Below, one piece after another: positions 1 through 33,433 of a stretch of DNA of 33,433 bases; the first letter of the stretch is position 1; each line of letters begins with the position of its first letter. The position numbers and the translations under genes were made by a program. Below the pieces are notes generated by a model. The model had not been told where the DNA came from, did not search any database, and saw only the letters and a program-made list of their open reading frames with translations. The stretch is from a virus, in IMG/VR virus record IMGVR_UViG_3300035122_000015, positions 1 to 33,433 of that record; one strand, given 5' to 3'.

Positions 1-150
1 CCAGCCATATTCGGACATAAACGTGTCATACAAGAATTGTAGCTTGTCCCTGGTGTCGACTCGCGGCTTCTCTTCATAGCTTGAGTTGTCGATATTGCTA
101 ACAATGTACTGCTTGATTAAGTGGTTGCGTCGTTTGCTTTCGCTGTTCAT
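1..150 (-). CDS. Partial phage protein of unknown function (C-terminus outside window)
   Basis: A leftward reading frame opens at an ATG (150-148) and is still open at base 1, giving 50 residues that begin MNSESKRRNHLIKQYIV and end at the window edge with FMSEYGW. The start overlaps the stop of the gene to its right by one base (TAATG), typical of translational coupling. The polar, slightly basic N-terminus and the WxYG-like end have no motif that I can assign. It belongs to the leftward early block. Function unknown; being a gene is well supported by the overlap and polarity. Confidence 0.65.
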   Translation of the reverse strand, partial: MNSESKRRNHLIKQYIVSNIDNSSYEEKPRVDTRDKLQFLYDTFMSEYGW

Positions 151-683
151 TAGTAAATCCTCCCATTTTCAGTGAATTCATATTCATTAGCGATTATTGA
201 CTCAATGGCAGACTCTTCACTGTAGTAATGCTCGATGTCCTTAACCACATCGGTAGCCCATTGAGTCAGGCAGTCGTCAATCAGGTCCTGAAAGCTGCGA
301 GAATCCGGTTTTTTCATAAATTTACGGATGGGGTCAACCAGCGATTCATCCAGGTAATAGCCAGTAAATGGGCAATTACCTGATAACAAGGTTTTCAGGT
401 CATAATTGTTAGTCAGGTACTTGAACAAGCGAATGCTTGACAATTCGGCTATTGTTACGTCGTCAATCTCAGCGTTTGCGAATGATGGCCGATGTGTTGA
501 ATATTCATAGCTCAGACGTGACAGATTGAATTCGTCACAAAATCCGTGTAGTGAACTGGTGTTTTCATCGTGCCAGGGATAGTGGTCATCGACGCCTATC
601 CACCAGTCAATGGCTTTTTGTTTGGCCTGTTCTGATAGCTCGTTGAACTGATAAACTGCTGTTTTCACTGTGTCGATTCTCAT
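150..683 (-). CDS. Conserved phage protein of unknown function (ELSEQAKQKAIDWW N-terminal motif)
   Basis: This 177-residue protein starts MRIDTVKTAVYQFNELSEQAKQ, and residues 12-28 carry the F-x-E-L-S-x-x-A-K-x-K-A-I/L-D-W pattern that I recognise from many phage and plasmid proteins of unknown function. The middle contains aromatic and acidic segments (YYLDESLVDPIRKFM). There is no signal peptide or membrane segment. The start is supported by GAGG seven bases upstream (GAGGTATAAAACC-ATG). A hairpin plus TATGTGG element precedes it at 702-732. It is coupled to the next leftward gene by a one-base overlap. Some database relatives carry an antitoxin-like label, which I would not rely on. Confidence 0.8.
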   Translation of the reverse strand: MRIDTVKTAVYQFNELSEQAKQKAIDWWIGVDDHYPWHDENTSSLHGFCDEFNLSRLSYEYSTHRPSFANAEIDDVTIAELSSIRLFKYLTNNYDLKTLLSGNCPFTGYYLDESLVDPIRKFMKKPDSRSFQDLIDDCLTQWATDVVKDIEHYYSEESAIESIIANEYEFTENGRIY

Positions 684-701
684 GGTTTTATACCTCTTTC
701 A

Positions 702-732
702 GTTGGTCCACATAGGCCCAGCTTGCTGGACC
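702..732 (-). repeat. Intergenic hairpin + TATGTGG element, copy A
   Basis: Read on the minus strand this is a near-palindrome (arms at 725-732 and 715-722, one G-T mismatch) followed immediately by TATGTGG and ACCAAC. It lies 19-50 bases upstream of the 150-683 start. Compared with copies B and C it lacks four bases (RTTA) in the middle of the conserved tail. The ATG inside TATGTGG opens a four-codon frame (MWTN) that stops just before the ribosome binding site of the gene. Confidence 0.6.
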
Positions 733-744
733 TAAATTGAGCAA

Positions 745-927
745 CTATTGCAAGACGCATTCGCCGACACGATTTCCATTTATATCCCGCAAAATGAAAA
801 CGTTGTCCTCTTCACCGCTATATCTTAGCCGTTTTGTGAGCACCTCAAGTATGCCGGCTAGTTCTCCGCGCGGGTCATCAGTAAAAGCGTCGTTTTCGGT
901 GCTGATTGTAATCGTTAACTTTTTCAT
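745..927 (-). CDS. Small phage protein of unknown function
   Basis: A 60-residue acidic protein starting MKKLTITISTENDAF and ending VGECVLQ. I chose the ATG at 927 because AGAAGGA lies about seven bases upstream; a longer in-frame reading exists from ATGs at 972 and 960, but these lie in the shared hairpin element. The sequence looks like a small mixed alpha/beta domain: an N-terminal beta strand, a helix around residues 18-34 (RGELAGILEVLTKRLR) and a C-terminal beta hairpin. It sits in the leftward early block between genes of unknown function. No function can be assigned. Confidence 0.72.
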   Translation of the reverse strand: MKKLTITISTENDAFTDDPRGELAGILEVLTKRLRYSGEEDNVFILRDINGNRVGECVLQ

Positions 928-944
928 TCGGTTTTTCCTTCTGT

Positions 945-983
945 GTTGGTTAACCCACATAAGCCCACTCATGGAATGGGCTT
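945..983 (-). repeat. Intergenic hairpin + TATGTGG element, copy B
   Basis: On the minus strand a perfect 7-bp stem (983-977 with 967-961, nine-base loop) is followed by TTATGTGGGTTAACCAAC. It lies directly upstream of the 745-927 gene and shares the 17-base pattern TATGTGGRTTAACCAAC with copy C. The ATG within the element is in frame with the downstream gene and would add MWVNQ and ten further residues. Confidence 0.7.
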
Positions 984-997
984 AAATTGGTTGATGT

Positions 998-1213
998 TTA
1001 AGTTTCAGTTAACGATATTTCTACTTTTTCGCCTTTGTACCAAGCTTTTGATTTGCCATGCCGCAAAAGCTTGCTGCATAAATCTACGGTGCTGGCTGAA
1101 TCACTTGGAAAGCCAGTAATAAAGCCACAATGAGCGCGTAGCCCTAGAACGCTGGTAGATTTGCTGTATAGGTTGCCGTTGATATACAGCCGATACGTTA
1201 CGATTGGTTCCAT
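998..1213 (-). CDS. Small phage protein of unknown function
   Basis: A 71-residue protein beginning MEPIVTYRLYINGNLY. The ATG at 1213 is preferred: AAGGGCCAG lies just upstream, and the longer in-frame start at 1273 falls inside the repeated hairpin element. The N-terminal half reads as beta strands (TYRLYINGNLYSKS), the middle as a helix with two cysteines (residues 29 and 46), and the C-terminus is KGEKVEISLTET. There is no membrane segment. It is followed by copy B of the intergenic element and then the next leftward gene. Function unknown. Confidence 0.68.
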   Translation of the reverse strand: MEPIVTYRLYINGNLYSKSTSVLGLRAHCGFITGFPSDSASTVDLCSKLLRHGKSKAWYKGEKVEISLTET

Positions 1214-1242
1214 TTTCTGGCCCTTGCCCCTATGGGCTGTTA

Positions 1243-1281
1243 GTTGGTTAATCCACATATGGCCCCGATGCATTTAGGGTC
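1243..1281 (-). repeat. Intergenic hairpin + TATGTGG element, copy C
   Basis: On the minus strand GACCC (1281-1277) can pair imperfectly with the GGGGCC stretch at 1266-1261. This is followed by ATATGTGGATTAACCAAC, almost identical to copy B. The internal ATG is in frame with the 998-1213 gene (MWINQ...). A purine-rich GGGG run sits a few bases before that ATG, inside the 3' arm of the hairpin. Confidence 0.65.
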
Positions 1282-1321
1282 ATTGTCTGTCTCTTCAGTA
1301 CCGGGAGACTATCCCCGATAG

Positions 1322-1340
1322 ACGGTCCAAAAAGGACCGT
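1322..1340. other. Perfect 7-bp inverted repeat with A5/T5 loop
   Basis: ACGGTCC at 1322-1328 and GGACCGT at 1334-1340 flank five A's. It lies eight bases past the stop of the leftward gene 1349-1594, where a terminator or RNA processing hairpin would be expected. No T-run follows the stem on the minus strand, so a classical intrinsic terminator is not supported. It may stabilise the 3' end or serve as an RNase III-type site. Confidence 0.5.
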
Positions 1341-1348
1341 TTCGACTA

Positions 1349-1594
1349 CTAGGCCATTAATTCATGCAGTTCTAGTTCCTCGATATCTCCCGAGTGAATG
1401 CTAACCGTGTAATCCCGTTCCTCGAGCCTGTTAACTTGCTCTATCACCTCACCGGCTAAAACGGCCCTTTCGTCCACTGTCGCGCCGTCTGGGCCTGATA
1501 TTGTCCTGATTGCCTCATCACTGGAGATAAATTGATAATCGACCTGTGAGCCGTCTATGTTGCTGTATAGGGTTATATGTGTATTGTTTGTCAT
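1349..1594 (-). CDS. Small phage protein of unknown function
   Basis: An 81-residue acidic protein starting MTNNTHITLYSNIDGSQ and ending LELHELMA. The ATG at 1594 has GAGG eight bases upstream (GAGGTATAACACA-ATG), the same leader form used by the 150-683 gene, and lies four bases past the stop of the gene to its right. The C-terminal part (VIEQVNRLEERDYTVSIHSG) looks like a helix followed by a strand. No catalytic motif, cysteine cluster or membrane segment is seen. Function unknown. Confidence 0.7.
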   Translation of the reverse strand: MTNNTHITLYSNIDGSQVDYQFISSDEAIRTISGPDGATVDERAVLAGEVIEQVNRLEERDYTVSIHSGDIEELELHELMA

Positions 1595-1598
1595 TGTG

Positions 1599-1781
1599 TT
1601 ATACCTCGCTTGTTGAATGAATAACTTGTTTATCATCAATTGCCACCAGTTCCACGTGAACCATATGCCGCTTGCTTTTGGGTGGATTGAATACCCTTAT
1701 TGCCTGTTGTTGCGCCGAATAGCTGGTCTCAGCCTTGATTGTTTCTTGCTTGCCGTTGTAGAAAGCCTCGTAAATGTTCAT
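1599..1781 (-). CDS. Conserved small phage protein (AFYNGK...SYSAQQQA type)
   Basis: A 60-residue protein starting MNIYEAFYNGKQETIKAET. The pattern Y-x-A-F-Y-x-G-K, then T-S-Y-x-A-Q-x-x-A, then V-x-V-x-L-V/A is one I recognise from a widespread small phage family with no assigned role. It reads as strand-strand-helix-strand. GAGGGG seven to eight bases before the ATG supports the start. An imperfect palindrome at 1805-1839 lies immediately upstream and is a candidate regulatory site. It is the second gene of the leftward operon. Confidence 0.75.
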   Translation of the reverse strand: MNIYEAFYNGKQETIKAETSYSAQQQAIRVFNPPKSKRHMVHVELVAIDDKQVIHSTSEV

Positions 1782-1804
1782 GTCATACCCCTCTATTAAT
1801 ATAA

Positions 1805-1839
1805 GTTTACAAGTGGTTAATAATTGGCCAGATGTAAAC
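1805..1839. promoter_or_regulatory. Imperfect palindrome; left member of a paired 26-bp site
   Basis: GTTTAC at 1805-1810 and GTAAAC at 1834-1839 bound an imperfect palindrome. Its half from 1830 down to 1805, read on the minus strand, matches 2674-2699 read on the plus strand at 23 of 26 positions, including a 16-base identical core TTAACCACTTGTAAAC. A further partial half-site (GGTTTACC) lies at 1855-1862. It could be an operator or a transcript-borne antitermination-type site. Confidence 0.6.
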
Positions 1840-1936
1840 TAAGAATGAATAATTTGGTTTACCTGTTAAATCGTTGCCTGGTGCGGCTTTCCCGTCCGTG
1901 GGGCCTGTCTGTCACACGCGACTGCTAAAAATATTC

Positions 1937-2182
1937 CTACGCCGCTACCAAGTTATCGAAAAAGCTTTGGTCTTTTTCTTCCACCTTGTCAGCCTCAAGG
2001 TCGCTAAGCCATTGATTTATATGGCGTGATGTTGTTACTGACCATTTCTTGCTGGTCTTGTAAACGCGGCCATTGATAAGGGCGGCCACTGGTGTGTCAT
2101 AGCTGAATAAGATTGATTTGCCAAAGTCACCGTCTTGCATGGTGATAACGGTCTGATTGTTGCCTAGTTTGCGTAGTTTCAT
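1937..2182 (-). CDS. Conserved phage/archaeal-type small protein (DUF8033-like)
   Basis: An 81-residue protein starting MKLRKLGNNQTVITMQDGD. The sequence signature is an N-terminal K-x-G-N-x-x-T strand, then SYDTPVAA, a GRVYKT turn and finally KKWSVTTSRHINQWL. I recognise this from a broadly distributed phage family (the -SVTTxRHIN-W- motif, resembling DUF8033) of unknown function. The start has CGGAGT about nine bases upstream. It is the first gene of the leftward operon, 26-60 bases downstream of a putative promoter at 2243-2270. The fold looks like a small beta-sheet; nucleic acid association is possible but unproven. Confidence 0.8.
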   Translation of the reverse strand: MKLRKLGNNQTVITMQDGDFGKSILFSYDTPVAALINGRVYKTSKKWSVTTSRHINQWLSDLEADKVEEKDQSFFDNLVAA

Positions 2183-2201
2183 CGTTGTGTACTCCGTCTG
2201 T

Positions 2202-2232
2202 CTGGTTAATGTGTCCCAGCTGTATGGCTGAG
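2202..2232 (-). repeat. Divergent relative of the intergenic hairpin element (copy D)
   Basis: On the minus strand CTCAGC (2232-2227) pairs with GCTGGG (2220-2215), with one G-U pair in RNA. It is followed by ACACATTAACCAGAC, which keeps the TTAACCA part of copies B and C but not TATGTGG. It lies between the putative promoter and the first leftward gene. Confidence 0.4.
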
Positions 2233-2242
2233 GTATATCGTC

Positions 2243-2270
2243 ATTATCGTCATTCTGTTGAGTAAATCAA
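2243..2270 (-). promoter_or_regulatory. Putative leftward sigma70 promoter
   Basis: On the minus strand TTGATT (2270-2265) is followed after 16 bp by GATAAT (2248-2243), 4/6 and 5/6 matches to the -35 and -10 consensus. It points at the leftward operon starting at 2182. An additional hairpin (arms 2316-2321 and 2331-2336) lies further upstream and could bind a regulator. Confidence 0.45.
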
Positions 2271-2315
2271 GTAATCGACGGCAAAAAAGCAGATAATTGC
2301 CCCGAGTTATTTTTA

Positions 2316-2336
2316 TAACCCGCATAAGCTGGGTTA
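2316..2336. other. 6-bp inverted repeat in the divergent control region
   Basis: TAACCC (2316-2321) and GGGTTA (2331-2336) flank a nine-base loop. Read on the minus strand the segment contains CTTATGCGGGTTA, which matches copy B of the intergenic element (CTTATGTGGGTTA) at 12 of 13 positions. It lies between the divergent genes starting at 2182 and 2409 and may be an operator. Confidence 0.4.
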
Positions 2337-2408
2337 ATGACAACCAACAATCAATGAGTTACACTCTTTGATACTGGGTTGACCCGGAAGTATAAGAGGG
2401 ATAAAGCG

Positions 2409-2672
2409 ATGGATAGAGCACGCACAGGCCAATTCTGGCTGTTATTGAACGAGGCTGGTATGAGCAAGCTGCAACTGGCCCAGGCTATAGGCAAGCGTTA
2501 CGATACCGTTATTGCATGGGGTGATACTCCGCCTCAATACGTGATTGCCTATCTACTGGAGTGCGTCAAGGTGCGAAGGCTACAGCGTGAATATGACCGA
2601 CTAATGTCTGACCCTGTGACACGTGAAGCCATAGAACGACGCGAGGCGCTATCGATGATGAACGATGACTGA
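2409..2672 (+). CDS. Small helix-turn-helix protein, likely early regulator
   Basis: An 87-residue protein starting MDRARTGQFWLLLNEAGMS. Residues 17-45 (AGMSKLQLAQAIGKRYDTVIAWG) have the spacing of an XRE/Cro-type helix-turn-helix: a short helix, then LAQAIG, then a recognition helix with T-V-I-x-W. A helical C-terminal part follows (REYDRLMSDPVTREAIERRE). The ATG at 2409 has AAGAGGG nine bases upstream; an upstream TTG at 2379 is in frame but lacks such a site. It is the first rightward gene opposite the leftward operon, the usual place for a Cro-like regulator, and is followed at once by the right-hand copy of the 26-bp site. Confidence 0.7.
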   Translation: MDRARTGQFWLLLNEAGMSKLQLAQAIGKRYDTVIAWGDTPPQYVIAYLLECVKVRRLQREYDRLMSDPVTREAIERREALSMMNDD

Positions 2673-3098
2673 CTGGCCACTATTTAACCACTTGTAAACC
2701 AACAGGCCCTCATGGCTTATTGAGAAAACCGACCCCCCCCACCCCCGTAAAAAAGACCGGTCCCTATAGTATACCCATATAGGAGTACCACTCCCCCACT
2801 TTCCCCCTTCCCAAGGTCTCTTCCTAACCATGATGAATGTAAGGTTATTCCTACCCCTTAAGCCTTTCCCCAAAAAATTTTTATGGCTGATTTCTTGCCT
2901 ATATGCTCTACAAAACGTAGAATAACGTTCGTTATGTGCGGCGTGGAAAGTGGACACCCTTTAGTGACCGGAGACCAGTGCAGAGCTGGGCTATGATGGT
3001 TGTGCTGAGAATGCGAGCTAATGAGGACAGGAAGCGAAAGCCAGAGAAATCTGTTGACTGTTTAGCTGGAGTAACGACCAGCCACATAACTTAATAAC
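2673..3098. other. Non-coding stretch: paired site, C-rich tract, hairpin
   Basis: No convincing gene is seen. The stretch starts with the right member of the paired 26-bp site (2674-2699). It then has a plus-strand C-rich region with C-runs at 2733-2740, 2742-2746, 2793-2797, 2803-2807 and 2810-2812, and a CCTATA/TATAGG hairpin at 2763-2783. A 33-codon frame (2993-3094, ATGATGGTTGTG...) has only a weak ribosome binding site. A minus-strand frame from a GTG at 2957 overlaps the regulator gene and has no convincing leader. Confidence 0.6.
2674..2699 (+). promoter_or_regulatory. Right member of the paired 26-bp site
   Basis: It matches the minus strand of 1830-1805 at 23 of 26 bases, with the last sixteen identical. 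It begins two bases after the stop of the helix-turn-helix gene. Both copies have the same orientation relative to transcription outward from the control region, as lambda nutL and nutR do. No boxA-like sequence is evident, so an operator is the alternative. Confidence 0.55.
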
Positions 3099-3171
3099 GT
3101 GCAGATAGCTCAAAGGTAGAGCGTCGAGATGTGGCCTCGAAGGCAAGGGTTCGATTCCCTACTGCACCCCA
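3099..3171 (+). tRNA. tRNA-His (anticodon GTG), slightly degenerate, CCA encoded
   Basis: A cloverleaf can be drawn: acceptor GTGCAGA (3099-3105) against CTGCAC (3162-3167); TA; D stem GCTC/GAGC with a seven-base loop; anticodon stem TCGAG/CTCGA with loop ATGTGGC and anticodon GTG at 3131-3133; T arm AGGG-TTCGATT-CCCT; discriminator C and encoded CCA (3169-3171). C73 fits tRNA-His. Oddities are a T stem of only four pairs, or an A-A mismatch at the T/acceptor junction, and C rather than the usual G at position -1. It may serve phage translation or mark a recombination site. Confidence 0.8.
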
Positions 3172-3192
3172 AATCAACGAGAGGAGAAGGTA

Positions 3193-3441
3193 ATGGATGT
3201 CGTATCAGCAGCAACTAAGCTCATGGTTGTTATTCGAGACAGCATGGAAACTCAATATGTTGCCTGTCGGTCTGAGACAGGAACGGGGATGCCGCATTAT
3301 CTTTGGATGCTTCGAGGCATCACAAATGGATATATTCAACACGAAAAAGCACATCGATGGTTAGGCTATGTACAAGGAGCGCTGGTATCACGCAATATCG
3401 TGTCGCTCAATGATATGAAGCAGCTTAACCATGAGTCATAA
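3193..3441 (+). CDS. Conserved small phage protein (HxWLGYVQG motif)
   Basis: An 82-residue protein starting MDVVSAATKLMVVIRDSM. The C-terminal half (PHYLWMLRGI...EKAHRWLGYVQGALVSR...LNDMKQLN) matches a pattern seen in many small proteins of early or ninR-like regions of tailed phages: H-x-L-W-M, then K-A/S-H-R-W-L-G-Y-x-Q-G, then a short helix. The function of that family is unknown to me. The start has GAGAGGAGAAGG just upstream. It overlaps the next gene by 11 bases. First gene after the tRNA. Confidence 0.82.
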   Translation: MDVVSAATKLMVVIRDSMETQYVACRSETGTGMPHYLWMLRGITNGYIQHEKAHRWLGYVQGALVSRNIVSLNDMKQLNHES

Positions 3442-3646
3442 ATGCCATTTCCCAACCTGTAACACTGAAGTGCCACCAAAGATGTGGGGCTGCAAGAAAC
3501 ACTGGTTTAAATTGCCAATACGGTTACGGCGCAAAATCTGGGCGACCTATGTACCTGGGCAAGAAATTTCTAAAACACCTTCCCCTGAATACCTAAAGGT
3601 CGCTGATGAAGTTCGGCAATGGTGTATGGAGAACCCAGATACATGA
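3431..3646 (+). CDS. Small Cys/His putative zinc-binding phage protein
   Basis: A 71-residue basic protein starting MSHKCHFPTCNTEVPPKMWGC. Cysteines at 5, 10 and 21 with H24 form a likely zinc site (C-x4-C-x10-C-x2-H), followed by KLPIRLRRKIWATYVPGQE and an S/P-x-x-Y-L-x-x-A helix. I recognise this layout (VPP..-C-x-x-H-W...P..LR..IW..Y.PGQE) from a widespread phage family of unknown role. It overlaps the upstream gene by 11 bases, implying coupled translation. Confidence 0.82.
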   Translation: MSHKCHFPTCNTEVPPKMWGCKKHWFKLPIRLRRKIWATYVPGQEISKTPSPEYLKVADEVRQWCMENPDT

Positions 3647-3681
3647 CTAACTATTCATTGTTATAAATGAGGTAACGAGCT

Positions 3682-3939
3682 ATGGATGTAGATGATTTAT
3701 TAGAGCAAGCAAAAACGCACCCGCGAAAAGCTTTGGTTACTGCTTACCATAGGGGTAAATCATCTCGTTCAGCGAGTGGTTGTGAATCTGTATTCATTTA
3801 TGGGCAACAGGCAAAGAAGATTAAATACCTGAAAAATAAAGGCGGCAGGCTATTGTCTGCTGTAGTCCAGGTTGAAATGCCTGATAAATCTATAGCCACA
3901 ATAGACGACTGGGGCCGAATCACTTGGAAAGATTCATAG
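3682..3939 (+). CDS. Small phage protein of unknown function
   Basis: An 85-residue basic protein starting MDVDDLLEQAKTHPRKALVT and ending DDWGRITWKDS. GAGGTAACGAGCT precedes the ATG. An N-terminal helix is followed by a lysine-rich centre (QQAKKIKYLKNKGG) and a predicted beta hairpin (AVVQVEMPDKSIATIDDWGRITW). No motif assigns a function. It is separated by two bases from the next gene. Confidence 0.7.
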   Translation: MDVDDLLEQAKTHPRKALVTAYHRGKSSRSASGCESVFIYGQQAKKIKYLKNKGGRLLSAVVQVEMPDKSIATIDDWGRITWKDS

Positions 3940-3941
3940 TT

Positions 3942-4214
3942 ATGGCTAAATTCAGAAAGAAACCTGTTGTTATTGATGCGGTTGTTAGCTGTAGACATAC
4001 AGTAACTAGAGGGCGCGAAAATGAAAAAGGAAGCTGGTGCGTAGATTGTGGCGTAAAGGTTTTTGACGTTGATGAGCGCGAGTGCAAAGACTGTAAGCAT
4101 TTCTTTACCAGGCCGTTTAATTATAGCGGGTGCAGGAAGCATCTTATGGCTGTATCGCCTGATATGCATGTGACGTATAAGATTGAAGACGGTTCATGTT
4201 GGAGTGCCAGATAA
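3942..4214 (+). CDS. Cys-rich phage protein, two putative zinc knuckles
   Basis: A 90-residue protein starting MAKFRKKPVVIDAVV, an N-terminus shared by many phage proteins. It then carries C17-x-H19, C33-x2-C36, C48-x2-C51, C64-x2-H67 and C86, enough ligands for two zinc sites. The ends WCVDCG and CKDCKHF resemble separate small phage zinc families, so this looks like a natural composite. The ATG at 3942 follows the previous stop by two bases; a TTG at 3924 is less likely. Function unknown; nucleic acid or protein binding is the usual guess. Confidence 0.75.
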   Translation: MAKFRKKPVVIDAVVSCRHTVTRGRENEKGSWCVDCGVKVFDVDERECKDCKHFFTRPFNYSGCRKHLMAVSPDMHVTYKIEDGSCWSAR

Positions 4215-4228
4215 CACAAAATTAATCG
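4212..4228 (+). repeat. Post-stop repeat, type 1 copy 1
   Basis: TAACACAAAATTAATCG begins at the stop codon of the 3942-4214 gene. The same position relative to the gene at 4259-4474 carries TAACACAAGATTAACCG (4472-4488), 15 of 17 identical. Confidence 0.55.
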
Positions 4229-4258
4229 TCGCATAGCGTCTAACTAGAGTGAATTGTT

Positions 4259-4474
4259 ATGACATACGTTTTATTCCCCGGTGAGGTAACCAGCCGGACT
4301 GATGGGCAAGAGCATTATATAACTGCGCCAGAACTGGCTAGGCTGTATGGCGTGGAATATGCGAAGTGCAAAGTGGTGTATCGGTATGAAGAAAGCTCAA
4401 TCCGAGGATACCGTAAACAGCCGAATGATGTTGAACTGTATCCACGATATGACGGCAACTACAAATTGCCATAA
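4259..4474 (+). CDS. Conserved small phage protein (FPGE..R.DG.EHYI motif)
   Basis: A 71-residue protein starting MTYVLFPGEVTSRTDGQEHYI. The order FLPG-x-x-x-x-R-x-D-G-x-E-H-Y-I then LARLYGV then a C and a run of tyrosines is familiar from small proteins of many tailed phages, with no known role. AGAGTGA lies about eight bases before the ATG. The LARLYGV segment could be a short helix of a winged-helix type, but this is weak. Confidence 0.78.
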   Translation: MTYVLFPGEVTSRTDGQEHYITAPELARLYGVEYAKCKVVYRYEESSIRGYRKQPNDVELYPRYDGNYKLP

Positions 4475-4488
4475 CACAAGATTAACCG
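4472..4488 (+). repeat. Post-stop repeat, type 1 copy 2
   Basis: TAACACAAGATTAACCG starts at the stop codon of the 4259-4474 gene and is near-identical to 4212-4228. Confidence 0.55.
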
Positions 4489-4499
4489 GAGCGCGAAAA

Positions 4500-4715
4500 A
4501 TGTACGACAAACCAGATAGAACACACGGAATGATGAAGATGCTTGACGGCAAAAGAAGGCTCCGCAGTAGCACGTCCGATGTTGAGCGTGTTGTTATGCG
4601 TAAGTGTGCGGCATGTGGAGCAGAGAAACCTGTAAAGGAAATGAAAACCTGTATGCAAAACCAGATGCACAGATACGTTTGTGATTCAAAATGCATGGTT
4701 GAATTCTACACATAA
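4500..4715 (+). CDS. Small zinc-finger-like phage protein
   Basis: A 71-residue basic protein starting MYDKPDRTHGMMKMLDGKRR. C37-x2-C40 (KCAACGAE) and two further cysteines near the end (YVCDSKC) make a four-cysteine zinc site, as in small phage zinc proteins. The ATG at 4500 is chosen because CGGAG lies upstream; the same frame is open further left but overlaps the previous gene entirely. A 23-base direct repeat starts at its stop codon. Function unknown. Confidence 0.72.
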   Translation: MYDKPDRTHGMMKMLDGKRRLRSSTSDVERVVMRKCAACGAEKPVKEMKTCMQNQMHRYVCDSKCMVEFYT

Positions 4716-4735
4716 CAAACAGCTAACCTGCCAAG
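4713..4735 (+). repeat. 23-bp direct repeat, copy 1 (starts at a stop codon)
   Basis: The sequence from TAACAAACAGC through CCTGCCAAG is identical to 5197-5219. Both copies begin exactly at the stop codon of a small gene. Confidence 0.75.
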
Positions 4736-4941
4736 CGGTCAGGTTTGTACTAAGTAAGTTAATGGGAGTGGGTTGGTTGCGACTATGAACAGGGTTTGAG
4801 TCCCGACAAAATATAGCGGCGGCCTAAGAAGATAGCCTAAGCGTAAATCGGCTTGACAAGGGTAAAAACACGGCATGTTTGAGCGCAGCATTGGGCGTGA
4901 TAAGGCCAGCCTGCTCCCACCCTTTAACGATAGAGGTAGCT

Positions 4942-5199
4942 ATGACACCAGAAGAACGAAAACAACAAGCTTTAGAAATGCACGAACGCACTTTACAGCA
5001 CTTAGTTGATAAAGGCCGATTGATGCTTACAGTAAATGTGACCACTAAAGAGCAGGCCCAAGAGATACTTGAGTGGATGTATGCCCCAGAAAAACCAATG
5101 ACAGCAGAGCTTATTGAACTCGCATGGGATAAAGCGGCCATAACAAAGCAAGAATTCGATGCACTTGAGCAACTTAAGGCCGCGATATTGGGCGGCTAA
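4942..5199 (+). CDS. Small helical phage protein of unknown function
   Basis: An 85-residue protein starting MTPEERKQQALEMHERTLQ. The start at 4942 has AGAGGT seven bases upstream; upstream in-frame codons lie in the intergenic stretch. It is strongly helical: residues 3-27, then a strand (RLMLTVNV), then three helices (KEQAQEILEWMY, TAELIELAWDKAA, KQEFDALEQLKAAIL). No catalytic residues stand out. The 226 bases upstream hold the first 23-bp repeat and no gene that I can support. Confidence 0.75.
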   Translation: MTPEERKQQALEMHERTLQHLVDKGRLMLTVNVTTKEQAQEILEWMYAPEKPMTAELIELAWDKAAITKQEFDALEQLKAAILGG

Positions 5200-5219
5200 C
5201 AAACAGCTAACCTGCCAAG
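5197..5219 (+). repeat. 23-bp direct repeat, copy 2
   Basis: Identical to 4713-4735 and likewise begins at the stop codon of its gene. The 484-base spacing brackets the whole 4942-5199 gene, consistent with gain or loss of that gene by homologous recombination. Confidence 0.75.
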
Positions 5220-5269
5220 TTGAGTGCAAAAAGAGGATACGGTGTGATGAATACCATAAGAGGTGATGT

Positions 5270-5542
5270 ATGAGTGAGTCAATAATGGAAATTTTAAAAA
5301 AAGCGAATCCTGAATATTTATATGCTTACGCAGAAGAAGTACCGGTTGCGCTATTTGCTGAAGAAATGCGAAGGAAGCTTGAGCTAAAACGTAAACAAGG
5401 ACGAGACGGATGGTATCGACGTGAATGCACGATTAATTATTTGTATTCATTGATGATGAATCACGCTGAAAAAGGCGACTATGTGGATGTGGCTAATTTT
5501 GCAATGATGATTCGCGCCAAGCAAGCAATGGGCCACAAATAG
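5270..5542 (+). CDS. Conserved small phage protein (EEMRRKLExxRxxGRDGW motif)
   Basis: A 90-residue protein starting MSESIMEILKKANPEYLYAY. Residues 30-47 (AEEMRRKLELKRKQGRDGW) and the C-terminal HAEKGDYVDVANFAMMIRAK are the two conserved blocks of a very common phage family: F-A-x-x-M-x-x-K-L-x-x-x-R-x-K-G-R-x-G-W and K-G-D-x-x-D-V-A-N-F-x-M-M. The family role is not known to me. The leader AGAGGTGATGT precedes the ATG. Confidence 0.85.
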   Translation: MSESIMEILKKANPEYLYAYAEEVPVALFAEEMRRKLELKRKQGRDGWYRRECTINYLYSLMMNHAEKGDYVDVANFAMMIRAKQAMGHK

Positions 5543-5556
5543 ATAAAGGGTGATGT

Positions 5557-5581
5557 ATGAATAAAGACATAGAGCGAGTGA
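5557..5581 (+). repeat. 25-bp repeat encoding MNKDIERV, copy 1
   Basis: The first 25 bases of the 5557 gene, from ATGAATAAAGAC to GCGAGTGA, recur at 5743-5767 as the start of the next gene. The proteins then diverge completely. Confidence 0.75.
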
Positions 5582-5724
5582 ATGAAGTGCCCGACTCGGA
5601 CGACTTGTTATGTTGCCCAGAATGCGGTGGAGAGTGCGAGCAAGACAACAACAGCTTCCAGTGTCATAAATGCAAAAAGCTGTGGCCGAAAGACTTCGGC
5701 TATGAATCAGAAAAGCCCTGTTAG
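5557..5724 (+). CDS. 55-residue zinc-ribbon protein
   Basis: A short gene: ATG at 5557, TAG at 5722-5724, 55 residues starting MNKDIERVNEVPDSDDLLCC. The pattern CPECGGE (C20-x2-C23) followed by FQCHKCKK (C36-x2-C39) is a standard four-cysteine zinc ribbon. AAAGGGTGATGT precedes the start. Its first eight codons are duplicated almost exactly at the start of the next gene (5743). Likely role: protein or nucleic acid binding; unassigned. Confidence 0.75.
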   Translation: MNKDIERVNEVPDSDDLLCCPECGGECEQDNNSFQCHKCKKLWPKDFGYESEKPC

Positions 5725-5742
5725 CCTACAAGGAACAAGCAC

Positions 5743-5767
5743 ATGAATAAAGACATAGAGCGAGTGA
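5743..5767 (+). repeat. 25-bp repeat encoding MNKDIERV, copy 2
   Basis: Identical to 5557-5581. The two copies are 186 bases apart, start to start, and include the initiation codon of each gene. Confidence 0.75.
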
Positions 5768-6072
5768 GAGAGCTGGATAAGCGAAAGAAAACAGCAGGAA
5801 GGCTCGACTCGAAGGTATGGAGCGATTGCACTCTTGAGATAAACATCCTTGCCACACAACTCGCAGACCAGCTAGAAGCAACTGCGGTAAAGATTGGATT
5901 CTTAGAGTCAACGATAACTAAATTGCAGGAAGAACTTTGCAGATGTGCCGAAAGCAAAATCCAACAAGCATCCAAACTAGAAGCAAAAGAACGGGAGTGT
6001 GAGGTGCTAAAAGATGCGCTAAAAGATGCACACTCTTTGCTTAAAGATTTTAGCCTACGAAGTTTTTTATAA
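5743..6072 (+). CDS. Coiled-coil phage protein of unknown function
   Basis: A 109-residue protein starting MNKDIERVRELDKRKKTAG. Residues 35-95 run as a long amphipathic helix with leucine and isoleucine at heptad-like spacing (ILATQLADQLEATAVKIGFLESTITKLQEEL...LEAKERECEVLKDALKDAHSLL), so a coiled coil is likely. There are no membrane segments. AAGGAACAAGCAC lies before the start. Small phage proteins of this type are common beside zinc-ribbon genes; function unknown. Confidence 0.75.
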   Translation: MNKDIERVRELDKRKKTAGRLDSKVWSDCTLEINILATQLADQLEATAVKIGFLESTITKLQEELCRCAESKIQQASKLEAKERECEVLKDALKDAHSLLKDFSLRSFL

Positions 6073-6104
6073 AATGTATGAAAACGCTCTAAAGGAAAAG
6101 ACTA

Positions 6105-6365
6105 ATGACTGATATCAACACAGAGCTGGCAAGGGTAATGGGGTATATTACTCATGGATTTAAATACGAAAACCCCGACATAGTCTTAGAGAATATTATT
6201 TGGTTTGTTGACAATGGCTTTATTGATATAGATAAACATGACGATGAGTATAATGTGAAAATTAGCTATACCGATAAAATGACATGGGATTTTTCTGTAA
6301 CTGACAAAGACCTAGCTCTAGCTGTAGCCAAGGCACGGATAGAAGCGAGCAAAGAGGGTGAGTAG
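6105..6365 (+). CDS. Small acidic phage protein of unknown function
   Basis: An 86-residue protein starting MTDINTELARVMGYITHGF. It is acidic and rich in aromatic residues in the middle (ENIIWFVDNGFIDIDKHDDEY). TDKDLALAVAKARIEA forms a C-terminal helix. AAAGGAAAAGACTA precedes the ATG. The stop overlaps the GTG start of the next gene by one base (TAGTG). No family assignment. Confidence 0.75.
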   Translation: MTDINTELARVMGYITHGFKYENPDIVLENIIWFVDNGFIDIDKHDDEYNVKISYTDKMTWDFSVTDKDLALAVAKARIEASKEGE

Positions 6366-6517
6366 TGAGTAATGCTAAGTCAACTATCAATTGGTTTGCC
6401 GGAAAACCGCTATATCCTTATTATGGTGGGACAAGAGTGCGCCAAGAGTCAGCACATGTTGCTGTTTTAGAACTCAAAGATGGCTCTATAACGAGAGTTA
6501 TATTACTCGCAGACTAA
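6365..6517 (+). CDS. 50-residue phage protein, GTG start
   Basis: The frame GTG at 6365 to TAA at 6515-6517 encodes MSNAKSTINWFAGKPLYPY and then a beta-rich tail (HVAVLELKDGSITRVILLAD). It is preferred over the overlapping longer frame 6391-6591 because it starts in the stop codon of the previous gene (TAGTG), has AGAGGGTGA upstream, and reads as a compact strand pattern. Function unknown. Confidence 0.65.
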   Translation: MSNAKSTINWFAGKPLYPYYGGTRVRQESAHVAVLELKDGSITRVILLAD

Positions 6518-6567
6518 TATATTCGAACCACCAGACAAGAGAGTACATGAAAGCTGGGGGATTTACC

Positions 6568-6576
6568 TGCTATAAT
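6568..6576 (+). promoter_or_regulatory. Extended -10 promoter (TGCTATAAT)
   Basis: TG-C-TATAAT at 6568-6576 is a perfect extended -10. No good -35 lies 16-18 bp upstream. It sits in a 100-base gap and points at the gene starting at 6618. No gene is seen in that gap. Confidence 0.5.
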
Positions 6577-6617
6577 TTAGGTAATTCTTGACTTATATCA
6601 TTTAAAGGAATCCTACG

Positions 6618-6833
6618 ATGGGAAAGAAAGTAGATACATTCGCTCAGTCAAAAGGGTCTGCTGCCAATAAAGCAAAAGAGCAGCGCGAACAACGAGACCC
6701 ATGTAACAACCCAGATTTAGCCAATTTACCTATGTGTAAACGAAAACGTGCCAAACCACGCCAAAACGGGTCTGGGTCTGTCAATCCATCCAGAACAGAA
6801 AAAAACGACATTTATGGTCCCAGCCGTCAATAA
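6618..6833 (+). CDS. Small basic phage protein of unknown function
   Basis: A 71-residue, strongly basic protein starting MGKKVDTFAQSKGSAANKA. It is low in hydrophobic residues, with two cysteines in DPCNNPDLANLPMCKRKRAK, and probably disordered or nucleic-acid binding. AAAGGAATCC precedes the start. Its stop overlaps the next ATG (TAATG). An extended -10 promoter lies 42 bases upstream. Confidence 0.72.
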   Translation: MGKKVDTFAQSKGSAANKAKEQREQRDPCNNPDLANLPMCKRKRAKPRQNGSGSVNPSRTEKNDIYGPSRQ

Positions 6834-7051
6834 TGAAAAAATTTCATTTTAAACGTAGCGATGGGCGTGAGCCGGGAACATGGAAACCTGCTGGTGCTCC
6901 ATACAAAGCAAACGTCGTTTGTCCTGTTTGCAGTATTCAAGCTCATCTAAAAGACCATGAAATCAGCGACGATGGTGAAATTACACCATCGTTGGTCTGT
7001 CCGGGTCCAGGTTGTACTTTTCATGTCTTTGCGGTCTTGGATGATTTTTAA
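6833..7051 (+). CDS. 72-residue zinc-ribbon phage protein
   Basis: Starts MKKFHFKRSDGREPGTW. C30-x2-C33 (VVCPVCSIQ) and C56-x4-C61 (LVCPGPGCTFH) form a probable zinc ribbon around two beta hairpins, with HVFAVLDDF at the end. One-base overlap with the previous gene. The type (two CPxC-like knuckles, small) is common in phage accessory regions; the function is not known. Confidence 0.75.
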   Translation: MKKFHFKRSDGREPGTWKPAGAPYKANVVCPVCSIQAHLKDHEISDDGEITPSLVCPGPGCTFHVFAVLDDF

Positions 7052-7073
7052 CGAGTTGATTTGTGAAATATAC

Positions 7074-7102
7074 TCGACAGAATGTAGAGTACAAGATATA
7101 AT
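7074..7102 (+). promoter_or_regulatory. Strong sigma70-type promoter
   Basis: TCGACA (7074-7079, 5/6), 17-bp spacer, TATAAT (7097-7102, 6/6). It lies in the 104-base gap after the zinc-ribbon gene and points at the gene starting at 7156, so the stretch from 7156 through the small terminase and lysis genes may have its own early or middle transcript. Confidence 0.7.
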
Positions 7103-7155
7103 TATATTATCGAGAATTGATACATAATGGGCGCAAAGATAATAAGGGGAATATT

Positions 7156-7404
7156 ATGAGCTTTTTAACCAGAATTCTAAACGCAAATAAACGTCGATTG
7201 AACAGAAAACGAAAACTCGCTGAATTTCGTGGCTTAAAACATGCACCATCTCGACATCCACGGTCTGGCAACAAATTACGAAAAAAGGCGCGTAATAGTC
7301 AATTAACGATTGTTAATCGACATGGGGTGGTTGGCGAAGCCATAACAAACATTGCCAAAAATAAGAATGCTGCACGTATGGCGCAGCGCAAAGTGGGAGC
7401 ATAG
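7156..7404 (+). CDS. Small, very basic phage protein
   Basis: An 82-residue protein starting MSFLTRILNANKRRLNRKRK. About a third of residues are Arg or Lys. AAGGGGAATATT before the ATG at 7156 supports this start over the in-frame ATG at 7117. The body (KHAPSRHPRSGNKLRKKARNSQ) suggests nucleic acid binding or association with a negatively charged partner. It is the first gene after the promoter at 7074. No family recognised. Confidence 0.72.
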   Translation: MSFLTRILNANKRRLNRKRKLAEFRGLKHAPSRHPRSGNKLRKKARNSQLTIVNRHGVVGEAITNIAKNKNAARMAQRKVGA

Positions 7405-7412
7405 AATCTAAT

Positions 7413-7676
7413 ATGAGTAGTAATGTTATTGCGATGAAGTCTGGTGTTGTTGAAGTCTTGGAAGATTTGTTGGAAAAAGCCAAGCAAGGACAAATCGATT
7501 GCATTGGTTATATTGTCAGCAAGGAAGATGAATTCAGCGGAAATGGCTGGGCGATATCAGAAAAAACGAACAGAATGGTTGTGCTTGGCGAAATACGCTG
7601 TTTGGAGCGTGACTTTATGGACCGAGAAATTGAGCTGAGAATCAACCCAGAGACAGGAGAAAGCTATGAAACGTAG
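7413..7676 (+). CDS. Conserved small phage protein (VEVLEDLLEKAKxGxI type)
   Basis: An 87-residue acidic protein starting MSSNVIAMKSGVVEVLEDL. An N-terminal helix with L-E-D-L-L-E-K-A-K-x-G-x-I, then a strand IGYIVSKEDEF, a GNGWAISEKTNRMVVLGEIRCLERDFMDREI hairpin and helix. The layout matches a small phage family I have seen near terminase genes, with no known role. GTGGGAG lies 12 bases upstream of the ATG. It overlaps the next gene by 11 bases. Confidence 0.75.
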   Translation: MSSNVIAMKSGVVEVLEDLLEKAKQGQIDCIGYIVSKEDEFSGNGWAISEKTNRMVVLGEIRCLERDFMDREIELRINPETGESYET

Positions 7677-8214
7677 AACTTTTTTACAAGCAATGGTGGC
7701 ATTGTCTTCAATGGGTGGACTTTTCGCCTGCGCACCATTGAAACGTAACATGGTGCTTCCGTCACAGCGCGACGAGGAGGGGGTAGTCAATACGTCAGAC
7801 TATGGCTGCAACAATACTGAATATGCCTGTGACCTGGCAGAAAGGCCTAGCAAAACGGTCATCGGAATAGCTGAAGTTCGCCATGATATGCCATCCAGCA
7901 CTAGATATTCCATCTATCAGGAGGTTCAATATAAAGATGAATCTCCGGTTGAGGCAATTAAGCGCATTATGAAGGCGATGGATGAAGCTGGTATCCCAGA
8001 TGAATTTCGGCATGTTCATGCCCCAAATGAATACGACTTGCTTTATCTGGACGCTGAATATTGTGTTGATGACCGAATCCGCATTGACCAACCGATGGCT
8101 CCACCAGAAGAATGGATTGTTGTGGGTAACCACAAAAAAACCATAATTGCTCGGCGCCTTCCATATGATATGCCAAATTGGTATGACAGAGCGGCTGGAA
8201 AAGTATTCTTATGA
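7666..8214 (+). CDS. Predicted Tat-exported lipoprotein, function unknown
   Basis: A 182-residue protein whose first 24 residues (MKRRTFLQAMVALSSMGGL then FACAP) combine a twin-arginine-like R-R-x-F-L with a hydrophobic stretch and a lipobox-like L-F-A-C, so export and lipid attachment at C22 are predicted. The mature part has a Cys pair region (YGCNNTEYACDLAERP) and a C-terminal domain with EEWIVVGNHKKTIIARR. AGGAGAAAGCT precedes the ATG. Exported lipoproteins are rare in phage early regions and may alter the infected cell surface (superinfection exclusion), but that is inference. Overlaps its neighbours by 11 and 4 bases. Confidence 0.75.
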   Translation: MKRRTFLQAMVALSSMGGLFACAPLKRNMVLPSQRDEEGVVNTSDYGCNNTEYACDLAERPSKTVIGIAEVRHDMPSSTRYSIYQEVQYKDESPVEAIKRIMKAMDEAGIPDEFRHVHAPNEYDLLYLDAEYCVDDRIRIDQPMAPPEEWIVVGNHKKTIIARRLPYDMPNWYDRAAGKVFL

Positions 8215-8417
8215 GTCAGATGACTCCAGCAAGGGCATTAGCATTGATTAATATATTTAATCGACGCATCACTGCTGGAGAGTTAACAGTTTATGAGCAT
8301 AAGCGTCATATTAGACACATTATGGAAAAATTGGAATTATATCGAGAGGAGAAAAAGCGTGAACGGTCGAACAGCGAAGAAGCTAAGAAAAAAGGCGAGA
8401 CAGGAAACAGTCGGTAA
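8211..8417 (+). CDS. Small helical phage protein
   Basis: A 68-residue protein starting MSQMTPARALALINIFNRR. Its ATG overlaps the upstream stop (ATGA). The sequence is helical and highly charged at the C-terminus (EEKKRERSNSEEAKKKGE). The overlapping next gene starts inside it at 8359. ITAGELTVYEHKRHIRHIMEKL may form a helical hairpin. Function unknown. Confidence 0.65.
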   Translation: MSQMTPARALALINIFNRRITAGELTVYEHKRHIRHIMEKLELYREEKKRERSNSEEAKKKGETGNSR

Positions 8418-8538
8418 ACCTGCAGTTACTTACAAGATTCACAAAGTAACTCGAAATATCATGCTTGGAGAGTGTACTCGAGCGCAATATAAGAAACTTA
8501 AAAAAGAAGCCAAGCGGTTATTAAAAGGGAGCAACTGA
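8359..8538 (+). CDS. Small basic phage protein (KKLRKKARQ... CTRAxYKxLK type), GTG start
   Basis: A 59-residue, very basic protein. The GTG at 8359 is selected because GAGAGGAGAAAAAGC lies just upstream; translation then begins MNGRTAKKLRKKARQE. The C-terminal pattern C-T-R-A-x-Y-K-x-L-K (ECTRAQYKKLKKEAKRL) and the N-terminal KKLRKKAR belong to a small phage family that I recognise but whose function is unknown. It overlaps the preceding gene by 59 bases in another frame; the upstream in-frame part (from 8293) is probably not used. Confidence 0.65.
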   Translation: MNGRTAKKLRKKARQETVGKPAVTYKIHKVTRNIMLGECTRAQYKKLKKEAKRLLKGSN

Positions 8539-8577
8539 GCCAGAACTCAAACAACTGGCCAATTGATGTGTTTGCTT

Positions 8578-8829
8578 ATGGCAAAATTTATGATAAGAAT
8601 GGAAGTAGAAATTGAGGCTAAGAACGAAAATGAAGCCAAACTACTTCTTAGTTCGCACATTGCTGATAGCTTGAATCCCAAGCCAATGCTGAATGTGGAT
8701 GGTCAATATATAGATATATTTGGGACAATGGTCAAAGCAATGGCATCAGAAGGGTCTGTAGATAACCCAAGTGGATATATAAATATTTTTCCAATTGAGG
8801 CATATGAAGCTCCGGAGATGATTCAATGA
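8578..8829 (+). CDS. Small phage protein of unknown function
   Basis: An 83-residue acidic protein taken from the ATG at 8578 (MAKFMIRMEVEIEAKNENEA); the in-frame TTG at 8563 and ATGs at 8566 and 8590 are alternatives and none has a good ribosome binding site. A beta-alpha pattern is visible: strand, helix ENEAKLLLSSHI, then short strands. Its stop overlaps the small terminase start (ATGA). Confidence 0.65.
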   Translation: MAKFMIRMEVEIEAKNENEAKLLLSSHIADSLNPKPMLNVDGQYIDIFGTMVKAMASEGSVDNPSGYINIFPIEAYEAPEMIQ

Positions 8830-9371
8830 CGCAATATCTTGAAGGAACAGATATAGTTATTGATAGAAAAGATGCTGACCGCATGTTGACCGAAAAGCAA
8901 CGTTTGTTTGCTGATTATTTGCGAGAAGATTTCCCTCAATATGATATCGGTAGCTGTTATATGCGAGCTTTCCCGAAATGCAAAAAAAAGACATCTGCAT
9001 GGGTTCAAGCCAACAAAATAATGAAAAAGTCTATTTTTCAGGAATATATGCAATATAAATTCCGTGAAGCCGAAAAAAAATCCGATTTAACCCAAGAGCA
9101 AGTATTAAGAGACCTCGAGCAATTAAAAGAGATGTGCATGGGCCGGCAGGAAGTTCCTGTAATGGCTACTAATAAAGATGGGGAAATTTATACAGACGAG
9201 GTCAAGGTATTCAATGCAACTGGAGCCAAAGGAGCATTAGAGCTACAGGGTAAACATTTACGCATGTTCAGTGAAAAAGTGGAAATCGACAAACTTGAGG
9301 TCAATTTTAACTTTGATATGAGTGGTGATAAAAAAGGACAAAAGGTTATTGAACATGACGAAAATGCTTAA
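8826..9371 (+). CDS. terS: Terminase small subunit
   Basis: A 181-residue protein, a usual size for small terminases. Residues 21-75 (LTEKQRLFADYL...YMRAFPKCKKKTSAWVQANKIMKKSIFQEYMQY) show the LTxKQxxF-x-x-Y start, an A-G/F-Y-like turn and the N-terminal DNA-binding helices of the Terminase_2-type small subunit. Then comes an oligomerisation helix region (LTQEQVLRDLEQLKEMCMG) and a C-terminal FNATGAKGALELQGKHLRMFSEKVEI, also typical. The subunit recognises the packaging site and regulates the large ATPase. ATGA overlap with the upstream gene. The large subunit lies 4.4 kb downstream, so the two subunits are split by the lysis cassette. Confidence 0.88.
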   Translation: MTQYLEGTDIVIDRKDADRMLTEKQRLFADYLREDFPQYDIGSCYMRAFPKCKKKTSAWVQANKIMKKSIFQEYMQYKFREAEKKSDLTQEQVLRDLEQLKEMCMGRQEVPVMATNKDGEIYTDEVKVFNATGAKGALELQGKHLRMFSEKVEIDKLEVNFNFDMSGDKKGQKVIEHDENA

Positions 9372-9639
9372 AATAATCAAATGGTTAAAAGAAATTTTAT
9401 TTGATGACCAAGTAAAGGGTGTCATAAAATCTGACACCCTTACTATTTTTGGGCTACGCTATAACAGTCATATTACGGTAATCGATTCTGAAAGTAGAGC
9501 TGTTTATTATGATGATTATTATAATATGGAAACTGTTTATTTGCCTGTGCCGAAAGGTCGACGTTTAACTGTCTATGTTATTCCCCAAAAAGGGAAAATG
9601 TGGAATTTCATTGTAGAGCCAGAAAAATGTATGAGTTGA
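9355..9639 (+). CDS. Small phage protein of unknown function
   Basis: A 94-residue protein from ATG 9355 (MTKMLKIIKWLKEILFDDQ). The first 18 residues could be an amphipathic or short membrane-interacting helix; the rest is beta-rich (DTLTIFGLRYNSHITVIDS, VYLPVPKGRRLTVYVIPQKGK). It overlaps the small terminase by 17 bases and the following membrane-protein gene by 13 bases. Placement at the start of the lysis region hints at a lysis-related or membrane role, but nothing specific is seen. Confidence 0.7.
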   Translation: MTKMLKIIKWLKEILFDDQVKGVIKSDTLTIFGLRYNSHITVIDSESRAVYYDDYYNMETVYLPVPKGRRLTVYVIPQKGKMWNFIVEPEKCMS

Positions 9640-9839
9640 TAAGTTTTATTAATGGGGTTATTTTTGGGGTTGGCTTTATGCTGGCGCTGGGAGTGTGGGG
9701 GGTGATTGGTTTGATTGTTCTTATTCTGTCTGGCCATGAATCATCAGAGACTACTTTAGTGCGAGACTGCGTAGCGTGGCCTATATTTTTTGTAATAACG
9801 ATATTAGTTGCTATACATCTTATTAAGGTAAAAGATTAA
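9627..9839 (+). CDS. Small membrane protein, two predicted transmembrane helices
   Basis: A 70-residue protein starting MYELISFINGVIFGVG. Hydrophobic segments at residues 5-34 (FINGVIFGVGFMLALGVWGVIGLIVLIL) and 46-66 (CVAWPIFFVITILVAIHL) are separated by a polar loop (SGHESSETTLVRD). Two-helix topology at the start of a lysis region fits a holin or accessory membrane protein; the 11563 gene is the better holin candidate. The ATG has only a weak leader. Overlaps the previous gene. Confidence 0.65.
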   Translation: MYELISFINGVIFGVGFMLALGVWGVIGLIVLILSGHESSETTLVRDCVAWPIFFVITILVAIHLIKVKD

Positions 9840-9852
9840 AAAAGGAAAATTA

Positions 9853-9996
9853 ATGCCATATAGCTTTAAACAATGTCAGAAATTTGGCGCTATGGCGAGG
9901 CGAGGTGAAAAAGTGCCTGCAGATTGGGAAAAGCACTGCAAGGGAGTTAAAAAGCCAAGCAAAAAGAAAAAAACTAAGAAGGGCAAAAAGAAATGA
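9853..9996 (+). CDS. 47-residue Lys-rich protein
   Basis: A short gene starting MPYSFKQCQKFGAMARRGE with AAAGGAAAATTA just before the ATG. Residues 1-31 (C8, VPADWEKHCKG) form a conserved-looking head, followed by a Lys tail (KPSKKKKTKKGKKK). I recall similar tiny proteins in marine and Gram-negative tailed phages. The stop overlaps the amidase ATG (ATGA). It may be a DNA- or virion-associated basic peptide. Confidence 0.65.
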   Translation: MPYSFKQCQKFGAMARRGEKVPADWEKHCKGVKKPSKKKKTKKGKKK

Positions 9997-10454
9997 TGAG
10001 CCGAATAATTAATTTGATTGTTGTGCATTGTAGTGCAACTTCCCCAGATTTAGATATTGGTGTTAATGAAATTGACGAATGGCATAAGGCTCGAGGATGG
10101 AGCGGCATCGGATATAACAATATAATTCGTAGAAATGGCATATTAGAGCATGGGCGTGATTTAGCCGATATTCCGGCACATGCCTATGGTTATAACAGGA
10201 ATAGCATCGGAATCTGCTTAATTGGTGGCGTAGATAACGATGGTAATGCAGAAGATAATTTTACCCCCCAACAAAAGGACGCATTACGGGCATATCTTAA
10301 CACCATGTTAGATATCTTTCCCGAAGCAAAACTATTAGGACATCGTGACCTATCTCCAGATATCAATGGCGATGGAATCATCGAAAAATGGGAGTGGAAA
10401 AAAGAATGTCCATGTTTTGATGTAAGGGAGTGGTATTATGGTGAACGAGATTAA
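9993..10454 (+). CDS. N-acetylmuramoyl-L-alanine amidase (endolysin), EF-hand-like loop
   Basis: A 153-residue Zn amidase of the Amidase_2 / T7 lysozyme type, cleaving the MurNAc-L-alanine bond at the end of infection. Zn ligands are readable: H12 (VVHCSATSP), H117 (LLGHRDLSPD) and C141 (KECPCFDV); Y41 (GIGYNNII) and K136/K137 fill the other active-site positions. GHRDLSPD is followed by DINGDGIIEKWE (123-134), a complete twelve-residue EF-hand consensus just before the catalytic C141. There is no signal peptide, so release depends on a holin. Start ATGATG overlaps the upstream stop; first of the lysis genes. Confidence 0.92.
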   Translation: MMSRIINLIVVHCSATSPDLDIGVNEIDEWHKARGWSGIGYNNIIRRNGILEHGRDLADIPAHAYGYNRNSIGICLIGGVDNDGNAEDNFTPQQKDALRAYLNTMLDIFPEAKLLGHRDLSPDINGDGIIEKWEWKKECPCFDVREWYYGERD

Positions 10455-10743
10455 TCGGCATAAAACGATGGAAGAAAGAATGGCGGTAATTGAATCTAAA
10501 CAAAGGAGAAGCGAACTCGATATAAATCGTTTATTTGATTTTTTTCGTAAACATATGGAGCAAGAAGAAAATGACAGAAAAGAATCAATCGCCACATTAC
10601 ATTCTTTAGATAAAAAACTTGATATCCACAAAGAAGAATTCAAAAGCAGTATCAGTCAACAGAGGTCGTTTTTAAAAGGTGCCGCACTAGTAGCAACGAT
10701 AGTGTGGTCAATAATCACAGCAGTACTTGTTACATTTTTATAG
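10438..10743 (+). CDS. Coiled-coil protein with C-terminal membrane helix (lysis region)
   Basis: A 101-residue protein starting MVNEINRHKTMEERMAVIES. Residues 10-75 are a charged amphipathic helix typical of a coiled coil; residues 78-101 (FLKGAALVATIVWSIITAVLVTFL) are a single membrane helix at the very C-terminus, a tail-anchored layout like XhlA-type lysis proteins. TAAGGGAG lies nine bases upstream; it overlaps the amidase by 17 bases. Role likely in lysis, as a holin-like or membrane accessory protein; not proven. Confidence 0.75.
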   Translation: MVNEINRHKTMEERMAVIESKQRRSELDINRLFDFFRKHMEQEENDRKESIATLHSLDKKLDIHKEEFKSSISQQRSFLKGAALVATIVWSIITAVLVTFL

Positions 10744-10752
10744 GAATCAGCC

Positions 10753-11196
10753 ATGAAATTAAAAACCAACTTCACTTTACTTGAAATAATTCTGTCTATA
10801 TTAGCCATTGGTATAATTGGTCTTTTTGCTGTTCTCGTATATTCAAATGAAGCCCTAGCCAAAGACCCACACCATTACCACGGTGATAACGTAATTAAAC
10901 AATTCAATACTACTAATATTAATAATTTTTATGAAGAAAGTGGTATTGCGAGAGTTGCAGCTATGACGGGCCTCAAAATGGATATCACCAATGATAGTTT
11001 GCAGATTGGCATTGGATGGGGCTGGAATGAAGATGCCAAAGGACAGGAAACAGACGCGTGGGCGATTGGTATTGGTCAACGAATTTGTTTTGATGAAGAG
11101 CGAAGACATTGTGGTTTAATTAATGGGGCTTATTCAGAAGGAGAGGCTGAAGGTAAAACAGTAAATGCTGCTATTATTTTGACGCCATTTAATTGA
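10753..11196 (+). CDS. Exported protein, YadA-anchor-like C-terminus
   Basis: A 147-residue protein. Residues 8-32 are hydrophobic (TLLEIILSILAIGIIGLFAVLVY) and are followed by SNEALAKD, a good signal peptidase I site (A-L-A, cut after residue about 36). The rest is beta-rich (GWGWNEDAKGQETDAWAIGIGQRICFD...NAAIILTPFN), with alternating hydrophobic residues as in the small YadA-anchor-like proteins seen in lysis regions of some phages. Likely envelope-directed; function unknown. AGGAATCAGCC precedes the ATG; one base separates it from the next gene. Confidence 0.65.
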   Translation: MKLKTNFTLLEIILSILAIGIIGLFAVLVYSNEALAKDPHHYHGDNVIKQFNTTNINNFYEESGIARVAAMTGLKMDITNDSLQIGIGWGWNEDAKGQETDAWAIGIGQRICFDEERRHCGLINGAYSEGEAEGKTVNAAIILTPFN

Positions 11197-11197
11197 C

Positions 11198-11566
11198 ATG
11201 CCTGACTATCTTCATAAATATTTCAAAACTTTTTTAGAGAGTGGGTTTATCTCTAGAAATAAAAATCTAATTTTGGTGTTGCTGTTTGGCAGCAGCATTA
11301 CTACTGTAGGTGGCATTCAAGAGGCTCGAGTTCAATCAGCAAACTCAGATTTAAAATCAGCAAACTCAGATTTAAAACTTGCATCAAATACACTTAAGAT
11401 TATCAACACCTCATTGTACGAAAGGTCATTAAAGCCGACATCGAAACCAACCCCTGTTATTATACGGCAAGAAGTAAACGAGTCTAAATTACTTGAAAAA
11501 TGTGGATTTGAGTGTCAAGGTATTGTTGACAAACATGAATATAATTATCATGGGAGACGACAATGA
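11198..11566 (+). CDS. Small membrane protein with tandem SANSDLK repeats
   Basis: A 122-residue protein starting MPDYLHKYFKTFLESGFIS. One membrane helix (residues 23-41, KNLILVLLFGSSITTVGGI) is followed by a likely coiled-coil stretch containing two exact copies of SANSDLK (nucleotides 11336-11377) and then a Pro-rich linker (LKPTSKPTPVII). C97 and C101 (EKCGFECQG) near the end could form a disulfide in the periplasm. Overlaps the next gene by four bases. Spanin-like placement; function not known. Confidence 0.65.
   Translation: MPDYLHKYFKTFLESGFISRNKNLILVLLFGSSITTVGGIQEARVQSANSDLKSANSDLKLASNTLKIINTSLYERSLKPTSKPTPVIIRQEVNESKLLEKCGFECQGIVDKHEYNYHGRRQ
11336..11377 (+). repeat. Perfect 21-bp tandem duplication inside a gene
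   Basis: TCAGCAAACTCAGATTTAAAA occurs twice back to back (11336-11356 and 11357-11377), in frame, adding one copy of SANSDLK. A typical slippage product in a coiled-coil segment. Confidence 0.9.
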
Positions 11567-11778
11567 AATATAAGGGTTTTTTAAAGAAATCACGTACTTA
11601 TGATTTTGCCGCAATATTGATGGTGTTCGGTATCGTTGAGCAGAATTTACCGATGGTAAAAGAACAGCTGGGTGATTGGTATGGTTTTATCTTCATTGCT
11701 GTGGCGATTATTGTGGCTTTGCTTCGCCGCGTTACTACTGGTCCTGTTGGTAAGAAAGATGATAATTCCGGGTCTTAG
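11563..11778 (+). CDS. Probable holin
   Basis: A 71-residue protein with two membrane segments (residues 14-28 AAILMVFGIVEQNLP and 41-54 FIFIAVAIIVALL) followed by a basic end RRVTTGPVGKK. The short length, two helices and the L-R-x-x-T-T-x-P tail match a class II-type holin family. A holin forms the inner-membrane holes that let the amidase reach the peptidoglycan. Overlaps both neighbours by 4 and 20 bases, directly before the spanin pair. Confidence 0.75.
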   Translation: MKYKGFLKKSRTYDFAAILMVFGIVEQNLPMVKEQLGDWYGFIFIAVAIIVALLRRVTTGPVGKKDDNSGS

Positions 11779-12004
11779 CACATTAAAAACGTGGGGTCTC
11801 GCCATACTTGGTGTTGGCGCAGCTGTCCTATTTGCGCTGCTTCGAAACGAACAGGCAAAACGAGCCAAAGAGAAAGTTGACCTGATGAAAGAAAATAATC
11901 GGGTTCAACAAAAAGCCAGTAAGGCTACAATCGATGGCCTCCAGAGGGAGGAGAAAGCAAAAAATGAAGATGTTGACCCTGACGATATTGACCGTTTTTA
12001 TTAG
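11759..12004 (+). CDS. Rz-type inner-membrane spanin (i-spanin)
   Basis: An 81-residue protein beginning MIIPGLSTLKTWGLAILGVG at the ATG 11759. It has one N-terminal membrane helix (residues 10-27), then a charged helical periplasmic domain (NEQAKRAKEKVDLMKENNRVQQKASKA) and an acidic end. This is the standard Rz architecture. The Rz1 gene starts inside it in another frame (11964), the classic arrangement. It acts with Rz1 to fuse inner and outer membranes. The frame is open upstream to 11672, but that would run inside the holin gene. Confidence 0.8.
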   Translation: MIIPGLSTLKTWGLAILGVGAAVLFALLRNEQAKRAKEKVDLMKENNRVQQKASKATIDGLQREEKAKNEDVDPDDIDRFY

Positions 12005-12191
12005 TGGTTGTGGTACAACAGTATATGTAACAAAGCCGCTCCCTTTGCCTGAGCCGCTGACCGAGATTAAGGTGCCGAAAGGTTCACTTGATTGTGTGTC
12101 TGATGAGGGTAAAAAAGCCTTGATACGACGTGACAGGGTGAAGGATGAGCGGATACAGACGTTGCGAGATATAATCAAGTCAACGCATTAA
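11964..12191 (+). CDS. Rz1-type outer-membrane spanin lipoprotein (o-spanin)
   Basis: A 75-residue protein starting MKMLTLTILTVFISGCGTT. The lipobox I-S-G-C places C16 as the lipidated residue; the mature part is Pro-rich at first (TKPLPLPEPLTEIKVP) and then helical. It overlaps the Rz gene by 41 bases in another frame. GGAGGAGAAAGC precedes the ATG. Last gene of the lysis cassette; the size and Pro-rich lipoprotein type agree with Rz1. Confidence 0.85.
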   Translation: MKMLTLTILTVFISGCGTTVYVTKPLPLPEPLTEIKVPKGSLDCVSDEGKKALIRRDRVKDERIQTLRDIIKSTH

Positions 12192-12321
12192 TTATGTCCC
12201 GCGCCTGAGTTGTCGTGCTTTCTCCTCTCTCAGCGATGGTTTAGGAGTAACGCGGGGCACCTTAAATGAGAGGGGTAATGGTCCCGAAAGGGTATTTTAA
12301 CTTGAATGGAGGATTTTACTC

Positions 12322-12522
12322 ATGGGTAAATTCGACCAAGCTAATCACGGCGAAGAAATTCCAGTCGTCGCATTTGCTGACCTACCTGCTGCAGCTACAG
12401 CTAACATAGGTCAAATTTTGTGGTGTCCCACTGGTATCGCCGGGTCTGCAGGTTTGATTGTTTCCAACGGTACCAATTGGGTGCATGTTGCAGACGGAAC
12501 AACCACAGCAGCTGAAGCATAA
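12322..12522 (+). CDS. Small beta-rich protein, likely virion-associated
   Basis: A 66-residue protein starting MGKFDQANHGEEIPVVAFAD. The segment FADLPAAATANIGQILWCPTG...LIVSNGTNWVHVADG resembles short modules that occur in phage tail fibre or decoration proteins (DLPAA...G.I..C..G.....L..SNGT.W). GGAGGATTTTACTC gives the ribosome binding site. It lies alone after the lysis cassette; the upstream 130 bases hold a long-range inverted repeat (CCCGCG near 12197 with CGCGGG near 12251) and no gene. Confidence 0.65.
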   Translation: MGKFDQANHGEEIPVVAFADLPAAATANIGQILWCPTGIAGSAGLIVSNGTNWVHVADGTTTAAEA

Positions 12523-12610
12523 GGCTGAAACAGGCTGAGTCCCGTTTCTATGTTTAACCTTACCAAAGAGGCCATGGAGTGGCTGGTGAGCAACCTACAG
12601 GAGAATCGCT

Positions 12611-13030
12611 ATGTCATGGCGTGAATACCTAAATGTTGGTCAACTGTTCCTTGGTAACAAATCCATACCCGTTAAATCCTATGATGTAGAATTCACTGTA
12701 GGAACAGAAGCGGCTAATGTGATTAATGTTGCCATTCAACTTAATGACCCAGAAGGTAAAGCTCTGGAAGAGGTTGGTGTACTTGATTTTTATCTGGCTG
12801 ATGATGCTGCGGGTTTAACCCCAAGCACAACTGCCCCTACTGGTGGTATTGCTATCGGTACGGATGGAGCCTTGATTGAATCAGTTGACAACCTGTCAGG
12901 TACAATGATTTCGGAAGCAGACGGTGATATCGATATTGATATTACTGATACTGGTACACCGACATTTTATCTGGTTTGTCGTCTGCCTTCTGGCGGTCTG
13001 GCAATTTCTCCAGCAATTACCTTCGCGTAA
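12611..13030 (+). CDS. Probable virion structural / head decoration protein
   Basis: A 139-residue acidic, beta-rich protein starting MSWREYLNVGQLFLGNKSI. The centre (VINVAIQLNDPEGKALEEVGVLDFYLADDAAG) and the segment GGIAIGTDGALIE...SEADGDIDIDITDTGTPTFYLVCRLPSGGLAISPAITF correspond to a beta-sandwich domain that I recognise in phage structural proteins. AGGAGAATCGCT lies before the ATG. It ends in a strong intrinsic terminator. The exact role (decoration or capsid-associated) is not certain. Confidence 0.65.
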   Translation: MSWREYLNVGQLFLGNKSIPVKSYDVEFTVGTEAANVINVAIQLNDPEGKALEEVGVLDFYLADDAAGLTPSTTAPTGGIAIGTDGALIESVDNLSGTMISEADGDIDIDITDTGTPTFYLVCRLPSGGLAISPAITFA

Positions 13031-13035
13031 TAGAG

Positions 13036-13061
13036 TAGGGGGCTTCGGCTCCCTATTTTTT
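13036..13061 (+). terminator. Intrinsic terminator
   Basis: Stem TAGGGGGC (13036-13043) with GCTCCCTA (13048-13055), including one G-T pair, a TTCG loop and six T's (13056-13061). It directly follows the stop of the 12611-13030 gene. Confidence 0.92.
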
Positions 13062-13072
13062 GAGATAAAAAT

Positions 13073-13321
13073 ATGAAAGCAGCATGTGTTATAGACAGCA
13101 AAGAGTTGATGCGGAAAAGCCTTGAGAGAAAATTAAAAATAAAAATATCCGATATCAAAGTTAACGCCGGTATCTGGTATGCCCTTGTTTCCGGGCAAGA
13201 ATCACGAAATGACGGAGGTTGGGCCTCTGTTTCGGAATTATTACAAAAACCAAAATTTACAGTAAGAAGCGAAGGGTCCTCTGCATTTGACGGCAAACCG
13301 GCGCTTTATTTGATTGACTAA
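13073..13321 (+). CDS. Small protein of unknown function between terminators
   Basis: An 82-residue basic protein starting MKAACVIDSKELMRKSLER. A helix is followed by SDIKVNAGIWYALVSGQESRND and a C-terminal FTVRSEGSSAFDGKPALYLID. It has only a weak leader (AGATAAAAAT) and lies between one terminator before and two after. It may rely on read-through or be an extra, loosely attached gene. No function. Confidence 0.5.
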   Translation: MKAACVIDSKELMRKSLERKLKIKISDIKVNAGIWYALVSGQESRNDGGWASVSELLQKPKFTVRSEGSSAFDGKPALYLID

Positions 13322-13356
13322 TCTACGATTGTAGAGTAATATTTAATTCCCAAAGA

Positions 13357-13380
13357 GCGCCAAATAAGTGGCGCGTTTTA
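13357..13380 (+). terminator. Intrinsic terminator (first of a tandem pair)
   Basis: GCGCCA (13357-13362) pairs with TGGCGC (13369-13374) around a six-base loop, followed by GTTTTA. Confidence 0.75.
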
Positions 13381-13382
13381 TA

Positions 13383-13422
13383 AGCCATATACCTCCCCCC
13401 AATTGGTATATGGCTTTTTTTT
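13383..13422 (+). terminator. Strong intrinsic terminator (second of the pair)
   Basis: A perfect 11-bp stem AGCCATATACC (13383-13393) / GGTATATGGCT (13405-13415) with a C-rich loop, followed by a run of eight T's. It separates the upstream block from the late promoter. Confidence 0.95.
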
Positions 13423-13432
13423 ATCAGTTTTA

Positions 13433-13461
13433 TTGATATAGCCATAAGTAAATTCTATACT
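13433..13461 (+). promoter_or_regulatory. Late operon sigma70 promoter
   Basis: TTGATA (13433-13438, 5/6), exactly 17 bp, TATACT (13456-13461, 5/6). It lies between the tandem terminators and the 13496 gene and would drive the large terminase, portal and all later genes. Host RNA polymerase recognition is implied. Confidence 0.8.
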
Positions 13462-13495
13462 CCTCATAAGTAAACAAATGTTGACGAGGTTCGTC

Positions 13496-13780
13496 ATGAT
13501 GAACGCAGCCGTGAAAGATGTTCAATATGAAGTCGCTTACGCATTAATGACTACTATCCGTAGCCAAATGGAGCGCATGACTCGGCATGGCCTGAAGCCT
13601 GGAGCAGTTTTAATGAGTGCTCTGTCTTATAAAAACATGGAAATATTGGCCGACAACGAAAAGCTTTGTCATAATAAAGACATTAATACAGTTAATGGTC
13701 TGCCTATTGTGATTTATGATGTTGCCGAACCTGTAGTGACAGCTACCCCAGATTCAATGCGTGAACTGGGACTTTTGTGA
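13496..13780 (+). CDS. Conserved-looking protein preceding the large terminase, unknown function
   Basis: A 94-residue protein taken from the ATG at 13496, which has GACGAGG seven bases upstream; an ATG at 13478 is in frame but precedes that site. The helical N-terminus (VKDVQYEVAYALMTTIRSQMERM) is followed by LKPGAVLMSALSYKNMEI and GLPIVIYDVAEPVVTATPDSMRELGLL. No known motif. First gene of the late operon; its stop overlaps the GTG start of the large terminase (GTGA), so translational coupling is likely. Confidence 0.7.
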   Translation: MMNAAVKDVQYEVAYALMTTIRSQMERMTRHGLKPGAVLMSALSYKNMEILADNEKLCHNKDINTVNGLPIVIYDVAEPVVTATPDSMRELGLL

Positions 13781-15252
13781 AAAAGCTGGATATAAACTAC
13801 GTAGCTGAGCATACGCCAGCACAGTTCCATAATAATGACTCTTTTGTGAGAGGAATTATGGGGCCAGTTGGCTCCGGTAAATCTGTCTCCTGCTGTATAG
13901 AGCTTGTTTTTAGAGCCATGCAGCAGGAGCCTGGGCCTGATGGAGTCCGTTATTTCCGGGCTGCAGCTATACGCAATAGCTATCCGGAACTTAAGACGAC
14001 GACCATAAAAACATGGCAAGATTGGCTTCCTGATTCTATTTGCCCTATTAACTGGGGAACTCCTATTACAGCAAGAATGCGGGTACCGGGACCGCCAACT
14101 CCAGATTTTCCAAATGGCACCACTGTTGACTTTGAACTCATATTTCTCGCCCTTGACCGACCCAAAGATGTAAAAAAATTACTATCCATGGAATTGACCA
14201 TGGCATGGATGAATGAGGCGCGAGAACTTCCTTATGAAATACTTGAGGGTGTGACCTCTCGTGTCGGTCGTTATCCTGGTAAATTAAAAGCCCATAATCT
14301 TACTTACGCTGGTGTCATATTGGACACGAACCCGCCAGATGACGACCATTGGTGGTATGACATAGCTGAAGTCAAAAAGCCGCAAGGTTATATGTTTTGG
14401 CGTCAGCCACCAGCTCTTCTTAAAGGAGAGGACGAAAAAGGTGAAGTCATTTATTTCCCTAATCCGAAAGCTGAAAACGTTACCAATCAACCACTTGGAT
14501 ACAAATATTGGCTTAACATGGTTGCTGGTAAAACCATGGAATGGATTAAAGTTTATGTTCTTGGGCAATATGGCACGGTATATGATGGTAAGCCTATTTA
14601 TCCTGAGTACAACGATGGCTTGCACTGCGCCAAAGAAGACCTCGAAATTATCCGTGGACTACCTCTCATGCTGGGATTCGATTTTGGTCGTACCCCAGCC
14701 TGCGCCATTTTCCAGCTATCGACAACTGGTCAGCTTCGAGTTGTTGACGAAGTGGTGTCGGAAGACATGGGTGTTCGCAACTTTATCAGAAACCTGCTCA
14801 AACCAAAGCTGCACAACGAATATTCAGGAATGAGCTTAAGAATTTGGGGTGACCCAGCTGGCACACAAGGAAGCCAGTCTACTGAAGATACGTGTTATTC
14901 AATAATGGCTGAAGAGGGATTGCCCGGAGAACCGGCAAATACTCAGGACCCTGTAGCCAGACGTGAGGCAGTAGCCAAAATGTTGACGAGTTTTGATGCT
15001 GATGGCTCACCGGGATTCATTATGTCACCTCGCTGCAAACAGCTCAGAAAGGGATTTAATGGTGCTTTTATGTATGAACGGGTCCAGATTGTTGGTGAAA
15101 TTCGATATAAGGATAAACCGAAAAAGAATATTTTTTCTCATATCCATGAGGCGTTACAGTACGGGTGCTTGATGGTTGAAGATGGGTTGAAAGTCGAAGT
15201 AGTTAGAGCAAGGCCGGTGGCCAGACGAAAATCAAGTGGGTGGGCAGCATGA
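13777..15252 (+). CDS. terL: Terminase large subunit (ATPase/nuclease)
   Basis: A 491-residue packaging motor protein. The GTG start overlaps the previous stop by four bases. Walker A is GPVGSGKS (29-36); Walker B with catalytic Glu is MAWMNEA (142-148). The RNase H-like nuclease domain shows D302 (GFDFGRTPA) and D359 (IWGDPAGT), with a C-terminal H455-I-H457-E458 region. It translocates DNA into the prohead through the portal and makes the packaging cuts with the small subunit (8826-9371). Length agrees with the usual 450-550. It is followed by a four-base overlap with a 50-residue gene. Confidence 0.95.
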   Translation: MKKLDINYVAEHTPAQFHNNDSFVRGIMGPVGSGKSVSCCIELVFRAMQQEPGPDGVRYFRAAAIRNSYPELKTTTIKTWQDWLPDSICPINWGTPITARMRVPGPPTPDFPNGTTVDFELIFLALDRPKDVKKLLSMELTMAWMNEARELPYEILEGVTSRVGRYPGKLKAHNLTYAGVILDTNPPDDDHWWYDIAEVKKPQGYMFWRQPPALLKGEDEKGEVIYFPNPKAENVTNQPLGYKYWLNMVAGKTMEWIKVYVLGQYGTVYDGKPIYPEYNDGLHCAKEDLEIIRGLPLMLGFDFGRTPACAIFQLSTTGQLRVVDEVVSEDMGVRNFIRNLLKPKLHNEYSGMSLRIWGDPAGTQGSQSTEDTCYSIMAEEGLPGEPANTQDPVARREAVAKMLTSFDADGSPGFIMSPRCKQLRKGFNGAFMYERVQIVGEIRYKDKPKKNIFSHIHEALQYGCLMVEDGLKVEVVRARPVARRKSSGWAA

Positions 15253-15401
15253 GCTATGATGGATTAACTGACGACGAATTTGAAGAATTTGAGGAGAGGG
15301 CATCCATATTGGAGTTCGATGCAAATTTCGACAAAGATAAAGCAGAGATGATGGCTCTTGAGCAAGTTCTTCAGAAAAGAAAGGAATCAGCTAATTTGTA
15401 A
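15249..15401 (+). CDS. 50-residue acidic protein
   Basis: A short gene from ATG 15249 (overlaps the large terminase stop, ATGA) to TAA 15399-15401. The sequence starts MSYDGLTDDEFEEFEERAS and ends QVLQKRKESANL: acidic first half, helical second. The overlap and the run of the frame support a coupled gene. Possibly a chaperone-like or terminase-associated peptide; function not assigned. Confidence 0.65.
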   Translation: MSYDGLTDDEFEEFEERASILEFDANFDKDKAEMMALEQVLQKRKESANL

Positions 15402-15460
15402 TGGAAAATGACAGAGATATAGATTTGGTATATAAATTAATTAATAAGCTGATAAAATAA
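15401..15460 (+). CDS. Possible 19-residue micro-ORF
   Basis: ATG at 15401 overlaps the preceding stop by one base (TAATG) and reads MENDRDIDLVYKLINKLIK before TAA (15458-15460). The composition is amphipathic. It may only couple translation towards 15481; I would not assume a product. Confidence 0.3.
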   Translation: MENDRDIDLVYKLINKLIK

Positions 15461-15480
15461 ATTTATAGAGAGAGGGCAAT

Positions 15481-15723
15481 ATGGAGCTAGTTCACGCGAA
15501 AATGGCTCGCGGTTCGGATATGTTCGAAAATGAGGTTTATCAGACAACCTTTGTTTTTGGCAGTCCAATAAAGGATGTAGAAGGCAAAAGCATTGGTAAG
15601 GCAAAGCCGGTGCATATGACCTTTATGAATGGCATGCCGCCAGAAGCTTTCATTATTGGGCTTCGGGCTTTGGCTGACCATGTTGAAAAAGAATTTAATC
15701 TCTCGGACGAGGGAGAAACTTAA
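15481..15723 (+). CDS. Small protein before the portal gene
   Basis: An 80-residue protein starting MELVHAKMARGSDMFENEV. Strands (YQTTFVFGSPIKDV, AKPVHMTFMNGMP) and a C-terminal helix (AFIIGLRALADHVEKEF) are visible. GAGAGAGGGCAAT precedes the ATG. Its place between the large terminase and the portal is often taken by small head-assembly proteins; no function is readable. Confidence 0.7.
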   Translation: MELVHAKMARGSDMFENEVYQTTFVFGSPIKDVEGKSIGKAKPVHMTFMNGMPPEAFIIGLRALADHVEKEFNLSDEGET

Positions 15724-15738
15724 ACTGGATGATGAGTC

Positions 15739-18153
15739 ATGGAAAAATATGGTCTACTTGTTGTAAAAAGCAATGAACAGATAAATAAGGAGCAAGCAGA
15801 ACAAGATGCCATGAATCGGGTTCCGGATGCTGTTGAGTCGCAACTTGCGAGTCATATACAAAGAGCTTGGGAAATCAACAGGTGGGCAAAAGAAGAAATC
15901 GAAGATGAAATGCTTGAGTGCTTGCGTCAAAGAAATGGCGAATATGACAACAAGACACTTCAAGCTATCAGGGAGCAAGGTGGTTCAGAAATATATATGA
16001 TGTTGACGGCGACCAAGATTCGAGCCGCAGTATCATGGATTCGCGACATTCTCATTCCAGCTGGAGACAAGCCATGGGGTCTTTCTCCAACACCAATCCC
16101 AGAATTACCTGATTTTGCAATGCGAGCCATTGCAGAAAGAATCAGAGAAACTCTTCCTCAAGGTGAACCAGAAGAGGGATATCGAGCCTATATTGAGCAG
16201 CGCGCCAGCTTTTTGCGCGATGAAGTGATAAAGGCCATGAAGCTATCAGCAGAAGATGCGGCCCAGCGCATGGAAACCCAGATTGAAGACCAGTTGGCTG
16301 AAGGTGGCTGGACAGATGCGCTTGGCGAATATATTGAAGATTTTGCTACATTCCCAGCAGCTATCATGAAAGCCCCATTAGTTAGACGGAAGAAAAATTT
16401 ATCATGGGGGCCGCAAGGTCAGCCAGTTATATCGAATGACATATTTCTTGAATATAAACGAATTTCTCCGTTTGACTTATATCCATCGCCGGATTCGAGT
16501 TCAATTAATGATGGAGACCTGATTGAGCGAATTCGATTTAACCGTCGAGACCTATACAATTTGATAGGTCTTCCTGGCTATAACGATGAAGCAATTCGTG
16601 CAGTGCTTCAAGAATATGGTCAGGGTGGTCTGAGAGACTGGCTGTGGCGCGATTATGAACGCGCACAACTGGAAAATAAAGACCGGTTTTGGATGCGTCA
16701 GGACCAAAAGACCATCGACGGACTTCATTATTGGGGCTCAGCACAAGGGCTGGCATTACTTGAGTGGGGGCATGACCCAGATGAGATTGATGACCCGTTA
16801 GCTGAATACGAAATTGATGCCATTAAAATAGGACGTCATGTAATTCGTTCAGTGATTAATAAAGACCCACTTCAACGCAGACCATATCATAAAGCCTCTT
16901 TCCAAAATGTTCCAGGTGGATTCTGGGGGATTGCTATTCCAAAGTTAATGCGTGACCAACAACGCATGTGTAACGCGACCGCTCGCTCATTGGCTAATAA
17001 TTTAGGTATCTCATCCGGACCAATGGTTGAGGTTGAAGTTGACCGACTTGCTGATGGCGAAAAGGTTGAACAATTATATCCTTGGAAAATTATCCAAACA
17101 AAATCTGACAAAACGGGTCGTGGCCGTGAAGCTGTTCGATTCTTCCAGCCAAGGTCAAATTCAGCAGAATTACTGCGTGTATATGAAGAATTCGAAAGGC
17201 GTGCGGATGATGCAACCAGCATCCCTCGTTATGCTTATGGAAACGAACGTTCTGGTGGCGCAGCACAGACTTCTTCTGGGTTGGCTATGCTGATGAATAA
17301 TGCTTCGAAAGGTATCAAATTAGCTATCTCAAGTATTGATACTTATGTTATTAAGCAGGTCATTGAGCATACCTTTACATTCAATATGTTATATAACCCA
17401 GATGTCACCATTAAAGGTGATGTTAATGTTGTTGCGCGTGGAGCAACAGCATTACTGACTAAAGAACAGGCACAAATGCGACGTGCTGAATTCTTGGCTA
17501 TGACTGCTAATCCGATTGATATGGAGATTATTGGTCCAGAAGGACGTGTTGAGGTACTCCGTGCAACTGCAGAGATGCTTGACCTCAATACAGATAAAAT
17601 TGTTCCTGAACAAGAAGAATTTATTTCTCGTCAGCGTGAGCGTCAAGAGCAACAAGGCCAGCAGCCTCCAGACCCAAAAATTATTGAAATCCAGCAAAAA
17701 GGTGAACTTGAAAAAGAGAAGATGGATATGCAGTCTCAGCAATATGCTGCCAAGTTGGATATGGATTCTCAGATGCAAATGGAAAAACTTGATGCTGAGA
17801 TTCAAAAACATCGAGAAAAACTGGATATGGAATATGAACTGAAAATTCGCATGATGGAAGAAGAGGCTCGTCAGAAAGAGCTTGACCGCGACCTTGAGCG
17901 TGAAAAGGAAGCAATGGCTAAAGATGCTGATGTTCAACGAATCAAAGAAGAAGTTCGTCTTGGTCAAGAAGCAAAAACTATTAAAGAAGAAAGTGAGCCA
18001 AAAGAACCATCTGGACCAGCAACTGTAGTTAATCTTGCTATTGATAACAAAAGCGGTGAAGTTAAAAAGACAATCGATATTAAGCGTGGAGCAGACAAGA
18101 TGATTAGCTCTGCTGAAGTTACAGAAGTTCCAATTGAAGGAGAAAAGCAGTGA
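15739..18153 (+). CDS. Portal protein
   Basis: An 804-residue protein, large for a portal but of the type with a long C-terminal extension. The N-terminal two thirds have the portal core, including the conserved-looking block SIPRYAYGNERSGGAAQTSSG (about residues 494-514) followed by LAMLMNNASKGIK. Residues about 640-745 are an almost continuous charged helix (IQQKGELEKEKMDMQSQQ ... LDRDLEREKEAMAKDADVQRI), a likely coiled coil, and the C-terminal 50 residues are Pro/Ser/Lys rich. It forms the dodecameric ring at the packaging vertex. It lies two genes after the large terminase and overlaps the next gene by four bases. Confidence 0.9.
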   Translation: MEKYGLLVVKSNEQINKEQAEQDAMNRVPDAVESQLASHIQRAWEINRWAKEEIEDEMLECLRQRNGEYDNKTLQAIREQGGSEIYMMLTATKIRAAVSWIRDILIPAGDKPWGLSPTPIPELPDFAMRAIAERIRETLPQGEPEEGYRAYIEQRASFLRDEVIKAMKLSAEDAAQRMETQIEDQLAEGGWTDALGEYIEDFATFPAAIMKAPLVRRKKNLSWGPQGQPVISNDIFLEYKRISPFDLYPSPDSSSINDGDLIERIRFNRRDLYNLIGLPGYNDEAIRAVLQEYGQGGLRDWLWRDYERAQLENKDRFWMRQDQKTIDGLHYWGSAQGLALLEWGHDPDEIDDPLAEYEIDAIKIGRHVIRSVINKDPLQRRPYHKASFQNVPGGFWGIAIPKLMRDQQRMCNATARSLANNLGISSGPMVEVEVDRLADGEKVEQLYPWKIIQTKSDKTGRGREAVRFFQPRSNSAELLRVYEEFERRADDATSIPRYAYGNERSGGAAQTSSGLAMLMNNASKGIKLAISSIDTYVIKQVIEHTFTFNMLYNPDVTIKGDVNVVARGATALLTKEQAQMRRAEFLAMTANPIDMEIIGPEGRVEVLRATAEMLDLNTDKIVPEQEEFISRQRERQEQQGQQPPDPKIIEIQQKGELEKEKMDMQSQQYAAKLDMDSQMQMEKLDAEIQKHREKLDMEYELKIRMMEEEARQKELDRDLEREKEAMAKDADVQRIKEEVRLGQEAKTIKEESEPKEPSGPATVVNLAIDNKSGEVKKTIDIKRGADKMISSAEVTEVPIEGEKQ

Positions 18154-18413
18154 GAATCGCATCAAATCAAGGGGTTGGGCAAAGCGCACCTATCCCATTT
18201 AATAACGAAACTGGCCGTGACCGAATGGTGCTTGTTTGGGGAACGGTTACTGACGTTGACTTGGAGCTAAGTCCAGATGGTGGAACCACTTGGATTTCGG
18301 TACAAAATTTTACAGCAGCTGGTTCAGCTATTGTCCCTCTTGGTGGTGACGAGGGATATGAAATTCGAGTAAATGTGACCACAGGTTCTGGGGTATACCT
18401 GGATATTCAGTAA
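18150..18413 (+). CDS. Small beta-sandwich virion protein
   Basis: An 87-residue protein from GTG 18150 (overlaps the portal stop). It starts MRIASNQGVGQSAPIPFNNE and is beta-rich throughout (RMVLVWGTVTDVDLELSPDGGTTWISVQNFTAAG). The D-x-x-L-E-x-S-x-D-G-G-T-T-W and GGDEGYEIRV blocks resemble small Ig-like modules in phage structural proteins. Role unknown; likely part of the appendage system. Confidence 0.7.
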   Translation: MRIASNQGVGQSAPIPFNNETGRDRMVLVWGTVTDVDLELSPDGGTTWISVQNFTAAGSAIVPLGGDEGYEIRVNVTTGSGVYLDIQ

Positions 18414-18439
18414 TAAGTTAATTTTAGGAGAATAGAGCA

Positions 18440-20914
18440 ATGGCAGAAGTAATAAGTGCTGACCAGTTAAGTCAGGGCACATCATCAGCAGAAACGATTG
18501 CGTGGACCGGTGCATCCGGTGCAACAATCACACTAACTGGAACTGGTTTGCCTGCCATTGCGGCGGGAGAATATTTTGAAATCCGTGACCACTCTCAAGC
18601 TGAAAACAATGGTTTATATGTTGAGTCGGGCGGCACACCAACTACATCCAGCGTAACAGCAGATAAGGTATCTGGGGCAAATCCAAGCAACCAGGCTTCT
18701 GAAGCTGTTACATGGTTGGGCGATTCAAACACTTTAGCCAAGAATGTCATGTTTGATACTTCAGCCAAAGAGATTTATCTGCTTAAGCAAGGCGCTCTTA
18801 GTGATGATGGTGTTGGTCTTGATATTGTATATAAATTCATCAAAGAAGAATGGAAAGATGATGACTATCTGAACTCATTTCCATTTCCTATCTTCGCCAT
18901 TGATACTGATGCTGGTAAGTATATTATGGGTACTGATGGCCAGTTCAAAAATGGCTGGAACTGGAAAGATGTTGTAAGTCCAGCAATTAACACTCGCAAG
19001 CTTATCAGGTCAGCTGGCTGGGAAGAGCAGGATGTTAATGGTGCTGTATTAGCTCAATGGGCTGGAATTCAGACTCTTGGTTCATTTGAAGATAATGTAA
19101 ATGATTTGGCTTATTACCAGTTTGGTACAGATACAACAGTTGATGATACTGTTGACTTTGATTTTGCTGGACCTGTTAATGAAGCGGTTCAATGTTTTGA
19201 ACGATTGGCTGATAATTCAATTAATGGTGGTACCGGTGTAGTTATTTCAGCTGATGGTCGAACCATGACTCGCTCGGATGGTGGAAATTGGCGTACAGAT
19301 GGCTTTAAAGTTGGTGGTGCTATTCTTCTTAGAGATTCAGAGAATGCTGTTAATGATGGAAGTTCATTCTTATTAAGTTCTGTAGCCAATACAGTTGATG
19401 GTGCAATCACAATTGGAACTGAGGCTGATGCTGGTACTGGCTTCAGCTTTCTTGATGGTGGAGGCGGAAATGACCAGATACAGCGCTTTGATGGAGGTAG
19501 TTGGGTTGATGAAGGTTATTATGTTGGTGGTGTCGTCGTTGTAGCTAATGCAACAACTGTTGCTAATGACGGTGTATATACTATTTTAGCTGTAACAGAC
19601 TCTCTCATTGATGTTGCAACAGCTTCATTCACAGCAGATACAGCTGATAACACAGCGACATTTGGCCCTCTTGATGATACAAATTCACCAGACACTACAG
19701 TTAATGCATCTATAGATAATCGTTCAGCATTTGCTACTCGTTTACGTATTCGTGATGCAGACCCGAATGGTAAAACTTTTGATTCATCTGATTTGGATGC
19801 AGCTGGTGAATCAGCTCTTAGTAACCGACTGTTCAAATTCCCATTGTCCAATGTAACAGATTTGAAGATTAGCGCTGCTGATACTGATATTGATGCAAAC
19901 TCTGATGGTACAGCTGATGTAGCACCATATACCGGTATGAGTATTACCTATTATTCTACCCCTCAATCAATTGGTGGATATGTTGGTGGTTCATACAATT
20001 TCGGTATTATTATCGATGCCAATGGTGGAACAGCTCAAGAAGTTTATGAGTTTGTACAGTGGTCATTACGCTCTACGGGTGGAAATGGAACTGGTGATAT
20101 TGATGCAGATGCAGATACAGCAATTGGTCGTGCTATGGATGAATTGCTTGTATTTGAGGGTGATACTTTAATCTCTGGCAAATCAATTCCGCGCAATCCT
20201 GATGGTGGTGGCACCGGTGTTGCTATTAGCAATATTGCTGCTGCAGACCAGAATAACATTCGCAACTTTGATAACACTGGTACCCAACGTCAGTTCCCAG
20301 AAACTATCAGTGTAACTCTGGATTTCAACAATTCGCTTATTGATGACACAGTAGCAACTTATGACCTGTATTTTGACCGCACTATTCGTACTACAGTCAC
20401 TGACTTGGTTATTAATGCAGGAACAGGAGATACTGGTACATTTACATCAGCAGGCTCTAATTTGCCAGCATCATTAAATCGTGGTGTTGGTGCATATGTT
20501 AGAATTTCTGGATTGACTGGTGCTGATGCAGCTATGAATGGTGTTTATCAGGTAACAAGTATCTCAGCATCGACATATAATGTTCGCAGATGGGATGGTA
20601 AAACGATTGTTACCACATCAAGCGCATCTGTGCCTCTTGATGAAAATTGTATTGATACGCCAGACTCCATCATTGTTCAGGATGATACGCCAGCTGATGT
20701 ATCAGGTCTTGCTTCAGCTGATGTTAATTTCGCTTTCGATTTTGATGGTAATGTACAGGGTGGTCGACCAGTATCAACTGATACTTATGTTGTAGCAAGG
20801 GCGCTTGGTATTTCTGGAGCACAATATGTTCAATCTAGTGTTCAAGTAATCCAATCTGGCACTCCTTTAACTATCGTGTTAACAGCTTCAAACGAGCTAA
20901 ATGTTGCCGCTTAA
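18440..20914 (+). CDS. Large multi-domain virion appendage protein
   Basis: An 824-residue acidic Thr/Asp/Gly-rich protein starting MAEVISADQLSQGTSSAET. Four stretches (about residues 24-93, 263-320, 343-407 and 657-727) share the pattern N-D/N-G-x-Y/L-x-I/V-x-x-V and an N-x-I/T-x-R-x-D/T-G-G-x-W-type strand, suggesting repeated beta domains, separated by other beta-rich parts. AGGAGAATAGAGC precedes the ATG. Such proteins form tail spikes, fibres or baseplate-like structures. Its stop overlaps the next ATG by one base. Confidence 0.75.
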   Translation: MAEVISADQLSQGTSSAETIAWTGASGATITLTGTGLPAIAAGEYFEIRDHSQAENNGLYVESGGTPTTSSVTADKVSGANPSNQASEAVTWLGDSNTLAKNVMFDTSAKEIYLLKQGALSDDGVGLDIVYKFIKEEWKDDDYLNSFPFPIFAIDTDAGKYIMGTDGQFKNGWNWKDVVSPAINTRKLIRSAGWEEQDVNGAVLAQWAGIQTLGSFEDNVNDLAYYQFGTDTTVDDTVDFDFAGPVNEAVQCFERLADNSINGGTGVVISADGRTMTRSDGGNWRTDGFKVGGAILLRDSENAVNDGSSFLLSSVANTVDGAITIGTEADAGTGFSFLDGGGGNDQIQRFDGGSWVDEGYYVGGVVVVANATTVANDGVYTILAVTDSLIDVATASFTADTADNTATFGPLDDTNSPDTTVNASIDNRSAFATRLRIRDADPNGKTFDSSDLDAAGESALSNRLFKFPLSNVTDLKISAADTDIDANSDGTADVAPYTGMSITYYSTPQSIGGYVGGSYNFGIIIDANGGTAQEVYEFVQWSLRSTGGNGTGDIDADADTAIGRAMDELLVFEGDTLISGKSIPRNPDGGGTGVAISNIAAADQNNIRNFDNTGTQRQFPETISVTLDFNNSLIDDTVATYDLYFDRTIRTTVTDLVINAGTGDTGTFTSAGSNLPASLNRGVGAYVRISGLTGADAAMNGVYQVTSISASTYNVRRWDGKTIVTTSSASVPLDENCIDTPDSIIVQDDTPADVSGLASADVNFAFDFDGNVQGGRPVSTDTYVVARALGISGAQYVQSSVQVIQSGTPLTIVLTASNELNVAA

Positions 20915-21303
20915 TGATAACAATTGTAGGCAGATTCGAGGATGGCTGGCTGAGTCCAGATATTGAATTTTTTATCTGGAAACAGCTTGGCTATGCCTAC
21001 AAAGTAGACAGGATTGTAATGGTCCCAAAGTTATTAGAAAGGCGAACTTCTTTAGACCAATATGACACTATTGAAGATGCTATTAATTCATGCGATGGTG
21101 AAATTGTTTTTATGGAGCAATTAGGTAACGTATCACTTAGCTCTTTTGTTCATCCTAAGAATGCCGTTTATGTATTTGGCAACGCATCAACTAATCACAT
21201 GAATCTTGAAGGTCATAAAGTAAAAATTGATACACCTTCTCCTGTTGATATGTTTGCTGTAAATGCAGCTGCAATTGTATTGGATAACAGGTATAACTCA
21301 TGA
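20914..21303 (+). CDS. Protein resembling the C-terminal half of SPOUT/TrmH methyltransferases
   Basis: A 129-residue protein. FVHPKNAVYVFGNAS (residues 78-92) and KVKIDTPSPVDMFAVNAAAIVLDNR (102-126) read like motifs 2 and 3 of TrmH/SpoU RNA 2'-O-methyltransferases (xVFGNE..., I-x-I/P..., S/V-N-A/V-S-x-A-A-A-I-x-L-x-x-R). The usual Glu of motif 2 is missing (NAS instead of NE) and motif 1 Arg is not evident, so it may be inactive or a structural relative. The nearby genes are virion proteins, so it may bind rather than methylate. TAATG start overlap. Confidence 0.55.
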   Translation: MITIVGRFEDGWLSPDIEFFIWKQLGYAYKVDRIVMVPKLLERRTSLDQYDTIEDAINSCDGEIVFMEQLGNVSLSSFVHPKNAVYVFGNASTNHMNLEGHKVKIDTPSPVDMFAVNAAAIVLDNRYNS

Positions 21304-22880
21304 GTATTGATAATCGTACAGAGTTAAATGACTGTGATTCTGCTACTGGGTGGTCAGGTGATGGTTCTACTCCTGCAGTTAATACAACAGTAGGGCAAAG
21401 ATATCAAGGAACAGGCTCAATTGAATCTCAGCATACCAATGCTGACGAACATATGAGCACAACCGAGGATTCCCTGAATACAGGCACGTTCTCGATTGAT
21501 ATGTCAGATGTCACTTTGTATTTACTTCTTAAAGATAATTTAGTTGATACATTAGCAAATGGCGGTGTTCAATTTGTTATTGGGGATGGTACTGACAAGA
21601 TTGGCTATGATATTGGTGGCAATGATTCTGTAGGGCTCCCTCTAAATCCATTTTTTAATTGTTATAAATTAGATGTCTCAAATAGGCCAGCTGCATTTAC
21701 TGTATTTTCTGGAGTTGAGGCTAACTTAACAGTTACTGCTATCACAGAAGTTGGCATTGGTACTCTTCACCTAGCTAAGGCTGTTGGTAATGTTGCAAAC
21801 ATATTTGTTGATTATATTTCTTATATTGCCAATGGTTCAGCTGCATTAACAATTAATGGCGGAACAGTTGGAACACCTGAGACTATGGCAGATGTTCAGG
21901 GTGATGATGTAACCAATGGCTGGGGGCTTGTTTCCAATCCGCAAGGGAAGCAATATAACTTTTTTGGGCCAACAGAATGGGGTGATGGAGCGACATCAGA
22001 CAGCTATTTTCAGGCTGATGATGAACAATGGTTTTTTGTTGGCGGCGTTGTTGGTGCTGGAAATTTTGATTTTGGTTTGGTAGCCAATGCAACTGGTACC
22101 AACTCATTTGTAATCAATAATACAGTTGCAGTTAATCTCGATGTTCGGGCGGCGTTTGATTTCAATATCACCAATTTCGATATTATCAAACTGACCAATA
22201 TGACTTTTACAGATTTCGGGGTAATTTCATTCCCAACTGTAGATGCTGGTAATAAGTTTGCGAATGCGTGTACGTTTAATAATTGTGACCAAGTTGTTAT
22301 TAGCACAATGGATATTGATGGAGCCACCTTTAATGGTACTACCGATGCTAATGGCGCAGTTATTATTACTTCAGATTCCAGCAATTTCACTAACCCAACA
22401 TTTAATTCAGATGGTGCAGGCCACGCAATCTATATTACTGCTACAGGTACTTATTCTTTTGATGGTCATACTTACAGCGGGTTTGGTGCTGACGGCACTA
22501 CTGATGCTGTGGTTTATAATAATTCTGGCGGTTCTGTTACTATCAATGTAGTCGGCGCGGGTGATGTGCCTACCGTTAGGAATGGCGCTGGAGCATCTAC
22601 AACAGTTAATGCTAATGTGAACGTAACCTTCGATAAACTTAAAGACAATACCGAAGTAAGGGTATTTTTGGCAGGAACCCAAACTGAGATTGCTGGTGTA
22701 GAAAACGCAACGACTGGCACTACTGACAATAGAAGCTTTACATTTTCTTATGCAGCAGCAACAAGCGTCGATTACCAGATTATTAATAAGCAATACGTTA
22801 TTATCAGGGTTGAAGGTTACACTATACCTAGTAATGACATCACAATTGATATAGCCCAACGGCTAGATTTGAATTATTAA
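21300..22880 (+). CDS. Tail fibre / appendage-type beta protein
   Basis: A 526-residue protein with low charge, rich in Gly, Asn, Thr and Asp. It starts MSIDNRTELNDCDSATGWS. The middle (residues 240-420) shows a ladder of short strands (NFDIIKLTNMTFTDFG, NNCDQVVISTMDIDGATFN) suggesting a right-handed beta-helix, while the C-terminal 80 residues (TEVRVFLAGTQTEIAGVEN) form a compact beta domain. It is likely to be a trimeric fibre or spike. ATGA overlap with the preceding gene. Confidence 0.75.
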   Translation: MSIDNRTELNDCDSATGWSGDGSTPAVNTTVGQRYQGTGSIESQHTNADEHMSTTEDSLNTGTFSIDMSDVTLYLLLKDNLVDTLANGGVQFVIGDGTDKIGYDIGGNDSVGLPLNPFFNCYKLDVSNRPAAFTVFSGVEANLTVTAITEVGIGTLHLAKAVGNVANIFVDYISYIANGSAALTINGGTVGTPETMADVQGDDVTNGWGLVSNPQGKQYNFFGPTEWGDGATSDSYFQADDEQWFFVGGVVGAGNFDFGLVANATGTNSFVINNTVAVNLDVRAAFDFNITNFDIIKLTNMTFTDFGVISFPTVDAGNKFANACTFNNCDQVVISTMDIDGATFNGTTDANGAVIITSDSSNFTNPTFNSDGAGHAIYITATGTYSFDGHTYSGFGADGTTDAVVYNNSGGSVTINVVGAGDVPTVRNGAGASTTVNANVNVTFDKLKDNTEVRVFLAGTQTEIAGVENATTGTTDNRSFTFSYAAATSVDYQIINKQYVIIRVEGYTIPSNDITIDIAQRLDLNY

Positions 22881-22892
22881 GAGGATAGAATT

Positions 22893-24824
22893 ATGGCAGT
22901 TAAAGGCTCGCACGGCGCAGTAATCTTGCCCCCAGACGGAAGTGGAAAGCAGGTTCCGCAGGGTGTAATGGTTGAGGTTAATTACAATAATGGTACAACT
23001 GGATTTAATGTTGGTGATGAAATTACTTTCAGCACATCTACATGGGTTGGAACTATTGTTAGAACTGAAGGAACAGTATCGACAGGTGAGCTTCATGTTC
23101 GTGTTGAAGAGCCAGTTCCAGACCCTTGGATTGACTTAACTTTATCTGAAGATATTTTAGTCAATGCTGTCAAATTTGCAGAAGTATCTAATGTTGATGT
23201 TCAGCCTTATTATTTTCAACAGAACCAAATGGTTGGGAATAATATGGCCAATGTTGCTGAGGTTGATGGCCAAGGGGCTTTGCATGTTCGTTATGGTGAA
23301 GGCTCCCCACAATTTGACGCCTTTGGCAGACAGCAAATTACTGAACCTACTATCATCGGTGAATATATTAATATATATGAAAGGGATGATAAGAATTTTT
23401 GGTATGAAGAATTATCAGGTGGTGTAGTTTCACATATTGCATCAAATCAAGGAACGCTATATTCGACAACAACTACATCTGGTTCAAAAGCAGCGTCAAC
23501 TACACATTTGTATCATAAATATCAATTAGGTGTCTCTCAACTAATCGAGATGACTGTTGCATTAGGTGATTCAGGTAAAGCAAATGTAAGACGTTTATGG
23601 GGTATTGGTGATGCAAGTGATGGGCTGTTTTTCAGGATGGAAGAAAATACAGCATTGCAGGTCTATATGCGCTCATCAACCGTTGGTGATAATGCTATAA
23701 ATCAATCAGCTTGGAACAGAGACAGACTTGATGGCTCTGGTGGTGAATTTAACCCTTCTGGTCATACCCTTGATGTTACTATGGATAATATCTATTGGAT
23801 TGACTATCAATGGCTTGGTGCTGGTCGTGTCCGGTTTGGCGTGATAATTGAAGGCATAAGAATTACATGCCATGAGATGTATCATGCTAATTTGAATACA
23901 CAACCATACATACGCACTGGCTCATTACCTATTCATATAGGACAAGCAAATCTTGCAGCTGCAGGTTCGAGTTCAGAAATGCGTGTTTGGTGTTCGGTTG
24001 TAAAAACTGAAGGACGCTGGAACCCAAAAGTTGTTGAGCATTATCATCATATAAGAAAAGGCGAAGGCCAAAATGGCGGTCTGTATATGGCTGCAGTCAC
24101 AAATTGGCATCCTGGCCGAATGATGTTTGCTATTCGACCTAAATTAACAATTAATAGTATTGCAAATAGAAGTGTTGCGTATCCAGTATTGCTGTCTGTA
24201 ACCAATGTTGGAAGTACACCAATGTTTATTCAGGCGCGTCGTGGAGCATCATTGATAGGAACTCCAAGCTGGTCAGATTTTCACGCAGAGTCTGGTCTTG
24301 AATATAATGAAACTGATGCATCAAATATCGACCAAGATAATCGAGGCATACAAGTAGGCATGTGGTCCATACCGCCAAACTCAACTGAAAATATTACTTT
24401 AAGAGATGTGTTTGGATTCTTTAAGGAGCGTATTCTGCTAACTGCAGATGATAGCCAAGATGAATTTACTTATGTATTTACAGCGTGGAATATGTCTGCT
24501 ATTGCTGGCGGTGCTGATGCTGGTACTTATAACGTTGATATTAATGCTGGGACTAACACGATTGACCGTAATACTGGACAGAATTTTGATACGGCGAATT
24601 ATGACGGTGTAGCCTTTGCTGTTGACCAGATGCTATATATCAGAAATTCAGTCAGTGATGATGGATATTATATCATTACAGCAGTAACAACTTCTCAGTT
24701 GACGGTGAAAAATCTTGATGGCTCTGCTGTGTCTTTCACAGGAAGTGTGGCTGATGATGTTACTTTGCAAGGCGGTGAGAGAAGTTTATTCTTTGGCAGC
24801 CTGAATGTGGAAGAAATCGTCTAG
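22893..24824 (+). CDS. Virion appendage protein with lectin-like core
   Basis: A 643-residue protein starting MAVKGSHGAVILPPDGSGK. The central part (FDAFGRQQITEPTIIGEY ... LYHKYQLGVSQLIEMTVALG ... LWGIGDASDGLFFRMEE ... WIDYQWLGAGRVRFGVI) has the strand order of a concanavalin/laminin G-like sandwich that I recall from phage structural proteins. The C-terminus (SDDGYYIITAVTTSQLTVK, about residue 580) again has the N-D-G-x-Y-x-I-x-x-V module seen in 18440-20914. AGAGGATAGAATT lies before the start. Likely glycan-binding; substrate unknown. Confidence 0.7.
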   Translation: MAVKGSHGAVILPPDGSGKQVPQGVMVEVNYNNGTTGFNVGDEITFSTSTWVGTIVRTEGTVSTGELHVRVEEPVPDPWIDLTLSEDILVNAVKFAEVSNVDVQPYYFQQNQMVGNNMANVAEVDGQGALHVRYGEGSPQFDAFGRQQITEPTIIGEYINIYERDDKNFWYEELSGGVVSHIASNQGTLYSTTTTSGSKAASTTHLYHKYQLGVSQLIEMTVALGDSGKANVRRLWGIGDASDGLFFRMEENTALQVYMRSSTVGDNAINQSAWNRDRLDGSGGEFNPSGHTLDVTMDNIYWIDYQWLGAGRVRFGVIIEGIRITCHEMYHANLNTQPYIRTGSLPIHIGQANLAAAGSSSEMRVWCSVVKTEGRWNPKVVEHYHHIRKGEGQNGGLYMAAVTNWHPGRMMFAIRPKLTINSIANRSVAYPVLLSVTNVGSTPMFIQARRGASLIGTPSWSDFHAESGLEYNETDASNIDQDNRGIQVGMWSIPPNSTENITLRDVFGFFKERILLTADDSQDEFTYVFTAWNMSAIAGGADAGTYNVDINAGTNTIDRNTGQNFDTANYDGVAFAVDQMLYIRNSVSDDGYYIITAVTTSQLTVKNLDGSAVSFTGSVADDVTLQGGERSLFFGSLNVEEIV

Positions 24825-26212
24825 TGAATTATTATGCTGCTCAATGGGTCTATATGGAGACTGGATTCAAATTTTATGTTGATGAAGGTCTAAAACATAT
24901 AGTTATTTCTCCAACTGTAACAACTTTGAGTGTTCAGGTAGATTTATATAAAGCCCTGAAGCAGTGGTATTCTACACTTAACAATTCTAGATACGCTTTT
25001 CCTATCCGTACTATTGGCGGGGATGATACTGTCGCTGGTCAAAAGGCTGGAGACATTTATTTCATGATTAATGGATATAGAGTTGTATATGACCCAACCA
25101 AAGTTCAGGTAACTGGCGTCTTGTTTTCAGACGATTATGATACCCCATGGCTTGATTTATATACGTTGAAGCCGGTTTATCCTGCACAAGTTGCCTCCTT
25201 GGTGAATGTGGCTCAACCTTCTTTGGAAGGACTTGATTTCCCAACAGCAGCTCAAAATGCTCAGGCAGTGATGGACTTTCCTGTTGCTAATCTGGTTGAT
25301 GTGAACTCATTTGGATATCATGTAATAGACCATTTACATGAATTACATTATGAGCAATCTGTATGGATTGATGTAAATGGAGGTGAGGCTGGGACTGCCC
25401 ATCCTATTGGAACGCGTGAGAGGCCAGTTAATAATTTAACTGATGCAATTCTTATTGCTAATGATGTCAATGTTACAGTATTAAGAGTTGTTGAAGATTT
25501 AACTATTGGTGCAACTGAAAATCTAGATGGCTTTACTATCTATGGTGCTCATGCTTCAAAAAGCCAAATTACCCTAACGCCAGGGTGCTCAACAAAATTA
25601 ACTCAATTTTATGAATGTGTGTTAACTGGTACAGCTGACGGTGAAATAATCGTTCGTAATTCAGTTGTTAATGACCTTCTTGGATTTGAGGGTATTCTTC
25701 ATCAGGTTGCTATTGATGGGATGATACAGTTTGCTGGGGCAGGAACCAAAGCAACTCATATTTTGGATTGTTTCTCTGGTGTTCCAGGCTCTGTTCCAGA
25801 ATTTGATTTTAACAACCTTGATATTCCACTTGCTTTCAGGAATTACAATGGTGGAATTAAGCTTGTCAACAAATCGGGAGCATCCGATGTTTCAATTGAC
25901 CTTAATTCTGGTCAGGTTATTCTTAATGGAACAGTTACAAATGGCACAATTGTGGTGCGTGGTGTTGGTAAAATTGTAGATACCAGTGTTGGGGCAACAG
26001 TAGACTCTGAATATCTGATTCAAGGCTCTGATATAAAAATCATAAACAAAATATTACGTAACAGAACGGAAACTGACCCTGTGTCTGGTGTAATGACTGT
26101 CTATGATGATGATGGTATTACTGTCTTGTTTACAGCCAATATCTGGGAGAATGTTGCCGCAACTACTCCATATGCTGGAAACGCTGTAAACCGAAGAGAC
26201 AGGCTTACATGA
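24824..26212 (+). CDS. Phage tail/appendage protein (PIGTRERPVNNL family)
   Basis: A 462-residue protein from GTG 24824 (one-base overlap with the previous stop, TAGTG). The block WIDVNGGEAGTAHPIGTRERPVNNLTDAILIAND is the signature of a common phage tail/appendage family: W-x-x-V-x-x-G-x-A-G-T-x-x-P-x-G-T-x-x-x-P-V-N-N-L-x-D-A-x-x-I-A. It is followed by a series of short strands (VTVLRVVEDLTIGATENLDGFTIYG) indicating a beta-helix. A C-terminal end RNRTETDPVSGVMTVYDDDG is also typical. Role: structural; partner unknown. Confidence 0.78.
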   Translation: MNYYAAQWVYMETGFKFYVDEGLKHIVISPTVTTLSVQVDLYKALKQWYSTLNNSRYAFPIRTIGGDDTVAGQKAGDIYFMINGYRVVYDPTKVQVTGVLFSDDYDTPWLDLYTLKPVYPAQVASLVNVAQPSLEGLDFPTAAQNAQAVMDFPVANLVDVNSFGYHVIDHLHELHYEQSVWIDVNGGEAGTAHPIGTRERPVNNLTDAILIANDVNVTVLRVVEDLTIGATENLDGFTIYGAHASKSQITLTPGCSTKLTQFYECVLTGTADGEIIVRNSVVNDLLGFEGILHQVAIDGMIQFAGAGTKATHILDCFSGVPGSVPEFDFNNLDIPLAFRNYNGGIKLVNKSGASDVSIDLNSGQVILNGTVTNGTIVVRGVGKIVDTSVGATVDSEYLIQGSDIKIINKILRNRTETDPVSGVMTVYDDDGITVLFTANIWENVAATTPYAGNAVNRRDRLT

Positions 26213-26703
26213 CGATTCCAACATCCGGATTAGGGCCGTCTAATACATTGGTAACCAGAGGCCTCGGCCCATATCTCGTTTTTATAATACGTCCAGAAGG
26301 ACCAGAGACAGGTGGCTCCAAGCCACAATTTTATGTAGCTCCGCGCAGAATCTGGCTAAAACGAAAAAAAGAAGAACCCCTGCTCAAGCTGGAAGAGATA
26401 GAGCCACAAGTAATTGAGGAGGCTCTGGAACAAGTTACCGAAATGAGAATTGATGAGGAGGTTTATCGAGTAACCGGAAAACCAGAACCGACTCCAAAAC
26501 AAGCGTTGGCTATGTTACCAAAGGCAGACCTCGAGGCCAAATTAATTCGAGTCAAGTATGAATTGGGGGTAACAAAAAAAGAAGCGATGAAAATATTGGA
26601 AGAAAGGGCAAAAAAAGAAATTGAAGCTGCTCGTGAATTCAAAATGACATTAGTAAAAGATGATGAGGAATTTATTCTGATTATCATAATGAGTGAGGTA
26701 TAA
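26209..26703 (+). CDS. Virion-associated protein with TSGLGP...TRGLG N-terminus
   Basis: A 164-residue protein. The N-terminus MTIPTSGLGPSNTLVTRGLG carries a repeated G-L-G signature that I have seen in small phage structural proteins; then come a basic stretch (RRIWLKRKKEEP), a highly charged helical region (EEIEPQVIEEALEQVTEM, LEERAKKEIEAAREF) and a C-terminal hydrophobic end ILIIIMSEV. It overlaps the previous gene by four bases. Perhaps links the appendage block to the head; unproven. Confidence 0.65.
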   Translation: MTIPTSGLGPSNTLVTRGLGPYLVFIIRPEGPETGGSKPQFYVAPRRIWLKRKKEEPLLKLEEIEPQVIEEALEQVTEMRIDEEVYRVTGKPEPTPKQALAMLPKADLEAKLIRVKYELGVTKKEAMKILEERAKKEIEAAREFKMTLVKDDEEFILIIIMSEV

Positions 26704-26707
26704 AAGA

Positions 26708-26920
26708 ATGATTAATGCGGATAAGCGAGTAATACAGGCATTCGACAGCCCTGATGGCAAAATAATTGCTGATTTTCTCAACAAATGTAGTGGTGAGAAG
26801 GTGGGAGAATCTCTGATTACAGAAAAGGCAACAATGTATCGGGCGCAAGGTGCAGCTGTTGAACTTATGGAGATAGTTGAGCTTGCAAAGAAGGCCAAAG
26901 ACATACTAAACTCAACATAA
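26708..26920 (+). CDS. Small helical protein before the scaffold
   Basis: A 70-residue protein starting MINADKRVIQAFDSPDGKI at 26708; GAGGTATAAAAGA just upstream supports this over the in-frame 26693. Helical throughout (FLNKCSGEKVGESLITEKATMYRAQGAAVELMEIVELAKKAKDIL), with A-x-G-A-A-x-E-L-x-x-I-x-x-L. Small head-associated helical proteins of this kind occur next to scaffold genes, but the role is unknown. Confidence 0.72.
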   Translation: MINADKRVIQAFDSPDGKIIADFLNKCSGEKVGESLITEKATMYRAQGAAVELMEIVELAKKAKDILNST

Positions 26921-26933
26921 GATTATTTAATGC

Positions 26934-26963
26934 GGTCATGAATCCTATTTATAGCCCATGACC
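26934..26963 (+). other. 7-bp perfect inverted repeat upstream of the scaffold gene
   Basis: GGTCATG (26934-26940) and CATGACC (26957-26963) flank sixteen bases. It lies in the 109-base gap between 26920 and 27030; no T-run follows, so it is not a standard terminator. It may be a processing or regulatory hairpin in the late mRNA. No promoter is evident in this gap. Confidence 0.45.
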
Positions 26964-27029
26964 ATCCGGCAAATCCCTGATGTGTGACGCGATAGCCCAT
27001 CCACTGACGGCCTGCAAAGAGAGAGAAAT

Positions 27030-28115
27030 ATGACAAGTTTGAGTAATCGGGCACCTAAGAGTGTTCGGAGGCAAGCAAAGGACGCTGCGAGAATGCAGCA
27101 ACAGCTCAACCAAGAACCAGCCAGCGATGACAAGGCCATCGAGGGAGAGCAACCTAAAGACGGAACACCAGAGGCAGTAGCCTCGAAACCTCCTGAAGAT
27201 GGAGGTAAAGAGAATTCAAAACAGTCTGAGACTCAGGCCACTGATAAAGGGCAAGAACCCAAGAAATCAGCCCAGCCAGAGAAAGATGAGATAGACTGGA
27301 AAGCGCGATTTGACGGCATGAAAGCCTTATATGACCGCGAAGTTCCGAAACTGAGAAGTGAGCTAGAACATTCTTACGAGCAGATTGACAGCTTGAAGAA
27401 GGAGTTCGAAACCTTTAAAGAGGAGATAGCTCAGAAGGCAGATGAAACATCAAAACCTCCTGCTGATTTGAATTTAACAGATGATGAGCAGGAACAATAT
27501 GGTGGTCTTATCAACATCGTGCAAAAGGTCGCTGACCAGCGCGTTGCTGAGAAAGATGCTCAGATTGCCAAATTAACCGAAAAGCTTGCAACTTTGGAAG
27601 CGGGACAGAAAGAAATTAAGCAAGATACGGCAACAAGTCGTGAGCAAAATTTCTTTAATGAGTTAGCCAGAGCGGTCCCTGACTGGAGAACCATTAATAC
27701 CGATGAGGGATTTATTCAATTCCTTGAGGAGCCTGTACCGTATACCGGTGGGAGAACACGGAGAGATTTTCTCTCTGATGCACGTAAACAGCTTGATGCT
27801 GTAGGTGCTGCTCAGTTCTTCTTAGATTTCAAAGAAAACTCAAAAGTGTCAGACAGCGGCGAGTCTCAACCTGACGAACCAGAAGTACCTGCTGTACCTG
27901 AAGAGATTGTTGTACCAAATACTGCTAGTGGAGGAATTCCGCCAGTAGAGCAATTGAAGGTGTACACACACGCAGATGTCGACCGTTTTTATCGTGACAA
28001 GCGTGAGGGCAGATATAAAGGACGTGAGGAGGAGGCCAGAAAGATTGAACAAGACATTCTTGCTGCTGGCACTCAAGGTCGAATTGTAGCTCGAGTCGCG
28101 CCAGCAACAACTTAA
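27030..28115 (+). CDS. Scaffold / head assembly protein
   Basis: A 361-residue, highly charged and helical protein (starts MTSLSNRAPKSVRRQAKDA). The first 90 residues are low-complexity, acidic/basic with Lys/Glu/Pro; coiled-coil-like helices occur around 95-135 (RSELEHSYEQIDSLKKEFETFKEEI) and 165-200. A conserved-looking block FFNELARAVPDWRTINTDEGFIQFLEE (about 208-234) and the C-terminal VDRFYRDKREGRYKGREEE match phage scaffolding proteins of this type. It shapes the procapsid and leaves before maturation. It lies just before the coat gene. GAGAGAGAAAT precedes the start. Confidence 0.82.
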   Translation: MTSLSNRAPKSVRRQAKDAARMQQQLNQEPASDDKAIEGEQPKDGTPEAVASKPPEDGGKENSKQSETQATDKGQEPKKSAQPEKDEIDWKARFDGMKALYDREVPKLRSELEHSYEQIDSLKKEFETFKEEIAQKADETSKPPADLNLTDDEQEQYGGLINIVQKVADQRVAEKDAQIAKLTEKLATLEAGQKEIKQDTATSREQNFFNELARAVPDWRTINTDEGFIQFLEEPVPYTGGRTRRDFLSDARKQLDAVGAAQFFLDFKENSKVSDSGESQPDEPEVPAVPEEIVVPNTASGGIPPVEQLKVYTHADVDRFYRDKREGRYKGREEEARKIEQDILAAGTQGRIVARVAPATT

Positions 28116-28150
28116 AAGTAAGGATGTCACGAATATAAGGAGCCTCTGAT

Positions 28151-29086
28151 ATGGCTGGTATTACACGTGACACCGGATATACTGATTTAAGCTCTACCAG
28201 TACTGGTAAGTTTATTCCTCAGATTTGGTCCGGAAAACTTGTAGAGAAATTCTACGATGCGACCGTCTTCGGCGAAATTGCTTCAACTGACTACGAAGGC
28301 GAAATCAGCTCAATGGGTGATAAAGTTATCATCCGTACCACTCCATCTTTGACCATCAATGATTATACTATTGGTGCGAGCTTAGACTACGAGCAACCAA
28401 ACAACCCTGCCGTTGAACTCGATATCGATAAAGGTAAGTATTTTGCTTTCCAGGTTGACGATGTTGATGAAATGCAGGCAGACATTGATATTATGGATGA
28501 TTGGGCCGGTGACGGCGGTGAACAGATGAAGATTGCTGTTGACACCGACTTGCTTGCCAACATCTATTCAGATGTCGCAGCTGCCAATGCTGGCGCAACT
28601 GCTGGTCGTAAATCCTCAAGCTTTAACTTGGGAACTACCGGTACTCCTGTTGCGTTAACCAAAGCCAATATCCTCGATTATATTGTGGATTTGGGTACCG
28701 TTCTTGACGAGCAAAATGTTCCCGAGACCGGTCGTTGGTTAGTATTGCCTGCTTGGGCGTGCGGCATGATTAAGAAGTCTGACCTGAAAGATGCAAGTCT
28801 TGCTGGTGACGGTACTTCTGTTCTGCGTAATGGTCGTGTTGGTATGATTGACCGTTTCATGTTGTATATGAGTAATAACGTTGCGACAACCACTGATGGT
28901 TCAGATACTGTGTATAACATTATCGCTGGCCATAAAGCTGGTTTGACCTTCGCTGCTCAAATGACAAAGATGGAAACTTTGCCGAATCCAAACTCATTTG
29001 GCCAGTTAATTCGTGGTCTAAATGTTTACGGTTACAAGGTCATCGAGGGAGCATATTTAGCTCACCTGTACGCAAAGAAAGGTTAA
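28151..29086 (+). CDS. Major capsid (coat) protein
   Basis: A 311-residue protein starting MAGITRDTGYTDLSSTSTG. Immediately after the scaffold gene, and with a strong leader (AAGGAGCCTCTGAT), as expected for the most abundant virion protein. It has FIPQIWSGKLVEKFYDATV near the N-terminus (residues 17-35), a central acidic DVDEMQADIDIMDDWAGD and a later block GRWLVLPAWACGMIKKSDL. The small-residue-rich, even composition and the order suggest an HK97-fold coat protein. Followed by a hairpin that could serve as a partial terminator, leaving more coat than downstream mRNA. Confidence 0.88.
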   Translation: MAGITRDTGYTDLSSTSTGKFIPQIWSGKLVEKFYDATVFGEIASTDYEGEISSMGDKVIIRTTPSLTINDYTIGASLDYEQPNNPAVELDIDKGKYFAFQVDDVDEMQADIDIMDDWAGDGGEQMKIAVDTDLLANIYSDVAAANAGATAGRKSSSFNLGTTGTPVALTKANILDYIVDLGTVLDEQNVPETGRWLVLPAWACGMIKKSDLKDASLAGDGTSVLRNGRVGMIDRFMLYMSNNVATTTDGSDTVYNIIAGHKAGLTFAAQMTKMETLPNPNSFGQLIRGLNVYGYKVIEGAYLAHLYAKKG

Positions 29087-29099
29087 TTTTTAACCAAAT

Positions 29100-29129
29100 G
29101 GTAGGAGGTCTTCGGACCTCCAACCTTTT
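29100..29129 (+). terminator. Probable attenuating terminator after the coat gene
   Basis: GGAGGTC (29104-29110), TTCG loop, GACCTCC (29115-29121), extended outwards by GGT/ACC across one A-A mismatch, then TTTT. The short T-tract and continued operon suggest incomplete termination. A smaller GGTTAA/TTAACC hairpin at 29081-29095 overlaps the coat stop. Confidence 0.65.
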
Positions 29130-29147
29130 AACTGGGAGAGGTGATTT

Positions 29148-29522
29148 ATGGGTTTACGTAAAGAAGATAAGGATTATTCAGAGAATCGTCCACCATATAT
29201 GAGAAATACTGCAACCGGGAGAATTTTCATTACCACGGACGCATTACTGAAAAAAGAAGGAATGGAGCCAGTTTATGACTATACTCCAGACAAGCCTAAG
29301 CCAACTGATGAAGCTCCAATTCAGCCAGTAGGTGAACTTCAAACAGCTGAGTTTGATGTCAGCAAGGCAACAAAACAGCAAATTGTGAGCATGGCATTTG
29401 ATAAATATGATGCCGCTTTGGATATAACTGACACTGTTAAGGTGCTTCGTGAAAAGTTCAAAGAACTAGAAGGGCAAGCTAATGACGCAGGCGGTGACGC
29501 TGATACAGAATTTGGCGAGTGA
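29148..29522 (+). CDS. Small head-associated protein, HeH-like C-terminus
   Basis: A 124-residue protein starting MGLRKEDKDYSENRPPYMR. The first half (GRIFITTDALLKKEGMEPVYDYTPDK) precedes a Pro-rich linker and a helical hairpin (VSKATKQQIVSMAFDKYDAALDITDTVKVLREKFKEL), which resembles LEM/HeH/SAP-like helix-extension-helix motifs. GGGAGAGGTGATTT supports the start. Located directly after the coat gene, where capsid-stabilising or adaptor proteins lie. It overlaps the next gene by 41 bases. Confidence 0.65.
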   Translation: MGLRKEDKDYSENRPPYMRNTATGRIFITTDALLKKEGMEPVYDYTPDKPKPTDEAPIQPVGELQTAEFDVSKATKQQIVSMAFDKYDAALDITDTVKVLREKFKELEGQANDAGGDADTEFGE

Positions 29523-30141
29523 ATTCAAGGACACTGATTACGTTCTTGTTACCACCGATGACTGGACTTCGTATTTAAACGACGCCCAAAAACAAATCGC
29601 TTTAGTTCGTCCTGATGCTTCATATAGCATTGAAAGCATCACCTTAAGTCCGGGTACTTTACAGACATTACCGGCTAATGGTTTGAGATTATTGGACATT
29701 ACCAGAAACATGGGAACGGACGGGGCAACTCCAGGTCGTCCAATTCGTGCAACTGATGAAGATACATTAAATCTATTTAATCGAAATTGGCATACAGCAA
29801 CGCCAAAAACTGAAATAAAGAATTTCATCTATGATGAAAGAACCCCGAAAAATTTCTATGTAACTCCACCGGTTCATGCAACCACTGCTGTACAGATAGA
29901 AGTGAAAATGTCTGTGCTGCCAGCCGAGATAACTGACTACCAAAATGACGCGATTTCTCTTGATGAGATTTATGATGGAGCTATTCGCCATTGGATGTTA
30001 CATAGAGCTTATGGAAAAGAATCTGATTCTCCAAATAGCGCACAATTATCATTATCCCATATGAATTCTTTTTATGCACTTCTTGGTCTGAAAACAAGGA
30101 CGGATGTTGCTTTGACCCCAAGTGAGGAGATTGCACAATAA
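29482..30141 (+). CDS. Head-tail adaptor protein (DUF6682-like)
   Basis: A 219-residue protein starting MTQAVTLIQNLASEFKDTD. The order W-x-x-Y-L-N-D-A-Q-x-x-I-x-L-x-R-P-D-A (residues 28-46), then GTLQTLPANGLRLLDITRNMG, then the motif FIYDERTPKNFYVTPP and I-E-V-K-M-S-x-L-P is one I recognise from a phage adaptor family (DUF6682-like) encoded next to coat genes in podoviruses. Likely binds the portal and provides the neck. It starts inside the previous gene. Confidence 0.78.
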   Translation: MTQAVTLIQNLASEFKDTDYVLVTTDDWTSYLNDAQKQIALVRPDASYSIESITLSPGTLQTLPANGLRLLDITRNMGTDGATPGRPIRATDEDTLNLFNRNWHTATPKTEIKNFIYDERTPKNFYVTPPVHATTAVQIEVKMSVLPAEITDYQNDAISLDEIYDGAIRHWMLHRAYGKESDSPNSAQLSLSHMNSFYALLGLKTRTDVALTPSEEIAQ

Positions 30142-30797
30142 TGAGCCACATGGTCGAATATGAGCGATATCTTCCTGAAGTTCTTGGCGAAATACAGGAC
30201 TGTCCAGACCCTATCGCATTAAATGAAATCAGAAATACTATTATTGATTTCTGTAAAGTGACAACAGTCTGGAGAGTCGAGCTTGACCCTATTACAGTTC
30301 AAATTGCAGTAAATAGCCATGATGTCGATATTGATAAATTTATCAGAGGTGTTGGTATTAATTGGGCTTATTTAGTGAAATCAAACGGGGATGAAATTAG
30401 GTTGAATGCTACATCTGAAGATGAACTTGACTCTGGTAAAGTTCCACTTTGGCGAACAAAAGACGGACAACCATCTGTTATCTTTCTTCAGGACCCTCTG
30501 ACTATCCGATTAGCTTTAACTCCAAAAGAAGCATATACATTATATGTGGGTATGTGGGTAATGCCATCTCGTGATTCTTATGAAGCCCCAGCATTTATAT
30601 ACGATAAATATCTTGAAGCTATTGCGTGCGGAGCGAAAGCTAGAATTTTAAAAATGAAGGGTCGCCCTTGGTATAGTCCAGTAGCGGCAATGGAAGAAAT
30701 GAAAGATTATGAATCGAAGCGTAAATCAGCAACTATTGACGCTCAAAAAAGTCATACTCGTGTATCAAAATCAGTATCAATGAGGCCACTCGCATGA
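30141..30797 (+). CDS. Head-tail connector / neck-type structural protein
   Basis: A 218-residue protein starting MSHMVEYERYLPEVLGEIQ. L-N-E-I-R-N-T-I-I-D-F-C (residues 26-37), then a beta-rich middle (VQIAVNSHDVDIDKFIRG) and the C-terminal KYLEAIACGAKARILKMKGRPWYSPVAAMEEMKDYESK, with G-A-K-A-R-x-L-x-M-x-G-R-P-W-x-x-P. This C-terminal block recurs in phage proteins encoded after adaptors. Its start overlaps the previous stop by one base. Confidence 0.75.
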   Translation: MSHMVEYERYLPEVLGEIQDCPDPIALNEIRNTIIDFCKVTTVWRVELDPITVQIAVNSHDVDIDKFIRGVGINWAYLVKSNGDEIRLNATSEDELDSGKVPLWRTKDGQPSVIFLQDPLTIRLALTPKEAYTLYVGMWVMPSRDSYEAPAFIYDKYLEAIACGAKARILKMKGRPWYSPVAAMEEMKDYESKRKSATIDAQKSHTRVSKSVSMRPLA

Positions 30798-31144
30798 GCA
30801 TTGAATTAGTTCAGGGTGACGATAAGCCCGATATCAAAATTACAATTCGAGACTCCAACACTGGAGAGCCTGGAGACCCAGAGTCTTGGGATGTCGTTGA
30901 TTTGTCTCCAGCGAATGTAACGGTATCAATGAAATTCAGGCGCCAAAATACTACTACTATATTGGAAACATTCACTTTATCAAAAGTTGACGGAGGAACA
31001 GGCGGAGAAGTTTTATTACTTTGGAACCCAACTTCATTGGATGTTGACCCTGGTAATTATGAGGGTGAACTGGAGATTAATGAAAATGGCTCAATCCAAA
31101 CCTTGACCGATATTTTGAAGTTTAAAATTAAGCCGCAATTCTAA
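30794..31144 (+). CDS. Ig-like baseplate-type protein (BppU N-terminal-like)
   Basis: A 116-residue protein starting MSIELVQGDDKPDIKITIR. It reads as a single beta-sandwich: LVQGDDKPDIKITIRD, NVTVSMKFRRQNT, EVLLLWNPTSLDVDPGNYEGELEIN. The same L-V-Q-G-D-D-x-P/T-x-I and D-x-x-P-G-x-Y-x-G-E-L-E-I pattern is common in short phage proteins that resemble the BppU N-terminal domain. Position between connector and fibre genes fits a role in tail appendage attachment. Confidence 0.7.
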   Translation: MSIELVQGDDKPDIKITIRDSNTGEPGDPESWDVVDLSPANVTVSMKFRRQNTTTILETFTLSKVDGGTGGEVLLLWNPTSLDVDPGNYEGELEINENGSIQTLTDILKFKIKPQF

Positions 31145-31662
31145 TGTTTCCATATAATTATACATATACCTATAGACGATTATCATTCACAGCTACTGTT
31201 GTTGAATCTTCATCAAAAGATGTTTCGTTTATCAAACATAAAATGACTCTCAGTTATTTCAATCCTATTTATAAAGAATTGGAACTAGAATTTGTGTTGC
31301 CTATAAGGCATTTTCCTGCTGATGAAATTTCTATGACGGATGATTTTTCTATCTCAGTCACTAAAGGATTGTCTGATAATATATCTTTATCTGAAAATAT
31401 AGCAAAATCATTTAGCAAGGTTCTGTCTGATAACTTACCTATGTCCGACAATGTGGCAATAGAGGTAGATAAGCCTTTTTCAGACAATATACCGATGACG
31501 GATTTGGCATCTATTACTATAACAAAACCATTAAGTGATAATTTGCCTATGACAGATAAAGTTAATTTAGCTTTATCAAATCCTTTAACTGGGTTGGTAA
31601 ATGGCGCAATCGTTAATACCGCCAACGTGAATGAAGATATAACACAGAGGTTTACAGCATGA
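31144..31662 (+). CDS. Repeat-containing tail protein (five 18-residue repeats)
   Basis: A 172-residue protein starting MFPYNYTYTYRRLSFTATV. Residues 62-151 are five consecutive 18-residue units with the form I/L-S/P-M/L-T/S-D/E-x-x-x-x-x-x-x-x-x-x-L/F-S-D-N; units begin ISMTDDFS, ISLSENIA, LPMSDNVA, IPMTDLAS and LPMTDKVN. The repeats could make a beta-solenoid-like or fibrous spacer. N-terminal part is beta-rich. One-base overlap with the previous gene. Function unknown; fibre or shaft likely. Confidence 0.75.
   Translation: MFPYNYTYTYRRLSFTATVVESSSKDVSFIKHKMTLSYFNPIYKELELEFVLPIRHFPADEISMTDDFSISVTKGLSDNISLSENIAKSFSKVLSDNLPMSDNVAIEVDKPFSDNIPMTDLASITITKPLSDNLPMTDKVNLALSNPLTGLVNGAIVNTANVNEDITQRFTA
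31327..31596 (+). repeat. Five in-frame 54-bp degenerate repeats
   Basis: The five 18-codon units described for the 31144-31662 protein, each ending in SDN except the last. Sequence identity at the DNA level is partial, suggesting old duplications with later drift. Confidence 0.7.
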
Positions 31663-32108
31663 CAAAGATATCAGACAAAATTGGTATAAAAGGCGATGTT
31701 TATATCAGATTATTGGATAAACATGGCGTTATTAAAGAAGAGCGCAAAGTCAATAATCTTGTTGTAACAACAGGAAAAGAATGGGCTGCATCTCAAATTG
31801 ATGATGATAATAATGATACAAAAATGAGTCATATGGCTATTGGTACCGGCGGAACATCTCCTGTGGTTGGCGATACTACGCTTGAAACTGAAATAGCACG
31901 AGTTGGTCTAGGTAGCACTACAAGAGCATTGGCTGTGACCACATTCAATGCAACGTTCTCTCCTGGGACAGGAACTGGCGCTATTACAGAAGCCGGAGTA
32001 TTTAATGATGTCTCTGCTGGCGCCATGTTATCTCGAGTAACTTTCCCGGTAATAAATAAACAGGCTGATGATACGCTTGTTATTGACTGGGATATATCAA
32101 TGACATAA
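31659..32108 (+). CDS. Tail-associated phage protein (KNLVVTTGK.. GTG.. EAGVF family)
   Basis: A 149-residue protein starting MTKISDKIGIKGDVYIRLL. The order G-x-V-x-I-x-L-x-D-x-x-G-x-x-K, then NNLVVTTGKEWAAS, then MSHMAIGTGGTSP, ITEAGVFNDVSAGAMLSRVTF and DDTLVIDWDISMT is familiar from a widespread phage protein family encoded next to tail fibres. Entirely beta-rich. ATGA overlap with the previous gene. Probably a fibre-attachment or fibre-capping protein. Confidence 0.78.
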   Translation: MTKISDKIGIKGDVYIRLLDKHGVIKEERKVNNLVVTTGKEWAASQIDDDNNDTKMSHMAIGTGGTSPVVGDTTLETEIARVGLGSTTRALAVTTFNATFSPGTGTGAITEAGVFNDVSAGAMLSRVTFPVINKQADDTLVIDWDISMT

Positions 32109-32117
32109 GAAAATATT

Positions 32118-33433
32118 ATGGCCAAATTTTTATACACAAATAATGCATACAGCACACTTGCTTCTGGGATTACCGATGTAGCAACAAGCTTAACAGTGGC
32201 TACCGGAGAGGGGGCTCGGTTTCCATCTCCCGGTGCAGGTGAGCAGTTTGCTTTAACATTGATTGATAGCAGCTCAAACCTTGAGATTGTTTATTGTACG
32301 TCTCGGTCTGGCGATGTGTTAACAATTTCAAGAGGAGAAGAAGGGACAACAAATATACCATTTAATGCTGGGGATTCTGTTGAGCTAAGAATTACTGCTG
32401 CTGGTCTTGAGTCTGCAGTTATTCCTGGCATTAATTCTATAGCCGATGCCGATGCTATTTGGATTGATGCTGGTGAAAATATATCGTTTGGTAATGCTCC
32501 AAATGTTGGTTGGGCTGCAGGAAGTCATGCTACTCAATGGGAAGATGGTGGCTCTATTATGAATCAAGATGGGTCTGCATTTTCCATATTGGGAAATGCC
32601 TATCTTGGTGGAGGCTGGCGCAGGCTGAGAACTGGATACGGCCTTAGATTGGATTTAAATTATCAAGTTGGTACTTTGAGGTTGTCAACTGGCGCATCGT
32701 CTGGTGCTGCAGATACTGACCCATCATTTAGCGACGCATGGACAATCACAAGTGATAAGCGAATGGGCCTTGGTACTTGGACACCAGATAGCGGAATTAA
32801 ATTCCATATGTACCAATCTGATTCTGCAGCTTGTACTCTTAAATTTAGCAATCAGACAACTGGGATTGGTGCTACAAATGGGGCTGTTTTTGGTATTGAT
32901 AGTACTGAAAATGCTGAAATTTGGAATTATGAAGCTACAAATTTATACTTAGCTACAAATAATACCTTACGGCTGACCATAAATAGTGCTGGGAATCACA
33001 CGATAGCAGCACCTGATGCTGGTATTGCGTTAACAGTTAACGGTTTTGCAAATAACTTTACCTCTAGAATTACAGCTAGCTCAACAAGTGGTCAGTCATT
33101 TGGGCTTAGTGTTCGAGGCGGAACAACAGCAGCTGATTATGGCATAGAAATAAATGACCAAGCCAATACTAGAAATCATTTTCGTGTTGATGGTCTTGGC
33201 AATAATATGCTTGGCGTTCCTTCACTAGCCACCACAGCCACAGATGGCTTCCCTTATATTCCAACTTGTTCGGGTACGCCAACAGGTACGCCGACCACTA
33301 AAACTGGCCATACTCCCATTGTCTATGACACCACAAATGATAAGTTTTATATTTACACGGGTGCGGCATGGGCAGAAGTTGGCGGAGGTGGAGCAAGCGA
33401 GGGGGGATGGACTCCGCAAGTTACTGATGCTAG
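32118..33433 (+). CDS. Tail fibre protein (3' end outside window)
   Basis: An open frame from ATG 32118 to the window end (438 complete codons). The N-terminal 95 residues (MAKFLYTNNAYSTLASGITD ... GEQFALTLIDSS ... ISRGEEGTTNIPFNAGDSVELRI) match the N-terminal module of many phage tail fibres: T-L-x-x-x-I, L-T-V-A-x-G-x-G-A-x-F-P, R-G-x-E-G-T-T. The next 300 residues are beta-rich, and near the end ATTATDGFPYIP...GTPTGTPTTKTGHTPIVYDTTNDKFYIYTGAAW forms a shaft-type module. Weak leader (AAGAAAATATT). Receptor binding is the likely role. Confidence 0.85.
   Translation, partial: MAKFLYTNNAYSTLASGITDVATSLTVATGEGARFPSPGAGEQFALTLIDSSSNLEIVYCTSRSGDVLTISRGEEGTTNIPFNAGDSVELRITAAGLESAVIPGINSIADADAIWIDAGENISFGNAPNVGWAAGSHATQWEDGGSIMNQDGSAFSILGNAYLGGGWRRLRTGYGLRLDLNYQVGTLRLSTGASSGAADTDPSFSDAWTITSDKRMGLGTWTPDSGIKFHMYQSDSAACTLKFSNQTTGIGATNGAVFGIDSTENAEIWNYEATNLYLATNNTLRLTINSAGNHTIAAPDAGIALTVNGFANNFTSRITASSTSGQSFGLSVRGGTTAADYGIEINDQANTRNHFRVDGLGNNMLGVPSLATTATDGFPYIPTCSGTPTGTPTTKTGHTPIVYDTTNDKFYIYTGAAWAEVGGGGASEGGWTPQVTDA

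Follow-up and report, generated by a model that had tools for sequence, protein, structure and literature searches.

Paired outward-facing sites around a divergent region of a podovirus-like phage as putative DNA control sites

What function could be served by two near-identical sequences that face outward on either side of a divergent gene region? The question is raised by IMG/VR record IMGVR_UViG_3300035122_000015, whose positions 1-33,433 form the 33,433-nucleotide stretch analyzed here (the window). This fragment of a podovirus-like phage has plus-strand genes for the small and large terminase subunits, a portal-like head-tail adaptor, a capsid protein and an amidase. Leftward genes span 1-2182 and rightward genes begin at about 2379. 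The original prediction took the sequences for outward-facing regulatory sites, either nut-like antitermination sites or operators for a dimeric protein. Our preferred reading, at a probability of about 0.4, is that the pair represents putative DNA control sites (operator- or stoperator-like) which coordinate the two divergent units and are possibly read by a helix-turn-helix protein.

The site pair and its gene context

The features of the region are as follows.

1599-1781, minus strand: second leftward gene, 60 aa, PHROG 19202 (E 7e-8)
1805-1831, minus strand: left copy of the 27-nt site, CTGGCCAATTATTAACCACTTGTAAAC
1805-1840: imperfect palindrome around the left copy, GTTTACA..TGG / CCA..TGTAAAC
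1937-2182, minus strand: first leftward gene, 81 aa, PHROG 5643, syntenic in two relatives
2183-2408: divergent control region, between the first leftward gene and the helix-turn-helix gene
2409-2672, plus strand: gene of a small helix-turn-helix-like protein, 87 aa from ATG 2409 or 97 aa from TTG 2379
2673-2699, plus strand: right copy of the 27-nt site, CTGGCCACTATTTAACCACTTGTAAAC

The two copies are identical at 24 of 27 bases and their shared sequence can be written CTGGCCAnTnnTTAACCACTTGTAAAC, while 60 dinucleotide shuffles of window positions 1-6000 gave at most 21/27 for inverted and 22/27 for direct 27-mer pairs. The 16-base core TTAACCACTTGTAAAC is exact at 1805-1820 (minus) and 2684-2699 (plus), so the near-identical pair with an identical core was described correctly in the original prediction, as were the coordinates and the outward orientation of both copies. 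That prediction had also named many unrelated copies elsewhere in the genome as evidence against itself, and no further copy with up to two mismatches is found in the whole 33,433-base record. The runner-up full-site match, with the left palindrome excluded, reaches 16 of 24 fixed positions. The core has a third match at 14487 with 3 mismatches (chance expectation 0.36 hits; 0 of 100 shuffles gave 3). The site pair is real, and its shared 27 nt exceed what is expected by chance.

The right copy directly follows the stop codon of the helix-turn-helix-like gene (2409-2672). The left copy starts 106 nt past the stop of the 81-aa gene, and 24 nt separate its end from the ATG of the next leftward gene (1599-1781); this position in a gene leader had previously been missed. 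As noted earlier, the left copy is part of a larger palindrome, found here at 1805-1840, which as RNA would form a hairpin of -10.1 kcal/mol. The right copy is not palindromic and has no counterpart of this hairpin, but it retains TGTAAAC despite the loss of the pairing partner. The conserved feature of the pair is the primary sequence and not an RNA structure; since the right copy does not fold like the left, structure does not account for the long shared sequence.

The core of the left copy contains TTAACCA, which occurs four times on the leftward strand within 2.3 kb, always in the sense direction. The three copies outside the left site, which the original prediction did not mention, are listed below.

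2203-2209, minus strand: leader of the 81-aa gene (1937-2182)
1245-1251, minus strand: leader of ORF 998-1213/1273
947-953, minus strand: leader of ORF 745-930

The motif is thus present in 4 of 6 leftward leaders, 20-45 nt before the start codon and without overlapping the ribosome-binding site. The three outside copies were equalled in 64 of 2000 shuffles, a frequency that is corrected for the choice of 7-mer and does not count the leader position; the restriction to leaders adds further weight. As TTAACCA recurs in three other leftward leaders, the left copy is partly a gene-leader element.

The 87-97-aa protein is the product of the first rightward gene. It has a weak match to the transcriptional regulators of PHROG 4779 (E 0.005), and its structure model shows five helices in a helix-turn-helix-like order (pLDDT 76). 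Foldseek returned lambda CII and Xre-type proteins at non-significant scores (best E 0.66), and the searches of Pfam and NCBIfam gave no convincing family. No relatives of the protein were found, the lone tblastn match (in L032) being false. The predicted helix-turn-helix assignment is therefore weak. The 81-aa protein encoded on the other side has relatives in 47 phage records and 31 viral contigs. Sigma-70-like matches in 2183-2408 do not exceed the shuffle expectation. A tRNA-His (GTG) gene is located at 3098-3170 (plus), at the start of the rightward unit, and a structured RNA at 2925-3098 was rejected (z -0.08).

Relatives and wider searches

The original prediction called for a search of relatives for both sites. 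Two relatives contain the region, G001 (locus L083) and G005 (locus L084), with terminases 76% and 72% identical to that of the window and with the location and orientation of the 81-aa gene unchanged; a wider terminase search gave no further record at 69% identity or above. The 27-nt site is missing from both of these syntenic relatives, and the helix-turn-helix gene is missing together with it. Instead, both relatives have a Fur-box-like 19-mer palindrome, AATGAGAATSATTMTCATT, which precedes the second leftward gene by about 30 nt and recurs on the right arm about 1 kb from the left box.

L083: left box 4087-4105; right-arm box 5099-5117
L084: left box 13439-13457; right-arm boxes 12446-12464 and 12469-12487

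The right-arm boxes match the left box at 16 of 19 positions, which was equalled by 1 of 60 shuffles for L083 and 2 of 60 for L084. Elsewhere in the sequence examined of the two loci the 19-mer has one match only, with 3 mismatches, and the window has no Fur-box-like site. Judged from these counts, the Fur-box-like pair appears moderately significant; the evidence from the two loci is not independent, as they are homologous. Relative to an AAAAAAT-rich block matched by eye, both relatives carry their right boxes about 150 nt farther out on the arm than the window carries its right copy.

These data provide moderate evidence that a repeated control site in this arrangement may be a feature of the phage group, with its sequence exchanged between members. 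A constant arrangement with a changing site sequence, if that is what these phages have, would let them re-wire which signal gates their early genes. A more specific idea is quite unlikely: the pair, with one site per divergent early transcript, would hold its position, and its sequence and presumed reader would be swapped, with a Fur-type host box in the relatives and a phage helix-turn-helix site in the window. If true, such a position-kept pair with exchanged sequence would constitute a plug-in sensor module for early gene expression.

Two further features are seen in the right arm of all three phages. A CCCTATAGT-like sequence, which resembles a T7-type promoter core in reverse, is found at about 2761-2770 in the window, 5160-5175 in L083 and 12400-12420 in L084; no phage RNA polymerase was recognised among the few proteins tested. 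G/C homopolymer tracts of the C8AC5 or G7AG5 type occur in the noncoding right arm at 2729-2746 in the window, near 4985 in L083 and near 12580 in L084; their strand in the window is opposite to that in the relatives.

Beyond the group, the exact 16-mer was found in 29 stretches of viral contigs, about the chance number by a rough estimate. None of the 29 shares proteins with the window or shows a similar inverted pair, and those with several copies are arrays spaced at about 130 nt. A degenerate 21-mer gave one match in viral contigs, which was unrelated, GC-rich and without a pair, and a degenerate 23-mer gave no match in genome contigs. At L047 3717-5950, sequence of up to 40 nt (TTAGTTACCTCTAAAGTGTCCCTATAGTGTGA) is directly repeated at intervals of up to about 1 kb; the repeats are possibly phage promoters.

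Putative control sites and competing explanations

The sites themselves, their orientation and position, the lack of further full copies and the pair of another sequence in the two relatives are directly observed; DNA binding, the identity of the binder and an effect on transcription are what we infer. Two sequence-specific sites would flank the divergent early control region, one of them upstream of the second leftward gene, in its leader, and the other just past the end of the first rightward gene. A DNA-binding regulator would bind both, and a plausible binder is the phage's own helix-turn-helix protein encoded between them. Once bound, the regulator could limit the reach of transcription from the divergent region along either arm, as an operator or as a stoperator-type roadblock oriented with transcription. 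Control sites are supported by the shared 27 nt above chance, by the conservation of primary sequence, by the repeated box of the relatives in a similar arrangement, by the joint absence of gene and site from L083 and L084, and by the five-helix model and weak PHROG 4779 match of the protein. Against them stand the missing third copy at 2183-2408, the non-palindromic right copy and the displaced right boxes in L083 and L084, together with the weak helix-turn-helix assignment, the moderate significance of the Fur-box-like pair and a comparison that covers two homologous relatives. Should the sites be operators, a regulator would be matched with its target in a phage group that is represented here by metagenome data alone.

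Control sites beside a helix-turn-helix gene in a divergent region are familiar as the Cro/CI operators of temperate phages, and an autoregulating Cro-type protein is expected to bind at the divergent promoters. The window sites likewise adjoin a helix-turn-helix-like gene in a divergent region. However, they are not at the presumed promoters, the right copy lacks a palindrome, and neither a repressor nor an integrase was recognised in the record. The earlier alternative of an operator for a dimeric protein survives, but 2183-2408, where the divergent promoters are presumed to lie, contains no third site. A second precedent is provided by the stoperators of Cluster A mycobacteriophages, which are bound by the L5 repressor and are asymmetric, located in short intergenic spaces and oriented with transcription (PMC9283540). 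The window sites are also asymmetric, intergenic and oriented with transcription, as operators or stoperators would be. L5 has more than twenty 13-mer sites, including early-promoter operators, and a two-domain repressor of 183 aa (PMC9283540), whereas the window has two full sites, none of them at 2183-2408, and a candidate binder of 87-97 aa.

The main rival, possible but doubtful, is an intercistronic RNA leader element, i.e., a hairpin plus TTAACCA upstream of the ribosome-binding site, that serves processing, stability or translation of early genes; the right copy would then be the leader of a lost or mini gene. This explanation draws on the four TTAACCA leaders and their shuffle frequency, on long hairpins in the leaders of ORFs 150-683 (z -2.9) and 745-930 (z -3.7), and on the hammerhead ribozymes in other leaders described below. 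Additionally, a leader sequence of its own, ACTACCAC, is repeated in the more distant relative L085, with 6 copies within 3 kb where 0.05 are expected, and 5 of the 6 precede a ribosome-binding site. The proposed element resembles the start-associated and extended start-associated sequences of Cluster K mycobacteriophages, which are repeated, oriented elements upstream of start codons; about half of the start-associated sequences have inverted repeats, and their distance from the start codon is 3-7 nt, with the Shine-Dalgarno core included in the element (PMC3203893). The window motif is likewise a repeated and oriented leader motif, with an inverted repeat at the left copy, but it lies 20-45 nt from the start, and what follows the right copy is a 3-codon frame at 2712 instead of a proper gene. 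The hairpin has not been retained at the right copy either, and the similarity of the two copies extends well beyond the leader motif, to 14 of the 17 other positions. Because numerous sites and promoter sites were not found and the start distance differs, we do not claim membership in either the L5-stoperator or the start-associated family.

A recent local duplication of the left leader beside the helix-turn-helix gene would make the right copy a functionless scar of gene insertion. The absence of this gene from both syntenic relatives, the start of the right copy directly at its stop and the lack of other copies in the record agree with such an event. It is nevertheless unlikely, as the similarity breaks off abruptly at the edges of the site, without extending into the flanks, and the relatives too have a repeated site in a similar arrangement. 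Nut-like sites in two nascent early transcripts are very unlikely. Lambda nutL and nutR occur as one copy per divergent early transcript, behind early genes, and both window copies are similarly in the sense strand of presumed divergent early transcripts, after the first gene of each. In contrast to lambda, no boxA (CGCTCTTA / TGCTCTTTA) upstream of the hairpin is better than in shuffles, the best matches being equalled by 26 to 189 of 200; the earlier remark that no boxA is evident was therefore accurate. The boxB-like hairpin is found at the left copy only, no N-like gene or N homologue was recognised, and TTAACCA recurs in other leaders. With boxA at chance level and the left hairpin missing from the right copy, position is all that favours the suggested new antitermination system, and a nut site is argued against. 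Paired outward regulatory sites as such were a reasonable proposal, with some support from the palindrome of the relatives. Least likely is a small mobile or invertible segment with the sites as its terminal inverted repeats: 27-bp inverted repeats do bound an 895-bp segment with two divergent genes, but no transposase or invertase was recognised inside or nearby, the flanks (ATATAA and CAACAG) show no target duplication, and the 81-aa gene is placed and oriented identically in relatives that lack the repeats.

Hammerhead ribozymes and leader hairpins of the leftward operons

In this phage group, hammerhead ribozymes are interspersed between the genes of the leftward operons. In the window, a type II hammerhead at 1281-1347 (minus), between two leftward genes, scores above the Rfam gathering score (RF02276, 62.6 bits, E 1.8e-10). 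A core-structure search identified type II hammerhead-like elements in both relatives.

L083, minus strand (n=4): 1413-1459, 2785-2839, 3370-3419, 3736-3788
L084, plus strand (n=3): 13894-13944, 14777-14829, 15595-15640

Rfam recovered one copy from each of these arrays, both below the gathering score, and a stricter core-structure search of 1.48 Mb of loci gave matches only in this phage group and in L086. Clustered hammerheads flanking genes have been reported in prophages and were suggested to cut long transcripts into gene-length mRNAs (PMC3088659); the arrays found here are therefore of a known kind. With its leaders and hammerheads, the phage group offers a good system for the cutting and pacing of early polycistronic mRNA.

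Leader hairpins that look alike by eye are located at 684-750 (minus) in the window, upstream of 187 (minus) in L083 and upstream of 16473 (plus) in L084. They have mismatches at similar places (AGTTR.TCA ... GGA.YAACT) and are possibly a shared processing element. In L085, a type III hammerhead candidate is found at 11790-11839 (plus; 27.6 bits, below gathering), and its 3' strand continues into the repeated leader of that phage.
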